DNA of 49,365 nucleotides from the NCBI GenBank assembly GCA_017650365.1, contig JAGCEZ010000093.1:1-49365 (forward strand), in the 5' to 3' direction. This DNA is from Fibrobacterales bacterium (lineage in GTDB: Bacteria; Fibrobacterota; Fibrobacteria; Fibrobacterales; CADBQJ01). The notes below the pieces were generated by a model, which did no database searches, was not told the origin of the DNA, and worked only from the letters and a program-made list of their open reading frames with translations. Every line of letters begins with the position of its first letter. The stretch's first letter is position 1. Made by a program: the position numbers and the translations under genes. This document shows positions 1 through 49,365 of the stretch, in pieces.

Positions 1-1861
<1,861 letters not shown>

Positions 1862-1878
1862 CGGTCTCTCCCGCGCGC

Positions 1879-3264
1879 CTAGCCGCAGCGCGCCTTGTCC
1901 GGATCCTTCCCGACGTAGTCGGGGTAGCGGTTGTCGAAGCAGGCGGCGCAGTAGCTTCCGCCGTCCCCGGTGCACTCCTTCATCCCCTCGACGCTCAGGT
2001 AGCCGAGGCTCTCCACGCCGAGCATCCTCGCGATCTCCGCCGGGGTCATGGAGCTCGCGGCCAGCTCGCCCGCGCTCGGGAAGTCCATCCCGAAGAAGCA
2101 GGGATGCGCCACGGGCGGCGACGCGATCCGGACGTGCACCTCCGTCGCGCCCGCGTCCCGGATCATCTTCGAGAGGATCTTGAGCGTGGTGCCGCGCACG
2201 AGCGAGTCCTCGACGACGCAGACGCGCTTGTTCCTCAGCACGCCCTCGATGGGGTTGAACTTCAGCCTGACCTTCTGCTCGCGCACGTTCTGCGTGGGGT
2301 CGATGAAGGTGCGCCCCACGTAGTGGTTGCGGAGGAGCCCGATCTCGAACCGGATCCCGCTCGCCTGCGCGTAGCCGAGCGCGGCGGTGGTGGCGCTGTC
2401 GGGGACGGCGATCACGATGTCGGCGTCCACGGGGCACTCCTTCGCGAGCTGCTTGCCCATCTTCCGGCGGATCTTGTCGCAGCTCTGCTCGAAGACGCGC
2501 GAGTCGGGGCGGCTGAAGTAGATGTACTCGAAGATGCAGTGGGCGAGCCGGTCCCGGTGCGCGAAGCGCTCGGAGCGGAGCCCGTCCTTCGTGATCTCCA
2601 GGAACTCGCCGGGCTGGACGTCGCGCACGTAACGCGCCCCGAGCAGGTCGAACGCGCACGTCTCGCTGGCGACGCACCAGGCCCGGCCCATGCGGGCGAG
2701 CGAGAGCGGGCGGAACCCGAACCCGTCGCGCGCGACGTACATCGCGTCCTTCGTGACGAACACCAGGCAGAAGCTGCCCGTCAGCTTCGCGAGCGCCTTC
2801 TTCACGGCCTCCGCGAGGCAGCCCGCCTCCGTGCGCGCGATCTCGTGCAGCAGGATCTCGGAGTCGGACGTGGTCTGGAAGATGTGGCCCTCCTCCTCCA
2901 TCTCGGCCCGGAGCTCGGGCGCGTTCGTGATGTTGCCGTTGTGCGCGACGGCGATCTGGCCCCACTTGCAGCCCACGAGGATCGGCTGCGCGTTCGCGAG
3001 CGTGCTCGCGCCCGTGGTGCTGTAGCGCACGTGGCCGACGCCGGCGAACCCCTTCAGCAGGTCGATGTCGTGGTCCTGGAGCAGCGCGGAGACCAGCCCC
3101 ATGGACTTGCGGACCCGCACCTTCGAGCCGTCGGCGACGGCGAACCCGGCGCTCTCCTGCCCGCGGTGCTGCAGGGCGTAGAGGCCCATGGCGATGTTCT
3201 TCGCGACGTTCTCGCCGTCGTATATGCCGATGACCCCGCATTCTTCGTGCAAACCGTCGAGCAT
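1879..3264 (-). CDS. purF: Amidophosphoribosyltransferase (first committed step of purine synthesis)
   Basis: PurF transfers glutamine amide nitrogen to PRPP to give phosphoribosylamine. The 461-residue product starts MLDGLHEECGVIGIYDGENV: a short propeptide before the catalytic Cys9, as in Bacillus-type PurF. Canonical glutaminase residues are present (LQHRGQESAGFA, VAHNGNITNAPEL with the oxyanion-hole Asn-Gly, TTSDSEILLHE). The phosphoribosyltransferase domain carries the PRPP loop VCVVEDSLVRGTTL. C-terminal cysteines (CTGDGGSYCAACF), with others upstream, fit the Fe-S cluster type. An AAGGAAG sequence precedes the ATG. It lies 94 nt after glnN and 17 nt before carA. A second, more divergent PurF homologue is at 13495-14967. 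Confidence 0.95.
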   Translation of the reverse strand: MLDGLHEECGVIGIYDGENVAKNIAMGLYALQHRGQESAGFAVADGSKVRVRKSMGLVSALLQDHDIDLLKGFAGVGHVRYSTTGASTLANAQPILVGCKWGQIAVAHNGNITNAPELRAEMEEEGHIFQTTSDSEILLHEIARTEAGCLAEAVKKALAKLTGSFCLVFVTKDAMYVARDGFGFRPLSLARMGRAWCVASETCAFDLLGARYVRDVQPGEFLEITKDGLRSERFAHRDRLAHCIFEYIYFSRPDSRVFEQSCDKIRRKMGKQLAKECPVDADIVIAVPDSATTAALGYAQASGIRFEIGLLRNHYVGRTFIDPTQNVREQKVRLKFNPIEGVLRNKRVCVVEDSLVRGTTLKILSKMIRDAGATEVHVRIASPPVAHPCFFGMDFPSAGELAASSMTPAEIARMLGVESLGYLSVEGMKECTGDGGSYCAACFDNRYPDYVGKDPDKARCG

Positions 3265-3301
3265 CTTCTTCCTTCGGACTGTGGTTCCCTTCCTGCGGCG
3301 A

Positions 3302-3330
3302 ATTCCCGCGTCCTTCCGGAGCGCGGGAAT
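3302..3330 (-). other. Hairpin between glnN and purF
   Basis: ATTCCCGCG (3302-3310) pairs exactly with CGCGGGAAT (3322-3330) around an 11-nt loop, in the 94-nt gap after the glnN stop codon. There is no U-run on either side, so it is not a classical terminator; it may stabilise the glnN mRNA end or attenuate read-through into purF. Confidence 0.4.
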
Positions 3331-3358
3331 CCCCTTCGGATTCTCGTTCGGACCCGGA

Positions 3359-5479
3359 TCAGTAGACGAACAGCATCTCCCTGTACTTGGGGAGCGGCCA
3401 CTTGCCGTCGGGGACGATCCCCTCGACTTCGTCCACCACGGTCCGCAGCGCGGCCATCGCCTCGAGGATCCGCTCGTGCTTCTCGCCGAGCGCCTTCCCC
3501 ATCCGGGCGACCGCGCTCTCGAGGGCCGCGTACTTCTCGCCGAGCTCGCGGGCGCGGGCGCCGACGCCGGGCAGCCCCTGCTCCTTGGCCATCGCGTTCG
3601 CCGACAGGGCCTCGGCGTAGGCCTCGAGGAGCTGCGGGAGGACGATGTCGCGGGCCATGCCGTAGGCGATCTTGCCCTCGATGTGGATCCTCTTGTGGTA
3701 CTCCTCGAGGTTCACCTCGTAGCGGGACTCCAGCTCGCGCCGGTTGAACACGCCGTACTTCTCGAACAGGGCGACGTTCGCCTTCGAGTTCAGCGCCTTG
3801 AGCGCCTCCATCGTGGTGCGCGTGTTGGGAAGCCCGCGGCGTTCGGCCTCGGCCACCCATTCGTCGGTGTAGCCGTTGCCGTTGAAGATCACGCGCTTGT
3901 GCTCCTTCACGATCTTCTGCAGGAGCTTCTGCAGCTCCTCGTGGAAGCGCTTCGCGGGGACCTTCGCCAGCTTGTCGGCGATCATGTCGAACGCCTCGGC
4001 GACGATCGTGTTGAGGACGACGTTCGGTTCGGAGCAGCTCTGGCTGGAGCCCGGGGCGCGGAACTCGAACTTGTTGCCGGTGAAGGCGAAGGGGCTCGTG
4101 CGGTTGCGGTCCGTGGCGTCGCGCGGGAGCGGCGGCAGCGTGTCGGAGCCGAGCTTCATCGCGCCGGCGTGCTTGCTGGACTTGGGCTCGCCCTTCTCCA
4201 GCTGCCCGACGACGTCGGCGAGCTGGTCGCCGAGGTACATCGAGATGATGGCCGGAGGCGCCTCGTTCGCGCCGAGGCGGTGGTCGTTGCCCGCGCCGGA
4301 GACGGCCATGCGGAGCAGGTCGGCGTGCGTGTCGACGGCGTAGATCACCGCGCAGAGCGTGGTGAGGAAGATGGCGTTCTGGTGCGGGTCCTTGCCGGGG
4401 TTGAGCAGGTTGGTCCCGCCGTAGTTGACGGACCAGTTGTTGTGCTTGCCCGAGCCGTTGATGCCGGCGAAGGGCTTTTCGTGCAGCAGGCAGACGAGGC
4501 CGTGGCGGTCGGCGACCTGGCGGAGGACCTCCATGATCTGCATGTTGTGGTCGCACGCGAGGTTGACCTCCTCGAACATCGGGGCGAGCTCGAACTGCGC
4601 GGGGGCGACTTCGTTGTGGCGCGTCTTGGCGGGGATGCCGAGCTTCCAGAGCTCCTTCTCCACGTCGTTCATGAAGTTCAGGATGCGCGCCGGGATGCTG
4701 CCGAAGTAGTGGTCCTCCATCTGCTGGTGCTTGGCGGGGGCGGCGCCGAAGAGCGTGCGGCCGGCCTGGTAGAGGTCGGGGCGCTGCAGGTAGAAGCGCT
4801 TGTCGACGAGGAAGTACTCCTGCTCGGCGCCGAGGGTGACGGTCACCTTCTGGCGCGGGACGCCGAAGAGGCCCATCAGGCGGTCGGCGGACTTCTGCAG
4901 GGCCTGGATGGAGCGCAGCAGCGGGGTCTTCTTGTCGAGCGCCTCGCCGGTGTAGCTGCAGAACGCGGTGGGGATGCAGAGCGTGGCGCCGTTGCCGTGG
5001 CGCTTGATGAACGCGGGCGAGGTGGGGTCCCAGGCGGTGTAGCCGCGGGCCTCGAACGTGGAGCGCAGGCCGCCGCTGGGGAAGCTGGAGGCGTCGGGCT
5101 CGCCGACGATCAGGTTCTTTCCGCTGAAGGCCATGATGGCCTTGCCGTCCTCGGGTTCGAGGAAGGAGTCGTGCTTCTCGGCGGTGGAGCCGGTGAGCGG
5201 CTGGAACCAGTGGGTGAAATGCGTGGCGCCGCGGTCGATCGCCCACTTCTTCATGGCGTGGGCGACTTCGCCGGCGATGTCCGGGTCGAGGGGGGCGCCT
5301 TCGTCGATCGTCGCGAAGAGCTTCCTGCAGATCTCCTTCGGCAGGTAGGCTCGCATGGCCTCCGCGTTGAAGACGTCCTCGCCGTAGAAGCCGAGGTCGG
5401 CCGGGGCGGCCTCCATGACGGGGGCGGCGGGCGCGGCCGCGATCTCCTTGACGGCCTTCATTCTGTATTCGTTGCTCAT
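3359..5479 (-). CDS. glnN: Glutamine synthetase type III
   Basis: This enzyme makes glutamine from glutamate, ammonia and ATP. The 706-residue length and motifs such as [17 protein letters not shown] and [18 protein letters not shown] identify GS-III, the large dodecameric form common in Bacteroidetes, Fibrobacter and cyanobacteria, rather than GS-I. The start [12 protein letters not shown] is chosen because AGGAG lies 8 nt upstream; in-frame codons further upstream would extend through the promoter. A nearly perfect sigma-54 promoter (5525-5540) would start transcription about 34 nt before the ATG. It is divergent from gltB, so GS and GOGAT are probably controlled together from the shared intergenic region. 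purF, carA and pyrG follow on the same strand. Family is certain, symbol by convention. Confidence 0.95.
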
Positions 5480-5524
5480 TGGGGCTCCTGGTGTTGCCGG
5501 GGTTTTGGTTCCGCGCTCTCTTAC

Positions 5525-5540
5525 GCAAAAACCGTGCCAA
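5525..5540 (-). promoter_or_regulatory. Sigma-54 (-24/-12) promoter of glnN
   Basis: On the minus strand the sequence reads TTGGCACGGTTTTTGC. It has the invariant GG-N10-GC spacing and matches the TGGCACG-N4-TTGC consensus completely. Transcription should begin near 5513, giving a leader of about 34 nt that includes the AGGAG ribosome-binding site of glnN. Confidence 0.92.
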
Positions 5541-5646
5541 CCCGTCGGAAGCCCGAAAAATTTTCCATCCGGGAAATAAAATGGGGGGAAAAACGGCAAC
5601 GGACGCCGGGAACCCGATGGAAGTCGCGGAAAACGAGGGTTCTGCA

Positions 5647-5665
5647 TTTTACACTCTGTGTAAAA
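5647..5665. promoter_or_regulatory. Palindromic operator/UAS candidate, copy 1
   Basis: TTTTACACTCTGTGTAAAA is a perfect 8-3-8 palindrome. It lies about 134-152 bp upstream of the predicted glnN start point, a normal distance for a sigma-54 activator binding site. Confidence 0.75.
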
Positions 5666-5676
5666 CTTCAGCCGCG

Positions 5677-5694
5677 TTTTACAAAATCTGTAAA
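5677..5694. promoter_or_regulatory. Palindromic operator/UAS candidate, copy 2
   Basis: TTTTACAAAATCTGTAAA has the same TTTACA-N5-TGTAAA core as copy 1 and begins exactly 30 bp after it, close to three helical turns, so proteins on both sites would lie on roughly the same face of the DNA. Confidence 0.72.
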
Positions 5695-5761
5695 GCAAAC
5701 CAAGAAAAAACGCGCAGGCAAGCGACTTCCGGCCGGGAAACAGGCCCAAAGGCCTCCTGCG

Positions 5762-5780
5762 TTTTACGTTTTCTGTAAAT
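5762..5780. promoter_or_regulatory. Palindromic operator/UAS candidate, copy 3
   Basis: TTTTACGTTTTCTGTAAAT keeps the TTTTAC-N6-TGTAAA layout with one mismatch in the left arm. It lies 85 bp from copy 2 and about 163-181 bp upstream of the predicted gltB start point, so it could serve the gltB side. Confidence 0.65.
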
Positions 5781-5916
5781 GATGGCGATTTCGCGCTGTT
5801 TTCGCCATATTCCCGTCACCGTTTTCCTGCCGGTTTCCGACGCGCACCGCGCGGAAGAAGGTCTCTCTGGGCCGTTTTTCGGGCCGTTTTCGCCCTTTCC
5901 CGTCCCTCTCTTATAG

Positions 5917-5932
5917 TTGGCACGATTTTTGC
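5917..5932 (+). promoter_or_regulatory. Sigma-54 (-24/-12) promoter of gltB
   Basis: TTGGCACGATTTTTGC has GG (5919-5920) and GC (5931-5932) ten bases apart and differs from the glnN promoter at a single base. Transcription should start near 5943, about 50 nt before the gltB ATG. Confidence 0.92.
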
Positions 5933-5993
5933 GATATAGGCGGGCGACAAAACCTCGAACTCGCGAAAGCGGAAGAGCCCGAAGGACTTTTTT

Positions 5994-8900
5994 ATGCAAG
6001 CGCAAGCCCTCTACGATCCGGCAAACGAACACGACGCCTGCGGCGTCGGCCTGGTCGCCAACGTCAACAACGTCGCCTCCCACCAGATCGTCCTCCAGGG
6101 CATCACGGTCCTCAAGCGGCTGATGCACCGCGGCGCCGCCGGCGGCGACCCGGAAACCGGGGACGGCGCGGGCCTGCTTCTCTCGATGCCGCACCGCTTC
6201 TTCCGCAAGGCCGTGCCCGAGCTGCCCGCCCGCTACGGCGTGGCGATGTACTTCGTGGACAACTCGCTCGCCGCCGACGCCTTCGACGCGGAGATCGCCC
6301 GCATCGCGAAGTCCGAGGGCGTGGAGACGGTCCGCTTCCGCGAAGTGCCCGTGGACCCCTCCGCCATCGGCCGTACCGCGCGCGCGACGCTGCCGCACGT
6401 CCGCCAGGCCTTCTTCGACGGCACGGCGCTGAACGGCAACGCCGCGTTCGACGTCAAGCTCTACGTGATCCGCCGCCTGGCCGAGAAGACCTGCGAAGGG
6501 CTCTACTTCTGCAGCTGCAGCCGCCGGAGCGTCGTCTACAAGGGACTCCTCCTCGCCAGCCAGATCGAGGGCTTCTACAAGGACCTGGACGACCCGGACT
6601 TCGAAAGCCCGCTCGCGCTCGTCCACCAGCGCTACTCCACCAACACCTTCCCCACGTGGCAGCTCGCGCACCCCTTCCGCTACCTCGCGCACAACGGCGA
6701 GATCAACACGCTGCGCGGCAACCTGAACAGCCTGAAGGCGCGCGAGCCGCACCTGAAGAGCGACGTCATCGGCGACGACCTGAAGAAGCTCCTGCCGCTG
6801 ATTCCCGCCGGGCAGAGCGACTCCGCCTGCCTCGACAACATGTTCGAGCTGCTGGTGGCCGCGGGCCGCAGCCTCCCGCACGCGATGATGATGCTGATGC
6901 CGCAGGCCTGGGGCGCCAAGCACTACCTGGGCCGCGACGTGCGCGGCTTCTTCGAATACGAGTCGATGCTGATGGAGCCGTGGGACGGACCGGCCGCCGT
7001 GGCCTTCAGCGACGGCGTGAACGCGGGCGCGATCCTCGACCGCAACGGCCTGCGCCCCGCGCGCTACACCCTCTGCAAGGACGGCCTCTTCGTGATGGCC
7101 TCCGAGACGGGCGTGCTCGACATCCGCGACGACGAGGTGGAGGAGAAGGGCCGCCTGAAGCCCGGCGAGATCATCTACCTCGACCTGGAGAACCGCCGCA
7201 TCCTGAGAAACGCCGAGATGAAGGCGCAGGTGGCGCGCAGCAAGCCCTACCGCCGCTGGGTGGCGGAGAACAAGATGAGCGTGCGCGGGCTCTTCGACGA
7301 GATCACCCCCTCCGACGTGCCCGACGACCTGCTCGCGCGGCAGAAGCGCTTCGGCTACTCCGCCGAGGACCTCACCGTCGTCCTGAAGCCGATGGCCGAG
7401 AAGGGCGCCGAGCCGATCGGCTCCATGGGCAACGACGCCGCGCTCGCGGTGCTCTCGGACAAGCCCCAGCCCCTCTTCGGCTACTTCAAGCAGCTCTTCG
7501 CGCAGGTCACCAACCCGCCGATCGACCCGATCCGCGAAGAGCTGGTGATGAGCCTGACGACCTACATCGGCAACCACGGCAACATCCTCGAGGAGACGCC
7601 GGAGCAGGCGCATCTGATCAAGATCCCGCGCCCGATCGTGACCGAGGAGGAGATCCGCCGATTCGAGAACATCGGCGACAAGAGCTTCAAGGCCAAGGTC
7701 CTCAAGATGCAGTTCCCGCTCGGCGGCGACGCCGACGTCCTGGAAGGGGCGCTGCAGAACCTCGCGGGCGACGCCGTCCGCGCGGTCTCCGACGGGTTCG
7801 ACATCATCGTGCTCTCCGACCGCGACCTCGACTGGGGCTACGCCCCGGTCCCGAGCCTCCTCGCCACGGCGTGCGTGAACCGCGCGCTGGTCGAGGCGGG
7901 CGTGCGCCCCGAGATCGGGCTGATCGTGCAGTCCGGGGAGGTGCGCGAGGTGATGCACTTCGCGCTGCTGCTCGGCTACGGCGCCACGGTCGTCAACCCC
8001 TACCTCGCGTTCGAGAGCATCTCGGGCATGTGCCGGAGCGGCGAGCTCGACGAAGACCCGGTGACCGCCGCCGCGAACTACGTGAAGGCGGTGGACAAGG
8101 GCCTCCTGAAGATCATGTCGAAGATGGGCATCTCGACGCTGCGCAGCTACCGCGGCGCCCAGATCTTCGAGGCGGTCGGCCTGGGCCGCGAGCTGGTCGA
8201 CCGGTTCCTGCCGGGCACGGCGAGCCGCATCGGCGGCATCGGGCTCGCGGAGATCGCGCGCGAGGCGAACGAACGCCAGCGCCTCGCCTTCTCGGACACC
8301 GGCCGCGCCCTCGTCTCGGCCGGGCAGTACTCCTGGCGCAAGGAGGGCGAAAAGCACCTCTGGACGCCGCAGTCGCTGGCCGCGTTCCGCCAGGCGGTGC
8401 AGGGGAACGACTACTCGAAGTTCAAGGTCTATTCGAAGCTGGTCGACGACCAGTCCGAACGCCAGGCCACGCTGCGCGGGCTCTTCAAGTTCAAGAAGAC
8501 GGAGCCGGTGGACATCTCCGAAGTCGAAAGCCGCGAATCCATCGTGAAGCGCTTCGTCTCCGGCGCCATGAGCCTCGGCTCGCTGAGCCCCGAGGCGCAC
8601 GAGGCGATCGCCATAGCGATGAACCGCGTGGGCGCCATGAGCAACTGCGGCGAAGGCGGCGAAGACCCCGACCGCAACACGCCCGCCCCGAACGGCGACG
8701 TCCGGAGCAGCGCCATCCGCCAGGTGGCCTCGGGCCGCTTCGGCGTCACGATCGACTACCTGCGCCGCGCCAAGGACCTGCAGATCAAGATGGCGCAGGG
8801 CGCGAAGCCCGGCGAAGGCGGCCAGCTGCCGGCGCACAAGGTGAACGCGTTCGTCGCGCGCATCCGCCACAGCATCCCCAACGTCTCGCTCATCTCGCCT

Positions 8901-10424
8901 CCCCCGCACCACGACATCTACTCCATCGAGGACCTCGCGCAGCTGATCTACGACCTGCGCAACGCGAACCCCAAGGCCCGCGTCTCGGTGAAGCTGGTCT
9001 CGGAGGTCGGCGTCGGCACGGTCGCCGCGGGCGTCGCGAAGGCGCACGCCGACGTGGTGCTGATCTCCGGCCACGACGGCGGCACGGGCGCCTCGCCCCT
9101 CACCTCCATCAAGCACGCGGGCCTGCCGTGGGAGCTCGGGATCGCCGAGGCCGAGCAGACGCTCGTGCTCAACGACCTGCGCGGCCGCGTCAAGCTCCAG
9201 GTGGACGGCCAGCTCAAGACCGGCCGCGACGTGGTGGTGGCCGCGCTCCTGGGCGCCGAGGAGTTCGGGTTCGCCACGAACCTGCTGGTCAGCCTGGGCT
9301 GCGTGATGGACCGCAAGTGCCACTCGAACACCTGCCCCATGGGCATCGCGACGCAGGACGCGGAGCTCCGCCGCCGCTTCGCGGGCAAGCCCGAATACGT
9401 CGAGAACTTCCTCTTCTTCGTCGCCGACGAGGTGCGCGAGATCCTCGCGGGCCTCGGCCTGCGCTCCCTCGACGAGGCCTGCGGCCGCAGCGACCTGCTG
9501 GAGAAGGACGAGGCGATCGGCTTCTACAAGGCGAAGAACCTCGACTTCTCGAAGATCTTCGAGACCGTCGAGAGCGGGACGAAGGCGCACGACCCCTCCT
9601 TCAAGAAGGAGCCGCTCGAGAACTTCGACCGCCGCGAGATCCTCCCGTTCGTGAAGGAGACGCTCGCGAAGGGCTCCTCCGTCGAGCTCAGCGCCGTCGT
9701 GCGCAACACCGACCGCACCGTGGGCGCCGAGCTCTCCGGCGAGATCGACGAGCGCTTCGGCGCCAAGGGGCTCCCCGAGGACACCGCGAAGATCCACCTG
9801 CAGGGCGTGGCCGGCCAGAGCTTCGGCGCGTTCCTCGCCCCGGGCGTCACGCTCGACCTCGAAGGCGAGGCGAACGACTTCATGGGCAAGGGGCTCTCCG
9901 GCGGCAAGATCGTCGTGCGCCCGCCGCGCAACGCCTCCTTCAAGGCCGAGGAGAACGTCATCGCCGGCAACGTCGTCGGCTACGGCGGCACCTCCGGGAA
10001 GATCTTCGTCAACGGCCTGGCGGGCGAGCGCTTCGGCATCCGCAACTCCGGCATGCTGCTCGTGAGCGAAGGCGTGGGCGACCACGGCTGCGAATACATG
10101 ACCGGCGGGCGGGCGGTGGTGCTCGGGCGCGTCGGCGTGAACTTCGCCGCGGGCATGACGGGCGGCTTCGCCTACGTCTACGACGAGACCGGCCACTTCG
10201 ACCTGAGCTGCAACGTCGATTCCGTGGACCTCGAAAGCGTGCTTCCGGGGACCGAAAGCGAACGCGAGCTGATCGACATCATCGAACAGCACGTCCGGGA
10301 GACCGGCAGCGAAAAGGGGCGCCGCATCCTCGACGACTGGAACGGCGAGCGCCCCAAGTTCGTCAAGGTCTTCCCCGTGGACTACAGGCGGGCGCTCCAG
10401 GCCGCCGCCGAGGCCGCGCCGTAG
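5994..10424 (+). CDS. gltB: Glutamate synthase (GOGAT) large subunit
   Basis: GltB transfers the glutamine amide to 2-oxoglutarate to make two glutamates, working with GltD. The 1476-residue protein starts MQAQALYDPANEHDACGVG. The catalytic Cys16 follows a short propeptide removed on maturation. Next come the class II glutaminase domain (HRGAAGGDPETGDGAG, LAHNGEINTLRGN), the central domain, the FMN-binding synthase domain (PGEGGQLPAHKV, SGHDGGTGASPL), the 3Fe-4S cysteines of CVMDRKCHSNTCPMG and a C-terminal beta-helix (YGGTSGKIFVNG). AAGGA precedes the ATG. The gene is driven by the sigma-54 promoter at 5917 and followed directly by gltD. Confidence 0.97.
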   Translation: MQAQALYDPANEHDACGVGLVANVNNVASHQIVLQGITVLKRLMHRGAAGGDPETGDGAGLLLSMPHRFFRKAVPELPARYGVAMYFVDNSLAADAFDAEIARIAKSEGVETVRFREVPVDPSAIGRTARATLPHVRQAFFDGTALNGNAAFDVKLYVIRRLAEKTCEGLYFCSCSRRSVVYKGLLLASQIEGFYKDLDDPDFESPLALVHQRYSTNTFPTWQLAHPFRYLAHNGEINTLRGNLNSLKAREPHLKSDVIGDDLKKLLPLIPAGQSDSACLDNMFELLVAAGRSLPHAMMMLMPQAWGAKHYLGRDVRGFFEYESMLMEPWDGPAAVAFSDGVNAGAILDRNGLRPARYTLCKDGLFVMASETGVLDIRDDEVEEKGRLKPGEIIYLDLENRRILRNAEMKAQVARSKPYRRWVAENKMSVRGLFDEITPSDVPDDLLARQKRFGYSAEDLTVVLKPMAEKGAEPIGSMGNDAALAVLSDKPQPLFGYFKQLFAQVTNPPIDPIREELVMSLTTYIGNHGNILEETPEQAHLIKIPRPIVTEEEIRRFENIGDKSFKAKVLKMQFPLGGDADVLEGALQNLAGDAVRAVSDGFDIIVLSDRDLDWGYAPVPSLLATACVNRALVEAGVRPEIGLIVQSGEVREVMHFALLLGYGATVVNPYLAFESISGMCRSGELDEDPVTAAANYVKAVDKGLLKIMSKMGISTLRSYRGAQIFEAVGLGRELVDRFLPGTASRIGGIGLAEIAREANERQRLAFSDTGRALVSAGQYSWRKEGEKHLWTPQSLAAFRQAVQGNDYSKFKVYSKLVDDQSERQATLRGLFKFKKTEPVDISEVESRESIVKRFVSGAMSLGSLSPEAHEAIAIAMNRVGAMSNCGEGGEDPDRNTPAPNGDVRSSAIRQVASGRFGVTIDYLRRAKDLQIKMAQGAKPGEGGQLPAHKVNAFVARIRHSIPNVSLISPPPHHDIYSIEDLAQLIYDLRNANPKARVSVKLVSEVGVGTVAAGVAKAHADVVLISGHDGGTGASPLTSIKHAGLPWELGIAEAEQTLVLNDLRGRVKLQVDGQLKTGRDVVVAALLGAEEFGFATNLLVSLGCVMDRKCHSNTCPMGIATQDAELRRRFAGKPEYVENFLFFVADEVREILAGLGLRSLDEACGRSDLLEKDEAIGFYKAKNLDFSKIFETVESGTKAHDPSFKKEPLENFDRREILPFVKETLAKGSSVELSAVVRNTDRTVGAELSGEIDERFGAKGLPEDTAKIHLQGVAGQSFGAFLAPGVTLDLEGEANDFMGKGLSGGKIVVRPPRNASFKAEENVIAGNVVGYGGTSGKIFVNGLAGERFGIRNSGMLLVSEGVGDHGCEYMTGGRAVVLGRVGVNFAAGMTGGFAYVYDETGHFDLSCNVDSVDLESVLPGTESERELIDIIEQHVRETGSEKGRRILDDWNGERPKFVKVFPVDYRRALQAAAEAAP

Positions 10425-10442
10425 CGGAGGATGCGTATCTTT

Positions 10443-11804
10443 ATGGACCGGATGAACAGGATACAGGACATCTACCGCCCCGTCGCCGAGCGCGTCAAGG
10501 ACCGCGACGAGGTGGAGCGCAGGCTCGCGGCCGAAGAGGCCGAGGGCCAGGCCGCGCGCTGCCGCGACTGCGGCATCCCCTTCTGCCACGGCGCGGGCTG
10601 CCCGCTCGGCAACCTGATCCCCGAGTTCAACGCGGCCGTCGCCGCGGGGAACCTGGAGCGCGCCCTCGACGTCATCGGCCGCACGGCCTTCTTCCCCGAG
10701 TTCACGGGGCGCGTCTGCCCCGCGCTGTGCGAATCCGCCTGCACGGGCAACGTCCACGACGACCCGGTGATGGTTCGCCAGGTCGAGAAGTTCATCGTCG
10801 AGGCCGCCTTCGAGCACGGCCTCGTCAAGCTCCCCGTGGCCGAGCCCAACGGGAAGACCGCCGCGGTCGTCGGATCGGGCCCCGCGGGCCTCTACGCCGC
10901 CGAGGCGCTGCGCCGCAAGGGCTACGCGGTCACCGTCTACGAAAAGCACCCGAAGCCCGGCGGGCTGCTCCGCTACGGCATCCCCAACTGGAAGCTCGAC
11001 AAGTCCGTCATCGACCGGCGCGTCGCGCTCCTCGAGGCCGCCGGGATCAAGTTCGTCTGCGGCACCGAGATCGGCAAGGACATCTCGGCCGACTACGTGC
11101 GCAGGCACTTCGACGAGACGGTCCTCGCGATCGGCACGCCGAACGCCCGGGACCTGAAGATCCCCGGGCGCGACGCGGAGGGGATCTTCCTCGCGCTCGA
11201 CTTCCTGCACGGCGCGGAGATGCCCGGCGAGAAGAACCCGGAACGGTTCGGCGCCAGGGGGCGCAAGGTCCTCGTGATCGGCGGCGGCGACACCGGCAAC
11301 GACTGCGTGGGCAAGGCGATCCGCGAAGGGTGCGCGAGCGTCCTCCAGGTGGAGTTCATGCCCAAGCCGCCCGAAACGCGTTCCCCCTCCACGCCCTGGC
11401 CCGACTGGGCCTACATGCTGCGCACGAGCTACGCGCAGCACGAAGGCGGCGAACGCCGCTGGAACGTCTCCTCCAAGCGGTTCGTCGTCGAAAACGGACG
11501 GGTCGCCGGGGTCGAGGCGGTCCGCGTGGAATGGGAGACGTCCCCGCAGGGGCGCCCGCTCAAGCCGACCGAGGTCCCGGGCACGGAAGAGGTCATCGAA
11601 GCCGACATGGTCGTCCTCGCCATGGGGTTCGTCGGCGTCCCCGCCGAAGGGCTCGTGGCGGACCTGGGGCTGCAGCTCACCCCCCGAGGTGCGATCGTCC
11701 CCGATCCGGAACGCCACGTCCACGCCGTCGGCGACTGCGCCACCGGCGCCTCGCTCGTCGTCCGCGCCATGGCCGACGCCAAGCGCGTCGTCGCCGGGCT
11801 CTGA
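10443..11804 (+). CDS. gltD: Glutamate synthase small subunit
   Basis: GltD oxidises NAD(P)H and feeds electrons through FAD and Fe-S centres to GltB. N-terminal cysteines (CRDCGIPFCHGAGCPLGN, CPALCESACTG) bind 4Fe-4S clusters. Two dinucleotide folds follow: AAVVGSGPAGLYAAEAL for FAD and VLVIGGGDTGNDCVG for NAD(P)H. The C-terminal HAVGDCATGASLVV is the usual FAD contact. The start MDRMNRIQDIYRP is preferred: GGAGG at 10426-10430 is 12 nt upstream, whereas it directly abuts an alternative ATG at 10431 and could not serve it. With this start the protein has 453 residues. It lies 18 nt after gltB in the same operon. Confidence 0.95.
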   Translation: MDRMNRIQDIYRPVAERVKDRDEVERRLAAEEAEGQAARCRDCGIPFCHGAGCPLGNLIPEFNAAVAAGNLERALDVIGRTAFFPEFTGRVCPALCESACTGNVHDDPVMVRQVEKFIVEAAFEHGLVKLPVAEPNGKTAAVVGSGPAGLYAAEALRRKGYAVTVYEKHPKPGGLLRYGIPNWKLDKSVIDRRVALLEAAGIKFVCGTEIGKDISADYVRRHFDETVLAIGTPNARDLKIPGRDAEGIFLALDFLHGAEMPGEKNPERFGARGRKVLVIGGGDTGNDCVGKAIREGCASVLQVEFMPKPPETRSPSTPWPDWAYMLRTSYAQHEGGERRWNVSSKRFVVENGRVAGVEAVRVEWETSPQGRPLKPTEVPGTEEVIEADMVVLAMGFVGVPAEGLVADLGLQLTPRGAIVPDPERHVHAVGDCATGASLVVRAMADAKRVVAGL

Positions 11805-11845
11805 TTTCCGGACCGCCGCCCGGGAGGCCGCTCCGGGCGAATTTC

Positions 11846-11851
11846 TAGATT
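11846..11851 (+). promoter_or_regulatory. -10 element of the sigma-54 activator gene (leaderless)
   Basis: CTAGATT followed by CGGGGG; the T of TAGATT is 13 nt before the A of the ATG at 11859, so transcription is predicted to begin at or next to the start codon. It suggests the activator has its own sigma-70-type promoter in addition to any read-through from gltBD. Confidence 0.6.
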
Positions 11852-11858
11852 CGGGGGG

Positions 11859-13373
<1,515 letters not shown>

Positions 13374-13429
13374 GCCCGGAAATGCCGTTTTCGGGCCCGC
13401 GGCCGGTTCGCGGACCCCGCCGGAATTTC

Positions 13430-13435
13430 TAACTT
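13430..13435 (+). promoter_or_regulatory. -10 element upstream of the second purF
   Basis: CTAACTT followed by CGGG, the same element as at 11846. Predicted start is near 13442, leaving a leader of about 50 nt with AAAGGGG before the ATG at 13495. Confidence 0.5.
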
Positions 13436-13494
13436 CGGGCCATACGGTCCGTCCGCGCCCGGAGACCCGGGGCGCACGGTCCAAAGGGGCTACT

Positions 13495-14967
13495 ATGGGC
13501 GGCTTTTGCGGCGTCATCTCCAAAGACGATTGCGTCTGCGATCTCTTCTTCGGAACCGACTACCACTCGCACCTGGGGACGCACCGCGGCGGCATGGCCG
13601 TGCTGAAGCCCGACGGGACGTTCCACCGCTCCATCCACAACATCCAGAACACCCCCTTCCGCAGCAAGTTCGAGCACGACCTCGTCCACTTCTCGGGGCA
13701 CGTCGGCATCGGCGTGATCTCCGACACCGACCCGCAGCCGCTCATCATGAGCACCCGGCTCGGGCTCTTCGCGATCGTCACCGTCGGCCTGATCACCAAC
13801 ATCGAGGAGCTGAAGGCGGAGCTGTTCCGCGGCAACCGGATGCAGCTCCAATACTCCACCAACAGCGGGATGGTCGGCCCGACCGAGGTGATCTCCGCGC
13901 TGATCGCCACGCAGGACTCGATCGTCGACGGTCTGAAGCACGTCCAGGAGAAGATCGAGGGCAGCTGCTCGATTCTCCTCTTCGACGAACACGGGCGGCT
14001 CTTCGCCAGCCGCGACAAGTGGGGCCGCACGCCCATCGTCCTCGGGAAGAAGGACCGCTCCATGATCGCCCTGCAGGAGAGCTGCGCGCTCCCCAACCTG
14101 GGCTACGAGCACGTCCGCGACATCGGCCCGGGCGAAGTGGTCGAGCTCACGCCCGAAGGGTGCGAGACGCTCGTCCCCCCGCGCGACAAGATGGCGATCT
14201 GCGCCTTCCTCTGGGTCTACTACGGATACCCCGCCTCCAGCTACGAGGGGCGCAACGTGGAGATGACGCGCTACCGGTGCGGCTCCGCGCTGGCCAAGCG
14301 GACGCCGACCGAGGCCGACGCCGCCTGCGGGATCCCCGACTCCGGCACGTCGCACGCGCTGGGCTACGCGCACGAGGCCAACGTCAAGTTCGCGCGCCCC
14401 TTCGTCAAGTACACGCCCACCTGGGCCCGCTCCTTCATGCCGCAGGACCAGCGCCAGCGCGAGCACGTCGCCTCGATGAAGCTCATCCCGATCCCCGGGC
14501 TGATCAAGGACCGCCGCCTGGTCTTCTGCGACGACTCCATCGTGCGCGGCACGCAGCTCGGCAAGCAGGCGCAGAAGCTCTACTCGCTCGGCTGCAGGGA
14601 GACGCACATGCGCATCGCCTGCCCGCCGCTCGTCTATCCCTGCAAGTTCATCAACTTCTCCCGGTCGAAGAGCGAATACGACCTGATCACGCGCCGCTAC
14701 ATCCGCGAGAAGGAGGGCGACGCCGCCGACGTCTCCAAGTACACGGACCCCGACGGCGAGGCCTACAAGGGGATGGTGGAGTACATCCGCGAAAAGCTCC
14801 ACCTGACGAGCCTGGCCTTCCAGCGCCTCGACGACCTGATCCGCGCCATCGGCCTGCCCGCCGAACAGCTCTGCACCTACTGCTGGAGCGGCAAGGACTA
14901 CGCGGTGAACGGCGAATGCCACCACTGCGCCCGCGAAGGCGGCGACCGCCCCTGCGGAAAGAAGTGA
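13495..14967 (+). CDS. PurF-like amidophosphoribosyltransferase paralogue with altered glutaminase site
   Basis: This 490-residue PurF homologue begins MGGFCGVISKDDCVCDLFFG, with a possible nucleophile Cys5 behind a four-residue leader. Its phosphoribosyltransferase half is intact, with the PRPP loop LVFCDDSIVRGTQL and the C-terminal cysteines CTYCW and CHHC. The glutaminase half differs from the other PurF (1879-3264): HRGQESAG is replaced by HRGGMAV and the oxyanion-hole AHNGNITN by VTVGLITN, losing the usual Asn. From memory, similar 'MGGF' paralogues exist in Bacteroidetes beside the ordinary PurF. It may use glutamine differently, use ammonia, or do another PRPP-dependent reaction. AAAGGGG precedes the ATG. 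It follows the activator and precedes an unrelated outer-membrane protein. Confidence 0.85.
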   Translation: MGGFCGVISKDDCVCDLFFGTDYHSHLGTHRGGMAVLKPDGTFHRSIHNIQNTPFRSKFEHDLVHFSGHVGIGVISDTDPQPLIMSTRLGLFAIVTVGLITNIEELKAELFRGNRMQLQYSTNSGMVGPTEVISALIATQDSIVDGLKHVQEKIEGSCSILLFDEHGRLFASRDKWGRTPIVLGKKDRSMIALQESCALPNLGYEHVRDIGPGEVVELTPEGCETLVPPRDKMAICAFLWVYYGYPASSYEGRNVEMTRYRCGSALAKRTPTEADAACGIPDSGTSHALGYAHEANVKFARPFVKYTPTWARSFMPQDQRQREHVASMKLIPIPGLIKDRRLVFCDDSIVRGTQLGKQAQKLYSLGCRETHMRIACPPLVYPCKFINFSRSKSEYDLITRRYIREKEGDAADVSKYTDPDGEAYKGMVEYIREKLHLTSLAFQRLDDLIRAIGLPAEQLCTYCWSGKDYAVNGECHHCAREGGDRPCGKK

Positions 14968-15004
14968 CGAAAACCACCCCGACCCCATGAGGAAAGAAAC
15001 GACG

Positions 15005-16282
15005 ATGAAACTCGGAACCCTGACCCTCGCGACCGCCCTCGTCTTCGCGACCGCGGCCATGGCCCAGACCGCGGAAGCGGACGGCCAGGCCGCCGCCCCC
15101 GCCGAGACCGCGCCCGCCTACGAACCCGCGCCCGCCGCGGCCGCCCCCGCCGGCGAAGCGGACTTCGGCTCGATGCGCGGCCGCGCCTACAACATCGTGG
15201 GCAACCAGGCCGGCGTCCCCACCGTCGGCAACTACCTCGACAAGCCCCACACCCTCCACGGCCGGAAGATGGTCTACGTGGAGCCCACCAACAGCTTCGC
15301 GGCCCTCTCCTTCGGCGAAGGCTCGACCAAGTTCCTGGCCTTCGACAACAGCGTCGGCCTGGGGATGATGACCCTCGGTCTGGCGACCAAGGGCTTCGGC
15401 GCGAGCTTCGACTACGCCTTCGGCAAGCGCTGGCGCTTCGACACCGACAAGCAGACCGGCGGCGCCAAGGTCGAGCGCGACATCACCAACATCACAGCGG
15501 GCGACCTGCTCCAGGCGCGCTTCTCCGTGCCGGCGGGCGCCTACGACCTCGCCGCGCGCGCCTTCTGGCTCACCTACCGGAACGAAACCGAGACCAAGAC
15601 CGAGAGCTCCAACGCCGGCACCACCACCACCACGGAATCCGACCAGGACTTCTGGGATTACGGCGCGGAAGTGACCGTCAGCAACGACCCCTCCGCCAAG
15701 GACCTCTTCTGGAGCGCCGGCGTCCTGTTCGTCCGCCACGCCGCGGACCGCATGACCAAGGGCGGCGGCACGACCCGGGAAACCAACGACCCGGACGCGA
15801 CGGTGACGCTGCAGCCCAACGTCAACGTCGGCCTCGCCGTGCTCAAGTCCGACAACGCCCGGGTGCTCGTCGGGGTGAACGGCTCGGTTCCGTTCTCCGT
15901 CTACGACGGCGCCAACAACAAGAACACCAACGTCAAGGACAGCCGCTTCACGCTCGACTTCGTCGCCACCCCGAACATCCTCGGCGAACTGGCCCTGGGC
16001 GAAAGCTGGCTGCTCTTCGCGGGCGCCGCGTACTTCTGGGAAGTGCTGGACGTCGACCACGAAACCTACGTGACCGGCAACGGCACCCCCGCCAAGGAGA
16101 CCCTCAACACGACCATCCTGTCGATGACGACGAACACCGCCTTCGTCAACGCCGGCGCCCGCTTCCAGCGCCGCAACTTCGCGGTCGAGGCCTCCGTGGC
16201 CAACAACTTCTTCAACAACCCCCTCGAAGGGTTCAACGGCACGAACTTCATCGCCAACCTCGGCGGCTTCATCTACTTCTAA
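15005..16282 (+). CDS. Predicted outer-membrane beta-barrel protein, function unknown
   Basis: The 425-residue product has a signal peptide (MKLGTLTLATALVFATAAMA, probable cleavage before QTAEA). An Ala/Pro-rich linker covers about residues 25-50, and the rest alternates polar and hydrophobic residues. The last residue is Phe (GGFIYF), as in many outer-membrane barrels. I do not recognise a family. The start at 15005 is chosen over an in-frame ATG at 14987 because AGGAAAG lies 8 nt before it and the signal peptide then begins directly. It is followed after 12 nt by a small lipoprotein gene, probably in one operon ending at the terminator at 16653. A transport or structural role is possible but not shown. 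Confidence 0.75.
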   Translation: MKLGTLTLATALVFATAAMAQTAEADGQAAAPAETAPAYEPAPAAAAPAGEADFGSMRGRAYNIVGNQAGVPTVGNYLDKPHTLHGRKMVYVEPTNSFAALSFGEGSTKFLAFDNSVGLGMMTLGLATKGFGASFDYAFGKRWRFDTDKQTGGAKVERDITNITAGDLLQARFSVPAGAYDLAARAFWLTYRNETETKTESSNAGTTTTTESDQDFWDYGAEVTVSNDPSAKDLFWSAGVLFVRHAADRMTKGGGTTRETNDPDATVTLQPNVNVGLAVLKSDNARVLVGVNGSVPFSVYDGANNKNTNVKDSRFTLDFVATPNILGELALGESWLLFAGAAYFWEVLDVDHETYVTGNGTPAKETLNTTILSMTTNTAFVNAGARFQRRNFAVEASVANNFFNNPLEGFNGTNFIANLGGFIYF

Positions 16283-16294
16283 AGGAGGACGGAC

Positions 16295-16627
16295 ATGAAG
16301 AAGATTTTTGCTCTCCTGTGCGCGCTGGCCGCGGCCGCGGTCGTCGCCTCCTGCTCCGCCGAAGACGACACCAGCTTCAACACCCCGATGATCGACGAAG
16401 AAGGCGACGATCTCAACCCCGGCGGCAACGGCGGCAATGGTGGCAACGGCGGCAACGGCGGCAACGGCGGCGGGAACCAGGGCGGCAACGGCGACCCGAT
16501 CGACAACGTCTGCGGTTCCTACTCGTTCGAGGGCACGCAGGGAACCGCGAGCCTCTACTACTGCGACGACGACGACGAATGCTACGGCTGCACCTCCACG
16601 GTGTGCGTCGTCATCGACTGCGATTGA
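16295..16627 (+). CDS. Small lipoprotein with Gly-Gly-Asn repeats and Cys-rich end
   Basis: The 110-residue product has a lipoprotein signal (ALAAAAVVASC, Cys20). An acidic stretch is followed by a run of Gly-Gly-Asn triplets (about 43-67). The C-terminal part has five cysteines and a DDDDE run (CGSYSFEG, YYCDDDDECYGCTSTVCVVIDCD). The many cysteines suggest disulfides or metal binding in the periplasm or on the surface. AAAGGAGG sits 7 nt before the ATG, a strong ribosome-binding site. It is cotranscribed with the barrel gene upstream (12 nt gap) and ends at a good terminator. No family recognised. Confidence 0.8.
   Translation: MKKIFALLCALAAAAVVASCSAEDDTSFNTPMIDEEGDDLNPGGNGGNGGNGGNGGNGGGNQGGNGDPIDNVCGSYSFEGTQGTASLYYCDDDDECYGCTSTVCVVIDCD
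16421..16493 (+). repeat. 9-nt tandem repeat (GGCGGCAAC) encoding Gly-Gly-Asn
   Basis: About seven imperfect copies of a 9-nt unit in frame inside the small lipoprotein gene. Copy number could vary by slippage without shifting the frame. Confidence 0.8.
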
Positions 16628-16652
16628 CGCAAACGCGCCCTCTCTCACCTCG

Positions 16653-16678
16653 ACGGCCCCTTCCCGGGGCCGTTTTTT
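16653..16678 (+). terminator. Rho-independent terminator of the 15005-16627 operon
   Basis: CGGCCCC (16654-16660) pairs with GGGGCCG (16666-16672) around TTCCC, with an outer A-T pair, and a run of six T follows (16673-16678). It lies 26 nt after the lipoprotein stop codon. Confidence 0.93.
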
Positions 16679-16899
16679 CAGTTTTTGGAGAATCCACCCG
16701 GCCGTCTAGGCGAAAAAAGCCCTCTCTTTTCGTTTCCTGAATGTAATTTTCCGACATGGGTCCGGCGAACCCGCGCGCCCTTGTGCGGCGAACAAACCAC
16801 GCGACGCGAACGACATTCCCCTAGGCGCGATCCGGCGCCGCCAAAGACCGGCACAAGCGGTCGTTTCTCCCGCGAGACAACGCGGGAAAGGCGGTTCGC

Positions 16900-18444
16900 A
16901 TGGTTCGCACGGGCTGGAAGACGTTTCTCGCTGTTCTGCCTGCAGTTCTGCTTCTCGCGCCCGCGGCGTCCGCGGCCGACGCATCGCTTGAATCGGCTCC
17001 CGCCGGACAGACGACCCTCGCCGACAATCCCTTCGCGCCTCCCCCGCTGAGCGAGGAGTGCACCGAGTTCTGCGGCCTGTGCGCCGAAGAGACGGGCAAG
17101 GGCAAGAAGAAGAACGGCATGTGCGAGCGCGTCGAGGCGAAGTGCGGCTGCGCGGCCCACGCCGAAGCCGTGCGGGACGCAGAGGCGCTGCTCGCGAAGA
17201 AGGCCGCCAAGGACAGCGCGCAGCGCGCGGAACAGGCGCGGATCGACAGCGCCCGGAAGGCGACGGTCGTCGACGACATGGCCGGCTACCTGCGCGGCGC
17301 GTGCAAGGCCGACACCTGCAGGCTCTCCTTCGTGGTGGACAAGAACCCGGCGCCGACGTCCGAGGCCACCGCCTCCGACGACGCCGCGCAGACGAAGAAC
17401 CCCTTCGCGCCTCCTCCGCTGGGCGAGGAGTGCTCGGAATTCTGCGGCGAATGCGGCGCGCCGAAGAAGGGAAGGAAGGACCCGATGTGCGAAAAGGTCG
17501 AGGCGAAGTGCGGCTGCGCGGCCCACGCCGAGGCCGTGGCCGAGGCGGAGCGACTCTTCGCCGAAAAGGTCGCCAAGGAGAAGGCGGAACGCGACGCGGC
17601 CGCCGCGCGTTCGCTGGACGCCGCGAAGCAGATTCTGGAGTTCTGCGAACGGGAGACGGCCACTCCGCTCTGCTCGGTCTCCGTCGTCCTCGACCGCGCC
17701 TGGTTCGCCGTCGTCGACCTCCGGCTGTTCCGGCCCGAACCGCCGCCCGCGCCCGTCGTCGCGCAGCAGCCCGCCTACGCCGACGAGCCGGCGCAGCAGC
17801 CCGCCTACGAGCCGGCACCGCGGGAGGAACGCGAATCCGGGGAAGAGAGCGAGAACAGGACTAAAGCGGGCACCTCGTTCGGCGTCATCGAATGGGGCCT
17901 CGGCATGACGCGCGAAGACCACTACGGCGGGCTGCCGTTCCGCCAGACCAACGGGTTCGAAATGAGCCTGCTCTACCTGAAACGGTTCTACTTCTACGAA
18001 GCCGGGTCGTTCCAGCTCGGCCTCGGCCTGGACTACAACGCGATCATGACGGACGACGAGGTGTACATCTCGGACTACTATTACGGCTACTACTACACCG
18101 ACCTCTACGAGTACAGACTGTTCCACCACGGCATCACGCTGGAGATTCCGATTGGGCTCCGTCTGGGACTTCCGCTCGGCCCGAAGTTCAAGCCGTTCGT
18201 CAGCGAGAACATCGCGTTCCGCCACACGATCCACGAATCGGCGTACATCAGAGTGGATGGGGACGACCTCTGGGAATACCACTGGCCCGAGTTCGGCGAC
18301 TGGGCGTTCATGGCCTGGTTCGGTGCAGGCGTGGAGTTCAACCGGTTCTCGCTCGAATTCCGCTGGATGGAATACAGCGGGCAGAAAGGCAGCGCCCAGG
18401 ATTTCCGCAGGAACTGGCGCTTCGTGCTTGGATTCGGACTCTAG
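16900..18444 (+). CDS. Outer-membrane barrel with duplicated Cys-rich periplasmic module
   Basis: The 514-residue product has a signal peptide (MVRTGWKTFLAVLPAVLLLAPAASA). Two copies of a module of about 120 residues follow (about 45-150 and 165-270). Each opens with NPFAPPPL, then EECxEFCGxC, a Lys/Gly stretch, MCExVEAKCGCAAHAEAV and an alanine-rich helix, and closes with a short Cys-containing segment. A Pro/Gln-rich linker (QQPAYADEPAQQPAYEPAP) joins them to a C-terminal domain rich in aromatic residues and ending VLGFGL, which looks like an eight-to-ten-strand barrel. I know no family with this layout. Only a weak AAGG precedes the ATG. The next gene, a lipoprotein, starts 9 nt downstream. 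Confidence 0.75.
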   Translation: MVRTGWKTFLAVLPAVLLLAPAASAADASLESAPAGQTTLADNPFAPPPLSEECTEFCGLCAEETGKGKKKNGMCERVEAKCGCAAHAEAVRDAEALLAKKAAKDSAQRAEQARIDSARKATVVDDMAGYLRGACKADTCRLSFVVDKNPAPTSEATASDDAAQTKNPFAPPPLGEECSEFCGECGAPKKGRKDPMCEKVEAKCGCAAHAEAVAEAERLFAEKVAKEKAERDAAAARSLDAAKQILEFCERETATPLCSVSVVLDRAWFAVVDLRLFRPEPPPAPVVAQQPAYADEPAQQPAYEPAPREERESGEESENRTKAGTSFGVIEWGLGMTREDHYGGLPFRQTNGFEMSLLYLKRFYFYEAGSFQLGLGLDYNAIMTDDEVYISDYYYGYYYTDLYEYRLFHHGITLEIPIGLRLGLPLGPKFKPFVSENIAFRHTIHESAYIRVDGDDLWEYHWPEFGDWAFMAWFGAGVEFNRFSLEFRWMEYSGQKGSAQDFRRNWRFVLGFGL

Positions 18445-18453
18445 GAGGCGAAC

Positions 18454-19140
18454 ATGAAAACGATCATCCGCTCCGCTCTGCTCTTCGGCGCTCTCTGGCT
18501 CGTCGCCTGCAACGAAAGCCCCTCGACCGCCTTCAGCGACCTGATCGACGACCAGGCCCGCGACGACGCCTATCGGAATGTGCCGCGTTCAAGCAGCTCC
18601 TACAGCGATTACGATCGTTGCCGGCTCAACGGCGGCACCTGGGACTACTACTACGACTACTGCGACTACAGCTACCGCTCGAGCAGCAGCTATTACCGCT
18701 CGAGCAGCTCCTACTACTCGGCGAACTACTACTACACGACGACGCAGAAGACGATGCGGATCACGACGACCTCCTATCGGCAGACCTCGTCGGACTGGGA
18801 CGTCTTCGACAACGCCGGCGACCCGGAGATTTCGTACAAGGTGGTCTTCACGAAAAAAGACGGCACGACGTCGACCTCCTACACGACCTCCCACTTCCTC
18901 GGCACCGACACGCGTTCCTACGCCACCGAGTTCCGCGACGACGTGACCGTCCCCGTCAACACGTATCTGTTCTACATCTATCCGCAAGTCGTCGACCGGG
19001 ACGTCTCCTCCAACGACAATAGATCGTCCGGCTACGGCTTCGGCTGGGAGGACGTCGGCTACGTGAAATCCGGCCAGATCACCTCCGAAACCGACAACAA
19101 GGGCGGCTACTCGCTGAGCTTCAACTGGCAGTTCCTCTGA
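18454..19140 (+). CDS. Lipoprotein with Ser/Tyr-rich linker, function unknown
   Basis: The 228-residue product has a lipobox (FGALWLVAC, Cys19). The stretch at about 45-100 is very rich in Ser and Tyr (RSSSSY, DYYYDYCDYSY, RSSSSYY twice), then a soluble C-terminal domain of about 125 residues ends in FNWQFL. Serine-rich linkers after the lipid anchor are typical of Fibrobacter lipoproteins. AGGAGG lies 7 nt before the ATG, and the gap to the barrel gene is 9 nt, so the two probably work together in the outer membrane. It converges on hflX with 19 nt between the stop codons. No family recognised. Confidence 0.78.
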   Translation: MKTIIRSALLFGALWLVACNESPSTAFSDLIDDQARDDAYRNVPRSSSSYSDYDRCRLNGGTWDYYYDYCDYSYRSSSSYYRSSSSYYSANYYYTTTQKTMRITTTSYRQTSSDWDVFDNAGDPEISYKVVFTKKDGTTSTSYTTSHFLGTDTRSYATEFRDDVTVPVNTYLFYIYPQVVDRDVSSNDNRSSGYGFGWEDVGYVKSGQITSETDNKGGYSLSFNWQFL

Positions 19141-19159
19141 GGAACGACCGCCGCGCGGC

Positions 19160-20347
19160 TCAGACTGTAGCCTCTTCTTCGGGCGACCAGGGCTCCTGCG
19201 CGGCCTCCTCCTCTTCGCGCTCGCGCGTCTCGCGGAGCGCGTGCCATTCCGCGAGCCGCTTTTCGAGCTCCTTCCGCAGCAGGTCCAGGCCCGAGTTCCC
19301 CCGGACGCTCGCGAGAATCGCCTCGGGATGTTCCGCGCGCAGTTCCGCAATCCGCTCCTCGTCGCACAGGTCGGTCTTGTTGAAGAGCAGCAGGCGCGGA
19401 GTCCCCTCCTCGACGATTCCCTCCAGCGCCTTCCGCGCGACCTCGATGTGCTCGCGCCAGTCGGGCGCCGAGGCGTCCACGACCTCCAGGACGCAGTCCG
19501 CGCCCGCGGCCGCGCCGAGCGTGCTCCGGAACGTCTCCACGAGGTCGTGCGGGAGCTTGCGGACGAACCCGACGGTGTCGGTGAGGAGCGCGGTCTCGTC
19601 GCCCAGGCGCAGGCGCCGCGTCGTGCTGTCGAGCGTGGCGAAGAGCCGGTCCTCCGCGAGGACGGAGGCGCCCGTCAGCAGGTTCGTCAGCGACGACTTG
19701 CCCGCGTTGGTGTAGCCCACGACGCCCACGCAGAAGAGGTCGTTCCGGCGCGCGGCCGCGGTCTCGCGCGCGTCCTCGATCTTCGCGAGCTTCTTCTTGA
19801 GTTCCTGGATCCGCTTGCGGATCGTGCGGCGGTCGGTCTCGAGCTGCGTCTCGCCCGGGCCCTTGGTGCCGATGCCCCCGTTGCGCTGGCGGCAGAGGTG
19901 CGTCCAGGCGCCCGTGAGCCGCGGCATCCGGTACTGGAGCTGCGCCACCTCGACCATCAGGCGGCTCTCCGCGGTCATGGCCCGTTTCGCGAAGATGTCG
20001 AGGATGAGCCCGGTGCGGTCGAGCACCTTGATCTCGGGCAGCTTCTTCTCCAGGTTGCGGATCTGCGAGCCCGAAAGGTCCTCGTCGAAGACGACCGTCT
20101 TCGCGCCGAGCTCCTCCGCGAGCTTTTTGATCTCCTCGACCTTGCCCTCGCCCACGAGCGTGGAGGAGTTGAAGGCCTTCGCGCGCTGCGAGACGCTTCC
20201 GACGGGTTCGCCGCCCGCGGCCTCGGCCAGGCGGCCCAGTTCGGCCAGGTGGAGGGCGGCGGTCTCGGCCGGAGTCTTCGGGGTCGAGACGCCCACGAGG
20301 AGGCACTTTTCGCGTTCGGTTCCGTTTTCCGGAGCGGGGTTCTTCAT
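19160..20347 (-). CDS. hflX: GTPase HflX
   Basis: HflX is a ribosome-associated GTPase that splits stalled or stressed 70S ribosomes. The 395-residue protein has the N-terminal HflX domain (STPKTPAETAALHLAELGRL, VFDEDLSGSQIRNLEK, LDRTGLILDIFAKRA). A glycine-rich GTKGPGETQLETDRR and a coiled segment follow, then the G domain: G1 GYTNAGKSSL, G3 DTVGF and G4 NKTD. The C-terminus is acidic. The ATG at 20347 has no ribosome-binding site, but the T of a -10 element (20355-20360) lies 13 nt before it, so the mRNA is probably leaderless. The gene stands alone. Confidence 0.94.
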   Translation of the reverse strand: MKNPAPENGTEREKCLLVGVSTPKTPAETAALHLAELGRLAEAAGGEPVGSVSQRAKAFNSSTLVGEGKVEEIKKLAEELGAKTVVFDEDLSGSQIRNLEKKLPEIKVLDRTGLILDIFAKRAMTAESRLMVEVAQLQYRMPRLTGAWTHLCRQRNGGIGTKGPGETQLETDRRTIRKRIQELKKKLAKIEDARETAAARRNDLFCVGVVGYTNAGKSSLTNLLTGASVLAEDRLFATLDSTTRRLRLGDETALLTDTVGFVRKLPHDLVETFRSTLGAAAGADCVLEVVDASAPDWREHIEVARKALEGIVEEGTPRLLLFNKTDLCDEERIAELRAEHPEAILASVRGNSGLDLLRKELEKRLAEWHALRETREREEEEAAQEPWSPEEEATV

Positions 20348-20354
20348 GGGGGAT

Positions 20355-20360
20355 ATGGTA
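20355..20360 (-). promoter_or_regulatory. -10 element of hflX (leaderless)
   Basis: Minus strand CTACCAT followed by ATCCCCC and ATG; the T is 13 nt from the start codon and no Shine-Dalgarno sequence intervenes. Confidence 0.55.
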
Positions 20361-20373
20361 GAAAAAGGGGCCA

Positions 20374-20401
20374 GTGGTTAGCGGTTGGTTGTTGGTGGTT
20401 A
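20374..20401 (+). repeat. Four G/T-rich heptamers
   Basis: GTGGTTA, GCGGTTG, GTTGTTG and GTGGTTA follow each other without gaps, then a G-run. They lie in the hflX-lipoprotein intergenic region. The strand is G-rich and resembles short intergenic GGTTAG-like repeats. Confidence 0.6.
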
Positions 20402-20447
20402 GGGGGAGGGAGGGCACTTTTCTTGCTCCGGGACGGCGGCTCGGGTA

Positions 20448-20453
20448 TATATT
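20448..20453 (+). promoter_or_regulatory. -10 element of the MORN-like lipoprotein gene
   Basis: TATATT within GGGTATATATTCAG. Transcription would start near 20460, giving a leader of about 30 nt with AGAGGAGG before the ATG at 20490. Confidence 0.5.
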
Positions 20454-20489
20454 CAGAAAAGGGCCCGCCCCGGACAGAGGAGGAAACGC

Positions 20490-22214
20490 ATGAAGCACCC
20501 GACCCGCGCCACGGCCGCACTCGCCCTCGCCGCGGCCCTCCTTCTCGCCGGCTGCGCCGGATCCTCTCTGAAACACAAAGCGGACAAAGCCGTTTCGCAG
20601 GCAAAAGGCGCCCGGACCGTCCAGAACGACCCGAACACGGTGCAGGAATACAACGACAAGGGAGTGCTGGTCTTCGACATGCACCTGCCGGAGTACTACC
20701 GCAAATACTGGAGCAACGGAGCGCTCCAAGTGGAACTTGTCGGCGATCTCTACAAAGACGAACACGGGGCGGTTTGCGTGAGGAACGGCGACTACAGCCT
20801 TCTCTTTCCCGACGGGCGGCCCAAGCAGCTGGACCGATACGAAAACGAAATCGTCGTTTCCCACAAGGTATGGAACGAAAAGGGCGTTTTGACCGACGAA
20901 TATCGCCGTCGCGAAATGCTTCGGGACTGGTACGACGACGGCACGCCCAAATCCGAAATCGTCGGAGACATCCGCATCGACGACAGCGCATCCTTTGAGA
21001 ACGGCACCTATAGCTCGTACTTTCCGAACGGGAAACCCAAAACGCAATACAAGAAAGAAAACGGCGAAATCGTCGCGGCGACATCATGGTACGAAGACGG
21101 CTCGCCGGACATCGAGTGGTCCTTTCCCGACAGCATGAAGACTTTCCATCAGGGAACCGGAACGCCAATGACGGTGTTCCGGGGAACCCTGTATCGCGAT
21201 GGAAAAGGGGAATTGCAGCTGCAGGACGGAACAGCGGACGTCTTCTCCGAAGACGGGAAACTCCTATACCACGCCATCTACGAAAACCGGTTCGCGAAGC
21301 ACGTTGAAAAGCCGGCACGCGGGGAGATTCTGGAGCTGGAGCGCGACAGTTCGAACAACCTGCGGACGGCGCGATTGCTTCTGAACGGGACGTTGGTCCG
21401 TGAAAAGAGCGGCGGTCTAATCGAAATCGGGCGCGACTACCCCGACATCGACAGCATCAAGGTGTACAACGGGGAGGAAAAGAAGTTTTTCCCGGATGGG
21501 ACTCCGAAAACGAGCACCGAATGGGGAAACGGCGAAATCGTCACCATGAAAATATGGAACGAAAAGGGCGTTTTGACCGACGAATATCGGTGTCGCGAAA
21601 TGCAACGGAGCCGGTATGACGACGGCACGCTCAAATTCGAGGCTTTCGGAGACGTCCGCATCGGCGACGGTGAAGCCATGGAAAACGGCACGGGGAAATG
21701 GTATTTCCCGAACGGGAAGCCTGAGATGCAAATCAAAAAGGAAAACGGCGAACTCGTCGACCACAAGAAGTGGAACGAAAAAGGAATCCTGATTTACGAA
21801 CAGCAAGGCTCAAAGTCTGTCAAGACATGGTACGACGACGGGAAGTCGAAAAGGGAAATCTCCGGAGAACTTTATCAGGACTCGGAAGGGACGTGGTGGG
21901 TGAAGAACGGCGTTCTGAAGGGATTTTTCCCGGACGGGAAGAAGAAAAGCCTTGGAACTTACAAAGACGGAGAGCTGGTCATCGCAAAGGAATGGCACAA
22001 AAACGGCAACCTTGCCTTCGAAGCCGAACTTTCGTCTCATTTCCTCCGAGTGTATCGCGAAGATGGAACGCTCGGCCAGGAAGGAACCGGAACCATCTCT
22101 CTGAACGACAAAGGATGGAAGGTCAAGGACGGAACCTTCCGCTCGTTCGGCCCGGACGGAAAGACGGTCGAGCAGTCCGTCGAGTACAAGGACTCCAAGC
22201 CCGTTGCGAAATAG
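20490..22214 (+). CDS. Lipoprotein with MORN-like (YwqK-type) repeats
   Basis: The 574-residue lipoprotein (LALAAALLLAGC, Cys22) consists largely of short repeats of the type YxxNGxPKxExxYKNGExV / xWYEDGxPK / YFPNGKPKTQ, the variant MORN repeat also called the YwqK-antitoxin-family repeat. These usually form extended beta-hairpin sheets; no activity can be assigned. Two longer blocks are internal duplications (residues about 125-190 and 350-420, sharing WNEKGVLTDEYR). GC content is visibly lower than in neighbouring genes (AAA, GAA and ATC codons are frequent), hinting at acquisition or relaxed selection. AGAGGAGG precedes the ATG. It converges on miaA with 39 nt between stop codons and no clear terminator. 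Confidence 0.82.
   Translation: MKHPTRATAALALAAALLLAGCAGSSLKHKADKAVSQAKGARTVQNDPNTVQEYNDKGVLVFDMHLPEYYRKYWSNGALQVELVGDLYKDEHGAVCVRNGDYSLLFPDGRPKQLDRYENEIVVSHKVWNEKGVLTDEYRRREMLRDWYDDGTPKSEIVGDIRIDDSASFENGTYSSYFPNGKPKTQYKKENGEIVAATSWYEDGSPDIEWSFPDSMKTFHQGTGTPMTVFRGTLYRDGKGELQLQDGTADVFSEDGKLLYHAIYENRFAKHVEKPARGEILELERDSSNNLRTARLLLNGTLVREKSGGLIEIGRDYPDIDSIKVYNGEEKKFFPDGTPKTSTEWGNGEIVTMKIWNEKGVLTDEYRCREMQRSRYDDGTLKFEAFGDVRIGDGEAMENGTGKWYFPNGKPEMQIKKENGELVDHKKWNEKGILIYEQQGSKSVKTWYDDGKSKREISGELYQDSEGTWWVKNGVLKGFFPDGKKKSLGTYKDGELVIAKEWHKNGNLAFEAELSSHFLRVYREDGTLGQEGTGTISLNDKGWKVKDGTFRSFGPDGKTVEQSVEYKDSKPVAK
20869..20905 (+). repeat. 37-bp exact direct repeat, copy A
   Basis: Identical to 21553-21589, 684 bp (228 codons) downstream in the same frame; encodes WNEKGVLTDEYR and marks a recent internal duplication in the lipoprotein. 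Confidence 0.85.
21553..21589 (+). repeat. 37-bp exact direct repeat, copy B
   Basis: Second copy of the repeat at 20869-20905; similarity continues into the following GTCGCGAAATGC in both copies after a short variable step. Confidence 0.85.
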
Positions 22215-22253
22215 GGCCGGAGCCGGGCGCGGTTTCCGGGAGATGCGCCGGGT

Positions 22254-23150
22254 TCAGAGGCCGAAGGCGCGCGCGAGGTCCGCGGGGGCCGCGCTTCCGG
22301 GCTCCAGACGGACGGCATCGGGGAACTGGCCGCGGAAGTAGGTCCGCTGGCGCTTGGCGTACTGCGCGCTCTTCACGACCGTGGTCTCGATCGCCTCGGC
22401 CTCGGAGATTTCGCCCTTGAGGAGCGCGAGGACCTGCGGGTAGCCCAGGCTCCCGAACGCGGGCGCGCTCTCGGGCACGCCGGAACGCAGGAGCCCCTCG
22501 ACCTCCTCCCTCCAGCCCGAACGGAACATCCCGCGCACGCGCTTCGCGATGAGCGCCCGGTTCTCCGCGGGCGGGGGGTCCAGCACGACGACCGGGAGGT
22601 CCGGGAAGGGAGCCTCGCCCTCGTCCTTCCACGAGGAGAAGGGGCGACCCGTCGCGCGCCAGACCTCCAGGGCCCGGGCGATGCGGCGCGCGTCGGAGAG
22701 GGGCAGGCGCGCGGCGGCCTCGGGGTCGGCTTCGGAAAGCTCGGCGTGGAGCGCTTCGACCCCGCGTTTCTCCAGGTCGGAGAGGACCGCCGCGCGGACT
22801 CCCGCGTCCACGGGCGGAATCGGGGGAAGGCCGCGGACGAGCGCGGAGACGTAGAACCCGGTCCCCCCGACGACGAGCCGCGGGACGTCCGGGGATTCGC
22901 GTTCGAGCTCCAGCACCGCCGAGGCGAAGGCGCCCGCGGAGAAGTTCTCCTCCGGGGGGACGCAGTCCACGAGGCGGTGGACGGCCCGCGCGCGCTCCGC
23001 GGCCGTCGGCTGCCCGGTCCCGATCCGGAACCCGCGGTAGATCTGGCGCGAATCCGCGCCGACGATCTCGCACCCCCGCGCGGAGGCGAATTCCAGCGCG
23101 AGCGCGCTTTTCCCGGAGGCGGTGGTTCCCGTGAGGACGCCGAGCAGCAT
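22254..23150 (-). CDS. miaA: tRNA dimethylallyltransferase
   Basis: MiaA adds the dimethylallyl group to A37 of tRNAs reading UNN codons. The 298-residue protein starts MLLGVLTGTTASGKSALALE, with the P-loop GTTASGKS. The family signatures are all present: ADSRQIYRGFRIGTGQPT, VPPEENFSAGAF, VVGGTGFYVSAL and ARRIARALEVWRATG. The C-terminal LGYPQVLALLKGE and KSAQYAKRQRTYFR close the family pattern. The frame is open further upstream, but the ATG at 23150 fits the family N-terminus and a -10 element lies 13 nt before it without a ribosome-binding site, so the transcript is probably leaderless. It is divergent from the YibQ-like gene, with 39 nt between start codons. Confidence 0.95.
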   Translation of the reverse strand: MLLGVLTGTTASGKSALALEFASARGCEIVGADSRQIYRGFRIGTGQPTAAERARAVHRLVDCVPPEENFSAGAFASAVLELERESPDVPRLVVGGTGFYVSALVRGLPPIPPVDAGVRAAVLSDLEKRGVEALHAELSEADPEAAARLPLSDARRIARALEVWRATGRPFSSWKDEGEAPFPDLPVVVLDPPPAENRALIAKRVRGMFRSGWREEVEGLLRSGVPESAPAFGSLGYPQVLALLKGEISEAEAIETTVVKSAQYAKRQRTYFRGQFPDAVRLEPGSAAPADLARAFGL

Positions 23151-23157
23151 GGAGGGG

Positions 23158-23163
23158 AATGTA
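23158..23163 (-). promoter_or_regulatory. -10 element of miaA (leaderless)
   Basis: Minus strand CTACATT then CCCCTCC and ATG; T to start codon 13 nt, no Shine-Dalgarno sequence. Confidence 0.6.
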
Positions 23164-23177
23164 GAAAGCCGCGTGCC

Positions 23178-23183
23178 TATATT
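23178..23183 (+). promoter_or_regulatory. -10 element of the YibQ-like gene (leaderless)
   Basis: CTATATT then TGCCCT and ATG at 23190; T to start codon 12 nt, no Shine-Dalgarno sequence. It lies 14 bp from the miaA element on the other strand. Confidence 0.6.
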
Positions 23184-23189
23184 TGCCCT

Positions 23190-24284
23190 ATGCTCAAGGC
23201 CATCGGACATCGGATCGCCGGATTCCTCGTCGCCGGGGCGCTCGCCGCCGGACTGGTCCTCCTGCTGACGGGTCCCCTCTCCGAGGAGCTGCTCCCCCTC
23301 CCCGCGGCCGAAAGCGAGCCCGAGACGCCGTCCGCGCCGAAGGAGGCGCCCGACCTCCAGGCCAAGGACTTCGCGGAGCGCTGGAACGGGACCGTCGCGA
23401 AGCGCGGGCTCGTGGAGCTCCCCCTGGGCGTGCCGCTCCCGGACTACGCCTTCCAGATCTCCGACTGGCTGAAGTCGCAGGGCTGCGCCGCCGACTCCCT
23501 CTCCGAGGAGGGGAAGGAGCTCCTGCTGAAGTTCTCCTGCCCGCCCAACCCGCAGCGCAGGCTGAGGTTCGCGCGCGGCGGCCGGTTCCTGCCCGGCGCC
23601 GTCCGGCTCGCGCTTCTCTTCCGGACGGACGGCATGTCGATCGAGGCGCTGCACGAGCTCGACGCGCTGCAGAACCCCTTCGCGCTCGTCGTGGACCCGC
23701 TCCGCGGCGACGCCTCCCTGGAACAGGACATCGGGCGGCTGAAGAACGTCCGGCCCGAGGACATCGTGCTCTCGCTGCGGCTGAAGGAGAGCGGGAAGTT
23801 CACGCAGCTCGACACCTCGGGCTCGCTCTACCCCCAGCTTCCCGAGGACGAGGTGCGCCGGCGCGTCGCCGCGCTCTTCGAGCGCTTCCCCGAGGCCTCC
23901 GCCGTGCTCCCCTCCGGAAGCCGCACGGCCCTGAACTACGACAACGTCTCAGAGACGCTCGCGGACGAGCTTTCGCGCCGCGGCGTCCTGCTGCTGCTCG
24001 CCCCGCAGCACCGCGCTCCCCCGCTGCAGGCCGCCTGCGCGAAGCGCCCGGGGCTCTGCCTGGAGATCGGGGTCGCGGCCGACCCCGCGCAGGCCGAGGA
24101 GGCCCTCTGGAAGGGGGTCGCGGAGGCGAAGAGGCGCGGAAGCAAAATTCTAGCTTTGCCGACGGCGCTCCCCGCCCTGCGGGGCGCGCGGCTGCTCGAG
24201 CAGAACGCGCTGGACAGCGGCTGGTCCATCGAACCGATGGAGCGCTTCCGCCCGGCGAAGAGAACCAACGGAGGCAGACGATGA
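23190..24284 (+). CDS. Membrane-anchored protein resembling divergent polysaccharide deacetylases (YibQ-like)
   Basis: The 364-residue protein has one N-terminal membrane segment (IAGFLVAGALAAGLVLLLTG) and an acidic/Pro linker. A predicted periplasmic region follows. Its C-terminal half is laid out like the YibQ/DUF610 family: LALLFRTDGMSIEALHELDALQNPFALVVDP resembles the opening strand, NYDNVSETLADELSRRGVLLLLAP the middle motif, and ALWKGVAEAKRRGSKILAL the Ala/Arg-rich helix before the final strand. The usual metal-binding acids and histidines are not evident, so catalysis is doubtful. The match is by pattern only. Its stop overlaps the pdxJ start (ATGA), so the two are translationally coupled. 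Confidence 0.6.
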   Translation: MLKAIGHRIAGFLVAGALAAGLVLLLTGPLSEELLPLPAAESEPETPSAPKEAPDLQAKDFAERWNGTVAKRGLVELPLGVPLPDYAFQISDWLKSQGCAADSLSEEGKELLLKFSCPPNPQRRLRFARGGRFLPGAVRLALLFRTDGMSIEALHELDALQNPFALVVDPLRGDASLEQDIGRLKNVRPEDIVLSLRLKESGKFTQLDTSGSLYPQLPEDEVRRRVAALFERFPEASAVLPSGSRTALNYDNVSETLADELSRRGVLLLLAPQHRAPPLQAACAKRPGLCLEIGVAADPAQAEEALWKGVAEAKRRGSKILALPTALPALRGARLLEQNALDSGWSIEPMERFRPAKRTNGGRR

Positions 24285-24997
24285 GCGTGACCCTGAGCGT
24301 GAACCTCGATCACATCGCCACTTTGCGCGAAGCCCGCAAGATCCGCGAGCCCGACCCCGTCGCCGCCGCCGTGATCGCCGAGCTCGCCGGCGCCGACGGA
24401 ATCGCCGTCCGCCTGCGCGAGGACCGGCGGCACGTCCAGGAACGCGACGTCCGGCTCCTCCGCCAGACCGTGACCTCCCACCTCGACCTGCAGATCGCGC
24501 CGACCGCCGAGCTGATCGCCTTCGCCGTGCAGGTGCTCCCCGACGTCGTGACGCTCGTCCCCGAATCGGGCTTCGGCGACGCCGGGCTCGACGTCGCCGG
24601 GCACCAGGACGCGGTCGCCAAGGCGGTGGAGTCCCTGCGCAACCACGACATCGCCGTCGCGCTCCTCGTGGACGCCGACACGCGCCAGATCAAGGCCGCC
24701 CGCAAGGTCGGCGCGCAGATCGTCCAGCTCCGCGCGAACGCCTACGCGAACGCCTTCGAGATGGGCGAGAACGAGGACTACCGGAAGGAGCTGACCCTGA
24801 TCCAGGACCACGCGGCGCTCGCGCAGAACTACGACCTGCAGCTCGCCGCGGGCGGCAGCCTGAACTACAGGAACGTCGGCCCGATCGCCGCGATCCCCGA
24901 GATGCGCGAGATCCACGTCGGCCACGCCGTCGTCGGGCGCGCCGCGCTCGTGGGGCTGGACCGCGCCGTCCGCGAGATGAAGGCGCTCCTCGGCTGA
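24281..24997 (+). CDS. pdxJ: Pyridoxine 5'-phosphate synthase
   Basis: PdxJ condenses 1-deoxyxylulose 5-phosphate with 3-amino-2-oxopropyl phosphate in the DXP-dependent vitamin B6 pathway. The 238-residue TIM barrel starts MSVTLSVNLDHIATLREAR, the family N-terminus. It has the conserved GADGIAVRLREDRRHVQERD, the phosphate-binding HVGHAVVGRA near the end, and LVPES in the middle. The start codon overlaps the preceding stop (ATGA), with GGAGG 7 nt upstream. It converges on the FISUMP lipoprotein gene with a single base between stop codons. Confidence 0.95.
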   Translation: MSVTLSVNLDHIATLREARKIREPDPVAAAVIAELAGADGIAVRLREDRRHVQERDVRLLRQTVTSHLDLQIAPTAELIAFAVQVLPDVVTLVPESGFGDAGLDVAGHQDAVAKAVESLRNHDIAVALLVDADTRQIKAARKVGAQIVQLRANAYANAFEMGENEDYRKELTLIQDHAALAQNYDLQLAAGGSLNYRNVGPIAAIPEMREIHVGHAVVGRAALVGLDRAVREMKALLG

Positions 24998-24998
24998 A

Positions 24999-25961
24999 TC
25001 AGGAAGGGTCCTTCGCGCACCGCAGCGCGCGGCCGTAGGACTTGAGGAATCCCCTGTAGACCGGCTCCCCTTCGTCGCTCTCCGCGGCGAAGCGCCTGTA
25101 GTAGGCGTCCGACGGGAGCGTGCTCTCCGTCGCGGTCCAGAACGCGGCGACGGAGTCGGCGTCGAAGTACTCCCCGTCCGCCGTGCGGAACCCCGTGGGC
25201 GCGGCCGCGAAGCCGTGGAGGTCGACGCCGTTCCACGAACGCGCGCGCAGCAGCGCGGTCGGCGGATCCCAGGGCCAGGAGCCCGCGACCTCGTTCAGGA
25301 GCGCGTCCCACTCCCGGTTCGTCGGGACGTGCCACCCCTCCGGGCAGATCCCCCTGTGCGGGACGTCGATTTCGCCCGCCGCCGGCGCGTTCTGCCATCC
25401 GGGGTCCAGGTCCATCGCCGCGGTCCAGGTGTAGAGCCTCCCGCGCCGGGCGCACGCGGCCTCGTCGTCGTCGAAGCACCAGGAGTTGCGGACGAGGCCG
25501 CGCGAAATCGCCGTGTCGTTGTAGTCCAGGTTCTCCGCCATCCACAGCCGCCGGCCGATCCGGACGGTCCTGTAGCTCTTCCCGTCGCGCGGGTCCACGA
25601 GCGTCCCGCAGGCCGAGTCCCGGGCCAGGAGCTCCCTGCCCCGCGGATCGCAGAGCTTCTTCGCCGGGTCGTAGGGCTCGCCCGCGCAGACCGGCTTCAT
25701 CCGCTGGCCGTCGAGGCAGAACCTCGCGTCGCGGTCGATCCGCCCGGACGCGCACCGCCAGACCAGGTGGTTGCGCTGGCGGCGGTCCTGGACGCAGCTC
25801 TTCTCCGCCGGGTCGTAGCGCACGCCGTCGCAGCGCCGCGTCTCCGCGGAGCGCTCCCGCGCGTCGTCCCGGCCCTCCGCGGGCTCCGCGTTCTCCTTCC
25901 TGCCGCAGCCGAGCGCGGCGAGCGCGAGGAAAAGGGCGAGGGCGGCGGGGAACGTTCTCAT
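24999..25961 (-). CDS. FISUMP-domain lipoprotein
   Basis: The 320-residue lipoprotein (LALAALGC, Cys19) has a Cys-rich spacer with repeated 'YDPAEKSC/YDPAKKLC' units (about 45-115). The C-terminal FISUMP domain (about 125-320) shows KSYRTVRIGRRLWMAENLDY, CARRGRLYTWTAAM, GICPEGWHVPTNREWDALL and FWTATES, ending ALRCAKD. The domain is named from Fibrobacter succinogenes, where it is highly expanded, and occurs on surface proteins; its role is unknown. The ATG has no ribosome-binding site and a -10 element lies 12 nt before it. It is divergent from ybaK across 59 nt. Confidence 0.88.
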   Translation of the reverse strand: MRTFPAALALFLALAALGCGRKENAEPAEGRDDARERSAETRRCDGVRYDPAEKSCVQDRRQRNHLVWRCASGRIDRDARFCLDGQRMKPVCAGEPYDPAKKLCDPRGRELLARDSACGTLVDPRDGKSYRTVRIGRRLWMAENLDYNDTAISRGLVRNSWCFDDDEAACARRGRLYTWTAAMDLDPGWQNAPAAGEIDVPHRGICPEGWHVPTNREWDALLNEVAGSWPWDPPTALLRARSWNGVDLHGFAAAPTGFRTADGEYFDADSVAAFWTATESTLPSDAYYRRFAAESDEGEPVYRGFLKSYGRALRCAKDPS

Positions 25962-25967
25962 GGCCCG

Positions 25968-25973
25968 AAAATA
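25968..25973 (-). promoter_or_regulatory. -10 element of the FISUMP lipoprotein gene (leaderless)
   Basis: Minus strand CTATTTT then CGGGCC and ATG; T to start codon 12 nt, no Shine-Dalgarno sequence. Confidence 0.6.
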
Positions 25974-26008
25974 GAATTTCGCCCTTTCCGCGGTTTCCGC
26001 TCCGTAGC

Positions 26009-26014
26009 TATCTT
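26009..26014 (+). promoter_or_regulatory. -10 element of ybaK (leaderless)
   Basis: CTATCTT then CCGCCC and ATG at 26021; T to start codon 12 nt, no Shine-Dalgarno sequence. Confidence 0.6.
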
Positions 26015-26020
26015 CCGCCC

Positions 26021-26524
26021 ATGGCCAGACCGGACGCGAAGCACGATGCCACCAACGCGATCCGCCTCCTCGAGGCGGAGGGGATCGACTTCGTCCGCCA
26101 CTCCTTCGACCCCGAGGCGCCCAACGGCATGGAGATCGCCCGGACGCTCGGCCAGGACCCGACGCGCGTCTTCAAGACCCTCGTGACGATGGGCAAGGAG
26201 CAGGTCGGGCGCCCGCGCGGCCACTACGTCTTCGTCGTCCCCGTCTGCGCCGAGCTCGACCTGAAGAAGGCCGCCGCGGCGGTGGGCGAGAAATCGGTCG
26301 AGATGCTGAAGTCGAAGGACCTGCTGGGGCTCACGGGCTACGTCCACGGCGGCTGTTCGCCCATCGGCATGAAAAAGCCCTTCCCCACGGTCGTGGACGA
26401 GACCGCGCAGATGCACGAGCGCATCCTCTTCAGCGCCGGCCGGCGCGGCGAGATGGTCGAGCTCGCGCCCGACGACCTGAGGAGGATCGTCCCCTACGCC
26501 TTCGCGGACGTGATCCGGCTCTAG
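26021..26524 (+). CDS. ybaK: Cys-tRNA(Pro) deacylase, YbaK/EbsC type
   Basis: YbaK hydrolyses Cys-tRNA(Pro) made in error by prolyl-tRNA synthetase. The 167-residue protein is full length for the family. It shows RVFKTLVTMGK with the conserved lysine, HYVFVVPVCAELDLKKAA, LLGLTGYVHGGCSPIGMKK and the C-terminal RRGEMVELAPDDL. Its likely partner proS lies 1.2 kb downstream on the same strand. Its stop codon overlaps the stop of the convergent barrel gene in the sequence CTAG. No ribosome-binding site; the start follows a -10 element by 12 nt. Confidence 0.92.
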   Translation: MARPDAKHDATNAIRLLEAEGIDFVRHSFDPEAPNGMEIARTLGQDPTRVFKTLVTMGKEQVGRPRGHYVFVVPVCAELDLKKAAAAVGEKSVEMLKSKDLLGLTGYVHGGCSPIGMKKPFPTVVDETAQMHERILFSAGRRGEMVELAPDDLRRIVPYAFADVIRL

Positions 26525-27651
26525 TCGACCGAGCCGAACTTCTTGAAGTCGATCAGGTAGGAGATCCCGGCGTAGAAGCCGAGGGTCGGGTAGCGGCCGA
26601 ACTTGTAGGCGTCCGTCCCGTCCTGGCGCGTCCGCACGTAGTCCGGGTCGCCGGAGTCGATCACGTCGCCCGTCTCGCCCTTGCAGCGCGGCGCGTTGGA
26701 GGCCTCGGCGCACTCGTCGCGCTCGCCGTCGGAGTCGCGCATGCCGTCGGTGCCGACGACCATCCCGACGTCCAGCGCCACGCCGGCCTGCGGAACCGCG
26801 AACTCGAACCCGATCTTGTGCAGGTAGGGGCTCGAGGCGACGTCGAACCACTTGGTGTGCGAGCCGAACTCCATCTGGCTCTCCATCGACCAGAGCAGGC
26901 CCGCGTAGTCGCAGAACCAGATCTCCGCGCCGCCCCCGAGGAGGAAGGCGTTGGCGCGGTCCGAGGAGCCGAGCGCGAAGCCGAAGTTGCCGTGGAAGAG
27001 CATCGGCATCATCACCGGGGAGGAGCGCAGGTTGAGGGTCGCTAGGACCATCCCGATCCCCGTCGGGCCGCCGGCGGTGTAGGGCGCCCAGTCGTCGTCC
27101 TGCGCGTAGACGTCGCGGGAGACGGCGCGCTTGTTCGGGGAGACCCAGACGTCGCGGGCCCAGCCGCCTTCGCGCTGGTCGCTCCCCGTGGGGACGTCGA
27201 GCGCGGCGAAGAAGGCGAGGTCGAAGATCGGATTGTGCTTGTAGGTCGGATAGTTCAGCTTCACCGAGAAGCGGAGGTCGCCGAGCCCGCCGTGGCTCTT
27301 CCCGCGGTCGTCCTCGTCCTGGTAGTAGGGCAGCATCAGGCCCAGGTCGAGGAAGTCGGTCAGGCCGTAGGCCAGCGCGAACGAGAAGTCCAGGCGCCGG
27401 CCCGCGTCGACGTCCTTCCAGAGCCGCGCGTTCGTGCCGGCGGCGGGCGCGGGGCGTTCCACGTCGAGCGTTCCGTCCCAGGCGTAGAGGGTTCCGAAGG
27501 AGATGTCCAGGTTCTTGGCGCCGAGGGGGACCGCGGAGAACTCGCCGCCGTGGCCCGTGGCCATGCGGGAGATCGCGGGCGAGCCCCAGGAGACGGACGC
27601 CAGGGCGGCGACCAGGGCCAGGCTCGGGAAAATACGGCTGGAGGTGCGCAT
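26521..27651 (-). CDS. Predicted outer-membrane barrel protein, function unknown
   Basis: The 376-residue product has a signal peptide (MRTSSRIFPSLALVAALASVSWG, cleavage near SPA). The mature part looks like an outer-membrane barrel: alternating strands such as LDFSFALAYGLTDFLDLGLMLPYYQDEDD, LRFSVKLNYPTY, FDLAFFAALDVPTGSD and LGFYAGISYLIDF. Long acidic, Asp/Cys-containing loops (DSDGERDECAEASNAPRC) may face outside. The pattern GLTDFLDLGLMLPYY resembles the 'transporter' barrels of many Proteobacteria and FCB bacteria, but no substrate can be given. A GGAG lies 7 nt before the ATG. It is divergent from proS and ends inside the ybaK stop codon. Confidence 0.75.
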   Translation of the reverse strand: MRTSSRIFPSLALVAALASVSWGSPAISRMATGHGGEFSAVPLGAKNLDISFGTLYAWDGTLDVERPAPAAGTNARLWKDVDAGRRLDFSFALAYGLTDFLDLGLMLPYYQDEDDRGKSHGGLGDLRFSVKLNYPTYKHNPIFDLAFFAALDVPTGSDQREGGWARDVWVSPNKRAVSRDVYAQDDDWAPYTAGGPTGIGMVLATLNLRSSPVMMPMLFHGNFGFALGSSDRANAFLLGGGAEIWFCDYAGLLWSMESQMEFGSHTKWFDVASSPYLHKIGFEFAVPQAGVALDVGMVVGTDGMRDSDGERDECAEASNAPRCKGETGDVIDSGDPDYVRTRQDGTDAYKFGRYPTLGFYAGISYLIDFKKFGSVD

Positions 27652-27683
27652 CGGGACTCCGTTCTTCTGTCCTTCCTCAAGTG

Positions 27684-27689
27684 AAGATA
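27684..27689 (-). promoter_or_regulatory. -10 element of the 26521-27651 barrel gene
   Basis: Minus strand TATCTT followed by CAC; predicted start near 27677, giving a leader of about 26 nt with GGAG. The base before TA is T, not the usual C of this element. Confidence 0.4.
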
Positions 27690-27711
27690 ACTAAATAATG
27701 CGATTTAAAGC

Positions 27712-27717
27712 TATTTT
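27712..27717 (+). promoter_or_regulatory. -10 element of proS
   Basis: CTATTTT followed by CGGGG; predicted start near 27724. The leader of about 19 nt contains GGAGG, and this placement excludes the in-frame ATG at 27698 as the start of proS. Confidence 0.55.
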
Positions 27718-27742
27718 CGGGGCCTCATTGCGGAGGTTTCCC

Positions 27743-29449
27743 TTGAAGGTCACCAATTTCTTCGTCCAGACCCTGCGCGAGGCGCCCGCCGACGCCCAGC
27801 TCCCCAGCCACGCCCTGCTCCTGCGCGGCGGCTACGTCAAGCCCCTCTCCACGGGCGTTTTCTCCATTTTCCCGATGGGCAAGCGCTCGCTCATGAAGAT
27901 CGAGAACATCATCCGCGAGGAGATGGACGCCGTGGGCGGGCTCGAAGTCGAGCTTCCGCTCGTGCAGACCGCCGACCTCTGGCGCGAATCGGGCCGCTAC
28001 TCCGCCATCGGCGAGGAGCTCCTCCGCTTCCGCGACCGCAACCAGCACGAGATGGTTCTGGCGATGACGCACGAGGAGGCGGTGACCGACCTCGCCCGCA
28101 GCGCCCTCTCCTCCTGGCGACAGCTCCCCTTCATGCTCTACCAGTTCCAGCTGAAGTACCGCGACGAGGCGCGCGCCCGCGGCGGCCTGATCCGCGTGCG
28201 CGAGTTCACGATGAAGGACGCCTACTCCTTCCACGCCACGCAGGAGGATCTCGACGAGTACTACGAAAAGGTCCGCGCGGCCTACGTGCGGATCTTCGAG
28301 CGCGTCGGCATCGAGCCGGTCGTCGTCCAGTCCGACACGGGCATCATGGGCGGCAAGCAGGCGCACGAGTTCATGCTCGAAAGCCCCTTCGGCGAGGACT
28401 ACCTGATCCTCTGCCGCCGCTGCGACTACCAGGCCAACGGCGAGATCGCGAAGTTCGCGCGCGAGGAGCTCCCCGAAGAGCCCCTGCCGCTCGAGAAGGT
28501 CGCCACTCCGGAAAGCGAATCGATCGAGGAGGTCTCGAAGTTCCTCGGGATCGAACCGAAGAAGACGATGAAGGCCGTCTTCTACGACTGCGCGGGCAAG
28601 CTCGTCGCGGTCCTGGTGCGCGGCGACCTCGAGGTCAGCGAGACCAAGATCCGGAACTTCCTCCACTCCGGCGACCTGGTCGCCGCCGGCTCCGACCTCA
28701 TCGAGGCCGCGGGCATGGTCCCCGGGTTCGCGGGCCCCGTCGGCGCGCTCGACAGGATCAAGGCCGCCGGCGCGCGCCTGCTCGTGGACGAGTCGGTCGC
28801 GAAGGCCGCGAACCTCGTCACCGGCGCGAACGAAGCGGGCTTCCACCTGAAGAACTGCAACTGGAAGCGCGACTTCGACGGCGAGCTCGGCGACTTCGCG
28901 CAGGCCGACACCGGCTGCGCCTGCCCGCACTGCGGCGAGAAGCTCGAGGCGGTGCGCGGCATCGAGATCGGGAACATCTTCAAGCTCGGCACGAAGTTCT
29001 CGCAGTCGATGGGCGCGGTCTTCCAGGACGAGGACGGGAACCGCAAGCCCGCCGTGATGGGCTGCTACGGCATCGGCGTCGGTCGCCTGCTCGCCTCGGT
29101 GGTCGAAGCGCACCACGACGACTTCGGGATCCTCTGGCCCAAGGAAGTGGCCCCGTTCCAGGTGGAGATCGTCTCGATCGGGCAGGACGCCGCCGTGCTC
29201 GAGGCCGCGAAGAAGCTCCACGACGAGCTCGAAGCCGCGGGCTGGGAAGTATTGTGGGACGACCGCGACGAACGCCCCGGCGTGAAGTTCAAGGACGCCG
29301 ACCTCTGGGGCGCACCCGTGCGCGTCTCCGTGGGCGCCAAGGCCCTCGCCTCCGGCTCGGTGGAGTGGAAGCTCCGCTCCGAGAAGGAGTTCAGGCTGGT
29401 CGCGCTCGACGCCGTGGAGGCCGAGCTGAAGGCCTTCTGGGGCCGGTAA
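27743..29449 (+). CDS. proS: Prolyl-tRNA synthetase (bacterial type with INS editing domain)
   Basis: ProRS charges tRNA(Pro). The 568-residue length and motifs fit the bacterial form: LPSHALLLRGGYVKPLSTGVFS, motif 2 region LKYRDEARARGGLIRVREFTMKDAYSFH, an inserted editing domain (about 225-400; EVSKFLGIEPKKTMKAVFY) and the C-terminal anticodon domain (WEVLWDDRDERPGVKFKDADL). The TTG at 27743 is preferred: GGAGG lies 6 nt upstream and KVTNFFVQTLREAPADA is the family N-terminus, while the ATG at 27698 is upstream of the predicted transcription start. ybaK, which clears Cys-tRNA(Pro), is 1.2 kb upstream. A strong terminator follows. Confidence 0.95.
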   Translation: MKVTNFFVQTLREAPADAQLPSHALLLRGGYVKPLSTGVFSIFPMGKRSLMKIENIIREEMDAVGGLEVELPLVQTADLWRESGRYSAIGEELLRFRDRNQHEMVLAMTHEEAVTDLARSALSSWRQLPFMLYQFQLKYRDEARARGGLIRVREFTMKDAYSFHATQEDLDEYYEKVRAAYVRIFERVGIEPVVVQSDTGIMGGKQAHEFMLESPFGEDYLILCRRCDYQANGEIAKFAREELPEEPLPLEKVATPESESIEEVSKFLGIEPKKTMKAVFYDCAGKLVAVLVRGDLEVSETKIRNFLHSGDLVAAGSDLIEAAGMVPGFAGPVGALDRIKAAGARLLVDESVAKAANLVTGANEAGFHLKNCNWKRDFDGELGDFAQADTGCACPHCGEKLEAVRGIEIGNIFKLGTKFSQSMGAVFQDEDGNRKPAVMGCYGIGVGRLLASVVEAHHDDFGILWPKEVAPFQVEIVSIGQDAAVLEAAKKLHDELEAAGWEVLWDDRDERPGVKFKDADLWGAPVRVSVGAKALASGSVEWKLRSEKEFRLVALDAVEAELKAFWGR

Positions 29450-29470
29450 AACGCCCGAAAAAACCGCGGG

Positions 29471-29503
29471 AACGGCGCTTCGGCGCCGTTTTCCTTTTTT
29501 TTT
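29471..29503 (+). terminator. Rho-independent terminator of proS
   Basis: AACGGCGC pairs with GCGCCGTT (29471-29478, 29483-29490) around a stable TTCG tetraloop, and a long T-rich tract follows. It lies 22 nt after the proS stop codon. Confidence 0.93.
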
Positions 29504-29592
29504 CGCCCGTTTTCGCCCCTTCTTTTCCGAATTTTTGCCGAAGAAAGCCCCTTTTTTTGCCCGAATCCCTTTTCGCTTTGGGGTTTCTTTGC

Positions 29593-29598
29593 TAGTAT
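29593..29598 (+). promoter_or_regulatory. -10 element of the Ala/Glu/Pro lipoprotein gene
   Basis: CTAGTAT followed by TTGCG. Predicted start near 29605, leader about 35 nt with AGAGGGAAG before the ATG at 29640. The region upstream is T-rich (29500-29600). Confidence 0.5.
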
Positions 29599-29639
29599 TT
29601 GCGTGTCCACTAAACCAACTCTTTCCAGAGGGAAGTCGT

Positions 29640-29897
29640 ATGAAGACCATGAAGATTGCCGCCCTGATCGCCGCTGCGATGCTCGTTGTTGCTTGCGGTG
29701 GCGCGAAGGCCGCTCCTGAAGCCGCTCCTGCCGAAGCCGCTCCTGCCGCCGAAGCCGCTGCTCCTGCCGAAGAAGCCGCTGCTCCTGCCGAAGAAGCCGC
29801 TCCTGCCGCGGAAGAAGCCGCTGCTCCTGCCGAAGAAGCCGCTGCTCCTGCCGAAGAAGCCGCTGCTCCTGCCGAAGAAGCTCCCGCTGCGGAATAA
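29640..29897 (+). CDS. Small Ala/Glu/Pro-repeat lipoprotein, probably abundant
   Basis: The 85-residue product has a lipobox (AAAMLVVAC, Cys19), and its mature part is almost only AEEAAAP heptads. The sequence is expected to be extended or helical with regular prolines and to span part of the periplasm; no enzyme domain is possible at this size. Codon use is unlike the neighbours: Ala is often GCT and Glu GAA, the pattern of very highly expressed genes. Strong signals surround it (T-rich promoter region, good ribosome-binding site, long terminator stem). A structural role like that of Braun-type lipoproteins is inference only. Confidence 0.82.
   Translation: MKTMKIAALIAAAMLVVACGGAKAAPEAAPAEAAPAAEAAAPAEEAAAPAEEAAPAAEEAAAPAEEAAAPAEEAAAPAEEAPAAE
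29757..29880 (+). repeat. 21-nt tandem repeat encoding AAPAEEA heptads
   Basis: Five near-identical copies of a 21-nt unit (GCTGCTCCTGCCGAAGAA plus GCC), one position carrying a variant. The identity at DNA level points to recent expansion by slippage or unequal recombination. Confidence 0.85.
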
Positions 29898-29916
29898 TCA
29901 GGCAATCGCACAGAAA

Positions 29917-29956
29917 AATTCAAAAGGGAAAGCCGTCAGGCTTTCCCTTTTGAATT
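29917..29956. terminator. Long bidirectional terminator stem
   Basis: An 18-bp perfect stem (AATTCAAAAGGGAAAGCC and its complement) closes a GTCA loop. On the minus strand it is followed by TTTTTC, so it suits the dusA-exonuclease transcript; on the plus strand it ends the lipoprotein mRNA. Confidence 0.88.
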
Positions 29957-29993
29957 GCGTTTGAAACGGAACCGATGGAAGACGCGCGAACGT

Positions 29994-30581
29994 TCAGCGG
30001 TATCTCGCGAGCTGGGAGGCGACCCACTTCTCCGCGCCGTCGCGCTTGAGCAGCGTCGCGAGAATCTCCGCGGCGGCGCGGGCGTCGTCGAGCGCGCGGT
30101 GGTGCCGCCCGAGTTCGATCCCGAGAAAACCGCACAGCGCGTCGAGCGAGTGCCTGGGCGATTCGGGGACGAGCGCGCGGCCCATCCGCACGGTGCAGAG
30201 GCGCGGCGTGCGCGCCGGAAGCCCGGGCATTTCGCCGCGGAGCATCCTCCAGTCGAACGAGACGTTGTGCGCGACGAAGACGCGGCCGCGCAGGAGCTCG
30301 GCGACCTTGGGCGCGATCTCCGCGAACGCAGGAGCCCCGGCGACCATCGCGTCGGTGATTCCGGTCAGCCTCGACACCCAGTCGCCGACCGGGCCCGAGG
30401 GACGCACCAGCGAGCCCCACTCCCCGCCGATCTTCCCGTCCTCCATCTGCACGATTCCGATTTCGATCACCGCGCCGGAGCAGGGATTGACGTTGCGCGT
30501 CTCCAGGTCGACGACCGCGAACCGGAGCTTCGCGGGGTCCGTCTCCGGAAAGAGCCCGGACTGCGCCTCAGGGGACGACAT
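29994..30581 (-). CDS. DnaQ-family 3'-5' exonuclease
   Basis: The 195-residue protein is a single DEDDh exonuclease domain. Exo I is FAVVDLETRNVNP (Asp and Glu), Exo II is VFVAHNVSFDWRML (Asp), and Exo III is HHRALDDARAAAEIL (His and Asp), so all catalytic residues are present. It could be a PolIII epsilon-like proofreading or repair exonuclease; it lacks the C-terminal polymerase-binding segment of E. coli DnaQ, so a stand-alone role is more likely. The ATG lies inside the dusA 3' end (14 nt overlap), giving a coupled dusA-exonuclease operon ending at the stem at 29917. Confidence 0.9.
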   Translation of the reverse strand: MSSPEAQSGLFPETDPAKLRFAVVDLETRNVNPCSGAVIEIGIVQMEDGKIGGEWGSLVRPSGPVGDWVSRLTGITDAMVAGAPAFAEIAPKVAELLRGRVFVAHNVSFDWRMLRGEMPGLPARTPRLCTVRMGRALVPESPRHSLDALCGFLGIELGRHHRALDDARAAAEILATLLKRDGAEKWVASQLARYR

Positions 30582-31560
30582 GGCGCAGCGCCTCCTCGAT
30601 CGTTTCGATTCCGGCGCCCGGGCGGTTCGCGCCCTCGATCAGGGTTCTGCGCCATTGGCGCGCCCCGTCGCGGCCGCGGAACAGCCCGAGCAGGTGGCGC
30701 GCCATCCAGCGCAGGCGCTCGCCGCGGGCCAGCTGGCTTTCCACGTAGGGATACCAGGCGCGCACCGCCTCCTCCTGCGTCTTCGGGAGCGAGGCCGACG
30801 ACGCGGCGTCGCCGAAGATCTCCTCGTCCGCGCCGCGGAGGATCCAGAGGTTCTCGTAGGCGGCGCGCCCGATCATGACGCCGTCCACGCGCGCGAGATG
30901 CTCTTTGGCCCTCTCCAGGCTCTCCACGCCGCCGTTCAGGACCACGGTCCAGTCCGGATGGGCCTCCTTGAGCTCGTAGACGCGTTCGGGCAGCAGAGGG
31001 GGCACCGTGCGGTTCTCGCGCGGCGAAAGCCCCTTGAGCCACGCCTTGCGCGCGTGGACGACCAGGTGGTCGCAGCCCGCGTCCATGACCCGTTCCGCGA
31101 AGGCGTTCAGGAAGGCGTAGGAGTCGTTCCTGTCGATTCCGATGCGCGTCTTCACGCTGACGGGAACCCTGACCGCGCGGACCATCGCCGCCACGCACTT
31201 GGCGACGAGCTCCGGCTCCGCCATCAGGCAGGCGCCCATCTTCCCCGACTGCACGCGGTCCGACGGGCATCCGGCGTTCAGATTGATCTGGTCGTAGCCG
31301 CGCGCCTCGGCGATCTTCGCCGCCTCGGCGAGCGTCTCCGGGTCCGAGCCGCCCAGCTGGACGACGACCGGGCGGTCCGCGGGGGATTCGTCCAGGAAAC
31401 GCGCGGGGGCGGCGTGCAGGAGCGCCTGGTCCACCACCATCTCGGTGTAGAGGGTCGTCCGGCGGGTCAGGAGCCGCGCGAAGCTGCGGTAGTGCCGGTC
31501 GGTCCACTCCAGCATGGGAGCGACGGAGAGGCGACAAAGATGGGGCGATGCGCTCGGCAC
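30568..31560 (-). CDS. dusA: tRNA-dihydrouridine synthase A
   Basis: DusA reduces uridines in the D-loop (positions 20/20a) of tRNA using FMN and NADPH. The 330-residue protein has the subgroup-specific opening LCRLSVAPMLEWTDRHYRSF, the catalytic-Cys motif INLNAGCPSDRVQSGKMGACLM, the substrate-binding VSVKTRIGIDRNDSY, HARKAWLKGLSPRENR, and VVLNGGVESLERAKEHLARVDGVMIGRAAYENLW. The start is taken as GTG at 31560: the family N-terminus fits and a -10 element (CTATATT) lies 12 nt before it with no ribosome-binding site, the same spacing as the other leaderless genes here. It overlaps the exonuclease gene downstream. Confidence 0.93.
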   Translation of the reverse strand: MPSASPHLCRLSVAPMLEWTDRHYRSFARLLTRRTTLYTEMVVDQALLHAAPARFLDESPADRPVVVQLGGSDPETLAEAAKIAEARGYDQINLNAGCPSDRVQSGKMGACLMAEPELVAKCVAAMVRAVRVPVSVKTRIGIDRNDSYAFLNAFAERVMDAGCDHLVVHARKAWLKGLSPRENRTVPPLLPERVYELKEAHPDWTVVLNGGVESLERAKEHLARVDGVMIGRAAYENLWILRGADEEIFGDAASSASLPKTQEEAVRAWYPYVESQLARGERLRWMARHLLGLFRGRDGARQWRRTLIEGANRPGAGIETIEEALRHVVP

Positions 31561-31566
31561 CGCCCC

Positions 31567-31572
31567 AATATA
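31567..31572 (-). promoter_or_regulatory. -10 element of dusA (leaderless, GTG start)
   Basis: Minus strand CTATATT then GGGGCG and GTG; T to start codon 12 nt, no Shine-Dalgarno sequence. It lies within 30 bp of the stop codon of the giant repeat gene. Confidence 0.58.
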
Positions 31573-31589
31573 GCTACTGGCCTCCGGCC

Positions 31590-34500
31590 CTACTTCTTCT
31601 TGCCCTTCTTCTTGGCGGGCGCCTTCTTCGCGGGCGCCTTCTTCGCGTCCTTCTTCTTGTCGTCCTTCTTGTCCGCCTTCGCGTCGGACTTCTTGTCGTC
31701 CTTCTTGTCGGCGGCGGGGGAGGTGGCGCGGATGTCGCCCAGGGCCTGGTAGATCGTGATGTCCACGCGGCCCGGCTTCTTGGAGACGGCCTTTTCCTTG
31801 TCGATGGCGTTGTAGGTGAACCAGTCTTCGCCGTTGAAGCCCTTCTTGGGCGTGTAGACGAAGGAGCCGTCGGAGGCGAACTTCAGCGTGCCGTTCTTGG
31901 GCTGCTGCACGACCGCCGCGTTCTTCGGCTTGTCGCCGTCGGGGTCGGAGTCGTTGGCGAGCACGCCGTTGTCGGCGCCCACGCGCAGCTCCGTGTCCTG
32001 GTCGGTCGTGTAGTAGTCGTTGTTGGCTTCGGGCGGGTCGTTGACGGCGATCACCGTGAACTTCACGTTGGCCGAGCCGGTGGCGCCTTCGGGGTCCTTG
32101 GCGACGAAGGTGACCGTTTCGCTGCCGGCCCACTTGCGGTGCGGCTTTTCGATGGTCGCCTTGCCGGAGTAGTCGATGGTCACCTTCAGCTGCGCGGCGC
32201 CCTTCACGCTCCAGACAAGCTGGCGGACGGGGTTGTCCACGTCGGTCGCGTACTTGGTGAGGTCGATCGGCTTGAACTCCTCGGCGCCCTTGACGGTCTG
32301 GTCCGGGATCTTCGAGAAGACCGGCGGGTCGTTGACGGGCAGCACGCGGAAGCTCACCTTCGTGGAGTCGGCGGCGCCGGCGGGGTCCTTCACGACGAGC
32401 GTCACGGTTTCGTGGCCGTTCCAGTGCTTGTCGGGCGTCGTGACGGTCATGACGCGCTTGGCGTCGAGCTTGATCGTCAGGCGGTTCTTGGGGTCGCCCT
32501 TGGCGCTGCGCACCAGGCTCCACTTCAGCTGCGACTTTTCGTTGTCCACGTCGTCCACGTAGTCGTCGAGGGCGATCGGGGCGAACTTGCCGCCTTCCTG
32601 GATGCTCTGTTCGGAGATGCGGGCGATTTCGGGCTTGTCGTTCACGGCCTCGACTTCGAAGCGGACCTTGGACGAGGCCATGGCGCCTTCGGGGTCGATC
32701 GCGTGGATCCAGACGTCCTGCTTGCCGTTCCAGTGCTTGTTCGGGGTCTTGACCGTCAGCACGCGGTTGGCGTCGAGGTCGAATTCGAGCTCGATGCCGC
32801 CGACGACTTCGCCGTTGGCGTACTTCTTCGCCTTGGGGGCCGGGGCGGCCTTTCCGCCCTTCTTGCCCTTGGCGTTCTTCGCGGGCTTGGCCGCGGGCGC
32901 CGGGGCGGCCTTGGAGAGGTCGTGGTCGGCGAAGACGAAGGTCAGGTCGGCGTTCTTGTGGTCCGCGTCGGAGACGTAGGTGTCGAGCTTGATCGCCTGG
33001 AACTTGGCGCCTTCCTTGATCTTCTGGTCGCCGACGGGCTTGATCGCGGGGGCGTCGTTCACGGCCTCGACCTCGAACTGCAGCGAGATCGTGTCCTTCG
33101 CGCCTTCGGGGTCGCTCACGGTGAGGAGGACGTTTTCCGAGCCGGCCCATTCGCCGTTGGGAGGCGTCACCTTGAGGACGCGCGAGGGGCTGAGCGCCAC
33201 GCGCAGGTCCTTCGTGCCGGCGACGGTCCACTTCAGCTGCGCCTGCTTGTGGTCGGGGTCGGTCACGAACTCGTCCAGCTTGATCTCGGAGAACTGGGTG
33301 TCTTCCTTGATCTTCTGGCCCTTCAGCTTCTTGCGGTCGATCTGCGGCGGGTTGTTGACGGAGCGGACGGTGAACTTCACCGAGACGCTCGCCTTGGCGC
33401 TGTCGGGGTCCATCGCCGTCAGCTTCATGGTCTCGACGCCGTTCCAGTACTTGTCGGGCGTCGCGACGGTCAGGACGCCGTCCTTGCCGACGGTCGCCTT
33501 CAGGTTCTTCAGGCCGGAGACGTCGAACTTCAGCTGCCCGAACGAGTGGTCGGGGTCGCTGGCGTAGTCGGCGAGCTTGATCGCCTGGAACTTCTCGCCT
33601 TCGTTGATCGTCTGCTCCGCGATCGGCTTGATCACGGGCTTGTCGTTCACCGCGAGGACTTCGAAGACCGCGCTCTGCGAGGCGGAGGCGCCCTCGGGGT
33701 CGGTGACGGTGAAGGTCACGGTGCGCTTGCCGTTCCACTGCGCGTGCGGGACCTTGACGGTCGCGTTGCCGTCGGCGCCGACGGTCACGGTCAGGTCGGG
33801 CTTGGCGGAGGGCGCCGGGGCCGGGGCGGCCTTCTTGTCCTTCTTGTCCTTCTTGCCCTTGGCCGGCTTGGCCGCGGGCGCGGCTTCGCCGCCGGAGACC
33901 TTGACGTCCCACTTCAGCTCGCTCTTCTTGTGGTCGGGGTCGGAGACCAGCGTGGCGAGCGGGACCGGCTTGAAGGGGGTGCCTTCCTTGACGGTCTGTC
34001 CGGGGACCGCGCGGAGTTCGGGCGCGTCGTTGACGGACGTGATGGTGTAGTCCACCTTGGCGGTCGCCGTGGCGCCCGCGGGGTCCTTCACGGTCAGCGT
34101 GAAGGTCTCGGGGCCGCCGTGCCAGTACTTGCTGGGGGCGATCACGGTCAGCACGCGCGAGGGGCTCACGGTGGCCTTGAGTTCCTTGCCGCCGGAGACC
34201 GTCCAGACGAGCTGGTTGGCCTTGTTGTCGGGGTCGGTCACGAATTCGTCGAGCTTGACCGGCGCGAAGGGGGTCTTTTCCTTGACGGTCTGGCCCTTGA
34301 GCTTGTCGGAGACGACCGGCGGGTCGTTCACTTCCTGCACGGTCAGGGCGACCACCGCCTGGGCCTTGGCGCCCATGGGGTCGGTCACGGTCAGCTTGAG
34401 GTTCTCGGCGCCGTGCCACTGCTTGTCGGGCACGGTGACGGTCAGCTTGCCGGTCTTGGCGTCGAGCGAGTGCTTCAGCGCCTTGAGGCCGTCCACGCTC

Positions 34501-37500
34501 CACTTCAGCTCGGAGTTCTTGTGGTCGGGGTCGGAGACGTAGGCGTTCAGGTCGATGGCCTCGAACTTGCCGCCTTCCTTGATCGTCTGCGCGGCGATCG
34601 GCTTGATCGCGGGCGCGTCGTTGACCGATTCCACGACGTAGGGGACGGTGGCCGAGGCCTTGCCGCCTTCGGGGTCGGTGACGGTCAGCGTCAGGTCGCA
34701 GGCGCCGTTCCAGTGCTTGTCGGGGGCGACGACCTTCAGTTCGTGCGCGTCGCTCAGCGTGGCCTGCAGGTCGCAGGCGGGCGCGGACGCCTTGGCGCCC
34801 TTCTTGCCCTTGGCCGGGGCCGCGCCGCCCTTGGCCGTCAGCGAGACGTCCCAGGTCAGCTCGGAGTTCTTGTGGTCGGGGTCCTTCACCAGCGCGTCGA
34901 GCTTGGCGACGGCGAAGGGGTTCTTTTCCTTGACGGTCTGGCCCTTGAGCCCGTTGATTTCGGGCAGGTTGTTGACCGAGGAGACAACGTAGGGGATCTC
35001 GGCCTTGGCGACGCCGCCTTCGGGGTCGGTCGCGGTCAGGACGAGGGTCTCTTCCCCGTGCCAGTACTTGTCGGGGACGGCGACCGTCAGGTTGCCTTCG
35101 GAGACGCGGACCTTGAGGGCCTTGTTGCCCGACACGGCGATCTTCAGGCGCCCGAATTCGTGGTCGGGGTCGGAGACGTAGTCGGAGAGCTTGACGGGCT
35201 TGAACTCGCCGCCTTCCTTGATCGTCTGGCCCTTGATCGCCTTGATTTCGGGCAGGTTGTTGATCGAGTTCACCATGTAGGAGAGCTTGGCGGTCGCGGT
35301 CAGGCCGCCCGGGTCGCTCACGCGGAGCGTGAAGTTCTCGGGGGCCTTGCAGTTCCAGAGCTTGTTCGGGATCTTGACCGAGAGCTTGTGGCTCTTGGGG
35401 TCGATGGTCGCCTTGAGCTCCTTGCCGCCTTCGATGCTCCACTTGAGCAGCGAATTCGGATGGTCGGCGTCGGAGACGTATTCGTCGAGGTTGACGTCGG
35501 CGAACGAGCCGCCTTCGTTGATCGTCTGCGCGGCGATCGGCTTGATGACCGGCGGGTCGTTCACTTCGGTCGCTTCGAAGACCGCGCTCTGGGTCGCCTT
35601 GCCGCCTTCGGGGTCGGTGACCGTGAAGACGATGGTGCGCTTGCCGAACCACTGCGGATCGGGGGCCTTGACGACGGCGTTGCCGTCCTTGTCGAGCTCG
35701 ACCGAGAGTTCGCCCTTGGAGGGGACGCCCTTCTTCGGGGCGGGGGCGCCGGTCACCTTGAAGTCCCAGCTCAGTTCGGAGAACTTGTGGTCGGGGTCGG
35801 AGACCAGGGTCGCGAGCGGAACCGGCTTGAACGGGGCGCCTTCCTTGACCTTCTGGTCGGGGATCTTCTTCAGTTCGGGCGGGTTGTTGACCGATTCCAC
35901 GACCAGCGCGACTTCGGCGCTCGCCTTGCCGCCTTCGGGGTCGACGACTTCGATCTTCAGCGTTTCCTCGCCGTGCCAGTACTTGTCGGGAACCGCGAGC
36001 TTCAGCACGCCGGAGGCGGGGGTGAAGGTCGCCTTGATCTGCTTGAGCCCCCAGGTCGGGTTCTGGGGCCAGGTCAGCTGGTTGTACTTGTGGTCGAGGT
36101 CGGAGACGAGGTCCTTCAGCGGGATGTCGGCGAAGGAGCCGCCTTCCTTGATGGTCTGGCCCTTGATTTCCTTGAGCACGGGCGCGTCGTTCACGCTCAG
36201 CACCGTGAAGGAGACTTCGGTCGAGGCCGAGCCGCCTTCGGGGTCGGTCGCGGTCAGCTTGAACTTCTCGGCCGGGCCGTTCCAGTTGACGTCGGGGATC
36301 TTCACCGTCGCGACGCGGTCCTTGCCGATTTCCATCTTCAGGTTCTTGCCGCCGGTCACCGTCCACTTCAGCTTGTCCTTGGGGTGGTCGGGGTCGTTGA
36401 CGAAGTCGTCCAGCGCGATGGTCTGGAAGGTCTCCTTTTCCTTGATCGTCTGGTCGGGGATCTTCTTCGCGAAGACGGGCAGGTCGTTGACCGATTCCAC
36501 TTCGAAGCGTTCGGTCGCCTTGGCGGAGGCGCCTTCGGGGTCGGTCACCTTGAAGGTGATCTCGGCGGCGCCGTGCCAGTGCTTGTCGGGGATCGCGATC
36601 GTCGCGACGCGGTTCGCGTCGACCTTGACCTCGAGGTCGCCCTCGGACGAGCCGGGAAGCTTCTTGACTTCGAATTCCCAGGCCAGGTCCTTGTAGGCGT
36701 GGTCCACGTCCTTGGAGATCTTGTCCAGCGCGATGGTCTGGAAGGCCTGCTTTTCCTTGATCTTCTGGCCCTTCAGCCCGGAGATGACGGGCGCGTCGTT
36801 CACCGATTCCACGGTGAGCGCGACCTGCGCGGTCGCCTTGGCGCCTTCGGGGTCGGCCACGGTGATCGTCAGCGTCTCGGCGCCGTTCCAGTGGGCGTCG
36901 GGCGCGGTGACCTGCAGGACGCCGGCGGCGTTCTTCACGCGCAGGTCCTTCAGGCCGGAGAGGGAGACCGTCAGCTTGTTGAAGGCGTGGTCGGGGTCGG
37001 AGACGAACTGCTTGAGGTCGACGTCGGCGAACTTGCCGCCTTCGCGGATCGTCTGCCCGGCGATCTCCTTGATCACGGGCGGGTCGTTCACGCTGAGCAC
37101 CGCGAAGCGGGCGGTCGTGACGGCCTTGGCGCCTTCGGGGTCGGTCACGGTGATGTTGAAGGTCTCGGCCGGGCCGTTCCAGTAGGTGTCGGGAATGACG
37201 ACGCGGGCCACGCGGTCCTTGTCGATCTCGAACTTCAGCCCCTTGCCGCCGGTCACCGTCCACTTCAGCTGTTCCTTGGCGTGGTCGGGGTCTTCGACGT
37301 AGTCGTCGAGCTGGATCTCCTTGAAGGTCTCCTTTTCCTTGATCGTCTGGTCGGCGATCTTCTTGACGAGCTTGGGCGCGTCGTTCACGCTCTGCACCGC
37401 GAACTTGCTCTTGTGGCTCACCGAGGCGCCGTCGGCGTCGGTCGCGGTGAAGGTCACTTCCGCCGCGCCGTTCCAGAGCTGGCTCGGGATCTTGATCGTC

Positions 37501-39017
37501 ACTTCGCGGTTGGCGTCCATCACGGCCTCGAGTTCGCCGTCGACGTTGCCGTGCGCGAGCTGCTTGACCGCGAGGTCCCACTGGATCTCGTTCTTGGGCG
37601 TTTCGACGTCCTCGACGTAGGCGTCGAGGCGGATCGTCGCGAACTTCTCCTTTTCCTTGATCGTCTGGTCGGGGATCGGCTTGAGGACGGGGACGTCGTT
37701 GACCGATTCGACCGTGAAGGTGGCGGTCTGCTCGGCGGAGGCGCCGCGCGCGTCGGTCACCTTGAACGTGATGTTCTCCTCGCCGTTCCAGTTCTTGTTC
37801 GGGATGTTGACCGTCGCGGTGCCGGAGGCCTTGTCGAAGGCGACCTTCAGGTCCTTGTTGCCCGAGAAGGTCCACTTCATCGCGGAGAACTCGTCGTCCA
37901 CGTCCTTGACGAGCTTGGCGAGGTTGATCGGCTTGAAGGTCTGCTTTTCCTGGATCGTCTGCGAGGGGATTTCGTCCAGTTCGGGTTCGTCGTTCACGCC
38001 GACGACGGTGTAGGTCACCTTGGCGGAGGCGGAGGCGCCGGCGGCGTCCTTGACCGTGACGGTGAAGGTCTCGGGGGAGCCTTCCCACTCTTCGCTCGGG
38101 ATCTTGACCTTGAGGACGCGGCTCTTGGCGTCGATCGTCGCCTTGAGTTCCTTGCCGCCCGCGACGGACCACTTCAGCGATTCGATTTCGTCGTCGAGGT
38201 CGGCCACGAAGTCGTCGAGGGAGATTTCGTCGAATTCGTTCCCTTCCTCGACCTTCTGGTCGGGGATCTTCTTGAGGACGGGGCCGTCGTTGACCGCGGC
38301 GACGCTGAAGAGCGCCTTGGCGGAGGCCTGTTCGCCGCCCGCGTCGGTCGCGTTCAGCTCGATTTCGAAGTCGCCCCACCAGTTGGTGTCGGGGAGCGCG
38401 ATCTGCAGGCGGCGGGAGCCGTCGATCGTGGCGGCGGGCTCGCCGTCGGCGCTCTTGCCCTTCACTTCGAGCGAGACGTCCCAAACCATTTCGGAGGGCT
38501 TGTTGTCGATGTCCTCGACCAGTTCGTCCAGCGGGACGGGGGCGATCTTCTGGCCTTCCTTGATCTTCTGGCCCTTGAAGTTCTTGATCGAGGGCGGGTC
38601 GTTCACCGCGTTGACGTTGAAAACGGCCTTTTCGGAGGCGGAGGCGCCCGAGGGGTCCTTCACCGTGAAGGTCAGCTCTTCCTGGCCGTACCAGTGCTTG
38701 TCGGGGACGGAGACCGTCGCCTTGCGCCCGGCGATGTTGACCTTGAGGGCCTTGTTGCCCGAGACGGTCCACTGCAGCTCGCTCTTCTTGTTGTCGGGAT
38801 CGTCGACGACTTCGTCGAGGTCGATGACCTCGAACTTGCCGCCTTCCTCGATGTCCTGGCCGTAGAGCCCGGAGATGGTCGGGGGTTCGGACGGAGCGGC
38901 CGCCGGGGCGGGAGCGGCGGCGGGCGCGGAAGCGGCTTCCTGCGCGAACGCGGCGGCGAACAGGCATCCCGTGGCGAGCGCGAAAATCTTGGCGAGGTTC
39001 GAACGATGGAATTTCAC
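31590..39017 (-). CDS. Giant secreted repeat protein (22 Ig/cadherin-like repeats, Lys-rich tail)
   Basis: The 2475-residue protein has a signal peptide (MKFHRSNLAKIFALATGCLF...) and an Ala/Pro linker. Then come 22 tandem repeats of about 95-140 residues. Each runs GQTIKEGxxFxxIxLDxxVSDPDH, W-x25+-PDKHWNG, ETxTxTVTDPEGxxAxA, and ends ...VESVNDPP. A 23rd unit is a tandem-95/VCBS-like domain (LANDSDPDGD, GSFVYTPKKGFNGED). The last 45 residues are mostly Lys, Ala and Asp. Such Ca-binding-like beta repeats usually build adhesins or surface fibres. No LPXTG motif, barrel or type IX sorting domain is seen. GTG at 39017 is preferred, with GGGAG 8 nt upstream. It follows lolD on the same strand. Confidence 0.88.
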   Translation of the reverse strand: MKFHRSNLAKIFALATGCLFAAAFAQEAASAPAAAPAPAAAPSEPPTISGLYGQDIEEGGKFEVIDLDEVVDDPDNKKSELQWTVSGNKALKVNIAGRKATVSVPDKHWYGQEELTFTVKDPSGASASEKAVFNVNAVNDPPSIKNFKGQKIKEGQKIAPVPLDELVEDIDNKPSEMVWDVSLEVKGKSADGEPAATIDGSRRLQIALPDTNWWGDFEIELNATDAGGEQASAKALFSVAAVNDGPVLKKIPDQKVEEGNEFDEISLDDFVADLDDEIESLKWSVAGGKELKATIDAKSRVLKVKIPSEEWEGSPETFTVTVKDAAGASASAKVTYTVVGVNDEPELDEIPSQTIQEKQTFKPINLAKLVKDVDDEFSAMKWTFSGNKDLKVAFDKASGTATVNIPNKNWNGEENITFKVTDARGASAEQTATFTVESVNDVPVLKPIPDQTIKEKEKFATIRLDAYVEDVETPKNEIQWDLAVKQLAHGNVDGELEAVMDANREVTIKIPSQLWNGAAEVTFTATDADGASVSHKSKFAVQSVNDAPKLVKKIADQTIKEKETFKEIQLDDYVEDPDHAKEQLKWTVTGGKGLKFEIDKDRVARVVIPDTYWNGPAETFNITVTDPEGAKAVTTARFAVLSVNDPPVIKEIAGQTIREGGKFADVDLKQFVSDPDHAFNKLTVSLSGLKDLRVKNAAGVLQVTAPDAHWNGAETLTITVADPEGAKATAQVALTVESVNDAPVISGLKGQKIKEKQAFQTIALDKISKDVDHAYKDLAWEFEVKKLPGSSEGDLEVKVDANRVATIAIPDKHWHGAAEITFKVTDPEGASAKATERFEVESVNDLPVFAKKIPDQTIKEKETFQTIALDDFVNDPDHPKDKLKWTVTGGKNLKMEIGKDRVATVKIPDVNWNGPAEKFKLTATDPEGGSASTEVSFTVLSVNDAPVLKEIKGQTIKEGGSFADIPLKDLVSDLDHKYNQLTWPQNPTWGLKQIKATFTPASGVLKLAVPDKYWHGEETLKIEVVDPEGGKASAEVALVVESVNNPPELKKIPDQKVKEGAPFKPVPLATLVSDPDHKFSELSWDFKVTGAPAPKKGVPSKGELSVELDKDGNAVVKAPDPQWFGKRTIVFTVTDPEGGKATQSAVFEATEVNDPPVIKPIAAQTINEGGSFADVNLDEYVSDADHPNSLLKWSIEGGKELKATIDPKSHKLSVKIPNKLWNCKAPENFTLRVSDPGGLTATAKLSYMVNSINNLPEIKAIKGQTIKEGGEFKPVKLSDYVSDPDHEFGRLKIAVSGNKALKVRVSEGNLTVAVPDKYWHGEETLVLTATDPEGGVAKAEIPYVVSSVNNLPEINGLKGQTVKEKNPFAVAKLDALVKDPDHKNSELTWDVSLTAKGGAAPAKGKKGAKASAPACDLQATLSDAHELKVVAPDKHWNGACDLTLTVTDPEGGKASATVPYVVESVNDAPAIKPIAAQTIKEGGKFEAIDLNAYVSDPDHKNSELKWSVDGLKALKHSLDAKTGKLTVTVPDKQWHGAENLKLTVTDPMGAKAQAVVALTVQEVNDPPVVSDKLKGQTVKEKTPFAPVKLDEFVTDPDNKANQLVWTVSGGKELKATVSPSRVLTVIAPSKYWHGGPETFTLTVKDPAGATATAKVDYTITSVNDAPELRAVPGQTVKEGTPFKPVPLATLVSDPDHKKSELKWDVKVSGGEAAPAAKPAKGKKDKKDKKAAPAPAPSAKPDLTVTVGADGNATVKVPHAQWNGKRTVTFTVTDPEGASASQSAVFEVLAVNDKPVIKPIAEQTINEGEKFQAIKLADYASDPDHSFGQLKFDVSGLKNLKATVGKDGVLTVATPDKYWNGVETMKLTAMDPDSAKASVSVKFTVRSVNNPPQIDRKKLKGQKIKEDTQFSEIKLDEFVTDPDHKQAQLKWTVAGTKDLRVALSPSRVLKVTPPNGEWAGSENVLLTVSDPEGAKDTISLQFEVEAVNDAPAIKPVGDQKIKEGAKFQAIKLDTYVSDADHKNADLTFVFADHDLSKAAPAPAAKPAKNAKGKKGGKAAPAPKAKKYANGEVVGGIELEFDLDANRVLTVKTPNKHWNGKQDVWIHAIDPEGAMASSKVRFEVEAVNDKPEIARISEQSIQEGGKFAPIALDDYVDDVDNEKSQLKWSLVRSAKGDPKNRLTIKLDAKRVMTVTTPDKHWNGHETVTLVVKDPAGAADSTKVSFRVLPVNDPPVFSKIPDQTVKGAEEFKPIDLTKYATDVDNPVRQLVWSVKGAAQLKVTIDYSGKATIEKPHRKWAGSETVTFVAKDPEGATGSANVKFTVIAVNDPPEANNDYYTTDQDTELRVGADNGVLANDSDPDGDKPKNAAVVQQPKNGTLKFASDGSFVYTPKKGFNGEDWFTYNAIDKEKAVSKKPGRVDITIYQALGDIRATSPAADKKDDKKSDAKADKKDDKKKDAKKAPAKKAPAKKKGKKK
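32033..38885 (-). repeat. 22 tandem protein repeats with a three-repeat superperiod
   Basis: The repeats end in VNDxP or VNNxP. Between the first conserved Trp and the Trp of 'PDKHWNG' most have 25-27 residues, but repeats 2, 5, 8, 11, 14, 17 and 20 have 33, 34, 33, 38, 46, 57 and 68. The long loops lie near 38450, 37550, 36650, 35733, 34800, 33845 and 32865, a period of 900-980 bp. This shows growth by duplication of a three-repeat block. Confidence 0.88.
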
Positions 39018-39075
39018 AACTACTTCTCCCAAAAAGCGGACAAATCCCCGTTTCTGGCGGAAAGGGGGGTGCTAA

Positions 39076-39081
39076 AAGTTA
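39076..39081 (-). promoter_or_regulatory. -10 element of the giant repeat gene
   Basis: Minus strand CTAACTT followed by TTAG; predicted start near 39069, leader about 52 nt. A separate promoter fits the 206-bp gap after lolD. Confidence 0.5.
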
Positions 39082-39094
39082 GTCATTCGGCCGC

Positions 39095-39113
39095 TCCGGC
39101 GCGCCGCGCCGGA
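39095..39113. other. Perfect inverted repeat between lolD and the giant gene
   Basis: TCCGGCGCGCCGCGCCGGA is an 8-3-8 palindrome just upstream of the predicted -10 element. It has no T-run, so it may be an operator or a roadblock hairpin rather than a terminator. Confidence 0.45.
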
Positions 39114-39223
39114 CGCCGTTTCTTCGAGGTTTTTGAGAACCAAAAGAAACGAGCCGTCTATCTCGTTTGTTTGCAGGGAGTTACGGCGATTTCTCCGCCC
39201 GGACGGGTTCCGGAACGAGCGGG

Positions 39224-39919
39224 CTATTCCGCCTGCGCGTCGACGGGAAGGAGGCGCCCGTCGTGCATCACCAGCCGACGGGGGGCCATGGCGGCCAGGG
39301 CGAGGTCGTGCGTCACGACGACGAAGCTCTGCCCGAACTCGCGGTTGAGGCGGACGAACATCTCGTGCAGCTGCTCGGAATGGCGCTCGTCCAGGTTGCC
39401 CGAGGGCTCGTCGGCCAGGACGACCTTGGGTTCGTTCATCAGGGCGCGCGCCACGGCGATGCGCTGGCGCTCGCCGCCGGAGAGCTCGCCCGGAAGGTGG
39501 CGCCGGCGGTCCCCCAGCCCGATGGCGGTCAGGAGCTCGCGCGCCCGGTCGCGTGCCTTGCGCTCGGGGGTCCCGAGGATGCGCGCCGGGAGCATGATGT
39601 TCTCGAACGCCGTCATCTCGGGCAGGAGGTGGTGGAACTGGAAGACGAACCCGACCTGGCTCAGGCGGAAGCGGTCGAGCTCGGAGGCGCGCAGCGCGAA
39701 GAGGTCCTTCCCCTCGAACAGGAGCGTTCCTTCCGTGGGATGGTCCAGGGAGCCCAGGATGTTCAGGAAGGTCGACTTCCCCGAGCCGGAGCTGCCCGTG
39801 ATCGTGACGAAGTCGCCCCGCTCCAGGCGGAAGTCGACGCCGTCGAGGACGACGACCTCCTCGCCGGTCTCGCGGAAGACGCGCCGGATTCCCCGGGCTT
39901 CGAGAAGGGCCTCACTCAT
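39224..39919 (-). CDS. lolD: Lipoprotein-releasing ABC transporter ATPase LolD
   Basis: LolD powers release of outer-membrane lipoproteins from the inner membrane. The 231-residue ATPase has Walker A GSSGSGKST, the LolD-type motif FQFHHLLPEMTAFEN, the signature LSGGERQRIAVARAL, Walker B VVLADEPSG and the switch His in VVTHD. Its start overlaps the permease gene by 8 nt. The window encodes at least seven predicted lipoproteins, the expected clients. It is the last gene of the surA-prfB-lysS-lolC/E-lolD run. Confidence 0.94.
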   Translation of the reverse strand: MSEALLEARGIRRVFRETGEEVVVLDGVDFRLERGDFVTITGSSGSGKSTFLNILGSLDHPTEGTLLFEGKDLFALRASELDRFRLSQVGFVFQFHHLLPEMTAFENIMLPARILGTPERKARDRARELLTAIGLGDRRRHLPGELSGGERQRIAVARALMNEPKVVLADEPSGNLDERHSEQLHEMFVRLNREFGQSFVVVTHDLALAAMAPRRLVMHDGRLLPVDAQAE

Positions 39920-41168
39920 GGCGGATCGCCCCCACGGGATCCATCCGCGACGCCTTGACCGCCGGGGGGACGGTCGCCAGCAGGCAGATGAGGTTCGAGA
40001 CGAGGAAGACGGCGACGACGTCGAACCACTCGACGGCCACCGGGAAGACCGAGACCATGTAGACGTCCGGCGGAAGCTTGATCAGCCCCCACTTCATCTG
40101 CGCGAGGCAGATCCCGACGCCGAGCGCGCAGCCGAGGACCGAGCCGATCAGCCCGATGAACCCGCCGACCATCACGAAGATCTTCATCACGCTCCGGGAC
40201 GAGACGCCCATCGCGCGCAGGATGCCGATCTCGCGGGTCTTCTCGAAGACCAGCATGATGAGCGAGCTGATGATGTTGAACGCGGCGACCACGATGATCA
40301 GCGTGATGACGCTGCCGAAGAGGATCTTCTCGATGCTCATCCACTTGATGAGGTTCTTGTTGCGCGCCTTCCAGTCGAGCGCGTAGTGCGGGCGGCCCAG
40401 CTTTTTCGCGACCGCGGCCGCGACGACCTCCGCGTTCCACGGGTCGGTCACCTTGCCCTGGATTCCCGTCACGCCGCCGCCCATGCCGAGCAGCTTCTGC
40501 GCCACGCGAAGGTCCACGTAGGCGATGGAGGCGTCGTACTCGTACATGCCCGATTCGAAGATGCCGGAGACCGAGCACTGGACCATGCGGGGCGCGGCGG
40601 ACTCGATTCCCATGACCTCGGGGGTCGCGAAGGTCTGCAGCACCACGGGGTCGCCGATCTTCGCGCGCAGGCGGTCGGCCAGGTGCACGCCGAGGATGGC
40701 CGCGGGGCGCTTGACGCCGCCCGGCGCCCACATGGAGTCGAGCGAGTACTCGCCCCAGCGCACCTGCTCCTTCAGCGCGAGCACGTCGGCGGAGAGGCTG
40801 TCCACGATGCCGTAGAGCGCGACGCCGTCGTTCACCTGGCGCGAGGAGATCCCCACCTTGGTCACCACGAAGGGGGCGACCGCGGTCACCTCGGGGATCG
40901 CGCGGATCTCGCGGGCGGTCTCCTCCCAGCCCTCGATGGGCTCCATGTGGTATTTCATCACTTCGAAATGGGCGTCCTTGCCCATCATCTGCTTCGTCAC
41001 CTCGCCCTCGAACCCGTTGATCGCGGAAAGGACGAGGAGGAGCGCCATCGTGCCGATCGCCACGCCGAGCATCGAGAAGAGCGAGATCAGCGAGACGAAG
41101 AGGTTCTTGCGCTGGGCGCCGAGGTAGCGCCAGGCGACGAGGATCTCGAATCGGCGGACGGGCTTCAT
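39912..41168 (-). CDS. Lipoprotein-releasing ABC transporter permease, LolC/LolE family
   Basis: The 418-residue inner-membrane protein has the LolC/E/MacB layout: one N-terminal membrane segment (LISLFSMLGVAIGTMALLLVLSAIN), a large periplasmic domain (about 50-270), then three membrane segments (VITLIIVVAAFNIISSLIMLVF; IFVMVGGFIGLIGSVLGCALGVGI; VVAVFLVSNLICLLATVP). FEVMKYHMEP and EKTREIGILRAMG are typical. Only one permease gene is present, so it may act as a homodimer rather than a LolC-LolE pair. It starts 7 nt after lysS and overlaps lolD. Confidence 0.92.
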   Translation of the reverse strand: MKPVRRFEILVAWRYLGAQRKNLFVSLISLFSMLGVAIGTMALLLVLSAINGFEGEVTKQMMGKDAHFEVMKYHMEPIEGWEETAREIRAIPEVTAVAPFVVTKVGISSRQVNDGVALYGIVDSLSADVLALKEQVRWGEYSLDSMWAPGGVKRPAAILGVHLADRLRAKIGDPVVLQTFATPEVMGIESAAPRMVQCSVSGIFESGMYEYDASIAYVDLRVAQKLLGMGGGVTGIQGKVTDPWNAEVVAAAVAKKLGRPHYALDWKARNKNLIKWMSIEKILFGSVITLIIVVAAFNIISSLIMLVFEKTREIGILRAMGVSSRSVMKIFVMVGGFIGLIGSVLGCALGVGICLAQMKWGLIKLPPDVYMVSVFPVAVEWFDVVAVFLVSNLICLLATVPPAVKASRMDPVGAIRHE

Positions 41169-41175
41169 CGCGGGC

Positions 41176-42678
41176 CTAGTCCTCGGGCTTCATCAGCGGG
41201 AAGAGTTGCACGTCGCGGATGGTCTGCTGGTTCGTGAGCAGCATGACCATGCGGTCGATGCCGAAGCCCACGCCGCCCGTGGGCGGCAGGCCGGACTCGA
41301 TGGCGTGCATGAAGTTCTCGTCCATGGGGTGCGTCTCGCCCTCGCCGCCGCGCCCGCGGCGCACCTGGTCCTCCAGCAGCTCGCGCTGGCGGATCGGGTC
41401 GTTGAGCTCGGTGTAGGCGTTGCCCAGCTCCCAGCCGTTGGCGTAGGGCTCGAACTGCTCGATCAGCCCCTCGGCGGAACGGTGCTTCTTGCAGAGCGGG
41501 GTGCTCTCGGTCGGCATGTCCTTGATGATGGTCGGCTGGACGAGCTTGTCCTCGACCGTCAGCTCGAACAGCTCGAGGATGCCGCGGCCGCGCGTGAACT
41601 CGCCGTCCAGGTGGCCGCCGAGCTCCTCCATCTTGGCCTTGATCTCGTCGTCGGACATCGACTCCACGTCGAGCCCGCCGAACTTCGAGATTGCCTCGAT
41701 CATGGAGTAGCGGGGCCAGGGCGCCTTGAAGTCGAGCTCCCTGCCCTGGTAGTCCACCTTGGTGGTGCCGTTGGCGGCGACGCAGGCCCGCTCGTAGATG
41801 TTCTCGAAGTGGACCATCATGTCGTTGTAGTCGGCGTAGGCCTCGTAGAACTCGAGCCCGGTGAACTCGGGGCTGTGGGTGCGGTCCATCCCCTCGTTGC
41901 GGAAGTTCTTGCTGAACTCGAAGACCTTCTCCATGCCGCCCACGATGCAGCGCTTGAGGTAGAGCTCGGGCGCCACGCGCAGGTAGAGCGTCATGTCGCA
42001 GGCGTTGTGGTGCGTGGTGAACGGGCGGGCGTTCGCGCCGCCGTAGATCGGCTGGAGCGTGGGGGTCTCGACCTCGATGAAGCCCTTCTCGATCAGGTAT
42101 TCGCGGATGGCCTGCATGATCTTCGCGCGCTTGACGAACACCTCGCGCACGTCGTCGTTCATCGCCATGTCCACGTAGCGCTGGCGGTAGCGGGTGTCGA
42201 CGTCGGCGAACTCGTTGAAGACGGTCTTGTTGCCGTTCTCGTCGATCTTCTCCTTCGCGACCGGGAGCGGGCGCACCGCCTTGGAGAGCAGCCGGATCTC
42301 CGAGGCGCGCACGGAGTATTCGCCGCTCTGGGTCTCGAACATCCTCCCCTTCACGCCGACGAAGTCGCCGAGGTCGACCAGCTTGACCACCTCGTAGGCC
42401 GCCTCGCCCACCTCGTCGCGAGCGCAGACCGCCTGCAGGCGGCCGTACCGGTCCTTGAGGTGCATGAAGCACATCTTGCCCTTGCGGTTGTAGCGGACCA
42501 CGCGGCCCGCGAACGAGACCTCCTCGCCGTTCGCGAGGAGCTCGTCCTTCCGCGCGCGGAGGACGGCGGAGTCGTGGGTGCGCTCGAACTTGTGGGGATA
42601 GGCCTCCACGCCCATCTCGCGGAGCTTCGCGAGCTTGGCCAGGCGGGCCTCCACCTGGTCGTTCATCTGCATCGCCAT
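41176..42678 (-). CDS. lysS: Lysyl-tRNA synthetase (class II)
   Basis: LysS charges tRNA(Lys). The 500-residue protein has the N-terminal OB-fold anticodon domain (SFAGRVVRYNRKGKMCFMHLKDRYGRLQAV) and the class II core. Motif 1 is near REYLIEKGFIEVETPTL, motif 2 is FRNEGMDRTHSPEFTGLEFYEAYADY, and motif 3 is GLPPTGGVGFGIDRMVMLL. The ATG at 42678 has AGGAG 6 nt upstream and shares one base with the prfB stop (TAATG), so translation is coupled. It lies between prfB and the lol genes. Confidence 0.96.
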   Translation of the reverse strand: MAMQMNDQVEARLAKLAKLREMGVEAYPHKFERTHDSAVLRARKDELLANGEEVSFAGRVVRYNRKGKMCFMHLKDRYGRLQAVCARDEVGEAAYEVVKLVDLGDFVGVKGRMFETQSGEYSVRASEIRLLSKAVRPLPVAKEKIDENGNKTVFNEFADVDTRYRQRYVDMAMNDDVREVFVKRAKIMQAIREYLIEKGFIEVETPTLQPIYGGANARPFTTHHNACDMTLYLRVAPELYLKRCIVGGMEKVFEFSKNFRNEGMDRTHSPEFTGLEFYEAYADYNDMMVHFENIYERACVAANGTTKVDYQGRELDFKAPWPRYSMIEAISKFGGLDVESMSDDEIKAKMEELGGHLDGEFTRGRGILELFELTVEDKLVQPTIIKDMPTESTPLCKKHRSAEGLIEQFEPYANGWELGNAYTELNDPIRQRELLEDQVRRGRGGEGETHPMDENFMHAIESGLPPTGGVGFGIDRMVMLLTNQQTIRDVQLFPLMKPED

Positions 42679-43772
42679 TATCTCTTCTCCTGGGAACTGG
42701 CCAACAGGTAGGCGTCGACGAACGGCTGGAGTTCGCCGTCGAGCACGCCGGTCGTGTCGGACGTCTCCACGCCGGTGCGGACGTCCTTCACCAAGTTGTA
42801 CGGGTGCAGCACGTAGTTGCGGATCTGGCTCCCCCACTCCACCTTGAGCTTGGAGGCGAGGTTCGCGCTGCGCTTGGCCTCCTCCTCCTCGCGCATCCGC
42901 TCGTAGACCGCGGCCTTGAGGACCTGGAGGGCCTTCTCGCGGTTCTGGATCTGCGAGCGCTCGTTCTGGCACGTGACGACGATGCCCGTGGGGATGTGCG
43001 TCATGCGGACGGCGGAGTCGGTCTTGTTGATGTGCTGGCCGCCGGCGCCGGAGGAGCGGTAGGTGTCCACCCGGATGTCCTTCTCGCTGATCTCGACCTC
43101 GACGTCCTCGACGACCGGATAGACGTAGACCGCGGCGAAGGAGGTGTGGCGCCGGGCCGCCGCGTCGAAGGGCGAGATGCGCACCAGGCGGTGCACGCCG
43201 ATCTCGGAGCGGAGGAAGCCGAACGCGTATTCGTCGGGGATTTCGAACGTGGCGGACTTGATGCCGGCCTCCTCGCCCTCCTGGAGGTCGAGCAGGCGGG
43301 CGCGCCAGCCGCACTTCTCGAAGTAGCGCTGGTACATGCGCATCAGCATCGCGGCCCAGTCGGCGGACTCGGTGCCGCCCGCGCCCGGGTGGATCGTCAG
43401 GATCGCGGGGCGCGCGTCGTCGGGGCCGTCGAGCATCCGCTTGCGCTCGAGGGCCTGCAGGTCCTTCTGCCAGGCGGCGAACTCGCCGAGGAGCTCCTCC
43501 TCGGTCGCCTCGTCGCCCTCCTCGTGGGCCATGTCGTAGAGGTCGGAGATCGCCTTGATCCGGTCGTCCAGGCCGTGCCAGCCCTCGACCCAGTCCTTCA
43601 CCGTCTGCGCGTGGCGCAGGTGGGCGCGCGCCTTGTCGGCGTCGTCCCAGAAGTCCTCGCGGCCGCTCTGCGCCTCGAGGACGCGCAGCTCCTCCTCCTT
43701 CGCGGAGAGGTCCAGGGAGGTCCGGAGCTGCTCCAGTCGCGCGCGCGACTCGTCAAGGCCGGAGATCGGCAT
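42678..43772 (-). CDS. prfB: Peptide chain release factor 2, without programmed frameshift
   Basis: RF2 ends translation at UGA and UAA. The 364-residue protein carries the RF2-specific SPF anticodon mimic (RLVRISPFDAAARRH) and the catalytic GGQ (RSSGAGGQHINKTDSAVR). In most bacteria prfB has an in-frame UGA and a CTTTGA slippery site near codon 25. Here the corresponding place (RTSLDLSAKEEEL) reads CTGGAC in a single open frame, so autoregulatory frameshifting is absent. It is 15 nt after the SurA-like gene and overlaps lysS by one base. Confidence 0.95.
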   Translation of the reverse strand: MPISGLDESRARLEQLRTSLDLSAKEEELRVLEAQSGREDFWDDADKARAHLRHAQTVKDWVEGWHGLDDRIKAISDLYDMAHEEGDEATEEELLGEFAAWQKDLQALERKRMLDGPDDARPAILTIHPGAGGTESADWAAMLMRMYQRYFEKCGWRARLLDLQEGEEAGIKSATFEIPDEYAFGFLRSEIGVHRLVRISPFDAAARRHTSFAAVYVYPVVEDVEVEISEKDIRVDTYRSSGAGGQHINKTDSAVRMTHIPTGIVVTCQNERSQIQNREKALQVLKAAVYERMREEEEAKRSANLASKLKVEWGSQIRNYVLHPYNLVKDVRTGVETSDTTGVLDGELQPFVDAYLLASSQEKR

Positions 43773-43787
43773 CGTCCGTCCCGGGCC

Positions 43788-44816
43788 CTACTTCTTCTTG
43801 CCGAGGCTGGAGCCCAGGTTTTCCTTCGAGGGCTCGTAGGCCTTGTCGTAGTACTTCACGCCGTACTTGTCGGAGAGGCCCTGAAGCCACTTCACGAGCT
43901 TCATCATGCGCTCCTGCTCGCGGAGCTGCATCGTGTAGACGAGAATCTGGTCGCGGTAGGACTCGTACTTGCCGTCGTTGCGGGCGGCGAGCGCGAAGAT
44001 GGTCAGGCGGCCCTTGTCCTGGAAGACCTCGGTGATCTCGCCCACCTTGATCTTGCCGAGGGCCTTGGTCCAGACGGCGCCCTTGTCCTTGGGGAGGAAG
44101 GGCTCGACGAGGCCGCCGGTCTTGCGGGCCTGCGGGTCGTCGGAGTAGCTGGCGGCGAGCTGGCGGAAGTCGGCCTTGCCGATGCGCACCTGCGAGGCGA
44201 GCCCCTCGAGGAGCTTGGTCTTCTCCTCGACCGTCTCCTTCTTCTCCTTGGGGTCGACCTTGATGTAGATCGCGAAGCCCGCGACCGAGTCGTTCTTCGG
44301 GAACTTGGAGGGGTTGGCGTCGAAGAAGTCCCGGAGCTCCTTCTCGGTCGGGTCCGGGGGATAGGGGGCGACCTGCTCGGCGAGCTGCTCGCTGGCCACC
44401 TGGTCCTCGACCTTCTTGTGGAAGGAGGCCTCGGTGTAGCCCATCTTCTTCAGGTAGGCGCCGAAGTCCTTGTCGGGGAGCGCGGCCGTGATCTGGTCGC
44501 GCATCGCCTTCTCCAGGCTGTCCACCGCGCCCTTGCGGGGCTTGACGCCGAGCGCCTGGACCTCGAGCCGGACCAGCTCGCCCGCGACGACGTTCTCGAC
44601 CACGAGGAGCCGCATCTGCGCGACGGCCTCCTGCGGGGCCTGCTTGCCGCGGTACTGCTGGGCCAGCAGCTGCGTGACCATCGAGTCGATCTTCCCGCGG
44701 CTGAATTCGGTCTTGCCCACCTTGACGACGGGGAAGTTCGCCGGCTGCTTGAGCTGGGCGGCGGCCAGGACGGGGAGAAGGCAGAGAACTGCCATCGCGC
44801 GGCTGATTTTCGACAT
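43788..44816 (-). CDS. SurA/PrsA-like periplasmic peptidyl-prolyl isomerase
   Basis: The 342-residue protein starts MSKISRAMAVLCLLPVLAAAQ, a signal peptide. An N-terminal chaperone region (about 25-175) is followed by a parvulin domain (about 185-290) with the pattern KLLEGLASQVRIGKADFRQLAASYSDDPQARKTGG...WTKALGKIKVGEITEVF, and a C-terminal helix. Such proteins help outer-membrane proteins fold; several barrels are encoded nearby. ATG at 44816 is chosen over a GTG six bases upstream because GGAG is 6 nt before it. It heads the prfB-lysS-lol operon. It could be called SurA or PpiD/PrsA; the parvulin fold is the firm part. Confidence 0.85.
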   Translation of the reverse strand: MSKISRAMAVLCLLPVLAAAQLKQPANFPVVKVGKTEFSRGKIDSMVTQLLAQQYRGKQAPQEAVAQMRLLVVENVVAGELVRLEVQALGVKPRKGAVDSLEKAMRDQITAALPDKDFGAYLKKMGYTEASFHKKVEDQVASEQLAEQVAPYPPDPTEKELRDFFDANPSKFPKNDSVAGFAIYIKVDPKEKKETVEEKTKLLEGLASQVRIGKADFRQLAASYSDDPQARKTGGLVEPFLPKDKGAVWTKALGKIKVGEITEVFQDKGRLTIFALAARNDGKYESYRDQILVYTMQLREQERMMKLVKWLQGLSDKYGVKYYDKAYEPSKENLGSSLGKKK

Positions 44817-44849
44817 GTCCACTCCGGGGAATTGCGGAAAAACGGCCTA

Positions 44850-44855
44850 AATATA
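44850..44855 (-). promoter_or_regulatory. -10 element of the surA-like/prfB/lysS/lol operon
   Basis: Minus strand TATATT followed by TAGG; predicted start near 44843, leader of about 27 nt with GGAG. Confidence 0.5.
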
Positions 44856-44877
44856 CTTACTTCGGCGAAAGGCGCCC

Positions 44878-45852
44878 CTACTCCAGCGAAAGGAGCCGGA
44901 CGCGCCCGAGGCGGGAGATCCGGACCCAGCGGCCGGTCATCCCCTCCCCGTCCGCGTCGACCATCTCGCCGTCGATCTGGAGCGCCTCGCCCGCGGGGAG
45001 GAAGAACTCCACGCAGCGGGCCGTCTTGACCGGGTGGAGCGTGCGGAAGAGCCAGGAGCCGAAACGGCCGCGCGTGGCGCCCAGGGCGAAGAAGAACGAG
45101 GAGAGGTTGGGGAGGAAGAGCATCCGGAGAAGCCCGTCCCCGAAGTCGTTGCCGGCCAGGGGCGAGGCCCCCGCGGCGTAGGAGGAGATGTTCCCGACCA
45201 GGAGGGTGCACTTGCCCTCCAGCTCCTGTTCGCGCACCCCGCCGCCAGGCTCCTCCCAGCGGACCCGGGCGCCCGCGGGGAGCCGGCGGTTCCGGTTCCT
45301 CCAGAAGATCGGGAGGTACCAGGCCTTGTTGACCAGCGGCGAGGAGAAGGGGATTTTCCCGGCGGCGCGGTCCATGTTCCAGGCCCGCGTCACCTCGGCG
45401 TCGAGCCCGGCCGAGAGGTAGGCGCCCATCGTCCGGCCCCCGGGGAGCCCCCAGAGGTCGAAGAGGACCGAACGGGCCGTCACCAGCTTGCGGAGCGTGT
45501 TGGCGAGCCCCTTGTCGACGAAGTTCCGGTAGATTCCGAGCACGCGGGCGAGGTCGTTCCCCGTCCCCAGCGGCACCAGCCCGACGGACGTGCAGAGGTC
45601 GGACTGCCGCGCGAGCCGCGACATGACGGCGTTCATCGTGCCGTCGCCGCCGACCGCGATCAGCCGCTCGGAGCGTTCGGAAAGCTGGTCGATCTGCTCG
45701 TCCAGGCGGTCCAGCGAGGTGAATTCCGCGGTCCACTCCTCCTCCGCGTAGCCGAACGAGGCCATCACCTCGGGGAGGAGGGAATGGACCTCGCGCCCGC
45801 GCCCCCCGCCGGAAACGGGGTTCACGAGGAACGAGACCTTGAAGCACTTCAT
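44878..45852 (-). CDS. Diacylglycerol-kinase-family lipid kinase
   Basis: The 324-residue protein has the DAGK catalytic fold: FLVNPVSGGGRGREV, the nucleotide motif LIAVGGDGTMNAVMSRL and LVPLGTGNDLARVLG. The C-terminal beta domain ends ...EALQIDGEMVDADG, the usual family ending. It may phosphorylate diacylglycerol, undecaprenol or sphingoid lipids; the sequence does not tell which. The frame is open far upstream, but ATG at 45852 fits the family and lies 13 nt after a -10 element with no ribosome-binding site. It is divergent from the lipoprotein at 45926. Confidence 0.9.
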   Translation of the reverse strand: MKCFKVSFLVNPVSGGGRGREVHSLLPEVMASFGYAEEEWTAEFTSLDRLDEQIDQLSERSERLIAVGGDGTMNAVMSRLARQSDLCTSVGLVPLGTGNDLARVLGIYRNFVDKGLANTLRKLVTARSVLFDLWGLPGGRTMGAYLSAGLDAEVTRAWNMDRAAGKIPFSSPLVNKAWYLPIFWRNRNRRLPAGARVRWEEPGGGVREQELEGKCTLLVGNISSYAAGASPLAGNDFGDGLLRMLFLPNLSSFFFALGATRGRFGSWLFRTLHPVKTARCVEFFLPAGEALQIDGEMVDADGEGMTGRWVRISRLGRVRLLSLE

Positions 45853-45859
45853 GCGGGGG

Positions 45860-45865
45860 AATATA
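45860..45865 (-). promoter_or_regulatory. -10 element of the lipid kinase gene (leaderless)
   Basis: Minus strand CTATATT then CCCCCGC and ATG; T to start codon 13 nt. It is only 8 bp from the divergent element at 45874, so polymerases at the two promoters would exclude each other. Confidence 0.6.
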
Positions 45866-45873
45866 GTTTTACC

Positions 45874-45879
45874 TATCTT
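45874..45879 (+). promoter_or_regulatory. -10 element of the 45926 lipoprotein gene
   Basis: CTATCTT followed by CTCC; predicted start near 45886, leader about 40 nt with AGAGG before the ATG. Confidence 0.5.
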
Positions 45880-45925
45880 CTCCGGGAAATAACGTGCTCC
45901 CGCCGCGCGCGGAAGAGGTGCGACC

Positions 45926-46618
45926 ATGAAGCGGAATCCGAAAGAAATCGCCTGCGCCCTGGCGGCCCTGGCCCTCCTTGCCGGCGCGGCCGGCTGCTCC
46001 TTCGGCTCCGACGTCGCGGAGGGCATCGGCCCGTACGCCGAGCTTTCGAGCGAAGGCGGGGCCTCTTCGGAGGCCGTCCCCTCGTCCTCCTCGGAAGAGA
46101 CGCCCTCCTCCTCGTCGCCCGCCTCGTTCGCCGTGGCGGTCGACTGCGGTCCCGGCGGAACCTGCTCCCCCGCCTCCGGCCGGACCGTCGCCGCGGGCGA
46201 AGACCTCAAGGTCACGGTCTCCGCCGGCGCCCGCCGCTTCGTCGACTCGGTCTCGCTCGACGGCGCCCTCCTCTACGCCTCCGAACCGGGCGACCGCCTC
46301 CCCTCCTACCAGATCGCCCTGAAGAACGTCGGCGAAGACCACGCCGTCTCGGCGCGCTTCGGACGCGAGGCGGTCTGGATGGACTGCTCCGCCGGCGGCA
46401 CCTGCATCCCCGGCGACACCACGCCGCCGGTCGGCGGCGACCTCGCGCTGAAGTTCCAGGCCGATTCGGGCTACAAGATCCAGACCGTCGTCTTCGCCGG
46501 CGACACGATCTTCGACGCCGACACGACGGCCTCGGTCTACGGCCAGTACAACTTCGCGCTGGGCAACTACCAGCCCCCGCGCACGTTCGACTTCACGGCG
46601 GAGTTCGTCGCCTACTAG
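45926..46618 (+). CDS. Lipoprotein with Ser-rich linker and two 'DCxxGGTC' repeats
   Basis: The 230-residue lipoprotein (ALLAGAAGC, Cys24) has a Fibrobacter-style linker rich in Ser and Glu (VPSSSSEETPSSSSPAS). Two copies of a domain of about 75 residues follow, each opening VDCGPGGTCSP or MDCSAGGTCIP, with a basic beta pattern (V..GEDLKVTVSAGARRFVDSV; V.GDLALKFQADSGYKIQTV). The pattern recalls InlB-type or 'repeat-domain' beta units on surface proteins; the two cysteines of each probably pair. AGAGG precedes the ATG. It converges on the TatD-like gene with 32 nt between stop codons. Function unknown. Confidence 0.8.
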   Translation: MKRNPKEIACALAALALLAGAAGCSFGSDVAEGIGPYAELSSEGGASSEAVPSSSSEETPSSSSPASFAVAVDCGPGGTCSPASGRTVAAGEDLKVTVSAGARRFVDSVSLDGALLYASEPGDRLPSYQIALKNVGEDHAVSARFGREAVWMDCSAGGTCIPGDTTPPVGGDLALKFQADSGYKIQTVVFAGDTIFDADTTASVYGQYNFALGNYQPPRTFDFTAEFVAY

Positions 46619-46650
46619 CCCGCCGGAGCCAGGCCGGGCCGGAATCCCCT

Positions 46651-47394
46651 CTAGAACCCGAGAAACGCGCGGGCGCTCCGCGCGCCGTCGTCGGCGAGTT
46701 CCCCGAACGGAATCCCCGAACGGGACGCGATTCCTTCGACGACGGCGCGCAGCCCCGCGGGGCCGTCCGAATCGGTCTCGAACATCGCGCGGCCCCGCGG
46801 GACGGCCGCGAGGAGGGCGCGGGCGAAGGAGTCCGGGCGCGTCGGCCGGAGAAGCCCGCGCCCCATGGAGAGGAAGAACCCCTCGCGGCAGAGCGCCCGC
46901 GCGAGCTCCGGGCTTCCTTCGAACCCGTGGACCTGGGCGCGCACGGCGCCCCATTCGCACATCAGCGGCAGGAGGGCGCCGTGCGCGCGGACCGCGTGGA
47001 GCGAGAGCGGGCGGTCGTGTTTCCGGGCCAGCCCCCAGTGGACGCGCAGGACCTCGAGCTGGAGAGCGCGCTCGGCCATGCCCGGGCGGAAGTCCAGGCC
47101 GGTCTCGCCCACGCCGAGCGCGGGGTCGTTCCGGAGCTCCTCCTCCAGGCGCTCCCTCCAGCCCGCGGGGAGGGGCCCGGAGAGCTTCCAGGGATGGAGC
47201 CCGAACCCCTGGCGGACGACGAGTCCCGCCGGAACCGCGCCCGGGTCCGGGCGGATCCAGTCGCCCGGCTCCGTCCCCCAGAGGGCCACCGCGCGGACCC
47301 CCGCCCGGCGCGCGGCCGCGAGAGCGGCTCCGGCGGCGGAGACGGGCGGATGGCAGTGGGCGTCGAAGAGCCCGGTTTCTTCCGTTCCTTCCAT
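46651..47394 (-). CDS. TatD-family metal-dependent hydrolase
   Basis: The 247-residue TIM-barrel protein has the TatD metal and active-site motifs: LFDAHCHPPVS, GFGLHPWKL, GVGETGLDFRPG, PLSLHAVRAHGAL, QVHGFEGSPELARAL and MFETDSDGPAGLR. Family members act as 3'-5' DNA exonucleases or D-aminoacyl hydrolases; substrate unknown here. Some motifs vary from the usual (FDAHCHP for FDTHCHL). The ATG at 47394 is 15 nt after a -10 element, so the leader is very short or absent. It is divergent from the GT4 glucan synthase gene. Confidence 0.88.
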   Translation of the reverse strand: MEGTEETGLFDAHCHPPVSAAGAALAAARRAGVRAVALWGTEPGDWIRPDPGAVPAGLVVRQGFGLHPWKLSGPLPAGWRERLEEELRNDPALGVGETGLDFRPGMAERALQLEVLRVHWGLARKHDRPLSLHAVRAHGALLPLMCEWGAVRAQVHGFEGSPELARALCREGFFLSMGRGLLRPTRPDSFARALLAAVPRGRAMFETDSDGPAGLRAVVEGIASRSGIPFGELADDGARSARAFLGF

Positions 47395-47403
47395 TTCCGG
47401 GGA

Positions 47404-47409
47404 AAACTA
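47404..47409 (-). promoter_or_regulatory. -10 element of the TatD-like gene
   Basis: Minus strand CTAGTTT then TCCCCGG; T to ATG 15 nt, slightly longer than the 12-13 nt of the other leaderless genes. Confidence 0.45.
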
Positions 47410-47422
47410 GCGTTTCATCACC

Positions 47423-47428
47423 TATATT
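47423..47428 (+). promoter_or_regulatory. -10 element of the glucan synthase operon
   Basis: CTATATT followed by AGGGG; predicted start near 47435. The leader of about 29 nt holds a small hairpin (GGGCC-GGAA-GGCCC, 47439-47452) directly before GAGGAG, which might influence ribosome access. Confidence 0.5.
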
Positions 47429-47463
47429 AGGGGGAACGGGGCCGGAAGGCCCGAGGAGTTTCC

Positions 47464-48687
47464 ATGCGCGTCGCCCTTTTCACGAACGAATTCCCTCCCC
47501 ACATCTACGGCGGTGCCGGCGTCCACGTCGATTTCCTCTCCCGCGAGCTGAAGAAGCACATCGACCTCGAAGTCCGCTGCTTCGGCGACCAGAAGCTCGA
47601 CGAGGAGCACCTCTCGGTCCGCGGCGTCGCCCCCCTCGGCGACTGGTCGGGCGTCGCCCCCCAGCACAAGGGGGTCTTCCAGACCCTCGACCGCGACCTG
47701 CAGATGGCCGCCGGCACGACGGGGATCGACCTCGTCCACTGCCACACCTGGTACTCGCACTGGGCCGGGTTCCTGACCAAGACGCTCCAGGGCGTCCCTC
47801 TCGTCCTCACCACCCACTCGCTGGAGCCCCACCGCCCCTGGAAGGTCGAGCAGCTGGGCACCGGCTACCACCTCAGCTGCAAGCTGGAGCAGAACGCCTA
47901 CCGCCACGCCGACGGCGTGATCGCGGTCAGCAACGACATGAAGCGCGACGTGGTCGCGGCCTACGGCGTGGACCCCGAGATCGTCGAGGTGATCCACAAC
48001 GGCATCGACCTCGACTTCTACAAGCCGACGTTCGACGAAGGCCTCCTGCGCTCCCGCGGCATCGACCCGGCGAAGCCCATCGTCCTCTTCGTGGGGCGCA
48101 TCACGCGCCAGAAGGGGATCCGCCACCTGCTCCAGGCCGCGGAGGGGATCGCGCCCGGCGCGCAGCTCGTCTTCTGCGCGGGCGCGCCCGACACGCCCGA
48201 GATCGAGCGCGAGGCGACCGAGCTGTTCCAAAAGCTCCAGGCGAACCGCGAGGGGGTCTTCTGGATCCGCGAGATGCTCGACCACAGGGACCTGCGCGTC
48301 CTCTACTCGCACGCGTCGGTCTTCGTCTGCCCCTCGCTCTACGAGCCCTTCGGCATCATCAACCTCGAGGCCATGGCCTGCGGCACGCCCGTGGTGGCCA
48401 GCCGCGTGGGCGGCATCCCCGAGATCATCGTGGACGGCGGCACCGGCTTCCTCGTCCCCTTCGACAGCGAGTCGAAGACGAACTTCGAGCCGCGCAACCC
48501 GCTGGAGTTCCAGAAGAAGATGGCCGAGCGGATCAACGCCGTCCTGGCCGACGAAGGGCTCCGGAAGTCGATGGGCGAGGCCTCGCGCAAGCGCGTCGAG
48601 ACCCACTTCTCCTGGACCGCCATCGCCGCCCAGACCATCGCCTTCTACCGCCGCGTGCTGGAGCGCGCCGGCCGTCCGCAGAACTAG
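47464..48687 (+). CDS. GT4 glycogen/maltose-1-phosphate synthase (GlgA/GlgM-like)
   Basis: The 407-residue GT-B glycosyltransferase starts [22 protein letters not shown]. It has the N-terminal fold with [14 protein letters not shown] and [15 protein letters not shown]. The C-terminal fold has [29 protein letters not shown] and the nucleotide-sugar EX7E motif in [28 protein letters not shown]. This is the actinobacterial-type 'GlgA' family in GT4, whose mycobacterial member GlgM joins ADP-glucose and glucose-1-phosphate into maltose-1-phosphate. The next gene, 15 nt downstream, is glgE, which uses that product, so GlgM activity is favoured here. GAGGAG lies 7 nt before the ATG. Confidence 0.88.
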
Positions 48688-48702
48688 AAGAGGATTTCCG
48701 CC

Positions 48703-49365
48703 ATGACGAAAGAAACGACGGCGAAAGCCGGAAAGGAAGCGAAGAAGCCCGCCGCGAAGCCCGCGAAGAAGGCCACGAAGACCCTCGTCCCCTTCCCCGA
48801 GCCGCAGAACGTCGTGATCGAGAACGTCTCCCCCGCCGTGGACGACGGGCGCTTCTCCATCCGCCGCGAACCGGGCGACGTCGTGGAGGTCAGGGCGGAC
48901 ATCTTCCGCCACAGCCACGAGAAGATCGCCGCCGACGTCCTCTACCGCAAGCTGGGCGAGAAGGAGTGGCGCCGCGCGCCGATGTCGTTCGTCGACAACG
49001 ACCTCTGGGGCGGCTCCTTCTCCGTCGACTCGATCGGCTACTGGGAATACACCGTCGAGGCCCGCACCGTCGAGCCCGCGGACGCGCCCTCGCGCGCGGA
49101 CCGGATCTACGAGCTCCGCGTGGACCCCGTGTACGCGCGCTGCTGCGCCTGGTACGAGATGTTCCCGCGCTCGCAGGGCAAGGTCCCCGGGAAGAGCGGG
49201 ACCTGGGACGACTGCCGCGCGCGGCTCGACGACGTCTGCGCGATGGGCTTCGACACGGTCTACCTCACCCCCATCCACCCCGTCGGCCAGACCAACAAGA
49301 AGGGGCCGAACAACTCGCTGCACGCGCGCCCCGAGGACCCCGGCTGCCCCTACGCGGTCGGCAAC
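48703..49365 (+). CDS. glgE: Maltose-1-phosphate maltosyltransferase (N-terminal part, cut by window edge)
   Basis: GlgE transfers maltose from maltose-1-phosphate to alpha-1,4-glucan. The visible 221 codons begin with a Lys/Ala-rich extension (about 1-28). The N-terminal beta domain (IENVSPAVDDGRFSIRREPGD, VSFVDNDLWGGSF-like PMSFVDNDLWGGSF, GYWEYTVEA) and the start of the GH13 catalytic barrel follow (CAWYEMFPRSQG, CAMGFDTVYLTPIHPVGQTN, KKGPNNS). These are GlgE-specific patterns. The catalytic Asp and Glu lie beyond the right edge. AGAGGA precedes the ATG. The basic extension is not a family feature and may bind polymer or nucleic acid. Confidence 0.93.
   Translation, partial: MTKETTAKAGKEAKKPAAKPAKKATKTLVPFPEPQNVVIENVSPAVDDGRFSIRREPGDVVEVRADIFRHSHEKIAADVLYRKLGEKEWRRAPMSFVDNDLWGGSFSVDSIGYWEYTVEARTVEPADAPSRADRIYELRVDPVYARCCAWYEMFPRSQGKVPGKSGTWDDCRARLDDVCAMGFDTVYLTPIHPVGQTNKKGPNNSLHARPEDPGCPYAVGN

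Follow-up and report, generated by a model that had tools for sequence, protein, structure and literature searches.

A predicted two-way sigma-54 control region between glnN and gltB in a Fibrobacterales genome

RNA polymerase carrying sigma-54 requires an AAA+ activator bound at enhancers. In the enterobacterial NtrC/sigma-54 system of glnA (glnALG), the glutamine synthetase gene has a sigma-54 promoter with paired dyad enhancers ~100-200 bp upstream, and the activator gene lies within the operon of its target, both of which are features of the locus described here. NtrC sites have a 6-N5-6 dyad geometry, as do the dyads of this locus. A second family, NifA and the NifA-like proteins including Aquifex Nlh1 and Nlh2, has the GAF-AAA+-Fis architecture that is also found in the activator encoded here. 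In Geobacter sulfurreducens, RpoN dependence has been demonstrated for the glnB-glnA promoter, and the GOGAT operon has a predicted RpoN box ahead of it (PMC2725144).

The glnN-gltB locus and its promoters

The analysed stretch, hereafter the window, comprises 49,365 nucleotides of a Fibrobacterales genome (GCA_017650365.1, contig JAGCEZ010000093.1). On its minus strand, glnN (3359-5479) encodes a 706-aa type III glutamine synthetase (GS-III) that contains both the GSIII_N and the GSIII C-terminal domains (PF12437, 255 bits; PF18318, 138 bits; PF00120), and is followed after 94 bp by purF (1879-3264, minus strand), encoding glutamine PRPP amidotransferase (TIGR01134, above cut-off). On the plus strand, gltB (5994-10424; 1476 aa) and gltD (10431-11804; 457 aa) encode the large and small subunits of glutamate synthase, and both exceed the cut-offs of their models (NF008730, 1681 against 1047; TIGR01317, 490.6 against 447.7), which assigns the enzyme to NADPH-type GOGAT. 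The identities of GS-III and GltB proposed in an earlier sequence-only reading of this DNA thus hold. The last gene of the gltB-gltD operon, 54 bp after gltD, encodes a NifA-like sigma-54 activator of 504 aa (11859-13373, plus strand), the proposed regulator of both promoters. A simple scan of the coding strand revealed no terminator-like site between glnN and purF or between gltD and the activator gene, and purF is probably on the glnN transcript; in Fibrobacter, purF has an enhancer and a sigma-54 box of its own. Elsewhere in the window, a FISUMP-domain protein is encoded at 24999-25961 (the model is named for Fibrobacter succinogenes).

The sequence-only reading had placed two divergent -24/-12 promoters in the 514-bp intergenic region, and both 16-mers were found at the claimed coordinates and strands: TTGGCACGGTTTTTGC before glnN (5525-5540, minus strand; predicted transcription start ~5513) and TTGGCACGATTTTTGC before gltB (5917-5932, plus strand; predicted transcription start ~5943). 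They face outward, carry the GG-N10-GC spacing within surroundings that match TGGCAC-N5-TTGC exactly on both strands, and are one base apart; as an inverted pair, the similarity extends to 18 bp with a 94% match. Across the whole genome (2,079,203 bases), TGGCACGNTTTTTGC occurs with zero mismatches at these two sites only, and the window as a whole contains two exact copies of TGGCAC-N5-TTGC. When the 514-bp region was shuffled 20,000 times with its dinucleotides preserved, a single exact TGGCAC-N5-TTGC on either strand appeared in 10 shuffles and both copies together in none. The distances of 34 and ~50 nt to the start codons given in the earlier reading are correct when taken from the predicted transcription start to the ATG but not as the gap between box and start codon, which, counted from the -12 GC, is 45 nt for glnN and 61 nt for gltB. 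The genome contains rpoN (PF04552, 149 bits), the sigma factor gene on which that reading depended.

Palindromes between the promoters and a candidate activator

The promoters of the earlier reading stand, but its picture was incomplete: three palindromes that resemble enhancers went unnoticed, as did the activator gene of the gltBD operon and a wider regulon. Between the two promoters lie three palindromes of the form TTTACR-N5-TGTAAA, whose distances were measured from the start of each box to the dyad centre: TTTACACTCTGTGTAAA (5648-5664; 117 bp to the glnN box, 262 bp to the gltB box), TTTACAAAATCTGTAAA (5678-5694; 147 and 232 bp) and TTTACGTTTTCTGTAAA (5763-5779; 232 and 147 bp). The set is nearly mirror-symmetric between the two boxes. 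Allowing at most one mismatch, this motif occurs in the whole genome at these three sites only, and two or more palindromes appeared in none of 20,000 shuffles of the intergenic region. All six dyad-box distances in the window deviate by at most 1.5 bp from whole 10.5-bp turns. Dyad-promoter distances across loci likewise track the helical repeat, with a Rayleigh R of 0.65 at 10.5 bp (n=122) and of 0.59 for unique proximal distances (n=41), compared with ~0.1 at periods of 12-13 bp; the genomes are related, so that formal p-values would be unsafe. Helical phasing is the signature expected from enhancer looping.

In one rival explanation, an unrelated regulator (a repressor or an activator) that works with sigma-70 uses the palindromes as its operators, and activation of the sigma-54 boxes comes from another place. 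Dimeric repressors, too, typically have perfect dyads of such a size. However, the palindromes stand 30-260 bp from the sigma-54 boxes without overlap, keep helical phase with them and are paired ~30 bp apart in an enhancer-like manner, and a simple scan of limited value found no sigma-70-like promoter at 1500-13600. We consider a sigma-70 operator very unlikely.

Domain composition assigns the operon-encoded protein to the enhancer-binding proteins: it combines a GAF domain, an AAA+ domain with the GAFTGA motif (PF00158, 238 bits) and a Fis-type HTH (PF02954, 35 bits), and Walker A and B motifs can be read in its sequence. It scores 478.3 bits against the NifA equivalog TIGR01817, under the cut-off of 528.85, and its N terminus is a GAF rather than a phosphoreceiver domain, which sets it apart from NtrC. 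Its best solved relatives are full-length NifA (9qq6) and the GAF domains of Nlh1 and Nlh2. Among 61 genomes, orthologues at 76-84% identity are confined to genera g2 and g7 and the window's genome, and the other genera of the order offer a match of at most ~47% over the full length. Among the other named MAGs, the module is present in 5 of 11 genomes, and all five carry an orthologue of the activator at 60-70% identity. The module-linked activators form one clade (100/100 support) with the recognition helix SPRMM[NTS]YR, and activators from module-less genomes have other recognition helices. The exception is MAG G178 (L015), which encodes an activator with the same helix, yet has a glnN with neither palindrome nor box.

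The boxes and palindromes, their conservation and helical phasing, the operon membership of the activator gene and its co-occurrence with the palindromes, as read from sequence and from comparison with relatives, are consistent with a two-way sigma-54 element, which we regard as likely: an activator bound at the dyads would open both promoters, those of glnN(-purF) and of gltB-gltD-activator, and would be auto-activated. RNA polymerase with RpoN would wait at the two outward -24/-12 boxes until the GAF-AAA+-Fis protein, the product of the last gene in the gltB-gltD operon, occupies the three palindromes and opens both promoters through DNA looping and ATP hydrolysis, turning on glnN, probably with purF, in one direction and gltB-gltD-activator in the other. 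Since the activator gene lies inside its target operon, the response would amplify itself. The GAF domain, possibly together with a PII protein, would sense the signal, most likely a low level of glutamine or a high level of 2-oxoglutarate. The GAF domain of Azotobacter NifA, which binds 2-oxoglutarate, provides a precedent for such a signal (cited in PMC9866876). Direct binding of the activator to the dyads, positive autoregulation and a nitrogen signal through GAF are what we infer from this arrangement.

Alternatively, the sigma-54 promoters could be real and the palindromes bound by another activator, for example an NtrC-like response regulator, with the cis-encoded protein a passenger. 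The genome encodes three further sigma-54 activators (C107, C118 and C8), and in Fibrobacter a second glnN has as its neighbour a paralogue that lacks GAF, together with a near-identical half site, TTACA-N4-TGTAA. Nevertheless, in Fibrobacterota and PVC genomes alike it is only the orthologue group of the cis-encoded activator whose occurrence follows that of the palindrome, and that group is the fully supported clade with its distinct recognition helix. Moreover, no consensus site for NtrC, NifA, NtcA, GlnR/TnrA or IHF was found in the intergenic region (5480-5993), which contains neither the TGT-N10-ACA enhancer of NifA nor a TGCAC-type NtrC dyad. Control by one of the other activators thus appears unlikely, and the cis-encoded protein is the preferred candidate.

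The second Fibrobacter glnN (78%) is divergent from the GAF-less activator paralogue (L291:2525-2880; L002:9826-10000; L003:9754-10000), and the gap between them contains the TTACA-N4-TGTAA dyads, whose spacer is one base shorter, with no sigma-54 box seen; this locus may represent a related switch in which the spacing has changed. In several relatives, a TTTACATAAAGTGTAAC-like dyad lies inside the gltB coding region, ~1.1 kb from the gene start (L004:3132, L292:9699, L293:659, L146:1917, L297:4052), and may reflect a coding constraint or an internal site. The window's genome also carries a second GS-III (54%; G000:C61:3470-5629), shared with its congener G001, and neither dyads nor a sigma-54 box were found in the stretch examined around it.

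Distribution of the proposed switch and origin of the cassette

Upstream regions of glnN were compared in 30 genomes, comprising the window and 29 relatives. The GG and GC bases are kept in all 30, with a -24/-12 box at -50 to -81 before glnN, and all 30 combine a sigma-54 box with a dyad (at most two mismatches). Dyad pairs 28-32 bp apart precede glnN in 24 of the 30 at this threshold and in 30 when three mismatches are allowed, and two coding control stretches of the glnN loci contained dyads in none of the 30. Divergent glnN and gltB with two outward sigma-54 boxes were also found in G021, G030, G035, G026, L297 and L009, the last a Kiritimatiellia MAG; in L004 and L005 this arrangement, both boxes included, has DNA or a gene in between. 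Dyads 30 bp apart recur in L009 and L297. The divergent layout is therefore not unique to the window's genome, but recurs in Fibrobacter and one Kiritimatiellia MAG. Together with the presence of rpoN and the conservation of the boxes, the recurrence of the paired arrangement supports the divergent sigma-54 control of glnN and gltB put forward in the sequence-only reading.

A scan for the full pattern (dyad, 58-88 bp, box) had matches in 54 of the 168 Fibrobacterota genomes; of the 41 genera only g2 and g7 were represented, and the reversed control matched none. With a gap of 15-45 bp, the pattern occurred at 11 places in 5 of the 11 genomes from which the other named loci come, and the control again gave none. 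Over all loci examined, dyad and box combine in 81 distinct promoters, compared with 0 for the reversed box, although counts are inflated because the relatives are not independent samples. All 81 precede nitrogen or glutamine genes, namely dapF (dapF-dapL-activator), glnN, gltB, gltD, glnK (glnK-amtB), purF, pyrG and asnB, with per-gene counts biased because many loci entered the set on account of their glnN, their activator or a match to the pattern. The pattern-scan matches that were read (30 from Fibrobacterota, of a larger set, and 11 others) had been selected without regard to gene, and all belong to the same class. One more promoter, with a looser box, precedes carB. Genes that make or use glutamine are thus preceded by this switch in Fibrobacter and in other gut bacteria as well. 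Short -24/-12 boxes do arise randomly in large genomes; given the shuffles, the reversed-pattern controls, the conservation across every glnN relative studied and the functional coherence of the 81 promoters, a chance resemblance with no regulatory role is close to negligible.

Neither the window's genome nor G001 yielded an AmtB ammonium transporter, although glnK-amtB is part of the regulon in Fibrobacter relatives. In L297 (G177:C13, a Lentisphaeria MAG), glnN is divergent from gltB-gltD-dapF-dapL-activator, which merges the arrangements of the window and of Fibrobacter. MAGs may contain misplaced contigs, and L297 could be such a contig of an unknown Fibrobacterota. Genus g5 (G014, G013, G033, G036, G050; L151, L304-L312) has gltB-gltD-activator with ACATTTTTGTAAC-like repeated elements and a different wiring. 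It was rejected as a second example of the switch, the activator being a 46% paralogue, gltB lacking a sigma-54 box and the glnN box lacking a TTTACA dyad, and was used as a contrast.

The nearest genomes are Fibrobacterales, namely the one congener G001 and then the Fibrobacter-like genus g2, and the best named matches of GlnN are Fibrobacter MAGs followed by Kiritimatiellota and Lentisphaerota MAGs. An origin of the window in Kiritimatiellota, to which the GlnN matches had initially pointed, was rejected in view of the Fibrobacterales kin and of the FISUMP-domain protein. Window GlnN nests within the g2 clade (100/98), and GlnN, GltB and the activator share 83-89% identity with Fibrobacter. 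ProS and PrfB share 54-66% identity with the sister family and 84-90% with G001, which has no orthologous glnN, palindromes or activator. Because GlnN falls inside the g2 clade despite the divergence of ProS and PrfB, and G001 is without the locus, the cassette (window 1879-13373) was probably transferred horizontally, its codon usage having since adapted; its GC3 is 0.95-0.98. The activator tree differs in placing the window as sister to g2 and g7. Instead of transfer, the locus may have been lost from many lineages.

Comparison with known nitrogen control

Fibrobacter and Kiritimatiellota are ammonia-dependent fibre degraders and gut inhabitants, and we found no paper on the control of ammonia assimilation in them. 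The main text of two broad sigma-54 surveys mentions neither Fibrobacter nor gltB (PMC3162934, PMC12316311). The suggestion of the sequence-only reading that divergent sigma-54 control of GS and GOGAT is undescribed for this lineage agrees with our search, which covered few subscription journals, so that absence is no proof. On balance we favour the view that the locus belongs to an undescribed, horizontally exchanged glutamine-economy regulon, in which TTTACA-N5-TGTAAA would be the dedicated operator of an auto-activated GAF-type sigma-54 activator. This protein would run both ammonia capture (glnN, gltBD, glnK-amtB) and the biosynthetic pathways that use glutamine or glutamate (purF, pyrG, asnB, carB, dapF-dapL) in Fibrobacterota and gut Kiritimatiellota and Lentisphaerota, with one divergent locus left in this genome. 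Such a regulon would take sigma-54 nitrogen control beyond ammonia capture into the glutamine-consuming synthesis of nucleotides, asparagine and cell-wall precursors. The divergent cassette, its control region and the activator would make up a unit for nitrogen assimilation that is portable and has apparently crossed between families, and the regulator, operator, promoters and target list together define a testable switch.

Each of the closest systems differs from this locus. In G. sulfurreducens, GS and GOGAT are at separate loci and operons, and the available portion of PMC2725144 describes neither a TTTACA-N5-TGTAAA enhancer nor a cis-encoded GAF activator. Compared with NifA, the targets are assimilation and biosynthesis genes instead of nif, the TGT-N10-ACA site is absent and the activator scores under the equivalog cut-off. 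In contrast to NtrC, the activator carries a GAF domain in place of a phosphoreceiver domain, and its putative dyad is TTTACA-N5-TGTAAA rather than TGCAC-type. Unlike in glnALG, the glutamine synthetase is of type III, gltB is placed under the same element, and the regulon adds purF, pyrG, asnB and dapF-dapL. What would be new with respect to known sigma-54 nitrogen control is an operator of its own, a regulator of its own and a wider target set.
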